Below are positions 1 through 48,550 of a stretch of DNA of 48,550 nucleotides, in pieces (positions within the stretch are counted from its first letter, which is position 1; each line of letters opens with the position of its first letter). The DNA is from Chloroflexota bacterium. Its GTDB lineage: Bacteria > Chloroflexota > Anaerolineae > DSLN01. Where the stretch lies: contig CADDZL010000001.1 of assembly GCA_902812335.1 (NCBI GenBank), forward strand, positions 1-48,550, in the 5' to 3' direction. A model generated the notes under the pieces. That model was not told the origin of the DNA. It saw only the letters and a program-made list of their open reading frames with translations, and did no database searches. The position numbers and the translations under genes are program-made.

Positions 1-116
1 CTGGGATGCGCTGGAGTCGTCCTGGTGCAGAACGTCTGCTGCCGGTGCGGACGGCGATCATGAGCCAGCGATTCGACGCTTTGTGGCAGGCGGCTTACAA
101 GTCGCCCCTAAACTGA
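1..116 (+). CDS. C-terminal end of a transposase (ISKra4-like), cut by window edge
   Basis: An open frame enters from the left edge (codons from base 3) and stops with TGA at 114-116. The 37 visible residues contain GMRWSRPGAERLLPVRTAI followed by SQRFDALW. This pattern (G-x-RWS, GAE-LL-VR, S-RFD-LW) looks like the last residues of ISKra4/UPF0236-type transposases. Only the tail is visible, so neither the family nor integrity can be proved. If right, an insertion sequence ends just before the sensor kinase at 274, and the stretch from 117 to about 150 would hold its right end. No terminal inverted repeat can be paired here because the left end is outside the window. Confidence 0.5.
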   Translation, partial: GMRWSRPGAERLLPVRTAIMSQRFDALWQAAYKSPLN

Positions 117-142
117 AATGCACCCCTACTCATGGCAGGGAC

Positions 143-171
143 TTGCATTCCCCGCCATTTGCGAGTATAAA
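143..171 (+). promoter_or_regulatory. Putative sigma70-type promoter for the kinase/regulator pair
   Basis: TTGCAT at 143-148 and TATAAA at 166-171 are separated by 17 bp, about 100 bp upstream of the sensor kinase start. The -10 matches consensus at five of six positions; the -35 is weaker. It sits just after the transposase fragment, so it could be outward-facing promoter activity from an insertion sequence end. Not tested. Confidence 0.35.
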
Positions 172-273
172 AGACTATCCTGCCCTGGGCTCTGGCTACA
201 CGGTCCCGTAGCTCGTTCGAGCGGCGCGACCGGCCGGTGGTTGATCGGCGCACGGATACGGGGGAGCTAGAGA

Positions 274-1785
274 ATGCATCTGAGCATTCGGCGCAAGATC
301 ATGAGCGGCTACGCCGCCATCGGCCTGCTGGCGGGGATAGCAATGGCTCTTGGCATCTTCAATCTCCACCAGACCGACGAGCGCTATAGCTATCTCCTCG
401 ATCACGAGCAGACCATTGCTCTGCTGGCCACGCGCATGGTGGGCCTGTCGCATGAGCAGGTCACAAACACACGTAGTTATCTGCAAACGGGCGATGATAC
501 ATTCCTCTATCGGCGCCTTGAAGTGCAGAGAGAGATGGCCTCAATCCACGATCAATTGAGCGCGCTGGTGACCACCGAGCAGGACAAGGGACAGCTCGAT
601 AATGCCTGGCAACTAACCACCACTTTTCAGAGTCGGGCGGACGACCTCATCCAGATACGCGACACAGTGGACGTGGCTACCCTACGGCGACTCTATCAGA
701 GCCGAATGGGGTCTGTGGATGGGAAGATGATCGATGCCTACCGCCAGTGGGCCGAGATCAAAACGCGTCAGGCGGCCGATGCTAGCGCCGAACTTCAGCG
801 CCAGACACAATGGGCAATAACCCTCCTGGCTATACTGGCGGCTGCCTCCATCGTCATCGGCGCGCCGCTGGGCGTGCTGATCAGTCGGGGATTGGTGGCA
901 TCGCTGCACCAGGTGCTGGCCGGCGTCGAGGCGGTGGAACGTGGCGACCTCCAGCGCGAGGTCTCCATCAGAAGTGGCGATGAGATCGAACTGCTGGCGA
1001 AACACGTGAACCGCATGCGCGAGGCGCTATTAGCACTGGAGCACCAGCGTTCCGACTTTACTTCGCTGATCGCGCACGAACTGCGCACGCCCATCGCCAC
1101 GATCTACAGCTTCAGCATGTTGCTGAGCCGCGAAGGCCATCTGCTCAGCCGCGATGAACTCAACACCTATCTCGGCGCGGTCAGCCGCCAGGCGGATAAT
1201 CTCGTCAGACTGGTGGACGACTTCGTGACGGTGGAACGACTCGACTCGGGCCGGCTGAGCTACGCTTTCGTACCTGTGCACCTCAGCGCCCTGCTGGAAG
1301 AGATATCTAATGACTTCCGGCGATCTCATCCCGCCGAGGCCGTTACCGTCCAGGCGAGTGATGAGCCGGATGTCGTCCGCGCCGACGCCATGCGTCTGAA
1401 GCAGGCCCTCACCCACCTGGTGGACAGCGCCGTGCATCTCGCTCCCGATAGTCCGGTGATACTGGGCTGGTCGGGCGACAATCAGCAGAGAATACGCATC
1501 ACCATCTCGGACCAGGGATTGGAATTCCCATCTGATCAGATTGAGGCCCTGTTCGCCAAATTCAGCCGTGTCCGCAACGCCAAGAACGGGGCAGTGCAGG
1601 GCAGCGGTCTGGGCTTTTACATTGCTAAGCGCATCGTCGAAGCCCATGGCGGCTCGATCGGGGTTGAGACGACGCCAACCCAGGGTGCGACCTTCTGTAT
1701 CACTCTACCGGCTGTAATCGAGGAAGGGAAATCTCAGGGCCTCCCTCGCGCAAAGGAGCCGGCTAGCAATGGTCACGCTATATGA
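274..1785 (+). CDS. Membrane sensor histidine kinase with degenerate ATP-binding motifs
   Basis: This is a 503-residue transmembrane histidine kinase. One membrane helix lies at about residues 13-31 and a second at about 180-204. They flank a ~145-residue helical extracytoplasmic sensor of the CHASE3/4HB type. A HAMP domain (about 202-255) and a HisKA domain follow, with phospho-acceptor His268 in IAHELRTP. The HATPase domain is unusual. The N box reads LTHLVDSAVH where NLLxNA is expected, so the Mg-binding Asn is Ser. The G1 box is DQGLE instead of DxGxG. Only the G2 box GSGLGFYIAKR is normal. ATP binding may therefore be impaired and the protein might act mainly as a phosphatase or scaffold; that is inference. 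The ATG follows GGGGGAGC. The gene overlaps the downstream response regulator by ATGA, so they form one operon and probably a cognate pair. Confidence 0.88.
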   Translation: MHLSIRRKIMSGYAAIGLLAGIAMALGIFNLHQTDERYSYLLDHEQTIALLATRMVGLSHEQVTNTRSYLQTGDDTFLYRRLEVQREMASIHDQLSALVTTEQDKGQLDNAWQLTTTFQSRADDLIQIRDTVDVATLRRLYQSRMGSVDGKMIDAYRQWAEIKTRQAADASAELQRQTQWAITLLAILAAASIVIGAPLGVLISRGLVASLHQVLAGVEAVERGDLQREVSIRSGDEIELLAKHVNRMREALLALEHQRSDFTSLIAHELRTPIATIYSFSMLLSREGHLLSRDELNTYLGAVSRQADNLVRLVDDFVTVERLDSGRLSYAFVPVHLSALLEEISNDFRRSHPAEAVTVQASDEPDVVRADAMRLKQALTHLVDSAVHLAPDSPVILGWSGDNQQRIRITISDQGLEFPSDQIEALFAKFSRVRNAKNGAVQGSGLGFYIAKRIVEAHGGSIGVETTPTQGATFCITLPAVIEEGKSQGLPRAKEPASNGHAI

Positions 1786-2441
1786 GGAAGATCCGTGTTC
1801 TCGTCGTTGACGATCATACCGTCTTTGCCGAGTCGTTGGCAATGGTCATCAATCTCCAGCGGGATATGGAAACGGTCGGCACAGCATCCACCTGCGCCGC
1901 CGCCTTGGAGAGCACAGCCCGGCTTCAACCCGATGTGGTTCTGCTCGACGTGCTGCTGCCCGATGGCGATGGCATTGACGTTGCCCAGAGTATCAAGGCA
2001 ACTCAGCCCACTACCAAGATCGTCATCCTGACTTCAGCCACAGAGGATGATGTGCTGCTGCGGGCGATTGATGTCGGTGCCAGCGGCTTCATCACCAAAT
2101 TCCGCGCCATTGACGACGTGATCGCAGCAGTGCGTGCGGCTCACGCCGGCGAGATCCTCATCCCGCCCGCGATGCTGCTGGGCCTGCTCAGCCGTCTACA
2201 TCGTCGCCAGCAAGAGGAGAGCACCACTGCCCCACTCGAACCACTCACACCGCGCGAGCGCGAGGTCCTCCAGGCACTGGCGCGTGGGCTGGACAACCGC
2301 CAGGCAGCCCGCTACCTGCAAATCAGCCCCAATACGCTGCGCACCCACCTCCAGAACATCATGGACAAACTAAACGTCCATTCTAAGCTGGAGGCCGTCG
2401 TCCTCGCCCTCAAGCACGGCTTGATCGAGGTCGGTAAGTAA
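1782..2441 (+). CDS. NarL/FixJ-family response regulator
   Basis: This 219-residue two-domain regulator starts within the stop codon of the kinase (ATGA overlap), which implies translational coupling. The receiver domain (1-120) has the acidic pair Asp10/Asp11, the phospho-acceptor Asp56 in VVLLDVLLPDGDG, the switch Thr84 and Lys106. A LuxR-type helix-turn-helix follows at about 154-215, with the typical LTPREREVLQALARG and a recognition helix ending in LRTHLQNIMDKL. It is predicted to bind DNA when phosphorylated by the kinase just upstream. Because that kinase has a degenerate ATP site, another kinase may be the donor. The target genes are unknown. Confidence 0.9.
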   Translation: MRKIRVLVVDDHTVFAESLAMVINLQRDMETVGTASTCAAALESTARLQPDVVLLDVLLPDGDGIDVAQSIKATQPTTKIVILTSATEDDVLLRAIDVGASGFITKFRAIDDVIAAVRAAHAGEILIPPAMLLGLLSRLHRRQQEESTTAPLEPLTPREREVLQALARGLDNRQAARYLQISPNTLRTHLQNIMDKLNVHSKLEAVVLALKHGLIEVGK

Positions 2442-2454
2442 GCACAGCCCTCAG

Positions 2455-2523
2455 TGTCATGCTGAACGCAGCGAAGCATCTCCACCTCGCATGCAAGAGA
2501 CCCTTCACCGCGTTCAGCCGCCG
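2455..2523. repeat. Inverted-repeat element between convergent genes
   Basis: The arms CTGAACGCAGCGAAG (2462-2476) and CTTCACCGCGTTCAG (2503-2517) are inverted with two mismatches and a 26-nt loop. The pattern (GTCATGCTGAACGCAGCGAAG ... CTTC-CGCGTTCAG) resembles the dispersed palindromes of many Chloroflexota genomes. It fills the 97-bp gap between two convergent genes. It may act as a bidirectional transcription end, although no T-run follows. Confidence 0.6.
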
Positions 2524-2538
2524 CCGGTCAAACGACGA

Positions 2539-4167
2539 TCACGGCAGGTTGCCCACCACCTCGAAGCTCTTGAGAATAGCATCCAGCGCGTCGAGGTCCG
2601 CCTCGGTCACGACCTGGACATACACATACATCAAGAACGCCCGGCTCTTCGGTACCGCCGCCAGCCGGATGATCAGGCTCTTGGCACTGCCACAGTCGGT
2701 GAACAGATCGTACACCCCGGTGTACAGCTCATCCGAGTAGTCATAGCGCCCATCATAGGTACAGTTGGAGTCTTTCTCCAGGCTGTCGAGGAACGAGGTC
2801 TCATTGTATTTCTGGGCCATCACCCTGGACGCGGCGAAGAACACGCCCGGCGTCGAGTATGTCTTGTAGAACTCGTCGAGATTGGGTGCGGCCGAGATCG
2901 CTGGGCCGACGTTCTCGTTCTCGGGTGCCCAGTCACGCCCGTCAGTGTCCGACCACTCCACAGGGACTTCCAGCTTGATCGTCTTGGAGTCATTGTAGAC
3001 TTTGACGTAATCGGTGTACTTGGTGCCCGCCCCTACAGCCCCGCCGGTTTCACCCTCGACCTGTTGCGCAAATGAGAACGACACCGCCAGCGGCCGGCCA
3101 TTCAATTGCCCGGCCAGCACCTCCTGGGTATCAAAGCGCAACACCTCCATGCTGAGCGTATCCTCCGGGTCATGACTGCGCAGAATGTCGCAGTAGTCCG
3201 ACATCGTGCCGTCGGTCGAGAGGACCAGCCCTTCGATCTTGGTAATAATGTCGCCGCCCTTCACCCCCGCCTTGTCGGCCGGTGAACCCGACTTCACCGA
3301 GGCAACCCAGATACCCGCTATACTCTGCCCGTCGTTCACGGCTATGCCGTTCACACCGATCGAAGTCACGTCCTTGCGGGCACGTAACTGATCGATGACC
3401 TTGAGCGCTTCGTCGCGACCTATGGCGAAGTACTGTTTGGCGTCCGGGCGGCTGGCATAGTTGATGCCAACCACCTTGCCCTCTTTGGTCACCAGCGGGC
3501 CACCCGAATTGCCCGGGTTGATGGTGGCATCGTGCTCAATGACCGAATCCACCGAGGCCCACTGGGTCTCACCGCTGGCACGCTCCTTAGAGACGATGCC
3601 GCGGGTGAGGGTGAATTCGGGCTCGCCCAGAGGGAAGCCGGCCGCATACACGTCGAGGCCCGTGGCAATCTTGCCGTCATACCATTCGAGATACGGATAG
3701 CCATCCCCATCAATATCAATGACGGCCAGATCTGAGCACTCAGAGACACCCAGGATCTTGGCATTGCGCGGCTGGCTTTCGCCGCCGACCCATACTTTCA
3801 GCAAGGCCGCGCCGGTGACGACGTGGTTGTTGGTCACGGCAATCCCCGATGGATCAATGATGAAACCCGAACCCCGGCCAGCCACGTTCAGTTTCAAGCC
3901 GACCTGCGGGTCAACGAAGCTGCCCTGAGCCTCAATCTGGATGGTGGCCTTCTTGACATCCTCCAGCGAAGAAACCGCGCCGGACTTGGGCGCCGCAGTG
4001 GGGGGCTGCGTGGGCGCTTGAGTCGGCGGCTGTGTGGAGGCCGGGGCTGCGGTCGCCGCTGGCGTGGGAACGGCCGTCGGCGGTGCCGGTGGACTGAGCG
4101 GGTTACAGGCTGCTGCTGTAACGACCAGCAGAATGGTCAACCAGGTGAACGGTGAGTGCTTTATCAT
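2539..4167 (-). CDS. Lipoprotein trypsin-like serine protease with PDZ domain (HtrA/DegP-like)
   Basis: This is a 542-residue S1C-type serine protease. The N-terminus is a lipoprotein signal peptide ending in VTAAAC with Cys21 as the lipidation site, followed by a Pro/Thr/Ala-rich tether to about residue 62. The protease domain carries the triad His115 (TNNHVV), Asp146 (CSDLAVIDI) and Ser221 (NPGNSGGPL). A PDZ domain lies at about 275-345 (IAGIWVASVKSGSPADKAGV...GDIITKIEG). The final ~180 residues form a domain I do not recognise. The protein is probably anchored outside the cytoplasmic membrane, where it degrades or refolds damaged exported proteins. It is convergent with the two-component operon and stands alone. 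The start is the ATG 4165-4167, preceded on the minus strand by GAGGGAGGAGTC, a strong ribosome binding site. Confidence 0.87.
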   Translation of the reverse strand: MIKHSPFTWLTILLVVTAAACNPLSPPAPPTAVPTPAATAAPASTQPPTQAPTQPPTAAPKSGAVSSLEDVKKATIQIEAQGSFVDPQVGLKLNVAGRGSGFIIDPSGIAVTNNHVVTGAALLKVWVGGESQPRNAKILGVSECSDLAVIDIDGDGYPYLEWYDGKIATGLDVYAAGFPLGEPEFTLTRGIVSKERASGETQWASVDSVIEHDATINPGNSGGPLVTKEGKVVGINYASRPDAKQYFAIGRDEALKVIDQLRARKDVTSIGVNGIAVNDGQSIAGIWVASVKSGSPADKAGVKGGDIITKIEGLVLSTDGTMSDYCDILRSHDPEDTLSMEVLRFDTQEVLAGQLNGRPLAVSFSFAQQVEGETGGAVGAGTKYTDYVKVYNDSKTIKLEVPVEWSDTDGRDWAPENENVGPAISAAPNLDEFYKTYSTPGVFFAASRVMAQKYNETSFLDSLEKDSNCTYDGRYDYSDELYTGVYDLFTDCGSAKSLIIRLAAVPKSRAFLMYVYVQVVTEADLDALDAILKSFEVVGNLP

Positions 4168-4283
4168 GACTCCTCCCTCGATTTGGCTTCCCCCCGCCAG
4201 GGGAAGCGATTAGCGTCTCTTACGGCCATACATGTCCGAGCCACAGAAGCTAACGTTCAGCTTAACACGCTCGTTACAGGCAT

Positions 4284-4289
4284 GTCAAT
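4284..4289 (-). promoter_or_regulatory. Candidate -35 element upstream of the HtrA-like gene
   Basis: On the minus strand TTGACA occurs here inside CATTGACATGCC, about 120 bp upstream of the protease start. The matching -10 is weak (TTAAGC or TAAGCT at 17-18 bp). The same 12-mer occurs at the strong pyrG promoter near 45490. Confidence 0.25.
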
Positions 4290-4406
4290 GTGACTCTCGG
4301 ACTACTGTGCTACGATCTGCCGGTGCAGGTTTTGTGCCCAATACGGTATCCAGCCCCGCCTATAACACATGTCACGACTTACTCATGGCAATCGGCATCA
4401 GGACAA

Positions 4407-4489
4407 TCGGTTTTAGTGGAGTGAAGAACTGGCCTCAAAGCCCAGTACCTGGCTTCAGCCAGGTTCTCAGATGCACACACTAAAACCGA
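4407..4489. repeat. Nested inverted-repeat (cruciform-like) element
   Basis: Outer arms TCGGTTTTAGTG (4407-4418) and CACTAAAACCGA (4478-4489) are perfect 12-bp inverted repeats. Between them ACCTGGC-TTCA-GCCAGGT (4447-4464) is a perfect 7-bp hairpin with a tetraloop. The element lies in a gene-free region and contains no convincing reading frame. It could be a miniature inverted-repeat element, a structured RNA or a protein-binding site. Confidence 0.5.
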
Positions 4490-4533
4490 CTCTCCTGCAA
4501 TCGGGCGCGTTAGCGTGCTGGCGCGGCAGGGTG

Positions 4534-4539
4534 TATAAT
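4534..4539 (+). promoter_or_regulatory. Putative -10 element (TATAAT) for the subtilase gene
   Basis: A perfect TATAAT lies in the gene-free stretch 4168-4769, about 230 bp upstream of the subtilase GTG. No good -35 is visible at 16-18 bp (TTAGCG at 4510-4515). The rest of that stretch holds only the nested inverted repeat at 4407-4489 and the hairpin at 4646-4666. Confidence 0.35.
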
Positions 4540-4645
4540 CTTTATAAGCGGTCTGCCGGTCGCCCCCGAAGCACACACGTCCTGTATGTGCTGGAAATGC
4601 CGTTCCTGGCCTAGAAAGGCGTTCTATCGCATAAACACTGGCTTT

Positions 4646-4666
4646 GGGTAACCACAAGGGTTACCC
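4646..4666. repeat. Hairpin repeat upstream of the subtilase
   Basis: GGGTAACC (4646-4653), loop ACAAG, GGTTACCC (4659-4666) form a perfect 8-bp stem. It matches the general form of dispersed GGG-NNCCACAAGGGNN-CCCCTACC palindromes seen in many Chloroflexota genomes. It would lie in the 5' leader of the subtilase mRNA. Confidence 0.5.
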
Positions 4667-4769
4667 CTACCGGCCCCCCCTTGGCAGAGGCGCAATGGTC
4701 GCGCCCGGTGCCCTGATCCGGTGTCGCTACGGTTGGCGCCCCAGCATAAGATCCCTAGAGGAGGTTACT

Positions 4770-7298
4770 GTGAACTTGCGTGTTCGACCCATATTGACCC
4801 CTCTGCTGCTGTTTGCCCTGTTGCTCAGCTTGACACCCCCCCTGGGTGCAGCGGCGGATAAGCCACTGACCAAGATCGATCCAGAATTATGGCAGACCAT
4901 GCAGCGTGACGGCAAGGCCAGCTTCTTCGCCGTCCTGGCCGAGCAAGCTGATACCGGCGCAGCAGCGGCATTGCCGGCCAAGCGCGACAAGGGCGAGTTT
5001 GTCTACCAGGCCCTGCGCGCGACTGCCGACCGCACCCAGGCAGGACTGCGCTCGTATCTGGCAAGCAAGGGCGTGCGCTTCGAGCCCTACTACATCGTGA
5101 ATGCGGTCCTGATCGAAGCCGGCCAGGATGTGTTGCTGGACGTGGCCGCCCGGCCCGAAATCAGCCAGTTGATCCCTAACCGCACCTTCCAGGCGATCAA
5201 CCCCCGGATCACGCCCGCCAAAGCCAAGGCAGCACCCACCACAATCGAGTGGAATATCAGCTTCATCCATGCCGACGCCGTGTGGACGCAGTATGGCATT
5301 GACGGCACGGGCGCGGTCATCGGCGACCTGGACACCGGCCTGGACTGGACCCACCCGGCGCTCAAGCCGCATTATCGCGGCTGGGATGGGACCACCGCCG
5401 ACCATAACTACAACTGGTGGGACGCCACTACCAACGGTGCGCAGAGGGTGCCCTATGATGACCACGGCCACGGCACCCATACCATGGGCACAACCTCAGG
5501 CTACGACCCGGTGGCGGACATCCACATCGGCGTAGCCCCTGGGGCGCGCACCATGGCCTGTAAGAACATGGACGCCTTCGGCTCTGGCCAGGATGCCTGG
5601 TTCCTGAGCTGCTTCGAGTTCGCCCTGGCCCCCTGGGACCTGAACCACCAGAACCCACGCGCGGATATGGCCCCGGATGTGGTCAATAACTCATGGGGCT
5701 ACTGGGGTGGCGGCGTGAACACCTTCTACACGGCCGTCCAGAACCTGCGCAACGCCGGTGTATTCGTCGAAGTGTCCGCCGGCAACGAAGGCTCGAGTTG
5801 CGCTACGCTGCGCTCACCTGCCGACTACGACAACGTGTTCACCACCGGCGCTACTGCCGACCACAGCGAAACGCTGGTCTGGTTCTCCAGCCGCGGCCCA
5901 TCGGACCTGTATCCGAGCGTGATCAAGCCCGACATCGTCGCACCGGGCGAGAATATCAACTCATCGCTGCCCGGCGGCGGCTACTCGGGCCCCACCTGGT
6001 CTGGCACCTCAATGGCCGGGCCGCACGTGGTCGGCACCGTGGCACTGATCGTCTCAGCTAACCCCGGCTTGCGCGGCCAGGTGGCCACCATCGAGCAGTT
6101 GCTGCGCGACACAGCCTACACTGGTATGCCCGACCCGCCCAACCCGGATTCATGCGGCGGGATCATGTATAACGTCGTGCCCAACCACATCTACGGTTGG
6201 GGGCGCCTGGATGCACTGGCTGCGGTCAGCCAGATCGCCCATGTCGGCTACCTGCAAGGCCATGTGACCGACCAGACAACGGGCAATCCTATTCCAGATG
6301 CAACCGTGTCCACCAACGCCGGTCAATCGGTGACCACCGACGCGACGGGCTACTATACCATGACGCTGGCGGCGGGAACCTACAACGTCACAGCCAGCAA
6401 GTACCTGTGGTCCTCTCAGACGGTGACCGGGATCGCGATCGTCGAAGGTTCGACAACCACCCAGGACTTCGCGCTGACGCCTTTGCCCAGCTATACGGTG
6501 CGAGGCGGCGTCCGCAACGCACTCACCCGCCTGCCGGCGCAGGCAACGATCAGCTTCACAGGTGGCCCGCCACCGGTTCATACCGACGCGCAAGGCCGAT
6601 ACTCCGCGAATGTAGCGGCGGGCACATACGTCATTACGGCCACGCCTGATAGTCGCTGCCTGAACCCCGCCAGCAGGACGGTGGCGGTTAACACCAATCT
6701 GAAGCTCAACTTCCCACTGCGACCGCGGGTGGACGGCGGGGGCTACAGTTGCGATGACACGCAGCCGCTGACGTGGATTGATGCCACGACGCCCACAGGG
6801 TTAACGGGGGACGACAGCGCGGTCACACTGACCCTGCCGTTCAGTTTCACCTACTATGGCACGGCCTACACCTCGGTCAATGTCAGCACCAACGGCAACA
6901 TCCACTTCGGCCCGCGCAGTACAGCCTACAGCAACACCTGTCTGCCCACAGCCTCCGGTCCGCTGGCGATGATTGCCCCATTCTGGGATGACCTGTATGT
7001 GGATGCCTCGGCCCATGTGGACCAGGCCACTACAGGCACAGCGCCCAACCGCATCTTCACCATTGAGTGGTACAACGTGCGGCCATACTCGAATGACGGC
7101 TCCCGGATGACCTTCGAGGTCCAGTTGTATGAAACGACGAACAATATCCGGGTCATCTACAACTCCCTGACCGGTGCCTCCGCTCAGGGGCAGAGTGCCA
7201 CAGCCGGCATTCAGAACAGCAGCGGTACGATCGCCACGCAGTACAGTTGCAATGAGGCCGCGCTATCCACTGGCCTGGGGATTCAATACCTGCCCTGA
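4770..7298 (+). CDS. Secreted subtilisin-family (S8) serine protease with Ig-like C-terminal modules
   Basis: This is an 842-residue exported protease. The start is GTG 4770, chosen because GAGGAGG lies 6 bp upstream and a clean signal peptide follows (RPILTPLLLFALLLSL, cleavage near GAAA). An open frame extends further upstream but runs through a hairpin repeat. A propeptide-like region (about 30-135) precedes the S8 catalytic domain, with Asp188 (GDLDTGLDW), His234 (HGHGTHTMG) and Ser414 (SGTSMAGPH); the oxyanion Asn region reads VNNSWG. Two carboxypeptidase-regulatory/Ig-like beta modules follow (about 490-640: GHVTDQTTGNPIPDATV and VRGGVRNALTRLPAQATI). The C-terminal ~180 residues are a beta-rich domain with FSFTYYGTAYTSVNVSTNG. 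It probably degrades extracellular protein. It is monocistronic and ends at a strong terminator. Confidence 0.87.
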   Translation: MNLRVRPILTPLLLFALLLSLTPPLGAAADKPLTKIDPELWQTMQRDGKASFFAVLAEQADTGAAAALPAKRDKGEFVYQALRATADRTQAGLRSYLASKGVRFEPYYIVNAVLIEAGQDVLLDVAARPEISQLIPNRTFQAINPRITPAKAKAAPTTIEWNISFIHADAVWTQYGIDGTGAVIGDLDTGLDWTHPALKPHYRGWDGTTADHNYNWWDATTNGAQRVPYDDHGHGTHTMGTTSGYDPVADIHIGVAPGARTMACKNMDAFGSGQDAWFLSCFEFALAPWDLNHQNPRADMAPDVVNNSWGYWGGGVNTFYTAVQNLRNAGVFVEVSAGNEGSSCATLRSPADYDNVFTTGATADHSETLVWFSSRGPSDLYPSVIKPDIVAPGENINSSLPGGGYSGPTWSGTSMAGPHVVGTVALIVSANPGLRGQVATIEQLLRDTAYTGMPDPPNPDSCGGIMYNVVPNHIYGWGRLDALAAVSQIAHVGYLQGHVTDQTTGNPIPDATVSTNAGQSVTTDATGYYTMTLAAGTYNVTASKYLWSSQTVTGIAIVEGSTTTQDFALTPLPSYTVRGGVRNALTRLPAQATISFTGGPPPVHTDAQGRYSANVAAGTYVITATPDSRCLNPASRTVAVNTNLKLNFPLRPRVDGGGYSCDDTQPLTWIDATTPTGLTGDDSAVTLTLPFSFTYYGTAYTSVNVSTNGNIHFGPRSTAYSNTCLPTASGPLAMIAPFWDDLYVDASAHVDQATTGTAPNRIFTIEWYNVRPYSNDGSRMTFEVQLYETTNNIRVIYNSLTGASAQGQSATAGIQNSSGTIATQYSCNEAALSTGLGIQYLP

Positions 7299-7332
7299 AA
7301 GCGATCGGCTGAACCGGTAGTGTCACCAGCCA

Positions 7333-7367
7333 ACAGGCCCCCTGGATACACAGGGGGCCTGTCTTTT
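7333..7367 (+). terminator. Rho-independent terminator of the subtilase gene
   Basis: ACAGGCCCCCTG (7333-7344) pairs perfectly with CAGGGGGCCTGT (7351-7362) around a 6-nt loop, and CTTTT follows. It lies 35 bp after the subtilase stop and abuts the stop of the convergent gene at 7366. Confidence 0.85.
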
Positions 7368-8358
7368 ACCGGGACAACTCAACAACCAGATAGCGATGGT
7401 CCGAGCCGCCGTCCCGGCCAACCCAGGCCCGGCTGGCCTGCAAATCGGGCGAGTGAAAAACGTAGTCGAGCCGTAGAAGCGGGAACGGGATATACAAGCC
7501 CATGACACGGCGGGCATTAGGAAAGGTCAGGCCGAAGCCCCAGCCGGCCTCGCGGTAAGCATCCCGCAGCAGGGCAGTCAATTGAGCGTAGCCCGGGCTC
7601 TGGTCGGTCAGGTTAAAGTCGCCCACGACGACCAGAGGGCCAGAAAGCTGCCCGATCTGACCCATGAGCGCGTTCAGTTCGAGGTCCTGTCGGCTTAGAG
7701 AAGCAGGGCCGGGGGCTATCTCCTCCAGCACACTGCGCTCTTCAGCCGGTGGCGGCTCCGGTATATGCAGGTGGACGTTGAACAGGTCAAGCCGTTGACC
7801 GGCTACATCCAGGACGAGGTGTTGACTGACACGCACACCTCCAGCCAGAAGGGGAGCTTTTTCTTCACCTATGGGATAGCGGCTGAGCACACCGCTGCCC
7901 CGAAAGCCCTCCTCAGGCGCGAGCAAACGATAGGGATAGCTATGGCTCAGGCGAACTGACAGCGCTTCGGCCATTGCCGGCCTCAGTTCCTGCAAGGCGA
8001 CGATGTCAGGCCCCTCGCGCTCGATGGCAGCAGCCACGCGTTCTGGGTCGGTGTTGCGCACGTGCACGTTAAAGGTCATGACGGTGAAGCGGATCGCGTC
8101 GGCAGGGACGGCTGGCGGGCGTCGTGGCAGAAAGCGGTCACCGTAGAGCACCAGGAAGGCCATAACGGCGACGGCGGTAGCGCCGCGCAGCGGCCATGAC
8201 CGCACCAGCACGGCCAGCGGTACCAGGGCAAGCAGGGGCACAAACAGCCAGGGGGCGAAGTTGACGGCTACCTCCCCCCACCAGGTCTGCCACAGTGTCT
8301 CACGCAGCAGCAGGTAAGCCAGCAGGCCCAGCGCGTAGAGAATGCTGACAATGATCAT
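7366..8358 (-). CDS. Membrane-anchored endonuclease/exonuclease/phosphatase (EEP) family protein
   Basis: From the ATG at 8358 this encodes about 330 residues. Three hydrophobic helices at the N-terminus (VSILYALGLLAYLLL, FAPWLFVPLLALVPLAVLV, ATAVAVMAFLVLY) are followed by an EEP domain. It starts FTVMTFNVHV and shows DIVALQELRP (metal-binding Glu), LDLFNVHLH, VVVGDFNLT (catalytic Asp/Asn) and the terminal GSDHRYLVVEL (catalytic Asp-His). The architecture matches the YafD-like group of predicted phosphodiesterases. The substrate cannot be told from sequence. An open frame extends to 8460 but would overlap the divergent gene and its promoter, so the internal ATG is preferred. It shares its 3' end region with the subtilase terminator. 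Confidence 0.82.
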   Translation of the reverse strand: MIIVSILYALGLLAYLLLRETLWQTWWGEVAVNFAPWLFVPLLALVPLAVLVRSWPLRGATAVAVMAFLVLYGDRFLPRRPPAVPADAIRFTVMTFNVHVRNTDPERVAAAIEREGPDIVALQELRPAMAEALSVRLSHSYPYRLLAPEEGFRGSGVLSRYPIGEEKAPLLAGGVRVSQHLVLDVAGQRLDLFNVHLHIPEPPPAEERSVLEEIAPGPASLSRQDLELNALMGQIGQLSGPLVVVGDFNLTDQSPGYAQLTALLRDAYREAGWGFGLTFPNARRVMGLYIPFPLLRLDYVFHSPDLQASRAWVGRDGGSDHRYLVVELSR

Positions 8359-8392
8359 ACCATCTGACAGAGTGTGCCTTGCTTTGCCACGT

Positions 8393-8421
8393 TTGTCAAG
8401 CCTCCGCACCTGTGCTAAGAT
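8393..8421 (+). promoter_or_regulatory. Sigma70-type promoter for the LysM/ThrRS-editing operon
   Basis: TTGTCA (8393-8398) and TAAGAT (8416-8421) are separated by exactly 17 bp, about 32 bp before the start of the LysM gene. Each hexamer matches consensus well (five of six and four of six). Confidence 0.55.
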
Positions 8422-8453
8422 GACATCGGCGGTTCGCGGGCCGTCCCTGCGGC

Positions 8454-9212
8454 ATGTCATCTAAGCGTTTGCTTGGCTTCATCCTGCTCAACATCGTCGT
8501 CTCGCTGGCCGTGAGCCTATCGGTTCTGGCCCTGTGGGAGCGGCGCCAATCGTCACGGGCCGTGCCCTTCGCCAGCGGCACGGTTGTACCGGGTGCAACC
8601 TCCGGCATGGGCACGCCGGGCGCGTTCGCCGCTACAGGTACGCCAGGTGTGACCGCCACCCCACCCGGCACGATCTACATCGTCAAGGCCGGCGATACGC
8701 TCTCCGGCATCGCTCAGCAGTACCAGGTCAGGGTGGAGGACTTGATGGCGGTCAACGGCCTGACCGACCCTAATGTGCTTAAGCTCGGCCAGACGCTGAT
8801 CATCCCGACAAACGGGGCAGCGGAGACGGCCGTGGCGGCCGCCACCGCCACCGCCAATGCACCGCCACCACCCATCGCCACGGCCACGCCCGCGACCGGG
8901 GCGCTGGCAGTGACACTGCGTGGGGTCACCGGCCGGGGCGATCTGGCCAACGAGGCGATTATCCTGATCAACGAGGGCAGCCGCGCCGACCTGGCCGGCT
9001 GGAAGCTGAGCGACAAACAGGGGGACAGTTTCACCTTTCCCAGCCTGGTGCTCCTGCCCGGCGCGCAAGTTCAAGTCCACACCGGCTCCGGCACAGCCTC
9101 GCCCACCGACCTGTACTGGGGCCGGACGGCGGCAGTGTGGGGTGGCCGCAACCAGGTGGCGACACTGACCGACGCCAATGGGGCGGTAGTGGCGACGCTA
9201 CAGTTGCCCTAA
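8454..9212 (+). CDS. Membrane-anchored LysM and lamin-tail-like domain protein
   Basis: This 252-residue protein starts with a membrane segment (LLGFILLNIVVSLAVSLSVLAL) that acts as signal or anchor. A Gly/Thr/Ala-rich spacer follows, then one LysM repeat at about 74-118 (IYIVKAGDTLSGIAQQYQV...LKLGQTLIIP), which binds peptidoglycan or related glycans. After a second Ala/Thr/Pro-rich linker there is a lamin-tail-like beta domain (about 150-252) with LANEAIILINEGSRADLAGWKLSD. LysM plus lamin-tail combinations occur in Chloroflexota surface proteins; the exact role is unknown. It is the first gene of a tight cluster: the next gene starts one base after its stop. Confidence 0.78.
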   Translation: MSSKRLLGFILLNIVVSLAVSLSVLALWERRQSSRAVPFASGTVVPGATSGMGTPGAFAATGTPGVTATPPGTIYIVKAGDTLSGIAQQYQVRVEDLMAVNGLTDPNVLKLGQTLIIPTNGAAETAVAAATATANAPPPPIATATPATGALAVTLRGVTGRGDLANEAIILINEGSRADLAGWKLSDKQGDSFTFPSLVLLPGAQVQVHTGSGTASPTDLYWGRTAAVWGGRNQVATLTDANGAVVATLQLP

Positions 9213-9662
9213 ATGAAGCTACTCCTATTCCTCGCCAAGCGCTTCTGGTTCGCGCCCTTCGAGAAAACGCTACCCGAGGCCGCCAACGCACCAGGCCCGC
9301 ACGAGGTGCGCGACGCAGTGGTGGTGTTCGTCCACGCCGAGGCCGGCGATGAGGCCGATCCGGCCGGCCTGGAGACCAGCTTCGTCAAGAACATCAAGTG
9401 GCTGGCGGGCAAGCGTGGCCTGCGCACCGTCGTGCTCCATTCCTTTACCCACCTGGCCGAAAGCAAAGCCTCGCCGGGCTTTGCCGAGGCTTTCCTCCAA
9501 AGTGCAGCCGAACGCCTGCGGCGGACGGGTTATGAGGTGACCCTGACGCCCTTCGGCTGGGTGTGTGAATGGGACCTGGCGGTGTACGGCGAATCGCTGG
9601 CCAAAGTATATAAGGCGTTGAGCGGGCGCAGCCAGCCCCATAATAGCAGTGGGCAGCACTGA
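9213..9662 (+). CDS. Free-standing archaeal-type threonyl-tRNA synthetase editing domain
   Basis: This 149-residue protein resembles the N-terminal editing domain of archaeal threonyl-tRNA synthetase (DTD-like fold). It opens MKLLLFLAKRFWFAPFEK and continues with a VVVFVHAE strand. It contains KNIKWLAGKRGLRTVVLHSF, then THLAESKASPGFAEAFL, and the closing motif TPFGWVCEWDLAVYGESLAKV. In archaea this fold removes serine mischarged on tRNA-Thr. Here there is no synthetase domain attached, so it may act in trans on Ser-tRNA-Thr or D-aminoacyl-tRNA. The ATG directly follows the TAA of the LysM gene, and no ribosome site is obvious, which suggests coupled translation. Family assignment is from remembered motifs, not a search. 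Confidence 0.72.
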   Translation: MKLLLFLAKRFWFAPFEKTLPEAANAPGPHEVRDAVVVFVHAEAGDEADPAGLETSFVKNIKWLAGKRGLRTVVLHSFTHLAESKASPGFAEAFLQSAAERLRRTGYEVTLTPFGWVCEWDLAVYGESLAKVYKALSGRSQPHNSSGQH

Positions 9663-10318
9663 TGGCCAGATCGCGCATACCCGGAGGGCGGCATCCACCG
9701 GCCACTGAATTGGAGACAGAACGCCTCCAGATGGACAGGCAACTGCGCATCTGGGGCAGTTCGCTCATCCTGCTGGGTCTGCTAGCCCTGTTCGGCCTGG
9801 ACCTTCTTCAACTCCCTGCGATGTTCACCCCCTTTTGGAGTGCGCTCGCCATCGGTCTGGGGGCCGCTTCCTTCTGGCTCAAACATCCAGCGCTGCTGCT
9901 AACTTATGCCGTCTTCCTGGGGGTGCAGGGTGTGCGCTTGTTCGGGAGCTGGGTCCTCGATCAAATCTCCAGTGATACGATTGTCCTCGCCGTCGGCATC
10001 CTTCTCGTGGTCTATGCCTTACGGCTTGGGGGCGAATTCCGGCGCGCCCGCCATCTGCCCCTTGGGCCGGCGGACGATTTCGCCTTAGGGGGGATCGCTG
10101 CGGCCCTGCTAGGCCCTCTCCTGGGTATCATCGGCCTGGCCACCAGGGCCGGGTTTCTGGTGGCTGACTGGCTGGACCTGACACTCTTGGCCCTGGGCCT
10201 GAGCCTGGGAGCGGTATTGACCACAACCCGGCGCCCCGGTCTGGCCAAGATCAGTCTGGGAGTCTCTCTGCTCGGCCTGATGGCCACGATCGTTGTCCTG
10301 CCCATCGTCACAGGTTGA
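9662..10318 (+). CDS. Multi-pass membrane protein, unknown function
   Basis: The 218-residue frame starts ATG inside the previous stop codon (TGATG overlap). A second possible start is ATG 9731 (MDRQLRIWG), just before the first membrane helix. At least six hydrophobic segments are visible: SSLILLGLLALFGLDLL, FWSALAIGLGAASFWL, ALLLTYAVFLGVQGV, TIVLAVGILLVVYAL, ALGGIAAALLGPLLGIIGLA and LDLTLLALGLSLGAVL, with a last one near the C-terminus. A polar loop (GGEFRRARHLPLGPADD) separates the halves. I do not recognise a family. Its position suggests co-transcription with the LysM and editing-domain genes, but no functional link is evident. Confidence 0.65.
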   Translation: MARSRIPGGRHPPATELETERLQMDRQLRIWGSSLILLGLLALFGLDLLQLPAMFTPFWSALAIGLGAASFWLKHPALLLTYAVFLGVQGVRLFGSWVLDQISSDTIVLAVGILLVVYALRLGGEFRRARHLPLGPADDFALGGIAAALLGPLLGIIGLATRAGFLVADWLDLTLLALGLSLGAVLTTTRRPGLAKISLGVSLLGLMATIVVLPIVTG

Positions 10319-10431
10319 TAGAGGGAGAAGTTGTTGTTTTATGATATGATTGAAGAGGAGTAACTCAGGGGCAGACCGGCCAGCGTCGCCTGGCCGACCG
10401 GTCTCTATCAGCCTTGGAGGAGATTGACGAA

Positions 10432-12402
10432 ATGGGGGCAGAGGAATTCCAATTCGGTGGGCCGATTGTCTGGTGGCCCACGCCGGAGTTAGTTGAACGC
10501 AGCAACCTCAAGCGTTTCATGGAGCACCACGGCATCGCCAGTTTCGACGAGCTGATGCAGCGATCCACACAGGATGTCGGTTGGTTCTGGGAAGCCGTTC
10601 TGGCCGATCTCGATATCCGCTTTGATCGCCCCTACGAGCGCATTCTCGATACCTCACGGGGCATCGCCTGGGCGCGCTGGTGCGTCGGCGGCCAGCTCAA
10701 CATCGTCCGCAACTGCCTCGACAAATGGATCGGCACGCCTGCCCAGAATCGCGCCGCCGTGCGCTGGGAGGGCGAGGAAGGCTTGACCCGCGTCCTGACT
10801 TACGCCGACCTGTACCGCGAGGTCAACCGGATGGCTAATGCCCTGCGCCGCCTCGGCCTGAAGAAGGGCGACGTCATCGCCATCTATATGCCGATGGTGC
10901 CGGAGATCGTTGTGGCCCTTTTGGCCATCGCCAAGATCGGCGGCATCATCCTGCCGCTCTTCTCCGGCTATGGCGCTCAAGCGATCGTGACGCGCCTGGT
11001 AGATGCCGAGGCCAAGGCCCTGTTCACTGCCGATGGCTTCTACCGGCGCGGCCACATCGTCCCGATGAAGGACATCGCCGACGAAGCCGTTGCCCACACC
11101 CCCTCGGTCGAACACGTCATCATCGTGCGGCGGACGGCGAACGAGTCGATCGGCTGGGAGACCGGACGCGACCACTGGTGGCACGATATTGTCGAGGGCC
11201 GCCCGCGCCAGAACGCAGCGTCCGAGACCGAACCTACCGACGCGGAAGACCCACTCATGGTGATCTACACCTCCGGCACAACCGGCCGGCCCAAAGGCGC
11301 GGTCCACACCCATTGTGGTTTCCCCATCAAATCCGCCCAGGATATGGCCCACGGCCTCGATGTGCAACCCCTCGACACGCTGTACTGGGTCACCGACATG
11401 GGCTGGATGATGGGACCCTGGGAAGTGTTCGGGACGACGCTCTTGGGGGCAACGATGATGATCTACGATGGCGCGCCCGATTACCCTGACCCCGGCCGCC
11501 TGTGGGAACTGGTGGAACGCCACGGCGTCACCATCCTGGGCATCTCGCCCACGCTGGTCCGGGCACTCATGCGCTACGGTGATGACTATGTGACGCAGCG
11601 GGACCTCTCCAGCCTGCGCATCCTCGGCTCGACGGGTGAGCCCTGGAACCCCGACCCCTGGCTGTGGTTCTTCAACACCGTCGGCGGCGGGCGGCTGCCT
11701 ATCATCAACTACTCCGGCGGCACCGAAGTCTCCGGGGGTATCGTCATGGGCAATGTGCTGCGACCGCTCAAGCCCGCCGCCTTCTCCGCGCCAGTGCCGG
11801 GCATGGCCGCTGATGTGGTGGACGACGAGGGCCACAGCGTGCGCGGCCAGGTGGGTGAATTGATCGTGCGCCAGCCGTGGATCGGTATGACCCGCGGTTT
11901 CTGGAAAGACCCGGAGCGCTATATTCAGACCTATTGGTCGCGCTTCCCCGACGTGTGGGTACACGGCGACTGGGCAGCGGTAGATGAGGACGGCTTGTGG
12001 TACATCCTGGGCCGTTCCGACGATACCATCAAGGTCGCCGGCAAGCGGTTGGGGCCAGCAGAAGTCGAGTCGGTCCTGGTAGGCCATCCAGCGGTGGCCG
12101 AAGCCGCCGCGATCGGCATCCCTGATCCGCTCAAGGGACAAGAGGTAATGTGCTTCTGTGTACTCAGGCCGGGCTACGCGCCACACGATGACCTGCGCGA
12201 GGAGCTGAAAGAACGCGTAGCGCAACACCTGGGCAAGGCCCTCAAGCCGCGCGAGGTGAAGTTTGTGCGTGACCTGCCCAAGACACGCAATGCCAAGGTG
12301 ATGCGCCGCGTCATCCGGGCAGCCTATCTCAATCAGGACCCCGGCGACCTATCGTCGCTGGAAAATCCGACGGCGGTCGAGGAGATCAAGATGGCAATAT
12401 GA
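10432..12402 (+). CDS. AMP-dependent acyl-CoA (acetyl-CoA-like) synthetase
   Basis: This 656-residue enzyme of the ANL superfamily activates a carboxylic acid with ATP and CoA. The start is ATG 10432, with GGAGGAGA about 9 bp upstream; an upstream TTG in frame overlaps that ribosome site. Visible motifs are the P-loop YTSGTTGRPKGAVHTH, then VTDMGWMMGPWEVFG, NYSGGTEVSGG, VHGDWAAVDEDGLWYILGRSDDTIKVAGKRLGPAEVE, and the C-terminal catalytic Lys in PKTRNAKVMRRVIRA. An N-terminal ACS-type cap is present (about 1-100). The architecture fits acetyl/propionyl-CoA synthetase relatives, but the acyl substrate is not determined. It probably supplies the acyl-CoA dehydrogenase two genes downstream. Confidence 0.88.
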   Translation: MGAEEFQFGGPIVWWPTPELVERSNLKRFMEHHGIASFDELMQRSTQDVGWFWEAVLADLDIRFDRPYERILDTSRGIAWARWCVGGQLNIVRNCLDKWIGTPAQNRAAVRWEGEEGLTRVLTYADLYREVNRMANALRRLGLKKGDVIAIYMPMVPEIVVALLAIAKIGGIILPLFSGYGAQAIVTRLVDAEAKALFTADGFYRRGHIVPMKDIADEAVAHTPSVEHVIIVRRTANESIGWETGRDHWWHDIVEGRPRQNAASETEPTDAEDPLMVIYTSGTTGRPKGAVHTHCGFPIKSAQDMAHGLDVQPLDTLYWVTDMGWMMGPWEVFGTTLLGATMMIYDGAPDYPDPGRLWELVERHGVTILGISPTLVRALMRYGDDYVTQRDLSSLRILGSTGEPWNPDPWLWFFNTVGGGRLPIINYSGGTEVSGGIVMGNVLRPLKPAAFSAPVPGMAADVVDDEGHSVRGQVGELIVRQPWIGMTRGFWKDPERYIQTYWSRFPDVWVHGDWAAVDEDGLWYILGRSDDTIKVAGKRLGPAEVESVLVGHPAVAEAAAIGIPDPLKGQEVMCFCVLRPGYAPHDDLREELKERVAQHLGKALKPREVKFVRDLPKTRNAKVMRRVIRAAYLNQDPGDLSSLENPTAVEEIKMAI

Positions 12403-13058
12403 ACATGGAGCGCGAAGCGTCGCGCGTCAAACGTCAACGTCACTGCCAGCAGACGTCCCGTGAAGGAAACGTCAAAGATGATGCCGTTTTACGTTTGACA
12501 TTTGACATCTGGCGCTATCACGAGTTCCAGGGCGCGACCAATGACTGTGCGCCATTCTGCGTAGCCATAGCGGCCAACGCCCTCCTGGGTGAGAAGCGCT
12601 ACCGGGCCGACGAGGTGGCACGAACGCTGGATCGCCCGGTCTGGCGCTGGTGGCCACCGCCCCCCCTCCTCGTTCGTCGCCTGCCGCGCTGGGCCACCTT
12701 CCCCTGGGGCCCGGCCGACGCACTGCGGCGCATGGGCTTCCAGGCCCGTTGGAGCCTGCTGGCTAGCGAAGAACGGCTGCGCCAGAACCTGTGCGAGGAC
12801 CGGATCACATTTGTCAGCGTCGGCGACCTGTGGCGCTGGAGTGGCCTGCGCTATCGGGGCTGGGGACACGTCAAGATTCTCTACGGCTTGGATGCAGAAC
12901 GCGGCTGGGCCTTCGTGGACCCCGCCCTTAATCCCGCCACAGCTACGGATACGTGGGGCCAGATGGGCATTGGCTGGCAGGACGAGGTCAGCTTCACGCA
13001 GCAGTGGGGCAATATGCTGCGCTGGACAACGGAGGTAGAATCGTGGATTTCCAACTGA
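12399..13058 (+). CDS. C39-like papain-fold peptidase
   Basis: This 219-residue frame starts ATG 12399, overlapping the synthetase stop as ATGA. The first ~35 residues are encoded by a hairpin repeat (12421-12510) and are low-complexity, so the functional protein probably begins near FDIWRYHEFQ. The body resembles the bacterial C39-like peptidase group: the Cys region QGATNDCAPFCVAIAANALL, a His in GWGHVKILYGLD, and AFVDPALNP supplying the Asp. A Trp/Pro-rich segment (WRWWPPPPLLVRRLPRW) lies between. No signal peptide is visible. It is sandwiched between two acyl-CoA metabolic genes; whether it belongs to that pathway is unknown. The 3' end overlaps the acyl-CoA dehydrogenase by 16 bp. Confidence 0.68.
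   Translation: MNMEREASRVKRQRHCQQTSREGNVKDDAVLRLTFDIWRYHEFQGATNDCAPFCVAIAANALLGEKRYRADEVARTLDRPVWRWWPPPPLLVRRLPRWATFPWGPADALRRMGFQARWSLLASEERLRQNLCEDRITFVSVGDLWRWSGLRYRGWGHVKILYGLDAERGWAFVDPALNPATATDTWGQMGIGWQDEVSFTQQWGNMLRWTTEVESWISN
12426..12499. repeat. Hairpin repeat, family shared with 38755-38804
   Basis: Perfect 9-bp arms GTCAAACGT (12426-12434) and ACGTTTGAC (12491-12499) enclose a core at 12439-12463, GTCACTGCCAGCAGACGT followed by CCCGTGA. The same core (22 of 25 identical) occurs at 38767-38791, again enclosed by inverted arms. It is inserted at the 5' end of the C39-like peptidase gene. Confidence 0.6.
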
Positions 13059-14188
13059 CCGAGGAACAGCAGATGTTCCGTGAGGCGGTGCGTGCTTTCG
13101 CTGAGAAAGAACTCAAGCCGCGCGCCCGCTATGTAGATGAGCATGCCGAGTTCAACTGGGAGGCGGTGCGCAAGATGGGGCCATTGGGCCTGCTCGGCCT
13201 GACTACACCGGAAGAGTATGGCGGGCCCGGTGTGGACGCCGTCAGCGCGACCATCGCGATTGAGGAGATTGGCCGGGGGTGCGGCAGCACAGGCCTGGCG
13301 GTCGCCGCTCACAACGGCCTGTGCTGCGCGCCGCTGGCACGATTCGGCACCCATGAACAGAAAGAGAGATGGCTGCGCCCCTTGGCAACGGGCCAGGGCC
13401 GCCTGGGCGCACTGGCCTTGACCGAACCCGGCGCCGGCAGCGACCTGAGCGGCGGCGTACAAACGCGCGCCATCCGCGACGGATCGAGCTGGGTCCTCAA
13501 TGGCAGCAAGATGTGGTGTACCAATGCCTCTATCGCCGATGTGATTATCGTCTTGTGCCGCACCCGGCCCGAAGCCGGCACGCGCGGGCTCAACCTGATC
13601 ATCGTGCCCGCTGATACGCCGGGATTGACCATTGGCCCGAACGAGAAGAAGATGGGGCTGCGCGGCTCACCAACGAACGCCCTGACCTTCGAGGATTGCC
13701 GTGTGCCCTATGAGAACCTGTTGGGTGAGGAGGGCCACGGCTTGCAGCAAGCGCTGATCACACTCGACGGCAGCCGCATCGGCATCGCCGCCCTTGCCAT
13801 CGGGCTGGCCCAGGCCGCCTTTGAAGAGGCAGTCAACTATGCCAAAGAACGGCACACCTTCGGCGTACCCATTGCCCAGCACCAGGCCATTCAATGGATG
13901 CTGGCTGACGCGGCCACCGAGATCGAAGCGGCGCGGTTGCTGACCTATCGGGCTGCCTGGCTGATGGGCCAGGGTCGCCCCCATACCCAGGAGGCTGCGA
14001 TGGCCAAACTCTTCGCTTCGGAAGTGGCCGAACGCGTCTGCTTCCACGCCATCCAGATTCACGGCGGCTACGGCTACTCGGCCGAGTTCCCGGTCGAGCG
14101 CATCTACCGTGACCAGCGCCTGATGACCATCGGCGAAGGGACCAGCGAGATCCAACGCCTGGTCATCGCCCGCCACGTACTGAAGTGA
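13043..14188 (+). CDS. Acyl-CoA dehydrogenase
   Basis: This 381-residue FAD enzyme introduces the alpha-beta double bond in acyl-CoA substrates. The start is GTG 13043 (VDFQLTEEQQMFREAV), chosen because GGAGGT lies 6 bp upstream; this matches the normal family N-terminus. Motifs: ALTEPGAGSDLSG (FAD and substrate binding), KMWCTNASIADV, KMGLRGSPTNALTFEDCRVP, FGVPIAQHQAIQWMLADAATEIEAARLL, QIHGGYGYSAEFPVERIYRDQR, and the terminal IGEGTSEIQRLVIARHVL, which carries the likely catalytic Glu. Length is typical of short/medium-chain members. The chain-length preference cannot be read from sequence. It overlaps the peptidase gene and probably shares its transcript with the acyl-CoA synthetase. Confidence 0.92.
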   Translation: MDFQLTEEQQMFREAVRAFAEKELKPRARYVDEHAEFNWEAVRKMGPLGLLGLTTPEEYGGPGVDAVSATIAIEEIGRGCGSTGLAVAAHNGLCCAPLARFGTHEQKERWLRPLATGQGRLGALALTEPGAGSDLSGGVQTRAIRDGSSWVLNGSKMWCTNASIADVIIVLCRTRPEAGTRGLNLIIVPADTPGLTIGPNEKKMGLRGSPTNALTFEDCRVPYENLLGEEGHGLQQALITLDGSRIGIAALAIGLAQAAFEEAVNYAKERHTFGVPIAQHQAIQWMLADAATEIEAARLLTYRAAWLMGQGRPHTQEAAMAKLFASEVAERVCFHAIQIHGGYGYSAEFPVERIYRDQRLMTIGEGTSEIQRLVIARHVLK

Positions 14189-14191
14189 TGC

Positions 14192-14220
14192 TTGCCCTGA
14201 CTTCGGACCTGGGTTATAAT
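14192..14220 (+). promoter_or_regulatory. Sigma70-type promoter for lepB
   Basis: TTGCCC (14192-14197) and a perfect TATAAT (14215-14220) with a 17-bp spacer lie about 34 bp upstream of the signal peptidase GTG. A ribosome site AAGGAG follows at 14240-14245. Confidence 0.6.
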
Positions 14221-14253
14221 CACGACGATTTAGGGAAAAAAGGAGTGTAGGTA

Positions 14254-14862
14254 GTGGAGTATTCGGAGCCTCAACCACGGCTGCCGACCTCGCCTGAAGC
14301 GGGGGCGGACGTGGCCTCTGAGGAGTTGCATAGCAAGTCGTTGTTCCGTGAGGTAGTCGAGACTCTGCTCCTCACGGTCATCATCTTCCTTGTGGTCAAC
14401 GCGGCAACGGGCCGCTTCCGGATTGAAGGCACCAGCATGTACCCGACGTTACATGATGGCCAGTATGTCATTGTCAACAAACTGGTCTACATGTTCAGTA
14501 AGCCGCAACGAGGCGACATCATTGTCTTCATTCCCCCCAGCGATGAGCATAGAGATTTTATCAAGCGCGTGATCGGCCTGCCCGGTGAGCATGTGACCAT
14601 CAAGAGCGGCCTGGTCTTCGTCAACGGCATTCAACTGAATGAGCCCTACATCAGTGCGCCCGGCCCATATTCCGTTGACCGGCAGTTGGGGCCTAACGAG
14701 TATTTCGTGTTAGGCGATAACCGACCAAATTCGAGCGATTCTCATACCTGGGGCCCTTTGCCCGCCCAGAACATTATAGGCAAGGCGTGGGTATCCTACT
14801 GGCCGCTGGACCGGATAGGCATTTTGCCTCACGCCAGTTACGCGGCTGCGCCGGGATCATAG
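14254..14862 (+). CDS. lepB: Signal peptidase I
   Basis: This 202-residue membrane protease removes signal peptides from secreted preproteins. It begins at GTG 14254 with AAGGAG 8 bp upstream. One membrane helix (VVETLLLTVIIFLVVNA, about 34-50) is followed by the catalytic domain. Box B is IEGTSMYPTL with the nucleophile Ser61; box D is DFIKRVIGLPGE with the general base Lys104; box E is VLGDNRPNSSDSHTWG. A single N-terminal anchor and this length are usual for Gram-positive-type enzymes. It has its own promoter, and deoC follows after a short gap. Confidence 0.93.
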   Translation: MEYSEPQPRLPTSPEAGADVASEELHSKSLFREVVETLLLTVIIFLVVNAATGRFRIEGTSMYPTLHDGQYVIVNKLVYMFSKPQRGDIIVFIPPSDEHRDFIKRVIGLPGEHVTIKSGLVFVNGIQLNEPYISAPGPYSVDRQLGPNEYFVLGDNRPNSSDSHTWGPLPAQNIIGKAWVSYWPLDRIGILPHASYAAAPGS

Positions 14863-14946
14863 GTTGCATTGAGCGGTCGGCCACCGGCCATCGGTTCAGA
14901 ACCTCCGCCTGCCCGGAGCCAGACTGACCGCCACCGACTGAACGGC

Positions 14947-15705
14947 ATGGAAATGCCATCGGAAGAACAACGCGCCACGAGCGAGAGCAGTGCCAGCCCG
15001 GCCTGGGAGCGCAAGGAGAACCGCTATGCGTCAGATTCCGCCGGCCGGGCGCTGGCGGCGATGATCGATCATACCTTGCTCAAGCCCGACGCGACCACAG
15101 CCCAGATCACCCAACTCTGCGGCGAGGCGCGCGAGTACAACTTCGCCGCCGTCTGCGTCAACCCAACCTACGTCAGGCTGGCGGCCCGGCTGCTCAAAGA
15201 CTCGCCAATCAAGGTGTGTACAGTTGTCGGCTTCCCCCTCGGCGCGACTCTGGCTGAGGTCAAAGCTTATGAGGCGCAGCAGGCCATCAACGCCGGCGCG
15301 AGTGAGATCGACATGGTGATCAATATCGGCGCGCTGAAGTCAAAGGACTATGATACCGTGCTGGGCGATATAGCCGCCGTCGTCCGCGCCAGCCACGCTG
15401 CCGGTGCAGTGGTCAAGGTCATCATCGAAGCGGCTCTGCTGACAGACGAAGAGAAAGTCGTTGCCTGTCAACTGGCCGGACAGGCCGATGCGGATTATGT
15501 CAAGACATCAACCGGCTTCGGGCCGGGGGGCGCGACCGCAGCTGATGTCGCCCTGATGCGGCGCGTCGTCGGCCCCAGCATGGGTGTCAAGGCAGCCGGC
15601 GGCATTCGATCCTACGAAGACGCTCAGCGAATGATCGCCGCTGGCGCCACCCGCATCGGCACCAGCGCCAGCGTCAAAATCATGCAGGAGGCACTGCTCA
15701 CATGA
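14947..15705 (+). CDS. deoC: Deoxyribose-phosphate aldolase
   Basis: This is about 252 residues from ATG 14947; an upstream TTG at 14869 would add 26 low-complexity residues, so the start is uncertain. The enzyme cleaves 2-deoxyribose-5-phosphate to glyceraldehyde-3-phosphate and acetaldehyde in deoxynucleoside catabolism. The conserved core begins at [18 protein letters not shown]. The chain continues with [79 protein letters not shown] (Schiff-base Lys) and [13 protein letters not shown] (proton-relay Lys). The region before residue 50 of this frame is not conserved in the family. It overlaps the next gene by ATGA. Confidence 0.9.
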
Positions 15706-15968
15706 GCCTCTGTCCAAACTGCCATCTCGGTACACTACGCGAGACCAATACGACCTATCTGCGTGCGCTGGGGAATGATCTGGTGACCGTCCCCAACGTA
15801 CTGACGTGGGTGTGTGACGTGTGTGGCGAGCGCAGCTACGATCAGGACACCATTAGCCGAATTGAGGCGCTGCTGGGGCCGGAAGCATCTTTCGACACCG
15901 ATCCGCACCCGCTGACGCGGCGACGGCCTTCAGATTCGCGCGGCCGCAGCCTGCGTCATTGGACGTAG
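15702..15968 (+). CDS. YgiT-type zinc-finger protein (MqsA-N-like)
   Basis: This 88-residue protein starts within the deoC stop (ATGA). Two CxxC pairs (Cys4/Cys7 in [10 protein letters not shown] and CDVCG near 38-41) form a zinc knuckle as in the N-terminal half of the MqsA antitoxin and YgiT-type proteins. In the middle is [20 protein letters not shown], and the C-terminal tail is rich in Arg. No DNA-binding HTH half is present and no MqsR-like toxin is visible next door. It may be a solitary relative of toxin-antitoxin antitoxins. The following 160 bp (15969-16129) contains no gene I can support. Confidence 0.7.
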
Positions 15969-16129
15969 AGGCGAGGCGGCGCTATATGCCGCCGGCATCT
16001 CGCTCCGCAAACGGCGCTGACCACCGGCCGCACCTGTGACACGGTGATCGCCGCAGTTGTGGATGCCTGGAAGTGATGGGTGAGGTGAAGTACTAGAAGG
16101 AGCCGCCCTCAGCCCCGTGAGAGAATAGC

Positions 16130-19003
16130 GTGACCGGACCCCTGTCAAGCCTGATGGGTCGCATCGAGAGCCCGCTCGAGCGGATCCTCCTGCCTTTCCA
16201 ATGGGGCATCATCGCCTTCGTGCTGGCTGCCGAGCTTATGCTACGCCCGGCTACCGTTCTGCCGGTGTTCGTCCTGGCCCTGGCTCACCCGCTCCTCTAT
16301 GCCCTGATCCTGCACCATCGCTACAACCCGGTTGCCCTGAGCTTAACCGATGGGATCGTCGCCGTGGGGATTTATTACCTCACCGGCAACCTCAACGGCG
16401 AGGCCCCTGTCCTGGCTTACGGTGTGATCGGCCTGGCGGCCATTCGCTTTAGCCGCAGCCTCGCCCTGGTCATCATGGTGATGACAGGGATTGTTTTTCA
16501 CACTCTCCCCATCATCATAAATGCAATCACGCCCACAATCGCCGACGTCGGCAATACGTGGATCTTATACCTCGCCACCGCGTTCATCCCGAACCACTTT
16601 GCTCAGATAGAGCGCCGTGAGCGCCGCCAGCGCCTGGCCCAAGAGCGCACCCTGGAGGACAACCTGCGCCTGCAGGAGCAGACCCACCGCTTGTTAGCCG
16701 AGCAGCAGCTTCTGGCCGACCTGAGCCGCGAGATTACCGCCGATGCTGACCTGGATCATATCTTACATGCGGTTCTCACACAGGTGCGCACGCTGATCCG
16801 CTTCCGGGGCGGTTCGATCTTTCTCGTGGACGAGGACGATCAGAGCCAGCTCTATATGGCCGCTGCCGAGCCCCCGGTGCCTAATATGACGGCCCAGCGC
16901 TTACCCATTGGCCAGGGCCTCGCCGGATGGATTGCTGCCCAGGCTGAATCACTGCTCTTAAGCGACGTTGGAGCCGACGGTAGCGTCCAGCCTGTTCCGG
17001 CTGAGATCACCCCCCAGGCCAACATCCGCTCTTACCTGGGCGTACCCTTGCTGGTACAAAGGCTGGTGATCGGCGTCTTGCAGATTGACAGCGACGAGCC
17101 CAATGGCTTCGGCCCCCAAGATCGGACGCTGTTGGAAGCCATTGCCCGGCAGGTGAGCGGGGCGGTTGAGCTGGCACGGCTGTATGAGCAGGCCCGGGGC
17201 CAGTTGCGCGATCTCAGTGCCGTGCGTGAGACTTTGCTGGATATTACGGCGAAACTGGGTCTGCCCCAGGTGCTGCGCGCCATCGCCGAACACGCCGCCG
17301 ACCTGGTCTCGGCCAAAGGCAGCGCCATCTACCTGCTGGATGCCGAACGCAACGAACTAGAGATCGTCATCAGCTATGGGGTTGGTCGTGACTACAGCGG
17401 GCGGCGGGTGGCAGTGGGCGAGGGCCTGGCCGGGCGCGTGGCTGCCAGCGGACAGCCCCTGGTCGTGGAAGACTATCAGCACTGGGAGGGCCGCTCTTCA
17501 ACCTTCGCCGATGTGCCCTTCACCGCTGTTGCCAGCGTGCCCCTGGAGTGGCAAGGCCAGGTGATCGGCGCGCTTAATGTGGTAGATGACATCGAACATC
17601 GCGCCTTCACCCAGGACGACGTGCGCCGTCTGATGCTGCTTGCACCCCAGGCAGCCATCGCCATCGTCAACGCGCGGCTATATGAGGAACTGCGCCAGGC
17701 CTCAGAAGAGCTAGAGCGCAAAGTGGAGGCACGCACGCGCGAACTGGCCGCCGCCAATGAACGCTTGCGCGAGGCCGACCGTCTTAAGATGCAATTCCTG
17801 GCGAATATGAGCCATGAATTGCGCACGCCGATCAATTCGATCATCGGCTACAGCGAGTTGATGCTCAGCGGCGCTTATGGCGACTTGACGGCTCGCCAGC
17901 GTGACCGACTGAACACGGTCATCCGCAACGCCCGCAACCTCCTCGACCTGATCAACGACCTCCTGGACATCTCGCGCATCGAGGTCGGCAAAGTCACCCT
18001 GGCGCGACGCAGCATCAACCTCAACCGGATCATCGAGACGACCATCCAGACCGTCGAGCCGATGGCCCGGCAGAAGGGGTTGACCATCCGGGCGATGGTG
18101 GATGAGACACTCCAACCGGTCGAAGCCGATGAGACCCGCCTCATACAGATCCTGAACAACCTGCTCTCCAACGCGATCAAGTTCACCAGCGAGGGTGGCA
18201 TCACGGTTACGGCCTATCCTTATACTGCGGACGGTCAATGGGTCGCTGTCAGCGTATCTGATACCGGTATTGGCATTGCGCCGGAGCACATCCCCCTGAT
18301 CTTTGAGGAGTTCCGCCAGATAGACCAGTCGGCGACACGCGAGTTCGGTGGCACCGGGCTGGGGTTGGCCATTGCTCACCGCCTGGTGGCCCTGCACGGC
18401 GGGCGCATCTGGGTGGATAGTGAACCCGGCGTCGGCAGTACCTTCACCTTCACTTTGCCAGCCCAGGCGCGCGCCGCAGCCCCAGTTCTGCCGGACGAAG
18501 TGATACGGGCTCTGGCCAGCAAGTTGGAGCCGGATAAGCACCTTATACTCGTGGTTGATGATGATCCGGCGGCACACGAATTGATGAGCGATTATCTGGA
18601 ACACAGGAACGATCCCGATGATCGCACAGGCGAACGCTACCAGGTGCTCCATGCCAGCAATGGCGAAGAGGCGCTGGCCCTGGCGCAAAATCTGCATCCC
18701 TATGCTATCATTCTCGACGTGCTCATGGATGGGACAGATGGCTGGGAAGTGCTCAAGCACCTCAAAGCTGATCCGACAACCGCCTCTATCCCGGTGATTG
18801 TGGTCTCAGTTGTGGATGATCGCCCACTCGGCTTCAGCCTGGGTGCTCATGATTATCTGCTCAAACCGGTGGAGCGCCAGCAAGTGCTCGCCAGCCTGGA
18901 ACGCTGCTCCAATGGGGACGAGGGACGAAAGGCAAATGATAAGGAGCACTCGTCCCTTCGGCAAGCTCAGGGCAAGCCCCTGGCGCTTCGTCGTAAGTCG
19001 TAA
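16130..19003 (+). CDS. Hybrid sensor histidine kinase: membrane region, two GAFs, HisKA, HATPase, receiver
   Basis: This is a 957-residue signalling protein. About five to six membrane helices occupy residues 22-155, with no clear periplasmic domain. A coiled coil (about 160-200) leads to GAF1 (about 205-350) and GAF2 (about 365-520). Another coiled coil enters HisKA with His562 (NMSHELRTP). The HATPase has intact N (NNLLSNAIKF), G1 (SDTGIGIA) and G2 (GTGLGLAIA) boxes. A C-terminal receiver (about 803-925) has Asp863 and Lys912. The last ~27 residues come from a palindromic repeat (18921-18990). The GTG start has no close Shine-Dalgarno. It is the first gene of a four-gene signalling cluster; the next gene starts 14 bp after its stop. 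Confidence 0.9.
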   Translation: MTGPLSSLMGRIESPLERILLPFQWGIIAFVLAAELMLRPATVLPVFVLALAHPLLYALILHHRYNPVALSLTDGIVAVGIYYLTGNLNGEAPVLAYGVIGLAAIRFSRSLALVIMVMTGIVFHTLPIIINAITPTIADVGNTWILYLATAFIPNHFAQIERRERRQRLAQERTLEDNLRLQEQTHRLLAEQQLLADLSREITADADLDHILHAVLTQVRTLIRFRGGSIFLVDEDDQSQLYMAAAEPPVPNMTAQRLPIGQGLAGWIAAQAESLLLSDVGADGSVQPVPAEITPQANIRSYLGVPLLVQRLVIGVLQIDSDEPNGFGPQDRTLLEAIARQVSGAVELARLYEQARGQLRDLSAVRETLLDITAKLGLPQVLRAIAEHAADLVSAKGSAIYLLDAERNELEIVISYGVGRDYSGRRVAVGEGLAGRVAASGQPLVVEDYQHWEGRSSTFADVPFTAVASVPLEWQGQVIGALNVVDDIEHRAFTQDDVRRLMLLAPQAAIAIVNARLYEELRQASEELERKVEARTRELAAANERLREADRLKMQFLANMSHELRTPINSIIGYSELMLSGAYGDLTARQRDRLNTVIRNARNLLDLINDLLDISRIEVGKVTLARRSINLNRIIETTIQTVEPMARQKGLTIRAMVDETLQPVEADETRLIQILNNLLSNAIKFTSEGGITVTAYPYTADGQWVAVSVSDTGIGIAPEHIPLIFEEFRQIDQSATREFGGTGLGLAIAHRLVALHGGRIWVDSEPGVGSTFTFTLPAQARAAAPVLPDEVIRALASKLEPDKHLILVVDDDPAAHELMSDYLEHRNDPDDRTGERYQVLHASNGEEALALAQNLHPYAIILDVLMDGTDGWEVLKHLKADPTTASIPVIVVSVVDDRPLGFSLGAHDYLLKPVERQQVLASLERCSNGDEGRKANDKEHSSLRQAQGKPLALRRKS
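18921..18990. repeat. Palindromic repeat forming the C-terminus of the hybrid kinase
   Basis: AGGGACGA (18921-18928) and TCGTCCCT (18950-18957) are inverted. The adjacent CTTCGGCAAGCTCAGGGCAA is very like the CTTCGACAAGCTCAG dispersed repeats of Chloroflexota. It encodes the tail SSLRQAQGKPLALRRKS, beyond the end of the receiver domain. Confidence 0.6.
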
Positions 19004-19017
19004 TAAGAGGGCCGGAC

Positions 19018-20262
19018 ATGGCTGCTTCCAAAATCTTGGTGGTTGACGACGTCCCAGACAGCGTCCAATTGCTTGAGGACATCCTGGTAGCCGAGGGCTA
19101 CCAGGTGATCACGGCCTATGATGGCGCTCAGGCACTCGACAAGGCATTGAGCGAGCAACCCAACGTAATCCTCCTGGATGTCATGATGCCGAAGCTGGAC
19201 GGCTATGAAGTCTGCCGCCGTCTCAAGCAATCCGAAGCCATGCACTTCACACCGGTGGTGCTCATCACGATCCTGCAAGATATTGACAGCAAGATTAAGG
19301 GTCTGGAAGCTGGGGCAGATGAGTTTCTCAGCAAGCCATTCAACCGGCTCGAGTTGCTGACGCGCGTGCGTGCGCTCCTGCGCACGAACCGCTTGCACCA
19401 GGAACTGCAACGTAGTTACGAGGAACTGCGCCGGCTGGAGGGCCTGCGTGATGACCTGCTGGCGATGATCGTCCATGACCTGCGCAGCCCGCTGACGATC
19501 ATCCTGGGGACGCTGGAAGTGCTGGCTGAGGATCTGCGTGACACGCTCGCCCCTGAACACACGCACGCGATTGACGTGGCCATCCGCGCGGCCCGGCGGC
19601 AGATGGACCTGATCCATGACCTGCTCGACTTGCAGCGGCTGGAGGAAGGTAAGATCCCTCTCAGCCCCCACCGCACCGACCTGAACAAGGTAATCCGATC
19701 GGCCGTGACCGAAGCCACCGTCCAGGCCGGGTGGCGCGAGGTGGCCCTGCATGTGGCCCTGCCTGCCGACCTGCCGCCGGTACGCGCCGATGCGGCGCTG
19801 GTCGAGCGCGTGCTCAACAATCTGCTCGACAATGCGCTACGTCACACACCAGCCGGGGGTCAGGTCCGGATCTCGGCCGAAGTCGTAGGAGGCGATCCTT
19901 CCTCCGCTCCACTCAAGGCGGGGAGCGAAGAAGGAATGTATGGAAGCCCCCAAGCCGAGCAACAGCAGGTCGTTGTTCGCGTGGCTGATACCGGCACAGG
20001 GGTGCCGGAGCAGCACCGCGAGGCCATCTTCGACAAATACCAGCAGGCGATGTCCAGACGCATAGGGTCCCGCGGCAGCACCGGGTTAGGGTTGGCGTTT
20101 TGCCGCATGGCGGTAGAGGCCCAGGGAGGCCGCATCTGGGTGGATAATCAGCCCGGCTGGGGCGCGGTCTTCTCCTTCACCTTGCCGCTCTTTAGCGATC
20201 AGGTGTTGGCAGCCGATGGTCAGACCACGGTGAGTGACCCGAAACTCCTGGCTGAGAGCTGA
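19018..20262 (+). CDS. Receiver-histidine kinase (REC-HisKA-HATPase), soluble
   Basis: This 414-residue cytoplasmic protein has an N-terminal receiver (1-122; Asp54 in VILLDVMMPKLDG, Lys107) joined by a coiled coil to HisKA with His153 (MIVHDLRSPLT) and a HATPase domain. The N box NNLLDNALRH, G1 ADTGTGVP and G2 GSTGLGLAF are intact. Between the N and G1 boxes, residues about 292-310 (GDPSSAPLKAGSEEGMYGS) are encoded by an imperfect palindrome and look like an insertion into a surface loop. It starts 14 bp after the hybrid kinase. That layout suggests a phosphorelay in which the upstream protein passes phosphate to this receiver, but this is inference. Confidence 0.9.
   Translation: MAASKILVVDDVPDSVQLLEDILVAEGYQVITAYDGAQALDKALSEQPNVILLDVMMPKLDGYEVCRRLKQSEAMHFTPVVLITILQDIDSKIKGLEAGADEFLSKPFNRLELLTRVRALLRTNRLHQELQRSYEELRRLEGLRDDLLAMIVHDLRSPLTIILGTLEVLAEDLRDTLAPEHTHAIDVAIRAARRQMDLIHDLLDLQRLEEGKIPLSPHRTDLNKVIRSAVTEATVQAGWREVALHVALPADLPPVRADAALVERVLNNLLDNALRHTPAGGQVRISAEVVGGDPSSAPLKAGSEEGMYGSPQAEQQQVVVRVADTGTGVPEQHREAIFDKYQQAMSRRIGSRGSTGLGLAFCRMAVEAQGGRIWVDNQPGWGAVFSFTLPLFSDQVLAADGQTTVSDPKLLAES
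19897..19934. repeat. Palindromic insert inside the HATPase domain
   Basis: CCTTCCTCCGCTCC (19897-19910) is inverted against GGAGCGAAGAAGG (19922-19934) with one gap and an 11-nt loop. It keeps the reading frame of the kinase and adds a non-conserved loop. Confidence 0.5.
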
Positions 20263-20317
20263 AGGGATTCCAACCCACAAATCAGCAACCCAAATTCGAG
20301 AATCGGAAGTGCGAAAT

Positions 20318-20875
20318 ATGTCAGAAGATAACGCCCCTAACCAAGAGATCAGCCCTCCGCGCGGCGTGCTGACGGCCGATTTCTTGACGGCGAGTGACCG
20401 CATCTCCGGCCAGGTGACGGTGCGCACCCGACCGCTGGCCGACCAGCTCAACGACGCCACCACCTCATTTCTGGAGTTGGAGAACGTGTACATCTCGCCC
20501 ATCAACCGGCCTTCCGAAATCGGTGCGAGCTATCCGGCGGCCACACTGCGCAAGCCCGGCATCCATCTGGCCATCGTGGCGCGGGCCGAAGATGGCCTGT
20601 CACGCCGACAGACGTACGGAAGCTATCTGGGCAATGTGCCGCGCGATGTGTTCCTGGTTAGCTCCCGCTATTACATCCGAGGCCGGGTTAATCTGCCCGC
20701 CAACGCGCAATTGCGCACCTTTATGACCGCTGAGGCTGAGCACTTCCTGCAAGTCTTTGAGGCGACCGTTGTAGCCGTGGACGACCCTCAGATCGCCTTC
20801 AGTGGCGGTGCGGCCTTGGTCAACACCGAACACATCGCCGCTTTTTGCCCGGTGGAGGAGGCTGTGACCCCATGA
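20318..20875 (+). CDS. Unknown protein with two similar halves in the signalling cluster
   Basis: This is 185 residues from ATG 20318; the frame is open upstream, but that part has no conserved look. I do not recognise a family with certainty. Two halves of about 75 residues resemble each other: DFLTASDRISGQVTVRTRPL...FLELENVYISPI and VFLVSSRYYIRGRVNLPANA...FLQVFEATVVAV. Each is predicted beta-rich, with an I-x-G-x-V strand and a later FL-aromatic strand, so this may be a tandem duplicate of a small beta domain. No membrane segment or signal peptide is present. It sits between a receiver-kinase and a receiver-ParA-like protein and overlaps the latter by ATGA, so it probably works in the same signalling system as an output or adaptor. 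Confidence 0.75.
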   Translation: MSEDNAPNQEISPPRGVLTADFLTASDRISGQVTVRTRPLADQLNDATTSFLELENVYISPINRPSEIGASYPAATLRKPGIHLAIVARAEDGLSRRQTYGSYLGNVPRDVFLVSSRYYIRGRVNLPANAQLRTFMTAEAEHFLQVFEATVVAVDDPQIAFSGGAALVNTEHIAAFCPVEEAVTP

Positions 20876-22056
20876 GCGCACGCACCGTCTTGATCATTGA
20901 GGATGACGTCAATCTCCTGCGGATGCTGCAGATGATGCTGGAACGACACGGCTTCACCGTGGTCCTGGCAAACCGGCCGCAGGATGGACTGAAAAGAGCA
21001 CTCGATGAGCGGCCCGACGTGACGATTGTAGACCTGATGATGCCGGAGATCAGCGGCCTGGAGATCATCCGGCGGCTGCGGGCCGACCCACGTGGGGCCG
21101 ATCTGCCTATCCTGGTGCTGACGGCGCGCGCCCAGCCGCTCGACCGCCAGGCGGCCCTGGCGGCCGGAGCCGACGCCTACCTCAGCAAGCCGGTCTCCTC
21201 ACGCACACTGCTATCGAAAATGGAAGAACTGGCCGGACGGGCGCGCCCTCAACCTGGCGGCACGCAACGGTTGGTTGTCTTGCTCAGTCTGCGCGGCGGA
21301 GTGGGGGTGATGACGCTGGCCGTCAACCTGGCGTTGCTGCTCCAGCGCGCCCCACGAAGAGCCTGCTTGGTGGAGCTCGACCGCTCCGGTGGTCATGCCG
21401 GCCTGCATCTCAAGCTGAACGTGACGAGCCATTGGGGGGCTTTGTTGCCGCCGGCCGAACCTCCGCCGGGCGGCGCCATGGACCTGCTCCTGCGCCACGA
21501 ATCGGGGTTGCAGGTTCTGGCCGCGCCCCCCCTGCCCAACCTGAGTCAGGTCGGCGCTCAAAGCGCGGGGCTGCCGAAGAAGGTGATGCTGGACGTGCTG
21601 CGCACACTGCGCGATCACTTCAGCTTCACCATTGTAGCTGCCGGCCCGGTTCTGGACGAAGCGACCCTGGCAGCGCTGACGCAGGCCGATTCGGTGCTGC
21701 TCGTCCTCGCGCCCGAGGTAAGCTCAGCCCATACCACCGCAGCCACCCTGCGCGCCCTGGCCGGTACCCCCATAGATGCTCGCGTGAGCCTGGTAATGAA
21801 TCATCCTTCACCGCTGCGGCCCTTGCCTCAGGCCGGTTTGGAGCATAACCTGGGCCGTCCTATCATGGTGAGTGTGCCTTTCGATGAGAATCAGATTCTG
21901 GCGCTGGCACGCGGTGTGCCGCTGGCACTCGGCCCAACTATCTCACCGCTGGTCAAAGCCATTCGCGATCTGGCTGTACATGCTGCCGGCTTTAAGCTTC
22001 AAACCTCAGACCTCAGAACAGGGATCGGAGGCCAGGGGGCGGGGATCGGTTCCTGA
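20872..22056 (+). CDS. Receiver domain fused to a degenerate ParA/MinD-like (CpaE-like) ATPase
   Basis: This is 394 residues from ATG 20872 (MSARTVLIIEDDVNLL), overlapping the previous stop. The receiver (1-122) has Asp54 (TIVDLMMPEISG) and Lys106. The second half follows the SIMIBI/ParA fold seen in CpaE. However, the deviant Walker A reads LRGGVGVMTLAVNLA where KGGVGKTT is expected: the signature Lys is Arg141 and the P-loop Lys is Val146. Later strands fit the fold (CLVELDRSGGHAG, FTIVAAGPVLDEATLAAL, VLLVLAPEVSS, RVSLVMNHPS). ATP hydrolysis is therefore doubtful. CpaE proteins help localise Tad pilus machinery, but no pilus genes are in this window. The extreme C-terminus is repeat-like (KLQTSDLRTGIGGQGAG). 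Confidence 0.82.
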   Translation: MSARTVLIIEDDVNLLRMLQMMLERHGFTVVLANRPQDGLKRALDERPDVTIVDLMMPEISGLEIIRRLRADPRGADLPILVLTARAQPLDRQAALAAGADAYLSKPVSSRTLLSKMEELAGRARPQPGGTQRLVVLLSLRGGVGVMTLAVNLALLLQRAPRRACLVELDRSGGHAGLHLKLNVTSHWGALLPPAEPPPGGAMDLLLRHESGLQVLAAPPLPNLSQVGAQSAGLPKKVMLDVLRTLRDHFSFTIVAAGPVLDEATLAALTQADSVLLVLAPEVSSAHTTAATLRALAGTPIDARVSLVMNHPSPLRPLPQAGLEHNLGRPIMVSVPFDENQILALARGVPLALGPTISPLVKAIRDLAVHAAGFKLQTSDLRTGIGGQGAGIGS

Positions 22057-22150
22057 TGCCGGCCCCCCTGGAAATAAGGCACCACCCTGCGCGCCGTCGG
22101 TGGCGCGATGAGTTGAACAGACACAGGTGTAGACCTGAAACAAGGCCCCT

Positions 22151-22915
22151 ATGCCCATCTACGTGACCTCTGCCACTGAACACGCTTTGCGTCGCGAGAT
22201 CGTGCGCGTGGGCAAGCTCATGTACGAACGTGGGCTGGCCGTGGCGACTGAAGGCAATATTTCGGCGCGGCTGAGCGCTGATCGCATCCTGACAACCCCC
22301 AGCGGGCTGTGCAAGGGGATGCTCGAGCCAGATCAACTTGTCGTAGTCAATCTTGAGGGTGAGCGGGTCAGCCCGGCGAGCGGGGCCAACCGGCACCTCC
22401 AGCCGACCTCGGAGATACCCATGCACCTGGAGGCGTATCGGCAACGGGCCGATATAGGCGCAGTGGTCCATGCCCATCCACCGACGGCCATCGCGCTGAG
22501 CATCGCCGGCATCTCATTAGACGAGTGTATGTTGCCGGAGATAATCGTCTTCCTGGGATTGGTGCCGACGACGGCCTATGCCACCCCCTCCAGCACCGAG
22601 AACGTGCGCGCTATCCGTGAGTTCATCAGCGGCCACGATGCGATCGTCTTGCAGCGACACGGCACGCTCACCGTAGGGCGGGACCCATGGGATGCTTTCA
22701 TGAAGACGGAAATCATCGAGCACAGCGCGCGCATCGCCCTCATGGTCAGGCAACTTGGCGGCGGCCCGCCCCTGGCCGCCACAGAGGTCGAAAAGCTCCT
22801 GGCACAGCGCCAGGCGATGGGCCTGATGAAGCCAAATGACCCCGCCGAGTTCCGCGCCATCTACGGCGCACGTGACCCCAATGGGCAGCCCACGTTTACC
22901 ACCAGCCCTGGTTGA
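22151..22915 (+). CDS. Class II aldolase/adducin family protein
   Basis: This 254-residue Zn-dependent aldolase-type protein resembles L-fuculose-phosphate aldolase. Zn ligands are visible at His107 and His109 (VVHAHPPTA) and His170 (LQRHGTLTVG), with the catalytic Glu88 in TSEIPMHLEA. The N-terminal glycine-rich part AVATEGNISARLSADRILTTPSG binds the phosphate of the substrate. Family members cleave fuculose-, rhamnulose-, ribulose- or methylthioribulose-phosphates; the substrate here is not determined. It stands alone after a ~95-bp gap, and its last 20 bp overlap the convergent sigma factor gene. Confidence 0.85.
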   Translation: MPIYVTSATEHALRREIVRVGKLMYERGLAVATEGNISARLSADRILTTPSGLCKGMLEPDQLVVVNLEGERVSPASGANRHLQPTSEIPMHLEAYRQRADIGAVVHAHPPTAIALSIAGISLDECMLPEIIVFLGLVPTTAYATPSSTENVRAIREFISGHDAIVLQRHGTLTVGRDPWDAFMKTEIIEHSARIALMVRQLGGGPPLAATEVEKLLAQRQAMGLMKPNDPAEFRAIYGARDPNGQPTFTTSPG

Positions 22916-23654
22916 CGAACGCCGGTGACGCACCCCCGCTGATGTCGTCAGGGCCAAGGCCCTGAGCCGCCAAATACATCGCCAGCTTTTGCAGGCCGAG
23001 CCGGGCGCGGGTGTGCACTGTACCCTCGGCCCAACCCAGCCGAGCGGCGATCTCGCGCCGGGTAAGCCCCTGGAAATACGAAAGCTCGATAACCAGGCGC
23101 TGCTCATCGGGCAGGGTCTCCAGCGCCGCCCGCACCAGTTGGCTACGTTCCTCCACCCAGACGGTCTCCAGCACCGAGGGGGCCGGATCGCTGATGAAGT
23201 CTAATAAGTCGTCATCTTGATCCATCCCCAGGCCAATGTCTTCACAGATCTGAGGACGGGCACGCTGTTGCCGCAAGTGGCTGATACACAGATTGCGGGC
23301 GATACCGAAGAGCCAGGCAGTGAAGCTGCCACGGCCCGGCACGAAGCTCGACGCCCGGCTCCATACGCGCAGGAAGACTTCCTGCAGTAGATCTTCGCCG
23401 GTCGCGCGATCGCGGACGATCACCGAGATGAATCCGAGCAGGGCCGATGCATGGCGGTCGTACAAGGCCTCCAGCGCCGCCGGCTCACCCCTGGCAACCA
23501 GGCTCATCAACTCTTCGTCCGATGGCTCTAGGACCACCGGCGGTCGGTCGGCGGTAAATGACCAACGCCGGTCCGCTGTCGGCAGCGGGAAACGAGAATT
23601 ATCTACCCGCACAGTCTTAATATAGTCCGGGCTGCTGCTCACTTTCCAGACCAA
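22896..23654 (-). CDS. ECF-type RNA polymerase sigma factor
   Basis: This 252-residue frame from TTG 23654 has a GTG at 23642 as an alternative start; the first ~45 residues are not conserved. Region 2 starts at SDEELMSLVARGEPAALEALYDRHASAL, with TGEDLLQEVFLRVW and FTAWLFGIARNLCISHLR. After a variable acidic linker (MDQDDDLLDFISD), region 4 contains LPDEQRLVIELSYFQGLTRREIAARLGWAEGTVHTRARLGLQKL. This is a typical ECF sigma factor that redirects RNA polymerase. No anti-sigma gene lies beside it. It is divergent from the hemerythrin-like gene with ~100 bp between, so that gene is a possible target. Confidence 0.87.
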   Translation of the reverse strand: MVWKVSSSPDYIKTVRVDNSRFPLPTADRRWSFTADRPPVVLEPSDEELMSLVARGEPAALEALYDRHASALLGFISVIVRDRATGEDLLQEVFLRVWSRASSFVPGRGSFTAWLFGIARNLCISHLRQQRARPQICEDIGLGMDQDDDLLDFISDPAPSVLETVWVEERSQLVRAALETLPDEQRLVIELSYFQGLTRREIAARLGWAEGTVHTRARLGLQKLAMYLAAQGLGPDDISGGASPAFVNQGWW

Positions 23655-23723
23655 TAAGCGCTCAATCCGTGCTCACTTTAGGGAGATGTGACATAGGTCA
23701 TGGCTACCCGCTGCTGGCTGGTT

Positions 23724-23729
23724 TATAAT
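23724..23729 (+). promoter_or_regulatory. Putative -10 element for the hemerythrin-like gene
   Basis: TATAAT lies 29 bp upstream of the GTG start, and GGAGGT at 23747-23752 is the ribosome site. There is no good -35 hexamer at the usual distance, so an activator or an alternative sigma factor may be needed. Confidence 0.35.
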
Positions 23730-23757
23730 AAGATTAGATTATTGATGGAGGTCTGCC

Positions 23758-24315
23758 GTGAACGCCACAGATGTCCTACGCGATGAGCACGCCGGCATCG
23801 AACGAATGCTGAACGTCGTTGAGGTCGCAGCGCGGCGGCTGCAGCAGGGGCAGCAAGTGCCGCCTGATGTATTCCGCGACGCGACTGAGTTTTTCCGCAA
23901 CTTTACTGATGGCTGCCATCACGCCAAAGAGGAAGAGCGGCTATTCCCTTCGCTGGAGGAGCATGGCATCCCACGTGAGGGTGGGCCGGTGGCTGTCATG
24001 CTCAGCGAGCATGAGCAGGGCCGCGCACTCGTTCGGGCGATGACTGCTGCCATAGGCCCCTACGCCGCCGGCGACCCCCAGGGGCGCGCCGCGCTGGTGG
24101 AGAGCGCGCTAAGCTATGTCGCACTGCTGCGCCAGCACATCTTCAAGGAGAACAATATCCTGTTCTCTATGGCCGATCAGGTGCTTTCCTCGACTGAGCA
24201 GAGCCAGCTTTTCCAGGCTTTCGAGACGATTGAACGTGAGCGCACCGGCCCCGGCGAACATGAGCGCTATCACCACATGATCGAAGATTGGGAACGCAAG
24301 GTCAGCACCTGGTAG
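23758..24315 (+). CDS. Hemerythrin-like (HHE) domain protein
   Basis: This 185-residue all-helical protein starts GTG 23758, five bases after GGAGGT. The hemerythrin signature is seen as His10-Glu ([10 protein letters not shown]), [28 protein letters not shown] and [17 protein letters not shown]. These supply the His and carboxylate ligands of a di-iron site. Such proteins bind oxygen or nitric oxide, or act in iron-sulfur repair and redox sensing. The gene is divergent from an ECF sigma factor and followed by a hairpin repeat (24341-24368) before pstB. The precise role cannot be given. Confidence 0.87.
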
Positions 24316-24340
24316 CTTCAACTATCGCAAGCAGCGTGCA

Positions 24341-24368
24341 GTAGGAGCGCACGGCTATGCGCCCCTAT
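24341..24368. repeat. Hairpin repeat between hemerythrin-like gene and pstB
   Basis: TAGGAGCGCA (24342-24351), loop CGGCTA, TGCGCCCCTA (24358-24367) form a 10-bp stem with one mismatch. This is very like the GTAGGGGCGCA...TGCGCCCCTAC palindromes dispersed in Chloroflexota and cyanobacteria. TTCTTT follows nearby, so it may also end transcription of the hemerythrin-like gene. Confidence 0.55.
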
Positions 24369-24374
24369 CCTTCT

Positions 24375-24406
24375 TTGGCGACCATTGTGATCTCAGGTAC
24401 AATGGT
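24375..24406 (+). promoter_or_regulatory. pstB promoter overlapped by an inverted-repeat operator candidate
   Basis: TTGGCG (24375-24380) and TACAAT (24398-24403) have a 17-bp spacer. The perfect inverted repeat ACCATTGT (24381-24388) / ACAATGGT (24399-24406) covers the spacer and the -10. The predicted transcript starts about 3 bases before the ATG at 24413, so the mRNA would be almost leaderless. It does not look like a PhoB box, which is a direct repeat. Confidence 0.45.
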
Positions 24407-24412
24407 GCCTGT

Positions 24413-25165
24413 ATGGACAAGATCGTTGTTGAGCATCTCGACTTCTACTATGGCTCCAAACAGGCTCTCTACGACGTGTCTATCCGCATCCAGGAGCGGC
24501 TGATCACCGCGCTGATCGGCCCGTCGGGCTGCGGCAAGTCCACCTTCCTGCGCTGCCTCAATCGTATGAACGACACGATTCCCGGCACCCGCGTCGAGGG
24601 TCGGGTTTGGCTCGACGGAGAGGATATCTATCGTCCAGGCATGGACGTTGTTGATCTCCGGCGGCGGGTCGGCATGGTCTTCCAGCGGCCCAACCCCTTT
24701 CCCCAGTCCATCTACGACAACGTCGCCTTCGGCCCGCGCATCCTCGGCCTAGACGGGCACCTCAGTCTCGACGATATCGTCGAGCAGTCGCTCCGGGGCG
24801 CAGCGCTTTGGGACGAGGTCAAAGACCGGCTACGTGCACCTGCGCTCAGCCTGTCGGGTGGGCAGCAACAGCGACTATGCATAGCCCGTGTGCTCGCCGT
24901 CGAGCCGGAGGTCATCCTGATGGATGAGCCCGCCTCGGCGCTCGACCCGATTGCGACGCTCAAGATCGAAGACCTGATGCAGGAACTGAAGACGAAATAC
25001 ACCATCATCATCGTCACCCATAATATGCAACAGGCGGCGCGGGTATCGGACAAGACCGGCCTGTTCTGGCTGGGCGAACTGGTCGAGTACGACGATACGA
25101 GCAAGATTTTCACCCGCCCCGCGCAGCAGCGCACCGAGGACTACATTACCGGGCGATTCGGCTGA
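24413..25165 (+). CDS. pstB: Phosphate ABC transporter ATP-binding protein PstB
   Basis: This 250-residue ATPase powers the high-affinity phosphate importer PstSCAB. Motifs: Walker [10 protein letters not shown], the PstB-typical [10 protein letters not shown] right after it, Q-loop [21 protein letters not shown], signature [16 protein letters not shown], Walker [14 protein letters not shown] and the switch His in [11 protein letters not shown]. Length is normal for PstB. No pstS, pstC, pstA or phoU lies beside it in this window, which is unusual because pst genes are normally an operon. It has its own promoter with an overlapping inverted repeat. Confidence 0.93.
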
Positions 25166-25328
25166 AGTAGCCCAAATGTCCCAGTGACGCCAATCCCTGT
25201 TGCTCCATATAATCATCAATAGCGTTCAAACCGTTCCAGATCGTTTCACAGGGCAGTATCATGTCGCGCACGGTGTTGCCAGGCGGTACGAATTCGCCAG
25301 GGTTGGGCTCAAGGCCTGATTCTGACAA
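25146..25328 (-). CDS. Possible small protein (60 aa), uncertain
   Basis: A 60-codon frame from ATG 25328 reads [20 protein letters not shown], then [18 protein letters not shown], then [20 protein letters not shown]. The composition looks protein-like (acidic, aromatic, not Arg-rich as most antisense frames here), and it lies mostly in the gap 25166-25405. It overlaps the end of pstB by 20 bp. It may be a remnant of a longer gene. No family is recognised and no ribosome site is obvious. Nothing else is seen in that gap. Confidence 0.3.
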
Positions 25329-25405
25329 ACGGCGGGAAGACCATCACCCCTTTTGGCTTCTCCGCCTACACCTGTCACACCTATGAACTGAGGCCATCCC
25401 AGCCC

Positions 25406-28400
25406 ATGCACACTCCCCGCATCTTGTTCGTTGGAGATCCACAGCGAAGCACAGGTCAGCCCAGGGTTAACCTAGCGGGGGACAATGGTCGCCAGCGGCC
25501 GCAAGCCGACCCGCCGCAAACGAGGGCGAGTCCGGCTGCGCTGGTCGAAACCGCCGCGAGCCGCAGCGAGTTACTGGGGAAGCTGGACGGGCCGCCTTAC
25601 GACCTGGTACTGGCGGATAGCCCGCACGACCTGAGCCCGGCGGAGATCGAGCAGCTCGTTGGCGAGCACTGGCCCGGCATACCCGTGATTTCGCTCTGTA
25701 ACGGTGAAGAGGCGCGCCGCCGCGCTGACCAGATGCACCTGATCGGTGAGGTCAGCCGCGATATTGCGCTTGTGCTGGATCTCGACGATCTACTGACCAC
25801 CGTCGCGCGTCGCATCAAACAGACGCTCGGTTACTACAATGTCGCTATCGGCTTGATCGAAGGCGGCATGATACGGATATTAAACACGGATGCCCAGGAT
25901 CAATCCGTGCCACCGCTCACCGGCGTTATCGGCCGGGTGGCCGCAACCGGCCAGCCCCTGCTTGTGCCCGACGTCACCGCCGGCCCGGTGTTGGAGCCGG
26001 CCTACCGCCTGGACCTGCCCCTTGTCCGGGCCGAACTGGCCGTTCCCATCCTGGTCCGCGACCAGCCCGTTGGCGTCTTGGCCGCGCAAAGCGACCGTGT
26101 CGGCGGGTTCGACGCGGCCGATCTCCAGATCATGCAGACGCTCGCCGGCCAATTGGCAGCGGCGATTCAAAATGCCCGCCTGTTACGCGAGCGCGAGCGG
26201 CGTCTGCACGAACTGGCCGTGCTGACGGCAGCCAGCGAAGCCCTGACCCGCGCCCCTGACGCCGATGGGGCCATAGCCCATGTCGCCGAAGTCATGGTCC
26301 ATCTGCTCAAGGTCAACGCCTGCGCCATTTCAGCCTATGACGAGACCTCCGGCACGGTGACGACGCTGGTGCAGCATGGCGATCGGCTTTCCCTCAGTGA
26401 CCTCAATCTTGTTTATCAGCTACATGAGTACCCGGCGACGGCCGAGTGCCTGCGCAGCGGGGAACCCCTTATCGTCCATGCCGACGATGCGGCCGAGGAC
26501 CTGGCCGAGCAGGCTCTGCTACGCAGGTTGGGGGCCAGGACCCTCCTGGCAGTGCCGTTGACGGTCAGAGGGCAAACCATCGGCCTGGTTGAGCTTTTCG
26601 ACCTCAACATGCGCCAGTTCCAACCCTATGAGATCTCGCTGTGCCAGCATCTGGCCGTCCAGGCGGGGGTGGCGCTGGATAACACCCGGCTGTATCAGCA
26701 GATGTCGCGGCACGCCGAGGAAGTCGGTGCACTGCTGACCTCGGCAGCCGTCATTACATCGGGCTATACGCTCAACGAACGGCTGGAGGCCATCGCCCGG
26801 CAGGCGACTGATCTGGTGGCCGCTGAGGGCTGCACCATTTATCTGCTGGATGAGGATCGCACCTGGCTACACCCGTTGGTGGCGCTGGAGGACTATGCCG
26901 AGGAGGTGTTGGCAACCCCACTGCGCGTGGGCGAGGGCATCACCGGCTTCGTGGCCCGCTCCGGTGTCGGTGAGATCGTCAATGATGTCCTAAGTGACCC
27001 CCGTGCTTATCAGATCCCGGGCACACCCAGGGAGAAGGAATGCCTGATCGCCGTGCCCCTGGTCGTTCAGGGCACGACCATCGGCGTGATGACGTTGGTG
27101 CGCAAGGGCAAGCGCGGTTTTGTCCCCCATGATCTGGACCTGCTCACCAGCCTGGCGCATCACGCCGCCATGGGTATCAGGAATGCCCGCCTGCTGGAGG
27201 AGGCCCGCCATCAGGCCCAGAAGCTGCAGGCGCTTTACACGGTTGCTGCCACCGCCGGGCACAGCCTGGAGCTGGATGAGATGCTGGAGGCCGTCCTGGC
27301 CGAAGTGTTGAGCGCCACCGGCCTTCAGGCAGCCTCTGTCCATCTGGTCGAGGAGGATGGATGGTTGCGCCTGGCAGCCCAGCAGGGGCTGCCACTGCCC
27401 ATGATCGAGAATTGGGCCGGTGTGCGCCTGAGTGAAGGCACCATAGGGCAGGTCGCCGAGACAGGCGAGGTACGGATCAACACCTGGCGACACTCACCGG
27501 AGGCTGCGGGCAGCTCCGACACCACACCGCCTGCTACTGAGATCACCCTCATCGCGCTGCCGCTCTCGGCCAAAGAGCCGGCCCTGAGCGGAGTGAAAGC
27601 CCGGGCCGTAGGTGTGCTCGGTGTAGCCGGCTATGGCCGGCTCATCCCGACCACCGAGCAGATGCAGCTATTGGGTGCGATTGCCCAGCAGATCGCCGTC
27701 GCCATCGAGAACACCCGGCTTTATCAGGCGTTGCGCCAGCGGGCCGAGAGCCTGGAACGGGCCTACGCCGAGTTAGCCGAGGCTGACCGGCTGAAGGATG
27801 AACTGATCCAGAATGTGTCACATGAACTGCGCACGCCGTTGACCTTCGTCAAAGGGTACGCCGACCTGCTCGCTAACGGAGACCTGGGACCGCTGGCGCC
27901 GGAGCAGCTCGAAGCTGTGCAAATCATCACCCGCAAGGCCAATGTGCTGACGCGGCTGGTGGGCAATATCGTCTCGCTCCATGCTATCGAGCCCACCTCG
28001 CTGATGATCCAGGTGACTAGCGCCGTGGAAATGGCCGAACTGGCCATCGCCAATCTCACCGCCGAAGTCAACCTGGATCAGGTCGGCATCACCGTGGTGC
28101 GCGACTTCGCATCGGCTGTGCCTATGGTCTGGGCCGACCCGGACCGGCTGGTCGAGGTCTTCGAGAACCTGATTAGCAACGCCATCAAGTTCTCGCCCAA
28201 TGGCGGGCAGGTCACCATCCGCATCCGGCCTGAGGGCGATGTGGTCGTCGTGGCCGTCTCCGACACCGGCATCGGCATCCCACCGGACAAGTTGTCACGC
28301 GTATTCGAACGTTTTTACCAGGTAGATGGAACGACGACACGTCGCTTTGGCGGTGTGGGGCTGGGGTTGGCCTTGTGCAAGCAGATCGTTGAAGCACACG

Positions 28401-28483
28401 GCAGCCGCATCTTTGCCGAGAGCGAAGAAGGAAGAGGCACGACCTTCTGGTTCACGCTGAGGTCAGCCGTCAATGGCCAGTAA
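25406..28483 (+). CDS. Soluble multi-GAF sensor histidine kinase
   Basis: This 1025-residue kinase has no membrane helix. An N-terminal receiver-like segment (about 1-105: ILFVGDP...[14 protein letters not shown]...[12 protein letters not shown]) lacks a clean phospho-acceptor context and looks like a pseudo-receiver. Four GAF domains follow at about 108-262, 270-430, 440-595 and 605-790, then HisKA with His806 ([12 protein letters not shown]) and a HATPase with intact N ([12 protein letters not shown]), G1 (SDTGIGIP) and G2 (GGVGLGLAL) boxes. In GAF4, residues ~724-735 ([12 protein letters not shown]) look like a repeat-derived in-frame insert. GAFs usually bind small ligands or chromophores; none shows an obvious bilin cysteine. 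The partner may be the convergent regulators downstream. Confidence 0.88.
27577..27608. repeat. Possible repeat-derived insert in GAF4
   Basis: GCCCTGAGCGGAGTGAAAGC lies between CGGCCC (27579-27584) and GGGCCG (27603-27608). It resembles the GCCCTGAGCGGAGTCGAAGGGC dispersed repeats. The reading frame is kept. The evidence is resemblance plus a gap relative to other GAF domains. Confidence 0.35.
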
Positions 28484-28510
28484 CGGCCCTGGCTGGGGCA
28501 GACCGCCTTG

Positions 28511-28969
28511 CTACCTGGTGCCTATTGCTCGAATCGCCGGCAAGAGATCGCAACTAAGCGTGGCCTTGCTGACGAAACCATCGGCCCCATATCTCCGCGC
28601 CGCTTCACGGTAGGCCTCTCCGTCCAGGAGGGACAGGATGATGATAGCCGTGCCCGGCAGTGCGGCTTTAAGGCGGCGCGTCCCGGTTAACCCATCTATT
28701 CCCGGCAGGCTGATATCCATCAGCACCAGATCGGGCGTAGAGCCCGATCGGGCATACAATACTGCTTCCTCTACCGTGTGCGCCAGCCCCACTATCTGCA
28801 GGCCGGGCTGCGCTTCCAGGTAACCGGCCAGGGCGCGTAGAAAACCGCTGCTACCATCTACAAGAAGCAATTTTATATGACTGCCTACTACTTTATCCCT
28901 GATGAGGCCGATTTGGCTATCAGCAGATATACTGAGTTCCGTGGGTAGTAGGCAGTAGGCGGCAGGCAA
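28511..28969 (-). CDS. Single-domain response regulator (receiver only)
   Basis: The receiver core is [20 protein letters not shown]...[15 protein letters not shown] with phospho-acceptor Asp85 (counted from TTG 28969), [11 protein letters not shown] and a Lys in GFVSKATL. It ends 10-15 residues after the last helix, so no output domain is present. The acidic pair is weak (VDGSS: one Asp). The 5' end is odd: the only in-frame starts are TTG at 28969, right after the previous stop, and TTG at the IKL segment. The first ~30 residues ([20 protein letters not shown]...) are encoded by an inverted repeat. It probably shares the transcript of the kinase and NarL-type regulator upstream. Confidence 0.75.
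28880..28956. repeat. Inverted repeat at the 5' end of the receiver gene
   Basis: ACTGCCTACTAC (28880-28891) and GTAGTAGGCAGT (28945-28956) are perfect 12-bp inverted arms 53 bp apart. The GCCTACTGCCTACT pattern is a common short-repeat motif in Chloroflexota and cyanobacteria. It replaces or extends the start of the downstream coding region. Confidence 0.6.
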
Positions 28970-29629
28970 CTACTCGTCTGATGCTGCCAACCCGGCCCGA
29001 ATGGCATAGCGGATCAGGCCGGCGCGGTTGTGGATATTGAGCTTATCCATCAGGTTGGCGCGATGGGTCTCGACGGTCTTGACACTGAGGTGGAGCTGTT
29101 GGGCGATCTGCTTGCTGGTATGGCCCTCGGCCACCAACTGCAGAACCTCGCGCTCGCGCGGTGTCAGCATCTCGTGGGGGGCGCGCCGACCCTCCGCCTC
29201 GGTCCGGCGCACATAGTCAGCGATCACTGTCTTGGAGATGCGGGGGCTGAGGTAGGCCTCGCCCTGATAGACCGCTGCGATGGCGGCTACCAGTTCCTCG
29301 GTGGCCGAATCCTTCAGTAGATAGCCCGATGCACCCGAACGCAGCACCTGGAGCACATACTCCTCATTGGCATGCATAGATAGGATGAGCACCTGCACAT
29401 CCGGGTAGTGGCGTTTGATGCGATCGGTGGCTTCCAGCCCATTGAGTCCCGGCATGTTAATATCCATGACGACAACGTGAGGATGGACGTCCTCTGTCAG
29501 TTTGATCGCTTCGCGTCCGTCAGCCGCCTCTCCGACGACCTCAATGTTGGGATAGCCCTCCAGGAGCGCCCGCAGCCCCTTACGCACCAATGTATGATCT
29601 TCCGCTAGAATAATGCGAATCCTGTTCAT
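28970..29629 (-). CDS. NarL/FixJ-family response regulator
   Basis: This is 219 residues from ATG 29629 (MNRIRIILAEDHTLVRKGLR); the frame is open further upstream into the kinase gene, but that part is antisense-like. The receiver has Glu10/Asp11, Asp56 (VVVMDINMPGLNG), the Ser of LILSMHANEEY and Lys in YLLKDSATEEL. The LuxR-type HTH is MLTPREREVLQLVAEGHTSKQIAQQLHLSVKTVETHRANLMDKL. It starts 25 bp after the stop of the HisKA_3-type kinase, its expected cognate partner. The single-domain receiver follows directly. Confidence 0.92.
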   Translation of the reverse strand: MNRIRIILAEDHTLVRKGLRALLEGYPNIEVVGEAADGREAIKLTEDVHPHVVVMDINMPGLNGLEATDRIKRHYPDVQVLILSMHANEEYVLQVLRSGASGYLLKDSATEELVAAIAAVYQGEAYLSPRISKTVIADYVRRTEAEGRRAPHEMLTPREREVLQLVAEGHTSKQIAQQLHLSVKTVETHRANLMDKLNIHNRAGLIRYAIRAGLAASDE

Positions 29630-29654
29630 ATCGCCAGCCACCAGCGGCCAACCG

Positions 29655-31862
29655 TCAGTCGTCCGCCTGATGACTGACGAGCGCTGGCTGAATAGGGAGC
29701 TGAATCTGAATTCTCGTTCCTTCCCCCGCTTGCGACCGAATCTGGAAGCTGCCACCGAGAAGCTCAACCCGTTCGCGCAGGCCCAACAAGCCCAGGCTAT
29801 CGCCGGCCCGGGCGCGGCGCAGCGCCCGGTTTACATCAAAGCCCACACCATCGTCGGTGATGGTCAGGGCAACGCTGTCGCGCCCACGCTCCCGTTCCAG
29901 GCAAACGGAGACGTTGCGGGCGCTGGCGTGCCGGGCGATGTTAGTTAACGCTTCCTGCGCGGCGCGGTAACACACGGTCTCTATTTCAGCCGGCAGGCGC
30001 TCGTCCAGACCGATTTCCTCAAAACGGCTCCGCATGCCGGTGCGCTCAGCATGACGGTCAATATACCAACGCAGCGCCGGTACCAACCCCAGGTCATCCA
30101 GCATGGAGGGGCGCAACTCGACCGACATGCGGCGCACCTCTTCCAGCGCATTCTGGCTTAACGTTTGGGCGTCCTCGATGGCGCGCTTGACGGCCTCATT
30201 CGGCTGGGGCAATAACTGCGTCATCATGCCCAGATCAAGCGCGATGGCTGTAAGCGCCTGGCCGATCTCATCGTGCAACTCGCGCGCCAAACGGCGGCGC
30301 TCTTCCTCCTGCGCCTGGACGATCTGGGCCGACAAGACACGGAGTTGCTCACGACTATCCGTGATGGCAGCGAACAGGCGGGCATTCTCGATAGCCACAG
30401 CCGCCTGGTTAGCCATGGCTTGCAGCAGTGACAGGTCAGCCTCGGAGAAGATCGGTTCGCTGAACGTATCCAGATTCAGGCAACCGATGATCTGCCCCTG
30501 TGCCGCCAGGGGAACACAGACCTGGCTGACCAGCAGCGGCAGGGATAGGTCAGGCGATCCCTGTGCTCGCCCCAAAGCGCTCCACAACCGCAATATCTCG
30601 GGGCCGGTCGTGGCAAAGTACGGCTCGAATTCGGCGGCGGACGTCAGGCGCAGCGGTGTGCCACTGGCGTACACCGCGCCGATAGTCGCCTCACCGGGGC
30701 GCAACTGATAATGGTCGGTCAACTGCTCACCCCACCCCCTCTCTCCAAGCTTAGGAAGAGAGGCAAGCGGTGAGGGATTATAGCCATGCACACCAGCCAA
30801 TTCGAGTGCATCGTTGAGCGGGTTATATAGCCATAGCATCCCCCTGGCAGCCGGTGCGATGGCAGCGACTGCTTGGGTGAGCACGATCTCATACAGCCGG
30901 TCCGGTTCGAGCGTCAGTGTGAGCGACCGCGACAGGTCGAGCAGAGCCGCCAATTCGAGGTTACGATGGGCCAGTTCAGCAGCACGCTGCCCAATCTCGT
31001 GAAACAGCCGGGCATTCTCAATGGCGACGGCCAGTTGCCCTGCCAATGCCATTAGCAACTGCTCGTGATGCTCGCTGTAGGCATTCAGCGCGATGCTCTC
31101 CAGTTTGATCGCGCCCACAGCCCACTTACCGATGTGCAGCGGCACACACAAGATAGAGCGGATGTCCGGCCGCTGGGCCATATAAGGCGGGTCGCTCTGA
31201 TCACGCACGTCGCCCAAGCGCACCGGCTGGTTATGTTGAGCTACCCAGCCACTGATACCCTCGCCCAGGGTGCGATGTGACACCGATTCCGCAGTCAGCA
31301 TCTGCGCATCCGGATGTCGCTCTCGGACCAGGAAGGGGATAAGCTCACCTGTGGCCTCTTCAATGAGAAACACTTCAGCATACTCATAGGGCAGCAACCG
31401 TTCGAGCACCTGGGTCAGCGCATCGGCCAGCCGGTCAAGTTGCAGGCTCTGGCTCAGCGCCATTGTAGCCTCATGGAGCAAAGCCAGTTCGTCCAGGCGG
31501 CGCTGGCGCTCCTCCTGGCTTGCCTCCAGTGCGGCAACCATGCGGTTAAAGCTATCCGCCAGCCCCCCGAGTTCATCGTCCGCCGGTGATGGCAGGCGAA
31601 CGGTCAGATCGCCGTTGGCGACGGCTCGCGCTGCGCGGTTCAATTCCCGTAAAGGGGTTTCGACAGTCCGACTGAAGAGAATGCCACTGCCAATAGCGAC
31701 CAGGCTGGCAGCAATGATGAGCGCCAGGTCAGAGAGAGGATGGTCCGGCTCCACCAGGAATTCGTAGCCGGGAAACAGGAAGAACGGTACGCTGATGAGC
31801 AGGATGAGCGCGATCAGCCGTTTGCGAATGGTCCAGCGATACCTGTTTCCCGGCCCCTTCAT
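29655..31862 (-). CDS. Membrane NarL-type sensor kinase with HAMP, two GAFs and HisKA_3
   Basis: This is a 735-residue kinase. Two membrane helices (about 16-32 and 44-66) with a very short loop between them are followed by HAMP (about 62-118). GAF1 (about 135-290), GAF2 (about 310-490) and a HisKA_3 dimerisation domain with His530 (LARELHDEIGQAL) come next. The HATPase has YRAAQEALTNIARHA and TDDGVGFD. Residues ~362-379 in GAF2 (NPSPLASLPKLGERGWGE) are encoded by a palindromic repeat at 30726-30776 and interrupt an otherwise normal GAF sequence between LAGVHGY and LTDHYQLRPGE. With hardly any external loop, the GAFs probably sense a cytoplasmic signal. It is in an operon with the NarL-type regulator. 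Confidence 0.9.
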   Translation of the reverse strand: MKGPGNRYRWTIRKRLIALILLISVPFFLFPGYEFLVEPDHPLSDLALIIAASLVAIGSGILFSRTVETPLRELNRAARAVANGDLTVRLPSPADDELGGLADSFNRMVAALEASQEERQRRLDELALLHEATMALSQSLQLDRLADALTQVLERLLPYEYAEVFLIEEATGELIPFLVRERHPDAQMLTAESVSHRTLGEGISGWVAQHNQPVRLGDVRDQSDPPYMAQRPDIRSILCVPLHIGKWAVGAIKLESIALNAYSEHHEQLLMALAGQLAVAIENARLFHEIGQRAAELAHRNLELAALLDLSRSLTLTLEPDRLYEIVLTQAVAAIAPAARGMLWLYNPLNDALELAGVHGYNPSPLASLPKLGERGWGEQLTDHYQLRPGEATIGAVYASGTPLRLTSAAEFEPYFATTGPEILRLWSALGRAQGSPDLSLPLLVSQVCVPLAAQGQIIGCLNLDTFSEPIFSEADLSLLQAMANQAAVAIENARLFAAITDSREQLRVLSAQIVQAQEEERRRLARELHDEIGQALTAIALDLGMMTQLLPQPNEAVKRAIEDAQTLSQNALEEVRRMSVELRPSMLDDLGLVPALRWYIDRHAERTGMRSRFEEIGLDERLPAEIETVCYRAAQEALTNIARHASARNVSVCLERERGRDSVALTITDDGVGFDVNRALRRARAGDSLGLLGLRERVELLGGSFQIRSQAGEGTRIQIQLPIQPALVSHQADD
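30726..30776. repeat. Palindromic repeat inserted in a GAF domain
   Basis: CTCACC (30726-30731) pairs with GGTGAG (30769-30774), and CCTCTCT (30738-30744) pairs with AGAGAGG (30757-30763). The encoded peptide SPLASLPKLGERGWGE is the typical readout of the CCCCTCTCCCC...GGAGAGGGG dispersed repeat family. The insert keeps the frame. Confidence 0.6.
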
Positions 31863-31929
31863 CTACCGACAAACTCATAGGAACCCCGACGGTTCCAATG
31901 AATTCCTGCGACCCCCCCTGAGTAGTTTG

Positions 31930-32628
31930 TCACACCCGCCCCAACATGATCGCTTTCTTGACCTCGCCAATAGCCTGAGTCACTTTGATGTCACGTGGGC
32001 AGGCATCGGTGCAGTTATAGATAGTGCGGCAACGCCAGACGCCATCGGCCTCATTCAGAATAGCCAGGCGCTGCGCCGCGCCCCGATCACGGCTGTCAAA
32101 GATGAAACGATGGGCCTGCACGATGGCCGCCGGGCCAACATACTGGCCTCTGGCCCAGAACGACGGACACGCCGTGGTGCAGGCAGCGCATAGGATACAC
32201 TTGGTCGTATCGTCGTAGCGCTCGCGTTCCTCCGGGCTTTGCAGGCGCTCGCGCTCCGGCGGCGGCTCGTCGTTGATCAGGTAGGGGAGGATAGCCCGAT
32301 AGTGGGCGAAGAACGGCTCCATGTCCACCACCAGGTCCTTGATGACCGGCAGGCCCAGGATGGGTTCAACCTGAATATGATCCCCCAGGTCGCGGACAAG
32401 CACCTTACACGCCAGCCGGTTGCGCCCGTTGATGCGCATGGCGTCCGAGCCGCAGATGCCGTGAGCGCATGAGCGGCGCAAGGTCAGGGTACCATCATGA
32501 TACCACTTCACGGTGTGAAGCACATCGAGGATGCGTTCGGCCGGGTCGGCCTCGATCTCGTACTCGCCCCACCAGGGCTCTTTGTCTTTCTCCGGGTTAA
32601 AGCGTTTGATACGAAGATGAACTTGCAT
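31930..32628 (-). CDS. sdhB: Succinate dehydrogenase/fumarate reductase iron-sulfur subunit
   Basis: This 232-residue electron-transfer subunit sits between SdhA and the membrane anchor. The N-terminal plant-ferredoxin-like domain binds [2Fe-2S] through Cys in RRSCAHGICGSDAM and RLACKVL. The C-terminal domain has CILCAACTTACP, which supplies ligands of the [4Fe-4S] cluster, and CRTIYNCTDACPRDI, which completes the [4Fe-4S] and [3Fe-4S] clusters. Length is normal. It is the last gene of the minus-strand operon sdhC-D-A-B, 31 bp after sdhA. Confidence 0.95.
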   Translation of the reverse strand: MQVHLRIKRFNPEKDKEPWWGEYEIEADPAERILDVLHTVKWYHDGTLTLRRSCAHGICGSDAMRINGRNRLACKVLVRDLGDHIQVEPILGLPVIKDLVVDMEPFFAHYRAILPYLINDEPPPERERLQSPEERERYDDTTKCILCAACTTACPSFWARGQYVGPAAIVQAHRFIFDSRDRGAAQRLAILNEADGVWRCRTIYNCTDACPRDIKVTQAIGEVKKAIMLGRV

Positions 32629-32659
32629 GATTTCTCCTGGTGTGATTGCGTTTCACGTT

Positions 32660-34387
32660 TTAGTAAACTCTCTCCTTCGGCTGCCACTGCGTGATGGTCA
32701 CCGGCTTGTACTTCAGGACGATCTCACCATTCTTGCGATAGGCCAGGCTATGCTTAAGCCAATTCACGTCATCGCGCTTGGGGAAGTCTTCGCGCCAGTG
32801 CGCACCCCGGCTCTCGGTGCGAGCCAGTGCCGCTGTCGTCGTGACCTCCGCCAGGTCGAGCAGGCTGCCCAGTTCAAACGCTTCCAGGATTTCCGTATTG
32901 AAGCGCCGGCCCCGGTCATCAATGTGCAGGTGCCGATAGCGCTCCTGCAATTCCTTGATCGCATCCAGCGCTGTCTCCAGACCGGCGTTCTCGCGGAAGA
33001 CGCTGACGTGGTCCATCATGGTCTGCTGGAGCGCGCTGCGGATATCGGCAGCCCGTTCCTTGCCGCTACTACCGCGCAGGCGCTCCAATTCCGCCAGCGC
33101 CCAGCCCTCCGGCTCCTTCGGCAGCGGGGCCAGGTCGGTCTGCTGGCAGAACTCGGCCATAGCCCGGCCTCCGCGTCGGCCAAACACAACCAGGTCCACC
33201 AGCGAGTTGGTCCCCAGCCGGTTAGCCCCATGCACCGAGACGCAGGCGCACTCGCCAGCCGCGTAGAAACCGACCAGCGGTGTATTGCGCTCGTCCACAA
33301 CAACCTGGGCGTTCAGGTCGGTGGGGATGCCTCCCATGGCGTAGTGGGCTGTGGGTTGCACCGGCATCGGGTCCTTCGCCGGGTCAATCCCCCAGTAGGT
33401 GCGCACGAAGTCAGCGATGTCGGCCAGCGATTTCTCGATCCTCTCTTTGGGCAAATGGGTCGCGTCCAGATAGACGTAATCCTTGCCGTTGATGCCCCGC
33501 CCGGCGCGGATCTCCAGGTAGATCGCCCGCGAGCACACGTCACGGCTGGCCAGGTCCTTCAGCGTCGGCGCGTAGCGCTCCATAAAGCGCTCGCCCTCGT
33601 TATTGCGGAACACCCCGCCTTCACCGCGAATCGCCTCAGTCAGCAGGATGCCCAGCCGGTACATGCCGGTGGGGTGAAACTGGTAGAATTCCATGTCCTC
33701 CAGCGGAATACCTCGCCGGTAGGGAATGGCGAAGCCTTCACCGGTGAGCGAATGGGCATTTGAGGTGATCTTCCACATCTTGCCACAGCCGCCGGTGGCG
33801 AACAGCACCGCTTTGCTGTGGAAGACGTGCAACTCGCCCGTGTCAATACACACGGCCACCACGCCCCGACAGATGTTATCCTCTACGATCAGGTCGAGCA
33901 CAAAGTACTCATCGTAGAAGGTGACGTTGTTCTTAATACACTGCTGGTACAGCGTTTGCATGATCATATGGCCGGTGCGGTCAGCCGCGTAGCAAGCCCG
34001 TTTGACCGGTGCTTCGCCGAAGTTACGGGTGTGGCCGCCGAAGCGGCGTTGATCGATCCGGCCATCGGCTGTGCGATTGAAGGGCAGACCCATGTGCTCC
34101 AGCTCGATCACATTCTCGATAGCTTCGCGGGCCAGCACCTCGACCGCATCCTGGTCGGCCAGATAATCGCTGCCTTTGACCGTGTCAAAGGCGTGCCACT
34201 CCCAGTGGTCCTCCTCGACGTTGCCGAGGGCCGCGCCGATGCCGCCCTGGGCAGTGCCGGTATGCGAACGGGTCGGGTAAAGCTTGCTGATGACGGCGGT
34301 CTTGACCTGGCGCGAGGCATGCAGCGCAGCCATCAGACCGGCGCCACCTGCGCCGACAACAATGGCATCATACGTATGGACTTGCAT
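32660..34387 (-). CDS. sdhA: Succinate dehydrogenase/fumarate reductase flavoprotein subunit
   Basis: This 575-residue subunit oxidises succinate to fumarate with covalently bound FAD. The start is ATG 34387 ([18 protein letters not shown]), with GGTGAG upstream. FAD-binding GAGGAGL and [16 protein letters not shown] (His for the covalent flavin link) are followed by [19 protein letters not shown] (substrate site), [31 protein letters not shown] and [21 protein letters not shown]. It is part of the sdh operon, 9 bp downstream of sdhD. Confidence 0.95.
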
Positions 34388-34397
34388 CGTTCTCACC

Positions 34398-34778
34398 TCA
34401 CGGTCGGCGGACACCGCCGATGAGGGCGGCGCTGCCGATAAGCAAGATCAACGCGCCCCCGACGACCATGACGTTTTTGATGGCGCGATTCCAGCCGGGA
34501 TGGTGCACGTAATCGTCTACGACGTAGCGCAGGCCGTTCAGGCCGTGGATGAAGGCAAAGCCCAGCAGAGCCGCGTCGTAGATGCGCCAGCCCAGTATCG
34601 CCCAGCGCAGGGCCACGAAGTCCAGGCCAATGGTGTGCACATTGTTAATGATGTGCATGATCGCCAGGTGGCCGAAAGCCAGCGGGACCAGCAGGACCCC
34701 TGACAGGCGCATGAAGATCCAGGCGTAGAGTTCGAGTTTAGCGCGCGGCTGTGGAACGGCGCGAGTATAAGTCGCCAT
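34398..34778 (-). CDS. sdhD: Succinate dehydrogenase membrane anchor subunit
   Basis: This is 126 residues from ATG 34778 ([20 protein letters not shown]). Three membrane helices are visible: [42 protein letters not shown] and [23 protein letters not shown] and the HGLNGLR motif fit the anchor subunits that bind quinone and heme b; His in FGHLAIMHI is a candidate ligand. It begins 2 bp after the sdhC stop and is followed by sdhA. Its HGLNG motif is shared with sdhC, so the two anchors are related. Confidence 0.88.
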
Positions 34779-34780
34779 TG

Positions 34781-35185
34781 TTACCTTCCCAGGATGCTCT
34801 TCTGAAGGATGGTATTCCCCATGATAATTGCGGCGGGGATAAACAGGACCAGGAATATGCCCAACACCCAATGGGCGGCGCGTTCCTGATAGTGCATCCA
34901 TTCGGGCTTTAGATCAAAGACAGCAATACGCACCCCATTCAGCCCATGGTAAATCACGCAGGCCACCAGGATGATCTCGCCGATGCCGAAAAACCAGCTA
35001 CGATACAGATCAATGGCATGGCTATACAATTGTGGTGCGAAGTAGACCGTCGCGGTATCGAGGATGTGAAGCGTAAGAAACAGGAGCGTCCCCAGGCCGC
35101 TGACGCGGTGGAGCAGCCAGGCCCACTGTCCCTCGCGGCCCCGATAGCGCAGCCCCTCGGTGAGGGTCGTCACCAAAGTCGTCAT
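34781..35185 (-). CDS. sdhC: Succinate dehydrogenase cytochrome b subunit
   Basis: This 134-residue three-helix protein is the first gene of the operon. WAWLLHRVSGLGTLLFLTLHI is the typical SdhC signature, with Ser/Arg near the quinone site and His in LTLHILD as a heme ligand candidate. The second helix is FFGIGEIILVACVIYHGLNGVR and the third is WVLGIFLVLFIPAAIIMG. Together with sdhD it anchors the complex in the cytoplasmic membrane. It is divergent from the chelatase gene and preceded by a good promoter. Confidence 0.9.
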   Translation of the reverse strand: MTTLVTTLTEGLRYRGREGQWAWLLHRVSGLGTLLFLTLHILDTATVYFAPQLYSHAIDLYRSWFFGIGEIILVACVIYHGLNGVRIAVFDLKPEWMHYQERAAHWVLGIFLVLFIPAAIIMGNTILQKSILGR

Positions 35186-35213
35186 AATCAGTCTCCTTTC
35201 ATCCGGTCAGGGG

Positions 35214-35242
35214 ATTATAATCACAAGGGAGGGGAAGAGCAA
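35214..35242 (-). promoter_or_regulatory. Promoter of the sdhCDAB operon
   Basis: On the minus strand TTGCTC (35237-35242) and a perfect TATAAT (35214-35219) are separated by 17 bp. This places the start about 20 bp before the sdhC ATG. Confidence 0.55.
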
Positions 35243-35277
35243 GTGCCCTCCCCCTTCCCCTTTCGCCTGGAATGGGC

Positions 35278-35283
35278 TATAAT
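35278..35283 (+). promoter_or_regulatory. Putative -10 element (TATAAT) of the chelatase gene
   Basis: A perfect TATAAT lies 53 bp upstream of the ATG; the -35 at 17 bp is weak (TTCCCC). It is divergent from the sdh promoter 36 bp away, so the two may be co-regulated. Confidence 0.4.
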
Positions 35284-35336
35284 CATAGAGAATCACGCTG
35301 GTCGCGTGACTGGAACTGGAGCGAAAATCGCAACGT

Positions 35337-37379
35337 ATGCCACCCATCTTCCCGTTCACTGCCATTGTCGGCCAGGACCGCATGAAGCGGGCACTAGTGC
35401 TCAACGCCGTCAACCCCCGCATCGGCGGGGTGCTCATCCGCGGCGAACGCGGCACGGCCAAGTCCACGGCCGCCCGCGCCCTGGCCGCCCTCTTGCCGGA
35501 GATCGAGGTCGTCGCCGATTGTCCCTTCGGCTGTGACCCCCACCAGCCGGCGCTGCTGTGCACCAACTGCAAGGAACGCACCGAACGCGGTGAGACCCTG
35601 CCCGTCGCCAGCCGCCGCACCCGTCTGGTGGACCTGCCAGTCAGCGCCACCGAGGACCGCGTCGTCGGCACACTCGACATCGAACTCGCCATTCAGAAAG
35701 GAGAGCGCCACTTCGAGCCGGGCGTGCTGGCCGCGGCTAATCGCGGCATCCTCTACGTGGACGAGGTCAATCTGCTCGATGACCATGTCGTGGACCTGCT
35801 GCTCGACTCCGCCGCCATGGGCATCAACGTCGTCGAGCGCGAAGGCATCTCCTTCACCCATCCCGCCCGCTTCATTCTCGTCGGCACGATGAACCCGGAA
35901 GAGGGCGACCTGCGGCCGCAGCTCCTCGACCGCTTCGCCCTATGTGTGGATATTCGCGGCCTACCCAATCCCGCCGACCGCATGGCCATCCTTGAACGCA
36001 ACATCGCCTTCGAAGCCGACCCGGAGGGCTTCCGCGCCGAGTGGGAACCCCGCGAAGAGGAGCTATCCCGCGAGATCGCCCGGGCACGTGAACTGGTTGA
36101 CCATGTGCAGTATAGTCGCCAGGAGCTGGCCATCATCGCCAGGCTGACCAGCAGTCTGCGGGTGGATGGCCACCGCGCCGATCTGGTCATTCTGAAGGCC
36201 GCCCGCGCCCATGCCGCCTTCCAGGGCCGTGACCATGTCAATGACGAAGACATCCTGCTGGCCGCCGAACTGGCCCTACCCCACCGGCTGAAGCGCCAGC
36301 CTTTCCAGGAGGCCGAGGTCAGCCTTCATGACCTGCAAGACCGATTGGAGCAGGCCCGCAACCAGTGGCAAAGCGACGAGGGAGAGCCACAGCCGCGGCA
36401 GAACGAGACCGCAGGCGGCGAAAAAAAAAAGAGCCTAAGCTCATCCGATTCTGAGACCACCAACGTCGGCCAGCCCGAACCGGCCCTGCAACATATTCCA
36501 CAAGAACGACAGGACGCCCAGTGGTGGGAGGGTGGCCAACCCGTCGCCGTCGGTGAGACCTTTCGCTCGCGTCGCCTCGACACGCCGCTCGACCGCTTGA
36601 CGCGCTCGACCGGCGGCAAACGCAGCCGCACCCGCACCGATCGTAAGCGCGGCCGCTATGTGCAAAGTCGCCCGGCCGACGGCAAGACCGACGATGTGGC
36701 CTTCGACGCCACGCTGCGGGCCGCCGCCCCCTATCAGATCCAGCGCCAGCACCGCGATGTGGCCTTCGCCGTCGAGCCACAGGACCTTCAGCGCAAGATA
36801 CGTGTCAAGCGAGCGGCCAACCTGATCCTGTTCGTCGTGGATGCAAGCTGGTCCATGGCCGTCGCCGAACGCATGTCGGCCACCAAGGGCGCGATCATGT
36901 CGCTCCTCACCGATGCTTACCAGCGCCGTGACCGGGTGGGGCTGGTCGTCTTCCAGAAGAATGACGCCAAACTGATTCTGCCACCCACCTCCAGCGTCCG
37001 GCTAGCCCAGCGCGCCCTGGCCGATATTCCGGTGGGCGGCAAGACCCCCCTCTCCAGCGGGCTGCTGCTGGCCCATAAGGTCTTCGTCCAGGAGCAGCGC
37101 TTACACCCGGACGTGATGCCGCTGATGATCCTGCTCACCGACGGCGCTGGCAACGTCTCGATGACCGATCTCCCCCCTCAGGAGGAGGCCCATCGCATGG
37201 CCGATCTGCTGCATGAGAGCGGTATCCGCTCGGTGGTGATCAACATGGAGCACGCCGCCTTCGACCAGGGCCTGGCGCGGGCGCTGGCCGAACGGCTGGC
37301 TGGCCCCTGTTACACCCTGCGCGAACTCAAGGCCGAGGCGCTCTATCAGACGGTGCGCCAGGAACTGCAGGAAGTATAG
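35337..37379 (+). CDS. chlD: ChlI-ChlD fusion subunit of a cobalt/magnesium chelatase
   Basis: This 680-residue AAA+ plus VWA protein inserts metal into a tetrapyrrole together with a large CobN/ChlH-type subunit, which is not in this window. The AAA+ domain (about 1-330) has Walker [10 protein letters not shown] (36-44), four Cys (CPFGC and CTNC, 62-78), Walker [11 protein letters not shown] (138-147) and [18 protein letters not shown] (sensor and arginine finger region). A polar linker (about 340-440) leads to the VWA domain, with the MIDAS motif DASWSM at 502-507 and LLTDGAGN. The linker contains ten consecutive A residues (36421-36430); in the -1 and +1 frames a stop follows within 24 bp. 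Slippage there would give a 366-372-residue ChlI-like protein. GGAGC lies upstream of the ATG. Confidence 0.9.
36421..36454 (+). promoter_or_regulatory. Candidate slippage (recoding) site in the chelatase linker
   Basis: Zero-frame codons are GAA AAA AAA AAG AGC. Ten A residues allow realignment by RNA polymerase or the ribosome. The -1 frame ends at TGA 36452-36454 and the +1 frame at TAA 36436-36438, both just after the AAA+ domain. GAGC/GCTC immediately downstream could form a 4-bp hairpin. Related single-gene cobalt chelatase chlD genes are reported to make a small subunit by programmed frameshifting. Confidence 0.5.
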
Positions 37380-37471
37380 AACGCCGGGCAGGCCAGAAGA
37401 CCGGCTCATGAGTCCACTTGCCTTGCCCCCCATTTTGCGCTACACTTCATACTGACTGATCGGAGTCGGTT

Positions 37472-38158
37472 GTGTATCTGGGAATTGAGCGCCTGTCGCT
37501 CCACGAGAACAGGCCCTATCGCTATCGCGTGTATGACGAGACCGGCAGGCTCTTGTGGATCGGTGACCGGGAGGAGCCCTGGCGTATCTATCATACGCGC
37601 CGCATCCACTTCCGGACGCCGACCGGCGAGCCCGTAGCTCGTCTGGAGCCACCCCCTGACTTGCCCTGGGTCGAAAGCACAACCTATCAACTGCTCAGAC
37701 CCAGTGCCGACCCCCCCTCATGGGTTCCCCTGGCAACCATTGTCCAGCGCTACACTTTCCTGGATGACCTGCTGCTGCACCTGCCCGGCTACCGGCTGGA
37801 GTTCGGCGGCCATACATACATCGCGCAGGGCAGTCGCTATGGCTCCCATCTGTACGAGATTCTTGAGGACGAACCGTCGGCGGGCGGCATGACGGGCCTG
37901 AGTGAACAGCCAGGCACCTCCGTGCCTCAGATGCGCTTACGCCGTATTCTGCGTGCGGCGGCAGTAGTATCGGCTGCTCTGGTTGAACGAGCCTACCAGG
38001 AGAGACTGCCGCCTGGGGAAGTCACTCATCCCATTCAAGGGTTTTCTTACCGGGTTGAACTGCGCTCATGGGGACTGCGACGGCACCCCCTCCTGATCGC
38101 GGCGCTGGTATCGCTGGTAGATATGGAGATGGCCGAGTCGCCCCAGTTCAGACCTTAG
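37472..38158 (+). CDS. Hypothetical protein, possibly LURP-one/tubby-like fold
   Basis: This is 228 residues from GTG 37472, with GGAG 8 bp upstream. No signal peptide or membrane helix is present. The first 130 residues alternate short strands around conserved-looking turns: YRYRVYDETGRLLWIGDREE, IHFRTPTGEPVARLEP, YTFLDDLLLHLPGYRLEFGG and HTYIAQGSRYGSHLYEILED. This resembles the LURP-one/scramblase-like beta-barrel pattern (X-V-x-D-x-x-G-x-x-x-F). The C-terminal ~70 residues are helical (RRILRAAAVVSAALVERAYQE ... HPLLIAALVSLVDMEMAE). The assignment is tentative. It converges with the small gene on the minus strand, overlapping it by 11 bp. Confidence 0.62.
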   Translation: MYLGIERLSLHENRPYRYRVYDETGRLLWIGDREEPWRIYHTRRIHFRTPTGEPVARLEPPPDLPWVESTTYQLLRPSADPPSWVPLATIVQRYTFLDDLLLHLPGYRLEFGGHTYIAQGSRYGSHLYEILEDEPSAGGMTGLSEQPGTSVPQMRLRRILRAAAVVSAALVERAYQERLPPGEVTHPIQGFSYRVELRSWGLRRHPLLIAALVSLVDMEMAESPQFRP

Positions 38159-38411
38159 GACGGTCCATGACCTCGCCTTTCCACCCCGGCGGCGGGCCGG
38201 CATCCAGCGCCTGCTGCAATGCCTTCACAAACCTCTCGTAGTCGGGCAGCGCATTGAAGGCTGCCACGTCCGCAACAGATGCCTTCAGAGAGATGTAAGT
38301 GAACGGGTCAAAATACACACCGTACTCGTCCAGGACCGCCACCGCATACGGCGCCCGGTCAATGATCTCTTCCAGCGTTGTCTTCTCGGTGATCGTCAGG
38401 CGTTCGGCCAT
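38148..38411 (-). CDS. Small hypothetical protein, DUF1858-like
   Basis: This is 87 residues from ATG 38411 (MAERLTITEKTTLEEIIDRA). The pattern LTITEKTTLEEIIDRAPYAVAVLDEYGV resembles the DUF1858 fold (as in the N-terminus of ScdA-type repair proteins), in which a helix-strand unit surrounds a possible Cys; the Cys is absent here. The second half is a helical hairpin (YERFVKALQQALDAG). Seven more residues upstream are open but run into a repeat-like CAGCTTTCAGCAATCAG tract. The function is unknown. Confidence 0.6.
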   Translation of the reverse strand: MAERLTITEKTTLEEIIDRAPYAVAVLDEYGVYFDPFTYISLKASVADVAAFNALPDYERFVKALQQALDAGPPPGWKGEVMDRPKV

Positions 38412-38414
38412 GTG

Positions 38415-38450
38415 GCTCTCAGCTTTCAGCAATCAGTTCTCGGCAGCTTT
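38415..38450. repeat. Short direct-repeat-like tract upstream of the DUF1858-like gene
   Basis: CTCAGCTTTCAGCAATCAGT followed by TCTCGGCAGC has the TCAGCTTTCAGCAATCAG rhythm of short tandem repeats found in Chloroflexota and cyanobacterial intergenic DNA. Between 38451 and 38581 I see no gene. Confidence 0.35.
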
Positions 38451-38581
38451 TCACCTTATTATACCCACGAGTCGCAGCGTCAAGCAAATTGACGACCAAA
38501 CCGGCTCGTATTAGCACAGCCGGTGCAAACGTGAAGTGCAGAACGTAATGTCTTACGCCTTGCATGAGCGTCCCATAACCT

Positions 38582-38760
38582 TTGCCTGCCAACAAGGAAT
38601 CTGACCTGCTGTGGTTCCTCGCCCGCCACCCGCGCCAGCTATTCAGCCGTAGCCAGCTACTTGACCAGGTGTGGGGCTATGAGTATTATGGCGATGCCGG
38701 TACCGTGACGGTCCATGTGCGCCGGCTGCACGAGCAGTATGAAACGTCAAAGGACAGGCG
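38582..38760 (+). pseudogene. Remnant of an OmpR-family DNA-binding domain
   Basis: The frame [20 protein letters not shown] continues as [20 protein letters not shown] and [11 protein letters not shown]. It matches the winged-helix output domain of OmpR/PhoB regulators from the first helix to the recognition helix and wing. An in-frame stop (TAA 38576-38578) lies just upstream, there is no receiver domain, and the C-terminal end is cut by a hairpin repeat (38755-38804). It is therefore a decayed fragment of about 55 residues, not a functional regulator. The usual start of the domain (LTPKEFDLL) is already altered to [10 protein letters not shown]. Confidence 0.7.
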
Positions 38761-38804
38761 TCAAATGTCACTGCCAGCAGATGTTTCGTGAGAGATGACG
38801 CCTG
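38755..38804. repeat. Hairpin repeat, same family as 12426-12499
   Basis: Perfect 9-bp arms CAGGCGTCA (38755-38763) and TGACGCCTG (38796-38804) enclose the core at 38767-38791 (GTCACTGCCAGCAGATGT followed by TTCGTGA). It matches 22 of 25 bases of the core at 12439. The arms differ between the copies but are self-complementary in each. It lies directly before the PRTase ribosome site. Confidence 0.6.
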
Positions 38805-38823
38805 ACGCATAGAAAGGAGCAGC

Positions 38824-39375
38824 ATGACACAGCGTGAAACCTACACCATTAAGATCGGTAACCTGACCCGCCACCTGCCGCTGTTTGAGGTGGCCCCCGG
38901 CGTGCGCATCGCCATCCTCAACATCCTGGGGGATACCGAGCTGGTTCAGGCTGCTGCCCGCGAACTCTCGACCCGGCTGATGGGTGTGGGCGCCGATGTC
39001 CTGGTCACAGCCGAGGCCAAGAGCATCCCGCTCATCTACGAACTCTCGGCGCAGATGGGGCTGCCTTACATCGTCCTGCGCAAAGAGTACAAGCCCTACA
39101 TGGGCGACGCGCTGCGGGCCGAGACGCTCTCCATCACCACCGGCAAGCCACAGACGCTCTACCTGGACGAGAAAGACCGCGATCTCATCCGCGGCAAGCG
39201 GGTGATCTTGGTGGACGACGTGATTAGCACCGGCAGCACGCTGCAGGCCATGCGCCTGCTGGTGGAGAAAGCCGGTGGGACCTGCGTCGCTCAGGCCGCC
39301 ATCCTGACCGAGGGCGAACGCGCCAGATGGCAGGACATTATCGCGCTGGGGCATCTGCCGGTGTTCACGACCTGA
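38824..39375 (+). CDS. Purine phosphoribosyltransferase (adenine-type)
   Basis: This 183-residue type I PRTase has AAAGGAGC upstream of the ATG. The PRPP-binding motif is VILVDDVISTGSTLQAM, with VLVTAEAKSIPLIYELSAQ and YIVLRKEYKPYM forming the flexible-loop side. The family transfers phosphoribose from PRPP to a purine base for salvage. Similarity is closest to adenine/xanthine PRTases of Gram-positives, where such proteins also occur as regulators. The base cannot be fixed by sequence alone. It follows a hairpin repeat and precedes a decayed toxin-antitoxin fragment in the same frame. Confidence 0.85.
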   Translation: MTQRETYTIKIGNLTRHLPLFEVAPGVRIAILNILGDTELVQAAARELSTRLMGVGADVLVTAEAKSIPLIYELSAQMGLPYIVLRKEYKPYMGDALRAETLSITTGKPQTLYLDEKDRDLIRGKRVILVDDVISTGSTLQAMRLLVEKAGGTCVAQAAILTEGERARWQDIIALGHLPVFTT

Positions 39376-39387
39376 CCCCCGGCCCCC

Positions 39388-39645
39388 TTCCCTATCATTG
39401 ACGATCTATTTGCCGCTTATCCACGGCTCACCCTGGATGATGTCAAAGCCTGCCTGGCCTATGCCCAGGCGATTGTAACAGGTGAGGATATCTTCCCAAC
39501 GCCGCCAGAGCAGCCGCGCATCTTCCATCCTACTCAGCGTATTCTCATCACCAATGACCGCGATTTGGGCAACCCGATCTTCCGCCGGCAGATCCTGCTC
39601 CATGACATTGTCCGCCATGATGAGCGGACCTACAAGCAACACTGA
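39388..39645 (+). pseudogene. Decayed DUF433 antitoxin / DUF5615-like toxin remnant
   Basis: An open frame with no start codon reads DDLFAAYPRLTLDDVKACLA then YAQAIVTGEDI, the C-terminal half of a DUF433 protein. It runs directly into RILITNDRDLGNPIFRRQIL, which looks like the ITND-D-G segment of DUF5615 PIN-like toxins. DUF433 and DUF5615 genes are usual partners. The two pieces are now joined in one frame after a deletion, with stop TGA 39643. The N-terminus of the antitoxin and the first part of the toxin are missing, so it should be inactive. Confidence 0.6.
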
Positions 39646-39673
39646 GCGCCCTGGTCCGACACGGCCAGAGGAG

Positions 39674-40024
39674 TTACCCCAGCCGTTCTTCCAGGTACGA
39701 CTTTAACGCTATAGCATTGTTGTGCTCGGTATCTCGGGCGCTATAGAGCAGCGTGACATTGCCCCGGCGCGCTGCCTCCACAAGCGGTCGCCAGGCTTCG
39801 GGCTTGCTGTCCAGTTCGGCAAAGTAGCGACGCCGGAACTCCTCCCAGCGCTCCGGGTCATGGCCGAACCAGCGGCGCAGGTCATCGCTGGGCGCTACAT
39901 CTTTCAGCCAGGCGTCCATGGGCAAGACCTCTTTCTTCACACCCCGAGGCCACAGCCGCTCGACCAGGAAGCGGCGGCCATCATCGGGCTGGGGTGGCTC
40001 GTAGACGCGCTGTATCCGGATCAT
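39674..40024 (-). CDS. DUF488 (YeaO-like) family protein
   Basis: This 116-residue protein has the DUF488 pattern MIRIQRVYEPPQPDDGRRFL, then VERLWPRGVKKE, LKDVAPSDDLRRWFGHDPERW, FRRRYFAEL and VTLLYSARDTEHNNAIAL. Function is unknown; family members are small alpha/beta proteins often found with stress genes. It starts 3 bp after the ComA-like gene and is therefore the last gene of that operon. Confidence 0.85.
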   Translation of the reverse strand: MIRIQRVYEPPQPDDGRRFLVERLWPRGVKKEVLPMDAWLKDVAPSDDLRRWFGHDPERWEEFRRRYFAELDSKPEAWRPLVEAARRGNVTLLYSARDTEHNNAIALKSYLEERLG

Positions 40025-40027
40025 ATC

Positions 40028-40870
40028 TCAGCCCTTGTAAGTCAACACCCGGCCCCAGAGGCTTTTCGTGCCCCAGATGCCCGACCGCAGACATTCAAGC
40101 TGGACAATCTGGCTATGGTCCACGAAGAGGTTCACCTCTGGACCGTAGTTCTTGATATACCATGCGAAGACCTCGGGGTCGGCGGCCTCGAACATCACCT
40201 TCTCCAGGCCCAACGCGTTAATGATCCTGGCCACCGCATCGGTACGCCATACGCGGACGTTTTCGGTAACACCTTCCGACTCGATCATGATCATGGTTGC
40301 CCCGGCCTCGAGAAAACGCCTGGCCTGCGCAATCGCCCATTCCGGATCGCGTGTCCCCTCGGCCTCCAATTCGGCGACGGCGGTAGCTCCACCGGCCCCA
40401 AACTGAATCCCGACCTCAGGCTTGGCCTTCAGGCCGGCCTGCTGCACCTTCTCGACCAGGCGCAACAGATCGTCTGCCGGCATCGTGATGAAGCCACTGG
40501 AGATCTCGATAATGTCAAAGCCCAATTCCTTGCACTCCTGGATGTAACGGTCAATGGCCTCCGACCCCTGGGTCAGGACATGCTCGATGAAGCCCCCGGT
40601 GGAGACCAGAACATTGTGATCATGGCACAGATCGATCAGTTCCTTGACAGCCTGATACGGCATCAGGCTGAAAGAGCCGCCCGCAAACTTCAACGTGTCC
40701 ACATAGGCCCCCATCGTCTCCAGAATATCTTGCAGGTAGCGCTTGCCCATAGGAGTGTAGTAGGGCCCCCGGATCTCGGTCACACCGCGCGACCGCGGTT
40801 TGGGCTGGCGTTCATTGAGTCTCAGGAAAGCGAACGCCCGGTCGTTTGCTTTAGTTTCAGATTGAGCCAT
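40028..40870 (-). CDS. comA: ComA-like phosphosulfolactate synthase
   Basis: This 280-residue TIM-barrel protein resembles ComA, which adds sulfite to phosphoenolpyruvate to make 2-phospho-3-sulfolactate, the first step of one coenzyme M route. Typical segments are GPYYTPMGKRYLQDILETMG, VDTLKFAGGSFSLMP, VLVSTGGFIEHVL, LGFDIIEISSGFITMP, AKPEVGIQFGAGG, ATMIMIESEGVTENVRVWRT, VMFEAADPEVFAWYIKNYGP and VNLFVDHSQIVQLECLRSGIWG. The family also includes plant HSA32, so chemistry should not be assumed. No ComB, ComC or ComDE is seen here; instead the gene is in an operon with an MmgE/PrpD protein, a HAD hydrolase and DUF488. Confidence 0.82.
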   Translation of the reverse strand: MAQSETKANDRAFAFLRLNERQPKPRSRGVTEIRGPYYTPMGKRYLQDILETMGAYVDTLKFAGGSFSLMPYQAVKELIDLCHDHNVLVSTGGFIEHVLTQGSEAIDRYIQECKELGFDIIEISSGFITMPADDLLRLVEKVQQAGLKAKPEVGIQFGAGGATAVAELEAEGTRDPEWAIAQARRFLEAGATMIMIESEGVTENVRVWRTDAVARIINALGLEKVMFEAADPEVFAWYIKNYGPEVNLFVDHSQIVQLECLRSGIWGTKSLWGRVLTYKG

Positions 40871-40889
40871 CCTTACATTCTCCTCTTTG

Positions 40890-42254
40890 TTATCTCCTAA
40901 TCTTGCTCAGCAACTGCGTGAGATCGCTCACCTGAATCGCGTCCAGGTTAGCGACAGCTTCAACGATCTCGCGGCGCAAGCCGGCGTCGGTGTATGGCTG
41001 GCTGAGCCGCTCGAACTTCTCGACCAGCGTATCCCACCGCATCGGGCGCGTGATATAGCCCTCGAAGTCATCCTTCTCTTTGGCCAGGACACGGCCATCG
41101 CGGAGCCAGATGGTGATGCGGCAGGGCATTTCGCCGGGGAACCGCTGGCTGTAAGCGGCCACCGGCCGCACCGAGACCTGCCGCAACAGGCTCTGAACGT
41201 CCTGGCGTTGGATGCGTTCCGGCAGGTACTGCTCGGGCATGAGCCGGCCATCCAGCAGGGCGACGGCCACCATGTAGGGCAGGCTATGGTCAGCTTCCTC
41301 TTTGGTCGCGACTAGCGTCTTATCGCCCTCCTCACCCCCGCCGATAATGTGATAGGCCACGTCAAACGTGTCGATCTCAATCCGCGTAATGTCATCAGCG
41401 CTGAACCCATATTCATCTTTCAGCTCCATCAGGCCCTCGATGGTGGATTGGGCGTGCGTCTCGGCATTATAGCGCTTGAGCATCGTGTGCGTCACCCATT
41501 CCAAATCTTCATGCGCCCAGTCGATCTCGAACGGCCCACTAATCGTGTCCATGAAACCCTTGTTGCCCTCGAAGACCTCTAAAGGGCCGGTGACGCCGCG
41601 CATCGCCAGGAAGGCCGCGTGCGTGCAGCCGTAGGCCGTGTTAGGGGCAGCCAGCCCCTTCCAATGGGAGAGCAACCCGGTGCGGGTGACCCGCAGCGCA
41701 TTGAAAGCTGTGCCGCCGATTGCGATCGCGTTCGCGGTGCGGCTCTGGTCCAGGCCCAACGCCCTGGCCACGCTGGCTGCAACGGCATAGGCCATTTGAG
41801 TGACATGATCAAAGCCTTTGGCTCGCACCGGTGCGACATCGCTCAGGCGGCACTGTACCTGGTAGGCCACTGCCAGGGCGGTCAGGAAATCGCGGCCGCT
41901 CCGCTTGGCGTACTCGGCAGCAGCCAACACCGCTCCCAGGTTATCGCTGGGATGACAGGTCTCGCCCTTGGCCAGGTAACTGTCGTTAAAATCCAGGTAG
42001 CGCACCAGGGCGCTGTTGTAAAACGCCGCCCGGTCCGGGGCCGTGCGCCCACCGCCAATGAGCGTACAGTGTTCGGAGCCGCCGAAATCCTCGATCTGTG
42101 CCCGGATCAGCCCAACAGGCTCCCCGTCCAGGGCACCTATGGCGCAGCCCAACGCATCCAGGACGCGCATTTTGAGCTGTTGGCGGGCTGCCTCTGAGAG
42201 GTCAACGTAGGACGCCCGCACGACGAACGCGGCCAGTTGTTCTGCATGTGTCAT
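40890..42254 (-). CDS. MmgE/PrpD family protein
   Basis: This 454-residue protein has the two-domain architecture of 2-methylcitrate dehydratase and related lyases/isomerases. Recognisable segments: LKMRVLDALGCAIGALDG near the N-terminus, FYNSALVRYLDFNDSYL, CHPSDNLGAVLAAAEYAKRSG, VAYQVQCRLSD, GFDHVTQMAYAVAASVARAL, AIGGTAFNALRVTRTG, LSHWKGLAAPNTAYG, FEGNKGF, and HSLPYMVAVALLDG in the C-terminal domain. MmgE/PrpD enzymes act on tricarboxylic acids and other substrates (cis-aconitate decarboxylase, iminodisuccinate lyase). The substrate here is unknown. It lies 19 bp upstream of the ComA-like gene, which hints at a shared pathway. Confidence 0.88.
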   Translation of the reverse strand: MTHAEQLAAFVVRASYVDLSEAARQQLKMRVLDALGCAIGALDGEPVGLIRAQIEDFGGSEHCTLIGGGRTAPDRAAFYNSALVRYLDFNDSYLAKGETCHPSDNLGAVLAAAEYAKRSGRDFLTALAVAYQVQCRLSDVAPVRAKGFDHVTQMAYAVAASVARALGLDQSRTANAIAIGGTAFNALRVTRTGLLSHWKGLAAPNTAYGCTHAAFLAMRGVTGPLEVFEGNKGFMDTISGPFEIDWAHEDLEWVTHTMLKRYNAETHAQSTIEGLMELKDEYGFSADDITRIEIDTFDVAYHIIGGGEEGDKTLVATKEEADHSLPYMVAVALLDGRLMPEQYLPERIQRQDVQSLLRQVSVRPVAAYSQRFPGEMPCRITIWLRDGRVLAKEKDDFEGYITRPMRWDTLVEKFERLSQPYTDAGLRREIVEAVANLDAIQVSDLTQLLSKIRR

Positions 42255-42257
42255 ATG

Positions 42258-42881
42258 CTACTCCTTGAGCGAGAGCCCCAGTTCCTCCAGCGCCTTTACC
42301 GTCGCCGCATAACCGGTGTGGTGGATACCACGCAGACCCAGGTCCTGGGCCACTTCCACAAACATGGCCCGGTCCTCGATGTAGGCCATCTGCGCCGGCG
42401 GAACCTGAGCGATATCCAGCGCGATGTGGTAGATGTCGGCATCCGGCTTGCGGAAGTGGACAAAGCTGGAAGCAACGAAGAAATCCACAAACTCGGCCAA
42501 TCGGAACTTCTGAATGCGGTAGACCATGAGTTCCCGGCCTTCGTTGCTGACCACTGCAACCTTGAGGCCATAGTGAGCCTTGAGCTTACGGACCAATTCG
42601 ATCATGTCCGGATAAGGCTGCGACTGGGCGAACATAAATTCCTTGAACTTCTCCCGCGGAAAGGGCCGCTCTTGATAGAAAACTACCCGGTCCAGATATT
42701 CGTCCAGGCTTAACTTACCTTCCTCAAAGGTATCGAAGGTCAGGTGATGGCGCTCATCCATCTCGTCATAGTCCAGGCCAAAGGTGTCTGCCGCCAGTTT
42801 GCGTCTGGGCCGGTCCCAGGCATTGGTGAGCAGGACACCCCCTACATCCAGGAACAGGGCTATGATAGGTGCAGATGTCAT
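42258..42881 (-). CDS. HAD-superfamily hydrolase (YihX-like)
   Basis: This 207-residue phosphatase-like protein has motif I LFLDVGGVLL, with the nucleophile Asp and Gly in place of the second Asp, as in the YihX/epoxide-hydrolase-type group. A helical cap follows (about 25-90), then motif II KVAVVSNEGREL, motif III Lys in FRKPDADIYHIAL and motif IV MAYIEDRAMFVEVAQDLGL. It starts the operon that runs through MmgE/PrpD and ComA (spacing 3 bp to the next gene). It could dephosphorylate a pathway intermediate, for example phosphosulfolactate, in the absence of ComB; that is speculation. Confidence 0.86.
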   Translation of the reverse strand: MTSAPIIALFLDVGGVLLTNAWDRPRRKLAADTFGLDYDEMDERHHLTFDTFEEGKLSLDEYLDRVVFYQERPFPREKFKEFMFAQSQPYPDMIELVRKLKAHYGLKVAVVSNEGRELMVYRIQKFRLAEFVDFFVASSFVHFRKPDADIYHIALDIAQVPPAQMAYIEDRAMFVEVAQDLGLRGIHHTGYAATVKALEELGLSLKE

Positions 42882-42968
42882 TGTCCTACTCCTCCGGGAC
42901 TCAGCTATCCTCAGGCGAAGTGGCAGGCAGTCGTCAGCCGGCCTTCAGGCCGAGACGGGAAAAGCAAA

Positions 42969-45358
<2,390 letters not shown>

Positions 45359-45470
45359 TCATCGCGCCGCTACGCGCGAATTACCTTGCACCGTGCCGCG
45401 CCCATCGCACTCCTCACTAACCTACACTCCCCGGTCAGCTTGCGCCGGCCGGCCCAATACTTACACCCCG

Positions 45471-45499
45471 ATGATACCATATCCGCCAGGGCATGTCAA
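45471..45499 (-). promoter_or_regulatory. Near-consensus promoter for pyrG
   Basis: On the minus strand a perfect TTGACA (45494-45499) and TATCAT (45471-45476) have a 17-bp spacer. This is the best promoter match in the window. Transcription would begin near 45464, giving a leader of about 170 nt that includes the 45319-45356 hairpin. Confidence 0.7.
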
Positions 45500-45527
45500 T
45501 GCTTTGACGGAGATTTGTCTTAAGGTA

Positions 45528-46125
45528 AAACCATCCGGAGCAGATTGACGTCTATTGGCTAGAAGCTACAATTGAGGATAGCTCAACGCTCTACGTGATC
45601 AGCCGCCCGGTGATCAGCACCTCCGTCGCCAGTCCTAACACGCCCTATGGACTATTGGTATTCAATCCCGTCAGGCGATGGTTCCGGTTGCTCTTCAAGG
45701 ATGCGGTACAGGTGCACTGGGGGCCGGATAAAAGCTGGGCCTACGTCCTGTTTGCGTCGCGCGGGGTCAGCGATACGTTGGGGCTCGCCAGCGGCTTCTG
45801 GAAGGTGGGCACAAATACTCTGGTCGGCCAGCAGCCCATCTGGGACCAGATGATCTACCGGGACCCGGCCTATGATCCAATGCCAGCGAGCCAGATGCTC
45901 ATCGTCCCGTTGGCCTGGTCCCATGACGACAGATATGCGGTCGTTGCCGGGCCAGAAGGGCAGGTCCACCTATTCAGCGTGGACGGCACGATTCGTGCCC
46001 TGGCGACCGATCTGCCCTGCACATCCTGGCGGGCGACACGGTTCGGCTGGTCCAGCGACGACCGGCGCGTGCTTGTCCAATGTGGGACTCAAGTCTGGAT
46101 TGCGGACGTCGGTGCGCAGCCTTGA
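45528..46125 (+). pseudogene. 5'-truncated beta-propeller-like protein fragment
   Basis: The protein-like frame starts abruptly after an in-frame TAA (45525-45527) with PEQIDVYWLEATIEDSSTLY and has no ATG; the first possible start is GTG 45595. The rest looks like the C-terminal part of a TolB/WD40-type secreted protein: TPYGLLVFNPVRRWFRLLF, VHWGPDKSWAYVLFASRG, LAWSHDDRYAVVAGPEGQVHLF and FGWSSDDRRVLVQCGTQVWI are four repeat-like blades. There is no signal peptide. The upstream part was probably lost by a deletion or rearrangement close to the pyrG promoter. It could still be translated from the GTG. Confidence 0.55.
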
Positions 46126-46149
46126 CGATCCCGCTTCTTGGAGTACAAT
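46122..46149 (+). promoter_or_regulatory. Promoter for the AlkD-like gene, near-leaderless
   Basis: TTGACG (46122-46127) and TACAAT (46144-46149) are separated by 16 bp. The predicted start is about 6 bases before ATG 46162, so the transcript would have almost no leader. Confidence 0.5.
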
Positions 46150-46161
46150 GCCAACCCACCT

Positions 46162-46878
46162 ATGGACCCACACATTGTCGCCACAGACGTGCGGGCCTAT
46201 TTTGAGGCCCATGCCGATCCGCAGAGCGCCCAGGGAGCCCGGCGCTTTTTCAAAGAACCCATCCGCACCTACGGCCTGCCCGCCAGAGAGGTCCAGAAGC
46301 TGGCCGCCCGATACCGGCGGCAGTTCAAGGCCGAGCACGATTTCGCTGGGGCCATGGCCCTGGCCGATGAGATGATCCGAGGCGGCTCGCTCGAAGAGGT
46401 CGGCTTCGCCGTGGCGTTGCTCGGCGGTTTCGAGCGCCAGTTCGATGCCACAACCTTCGCCGTCATCAACGGCTGGGTAGATCACCTGACGAACTGGGCA
46501 GCCGTGGATGGCGTCTGCGGCGGGCTCGCCGGGACCTACATCCTGCGCCACGGCCCACCCACCGATGAGCTATTGCGCTGGACGCAGAGCCCAGTGCGCT
46601 GGCGCCGCCGCGCCGCCGCCGTCTCGCTGGTTCAACCCGCCCGCAAAGGACTCTATCTGGCCGACGTCTTCCGTGTGGCCGAGCAGTTGATGGCCGATGA
46701 GGACGACCTGGTACGCAAGGGCGTCGGTTGGCTGCTCAAAGAGGCGTCGCGCCAACATACTGACGAGTTGGTGGCCTTTCTACTGCGCTGGCGCGACCGG
46801 ACCTCGCGGCTGGTGCTGCGTTATGCCTGCGAGTTGATGCCAGCCGCAACCCGCCAGCGCGTGCTCGCAGGCATTTGA
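46162..46878 (+). CDS. DNA alkylation repair (AlkD-like) HEAT-repeat protein
   Basis: This is 238 residues from ATG 46162 (MDPHIVATDVRAYFEAHADP); a TTG 24 bp upstream is less likely because it lies inside the promoter. The protein is a run of short helical pairs typical of AlkD glycosylase-like proteins. Recognisable stretches are FFKEPIRTYGLPAREVQKLA, EEVGFAVALLGGFERQF, WVDHLTNWAAVDGVCGGLAG and SPVRWRRRAAAVSLVQPA, then DDLVRKGVGWLLKEASRQH. AlkD excises positively charged alkylpurines. The Asp in WAAVDGVCG and the WRRRAA arginines match known catalytic and DNA-binding positions of the family. The distance from canonical AlkD makes the activity uncertain. Confidence 0.82.
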   Translation: MDPHIVATDVRAYFEAHADPQSAQGARRFFKEPIRTYGLPAREVQKLAARYRRQFKAEHDFAGAMALADEMIRGGSLEEVGFAVALLGGFERQFDATTFAVINGWVDHLTNWAAVDGVCGGLAGTYILRHGPPTDELLRWTQSPVRWRRRAAAVSLVQPARKGLYLADVFRVAEQLMADEDDLVRKGVGWLLKEASRQHTDELVAFLLRWRDRTSRLVLRYACELMPAATRQRVLAGI

Positions 46879-46908
46879 CCGCGTAAGACACAGAAGAGGA
46901 GGAGGCAC

Positions 46909-47856
46909 TTGGCTGAGATTTCTATCAACAAGCTGCGGGCCTCAAGCTTTGTGGAACTGATCGGCAACACGCCGGTAGTAGAGATCCGCCACATGCGGCC
47001 CAACCCCCGCGTCCGCATCTTCGCCAAGCTCGAAAGCCGCAACCCAGGCGGTTCGGTCAAGGACCGCATCTGCAAGGCCATGGTCGAAGCCGCTGAGCGT
47101 GACGGGCTGCTGGGCCCAGGCACCGACAGGATCATCCTGGAGCCGACCAGCGGCAATACCGGCATCGGCCTAGCGATGATGGCTGCCGTCAGGGGATACC
47201 AGTTCGTCGCCGTGATCCCGGAGAGCACCAGCGTCGAGCGGCGCAAGATGATGGCGGCCTTCGGGGCCAGGTTCATCCTCACCGACGGCGCGAAGGGGAC
47301 CAACTGGGCCATTGAGGTGGCCCACCGTCTGCTAAAAGAAGACGACCGCTACTTGATGCTCGATCAGTTCAACAATCCGGCCAATCCTCAGGTCCACTAC
47401 GAAACGACCGGCCCTGAGGTGCTGCGGGATGTGCCGGAGATCACCCACTTTGTGGCTGGCATGGGCACCGGCGGCACCCTGATGGGCGTACACAGGTTCA
47501 TGCGTGAGCACAAGCCGGATGTGGCCATCATCGGACTGGAACCAGTGGCCGGCAGCAAAATCCAGGGCCTGCGTAACATGGAAGCCTACGTGCCCAGCAT
47601 CTACCACGAAGAGCTGTTAGATGACAAGCTTATGCTCGATGACGAAGAGGCCTTCCGCGTAGCCCGTGAACTGGCCCGCCTGGAGGGCCTGTTCGTAGGC
47701 ATCTCCTCGGGTGCAGCCATGTGGGGCGCTATGAAAGTGGCCGAGCGACTTAAGGAGGGGACCCTGGTCGTCATCTTCCCGGATGGCGGCGAGAAATACA
47801 TGAGCACCCCCCTCTTCGATCTGCCCGTCGGTTCGATGCTGGACCAAATCCTGTAA
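46909..47856 (+). CDS. cysK: Cysteine synthase (O-acetylserine sulfhydrylase family)
   Basis: This 315-residue PLP enzyme makes cysteine from O-acetylserine (or O-phosphoserine) and sulfide. The start is TTG 46909, supported by GAGGAGGAGGC 5 bp upstream. Motifs: ELIGNTPVVEI, the PLP Lys51 in NPGGSVKDRI, TSGNTGIGLAMMAA (substrate-binding loop), VIPESTSVERRKMM, FVAGMGTGGTLMGV (phosphate-binding GTGGT), FVGISSGAAMWGA and VVIFPDGGEKYMST. Length is normal for CysK/CysM. The subtype and whether it prefers thiosulfate are not resolved. It lies 30 bp after the AlkD-like gene and probably shares its transcript. Confidence 0.92.
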   Translation: MAEISINKLRASSFVELIGNTPVVEIRHMRPNPRVRIFAKLESRNPGGSVKDRICKAMVEAAERDGLLGPGTDRIILEPTSGNTGIGLAMMAAVRGYQFVAVIPESTSVERRKMMAAFGARFILTDGAKGTNWAIEVAHRLLKEDDRYLMLDQFNNPANPQVHYETTGPEVLRDVPEITHFVAGMGTGGTLMGVHRFMREHKPDVAIIGLEPVAGSKIQGLRNMEAYVPSIYHEELLDDKLMLDDEEAFRVARELARLEGLFVGISSGAAMWGAMKVAERLKEGTLVVIFPDGGEKYMSTPLFDLPVGSMLDQIL

Positions 47857-47858
47857 GC

Positions 47859-48550
47859 TTAGCCCCACCGCAGGATAGCCAGAGCAGCCAGGGCGCGACA
47901 GACCGCGAACACGCCCAGCGCGGTTGCCAGCCCCACCTGGTCCGCGACCAATGGGCCTGTCACAGAACCCAACAGGATGGCCGCATTCAGAGCCATGTTG
48001 TACCAGGCCAGGTGAGCAGGCCGGTCATCCGGCGGCACTCTATCGAGAATATAATTCGTCAGTGCCCCACCAGCCAGAGACCAGGCCAGGCCGCCAGCCA
48101 CCGCCGCCACCAAATACAGTTCGAGACCGCGACTCAAAGCAGTCAGCGCCGGATAGGTGCTCATCAACAGCGCACCGATCACCGTGATACGGTGGTTGCT
48201 CAGTCGCCGGCTGAGATAGGCTAACCGGGTCGAACCCAGGAAGACCATTAACTGAAATAGGGCTGTCCCCAGGCTGATCTGTTGATCAGAGAGATGGAGT
48301 TGATTGACCCAGTAGAGCGAGAACAGGGGAATAGACAGATACTGAGCCAGATGAAAGGCAAACAGGGTAGCCACTACTTTGCCGAAAGGGCCTCTCAAGA
48401 CCTCGAGCTTGAGCAGGCGCAGCCCGCGAGCGCGGGTTAGAAAGCGCAGGCCAGCTCCGCCACGCAGGCTATCGCCGATGATCCGCATCATCCCCGGCCC
48501 GGCCATATCGCCCAGGCCGCGCCCCACGCGCGGTGGCGCTGCTCCGGCAG
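47859..48550 (-). CDS. Major facilitator superfamily transporter, C-terminal half (cut by window edge)
   Basis: The frame is open to the right edge and ends at the stop near 47859. The visible ~230 residues comprise a basic cytoplasmic loop (MMRIIGDSLRGGAGLRFL) and six membrane helices, for example VVATLFAFHLAQYLSIPLFSLY, ISLGTALFQLMVFLGSTRLA, RITVIGALLMSTYPALTAL, LYLVAAVAGGLAWSLAGGAL, LAWYNMALNAAILLGSVTGPL and ATALGVFAVCRALAALAIL. This fits the C-terminal half of an MFS permease. The substrate is unknown. It converges on the cysteine synthase with 2 bp between the stops. Confidence 0.78.
   Translation of the reverse strand, partial: AGAAPPRVGRGLGDMAGPGMMRIIGDSLRGGAGLRFLTRARGLRLLKLEVLRGPFGKVVATLFAFHLAQYLSIPLFSLYWVNQLHLSDQQISLGTALFQLMVFLGSTRLAYLSRRLSNHRITVIGALLMSTYPALTALSRGLELYLVAAVAGGLAWSLAGGALTNYILDRVPPDDRPAHLAWYNMALNAAILLGSVTGPLVADQVGLATALGVFAVCRALAALAILRWG

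Follow-up and report, generated by a model that had tools for sequence, protein, structure and literature searches.

A gene for a sensor histidine kinase in a Chloroflexota genome of the class Anaerolineae carries a palindrome in frame within one of its GAF domains, and this raises the question of whether a dispersed repeat has added protein sequence to a sensor domain or whether the segment is an ordinary loop. The window analysed here is a stretch of 48,550 nucleotides, and its features are collected in Table 1. The palindrome had been noticed in a sequence-only reading, whose coordinates (30726-30776) proved exact, and the insert of about 17 residues described there corresponds to exactly 17 codons in the 735-aa ORF. 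Its plus-strand letters are CTCACC...GGTGAGGG (51 nt), and on the minus strand they encode PSPLASLPKLGERGWGE, residues 363-379, flanked by LAGVHGYN before and QLTDHYQLRPGE after; without PSPLASLPKLGER, the peptide from the insert, the junction would read LAGVHGYN-QLTDHYQ. The peptide had been located correctly, although the 16-letter version given for it lacked the first P. The name NarL-type kinase, used in the same reading, fits the HisKA_3 and HATPase_c domains, and a response-regulator-like ORF, read by eye, adjoins the gene.

Table 1. Features of the kinase gene and of its palindromic insert, in window positions.
Feature	Position	Strand	Basis
Host gene, HAMP-GAF-GAF-HisKA_3-HATPase_c sensor histidine kinase, 735 aa	29655..31862	-	ORF and domain scan
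Second GAF domain (GAF2) with flanking helices, holding the insert	30360..30974	-	Alignments and AlphaFold2 model m52c0efe63fff
Palindromic repeat copy, 51 nt, 17 whole minus-strand codons, in frame	30726..30776		Leave-one-out model R2, E 7.7e-9
Outer stem, left arm CTCACC	30726..30731		Centroid fold
Inner stem, left arm	30738..30746		Centroid fold
Loop with AAGCTT core	30747..30753		Sequence and fold
Inner stem, right arm, one bulged base	30754..30763		Centroid fold
Outer stem, right arm GGTGAG	30769..30774		Centroid fold

In the centroid fold the segment is an imperfect two-stem palindrome, with nine pairs and one bulge in the inner stem. Its folding energy was -9.9 kcal/mol, against -7.06 ± 1.72 for shuffled versions (z -1.65), and 17 of 200 shuffles folded equally well; by itself, the strength of this hairpin is unremarkable and constitutes weak evidence. 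Strong evidence that the palindrome is real comes from its membership of a family. A leave-one-out covariance model (R2), made from 8 copies elsewhere in the genome with the window copy left out, recognised the latter with E 7.7e-9 on the minus strand and 6.2e-6 on the plus strand, the runner-up match within the 48.5-kb window having an E of 0.34, in such a way that 30726-30776 is the sole clear copy there. Rfam gave two matches only (E 0.49 and 0.77), both far below their gathering scores and outside the insert.

A model that included the window copy produced 124 rows on both strands at E<=0.01, corresponding to 65 separate places in the genome (3.52 Mb, 370 contigs), a lower bound because scoring was limited to 150 of 841 first-look candidates; the model had been trained on 9 of these places, and a contig end lies within 150 nt for 12 of the 64 places with a surrounding stretch. 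The family recurs in unrelated genes and between genes. Its members are about 50-60 nt long (46-62 nt in most copies) and G+C-rich, with the ends CCTCACC and GGTGAGG, an inner stem CCCCTCTCCC/GGGAGAGGGG and often AAGCTT in the loop. Among 53 main-family copies, 205 of the 318 reading frames, about two thirds, are free of stops. Comparison of the arms in 48 copies gave 49 compensated cells versus 35 ± 5 in 300 shuffles of the halves (maximum 52), and 873 paired cells versus 860 ± 7; these compensated changes are modest, which is what a palindrome that first spread and later decayed should show, and they are not decisive. Pattern searches for the element were discarded as too rigid, with 21 and 19 matches in the reversed control against 33 and 37, and they missed the window copy because its spacing differs from the patterns.

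The model also cross-detected in the same genome a second, related-looking palindrome family, CCTCTCCCCC...GGAGAGG (CCTCTCC type), mostly 51 nt long, with examples at C18:13597-13647, C276:26-76 and C84:7327-7377. Assigned by eye, it accounts for 8 of the 60 copies with both flanks and is included in the counts of 65, 64, 24 and 60 given in this text. A further palindrome (CCGGGCTTGAGCCCGG type) is nested in the loop of each of two copies (L001 66-154 and L013 100-172).

The genome-wide count proposed in the sequence-only reading, which came to at least 65 places here, had been coupled to the share lying inside genes. This was studied at 64 places, the remaining one, on contig C234, having no covering stretch. 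With the requirement of a frame running through the copy and of at least 60 codons with positive codon scores on either side, 24 of the 64 copies are in coding-like frames (main family 22/56, second family 2/8), counts that rest on ORFs and codon scores. The 23 proteins other than the window's own were scanned with Pfam, and nine of them also with NCBIfam. A single family stretch covers the insert in 13 of the 23, these being CtaA/COX15, HATPase_c, PurL, pyruvate-ferredoxin oxidoreductase, a GcvT-like protein, SMC, two P-type ATPases, a glycosyltransferase, a xanthine-dehydrogenase-type protein, RimO, TatD and a molybdopterin oxidoreductase. The RimO match across the insert reaches 451.8 bits, above the equivalog cut-off of 357, and those of PurL, pyruvate-ferredoxin oxidoreductase and the xanthine-dehydrogenase-type protein (L143, L145 and L030) have NCBIfam E values of 1e-103 or less but scores below the whole-protein cut-offs, these proteins having been trimmed to 400 residues on either side of the insert. 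No profile above cut-off crosses the insert in the other 10 of the 23 scanned proteins. Pfam gave no match in three proteins. Inserts also lie between domains: between lipoyl and E3-binding domains, where the RACo linker borders the middle region, and before the UvrB-interaction domain of an Mfd-like protein. Inserts in two P-type ATPase paralogues of the own genome occupy different sites.

Two further proteins of the same genome (L150 and L175), membrane proteins by eye and 44% identical to each other, carry inserts in about the same loop, one of the main and one of the second family, so that either an inherited insert or a hot spot could be involved.

The rate at which genes span the repeat was compared with random expectations, using copies at least 400 nt from either end of their stretch and keeping the second family separate. 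Frames ran through 20 of 41 main-family copies and 1 of 6 of the second family. Random 55-nt segments of the same stretches were spanned in 1703 of 3000 cases (57%), and copies placed at random within coding ORFs left the frame open in 192 of 1500 (13%); therefore, genes span the repeat nearly as often as they span random sequence, but with the frame kept. Selection against frame-breaking copies is the simplest account of this pattern. No split gene was recognisable at the nine of 40 non-spanned copies that were tested by scanning both neighbouring ORFs (eight of these copies were of the main family). In eight of the nine pairs both ORFs have matches, with different leading families, among them L166, where two complete ketosynthase-type enzymes have a weak Thiolase_N match in common; the ninth pair (L148) has a match in only one of its ORFs.

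The sequence-only reading had called for an alignment with orthologues lacking the insert. The alignment made here used 30 GAF domains, found at 22 loci in other genomes and obtained as tblastn matches covering nearly the whole query, which are domain homologues and not close orthologues. The palindrome's 17 whole codons coincide with a gap of the alignment in the other GAF domains, in such a way that 28 of the 30 hold 0-6 residues in the 17 columns of the insert, and the other two (L095 and L101) hold 10 Pro/Thr-rich residues of a sequence unlike the insert. The segment is thus absent from all 30 aligned domains, and conservation in distant GAF homologues, named in the sequence-only reading as what would refute its interpretation, was not seen among them. 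The two domains with 10 residues mean that the loop at the insertion site is variable anyway, and GAF2 itself, as the alignment shows, has another long stretch around residues 410-440. Most of the stretch between GAF2 and the kinase core is matched by one homologue (L079), which shows 40% identity in that match and has two residues in the insert columns, and a scan of the genome collection for close kinase homologues returned 11 distant relatives and no close one. Because no close relative was found, the sequence comparison demonstrates the empty site for the GAF domain, and not for an orthologue at the DNA level.

An AlphaFold2 prediction of GAF2, made with four sequences, gave a GAF fold with a mean pLDDT of 79.9 (model m52c0efe63fff). 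The sole segment of at least three residues with pLDDT under 50 comprises model residues 67-86, and the insert occupies 67-83, which places it in the loop that follows the second beta strand. In the model, the insert looks like a flexible loop. The sequence-only reading had asked whether the insert lies in a surface loop, and the prediction places it in a low-confidence loop. A Pro/Gly-rich insert, LPPPRSPPLGGMKGGVMG, lies elsewhere in the GAF domain of a protein from another genome (G053, L047 2218-2769) and looks as if it were coded by another repeat.

The family extends beyond its own genome. With the model lacking the window copy, at least one match at E<=0.001 was found in 53 of 80 genomes of the class, own genome included. 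Stretches with strong copies were taken from 12 other genomes, selected among the best-scoring matches at the top of the list; they contained 46 places, of which six weaker ones were dropped and 40 examined. Coding-like frames run through 19 of these 40 copies, in 7 other genomes, and one Pfam stretch extends over the insert in 8 of the 10 proteins scanned out of the 19. The hosts include the editing domain of leucyl-tRNA synthetase (LeuRS), a CinA-like protein, a DEAD helicase and an alpha-L-fucosidase.

LeuRS was compared among eight genomes of one family at the loop after the EVI(R/K)P motif. In one of them (G060) this loop contains the CCTCACC palindrome (model E 1.2e-12), and in a genome of another genus (G088) it contains a longer member of the same family (E 2e-7); five of the seven orthologues with which G060 was compared at this loop are without the CCTCACC palindrome. 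In two genomes, G027 and G212, the loop holds a short palindrome, GGGCGACTC..GAGTCGCCC (GGGGCGAC/GTCGCCCC), self-complementary at 20/20 and 18/20 bases, and the GGGGCGAC/GTCGCCCC motif, with two mismatches allowed, occurs at 4 places in the former genome and 7 in the latter, with 0 in the reversed control. In G178 the loop has CCTTCGACAGGCTCAGG, weakly self-complementary (10/17) and present at 16 places of that genome, again with 0 in the reversed control. None of the three repeat types was found in the loops of G222, G129 and G110. The exact boundary of the insertion is not readable because the flanking codons differ too much. Of the observations at the DNA level, this series speaks most strongly for an insertion and for tolerance of the loop. 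Another LeuRS loop, ahead of FTTRPDTLWG, shows other repeat-like inserts by eye, AT-rich in G178 (L229) and TGATCA-type in G088 (L230). Tentatively, with a chance that we put a little short of even, several unrelated dispersed repeats across the class may continually introduce in-frame peptides at the same tolerant loops of proteins that are conserved and even essential; if so, repeat insertion would be a regular source of changes in loop length, with LeuRS as a model case.

The palindrome had been called mobile in the sequence-only reading. Its dispersal into unrelated genes agrees with this word and suggests a transposition-like arrival, but the signs of a specific mechanism that were sought, a target-site duplication and a linked Y1 transposase, did not appear. 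Direct flank repeats of k=2-8 were no commoner at 60 copies than with shuffled partners. The CCTCACC/GGTGAGG ends are terminal inverted repeats of the MITE type. As for the end tags of REP elements, GTAG was found near the ends of 3 of the 60 copies, CTAC of 0, CGTC of 2 and GACG of 4, so that the GTAG/CGTC tag does not characterise the family. The transposase search covered the Y1 family (PF01797); the own genome has two such genes, and 26 partly overlapping loci came from 9 other genomes. The model found no palindrome at the two own loci; copies at E<=0.001 occur in 4 of the 28 loci, none of them within about 0.8 kb of the transposase. One locus (L251, in G046) has three copies surrounding the transposase within 1.5 kb, two of them at E<=0.001, the nearest being weak (E 0.032) and about 0.4 kb away; they fall in neighbouring ORFs, and by eye a different repeat directly flanks the transposase. 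A RAYT transposase as the mobiliser was consequently rejected, since no palindrome directly flanks the gene at the 28 Y1 loci (2 own, 26 elsewhere).

The repeats that do flank the transposase of L251 (1290-2030) are of the CCCGCTGAAGCGGG and GGCGGTT...AACCGCC types, and they are probably that enzyme's own REP family. One 468-aa frame of the own genome (L031 1477-2883, G000:C164) combines a receiver domain with a Y1 (IS200-like) transposase domain; this unusual fusion might represent a domesticated transposase.

The best-known coding palindromes are those of Rickettsia. The Rickettsia palindromic elements (RPEs) are described as in-frame fusions in 19 reading frames (Ogata et al. 2000, via PMC2229807), with an active RPE-bearing guanylate kinase as the tested case (PMC2229807); the precedent is also cited in PMC6649704. 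The repeat described here resembles RPEs in that palindromes are dispersed between and inside genes and give in-frame extra residues in conserved proteins. It differs in size, RPEs being 105-146 bp long (PMC2229807) whereas most copies here have 46-62 nt, in being G+C-rich and in belonging to a different bacterial class; moreover, a CGTC end is reported for the RPEs of R. conorii (PMC3733652), and CGTC or its complement is near the end of 2 and 4 of 60 copies here. The behaviour matches that of RPEs, a likening that claims no sequence kinship.

REPs, according to PMC3733652, fall into GTAG and CGTC superfamilies and are predominantly extragenic, with some inside genes, and its authors find it plausible that the population was purged of genes inactivated through insertion. 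The present family shares with them short dispersed hairpins, of which REPs have most between genes and some inside, but the terminal GTAG/CGTC is mostly absent, no RAYT gene is adjacent, and coding-like frames span 20 of 41 copies. MITEs with translated reading frames, such as Correia/NEMIS, ERIC and others, have 100-200 bp according to PMC2229807; they are alike in being small non-autonomous repeats fused in frame to genes, and the terminal inverted repeats are present here, whereas our copies are shorter and show no target-site duplication, the search for a parent being limited to Y1 transposases. Thus, the family belongs to the protein-coding palindromes and, by its defining tag, is not a GTAG/CGTC REP. 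A limited literature search on such repeats in Chloroflexi/Anaerolineae found none beyond PMC3733652, in which Chloroflexi are mentioned once.

These observations establish a repeat family, its dispersal, the preservation of the frame, its position inside conserved domains and its absence from other GAF domains. Very probably, they reflect a decayed, dispersed, non-autonomous palindrome that inserted in the kinase and that is kept in genes only where frame and fold survive. A non-autonomous palindrome would have inserted into the kinase gene. Because about two thirds of its reading frames are stop-free, copies of frame-keeping length could be translated, giving a peptide of about 15-21 residues that is rich in Pro, Ser, Gly and Glu. 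Selection would remove insertions that disturb the frame or strike a core element, and those in tolerant loops would persist, decaying by point mutation. In the kinase, the peptide would lengthen the GAF2 loop after the second beta strand; we infer translation of this peptide and a neutral, or close to neutral, effect on signalling.

An ordinary, lineage-specific G+C-rich GAF loop with a palindromic look by chance, and no element inserted, could invoke the variable length of GAF loops, with 10 residues in 2 of the 30 domains and a long stretch at residues 410-440, as well as the weak z-score of the fold taken by itself. This reading is strongly disfavoured, and we give it hardly any credence, in view of the leave-one-out E of 7.7e-9, of the same sequence in unrelated genes and between genes, and of 17 whole codons that coincide with the alignment gap. 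Bypass elements are known from yeast mitochondria, and dispersed GC-rich hairpins in coding regions resemble them, so the palindrome might be skipped by the ribosome or removed from the RNA or the protein as an intron or intein. Skipped elements need not keep the frame or avoid stops, in such a way that the in-frame copies (20 of 41, against 13% by chance) speak against skipping, as does the result that, of the 9 non-spanned copies tested out of 40, none was seen to break the frame of a recognisable split gene; and 51 nt is far below the size of inteins or known self-splicing introns. Skipping or removal is accordingly very improbable.

It seems highly unlikely, too, that the insert was recruited, either to alter ligand binding or signalling by the GAF domain or as an RNA hairpin tuning translation of the kinase. 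Roles in transcription termination and mRNA stabilisation have been proposed for REP-type repeats (PMC3733652), the LeuRS of two genera have the element in the same loop, and two paralogues of the own genome have inserts at about the same loop; yet tolerant loops also explain such shared positions, the inserts lie in unrelated proteins and domains, the copies have diverged, and the kinase insert is predicted at low confidence, like a flexible loop.

With the decayed, inserted palindrome as the preferred explanation, a small G+C-rich repeat of another class is found in RimO, TatD and PurL, and in the LeuRS of a relative, with the frame kept, and the natural series of insertions together with insert-free related genomes makes the neutrality of such peptides testable. 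As a caution for annotation, repeat DNA can be the source of Pro/Ser/Gly-rich stretches in the predicted proteins of this class.

Elsewhere in the window, a gene that by eye looks CTP-synthase-like (42969-45295, minus strand) is interrupted by a direct duplication with identical copies. These 300-nt copies, at 43418-43717 and 44056-44355, are spaced by 638 bp, which is not a multiple of three, and they represent either a real tandem duplication or an assembly fault.
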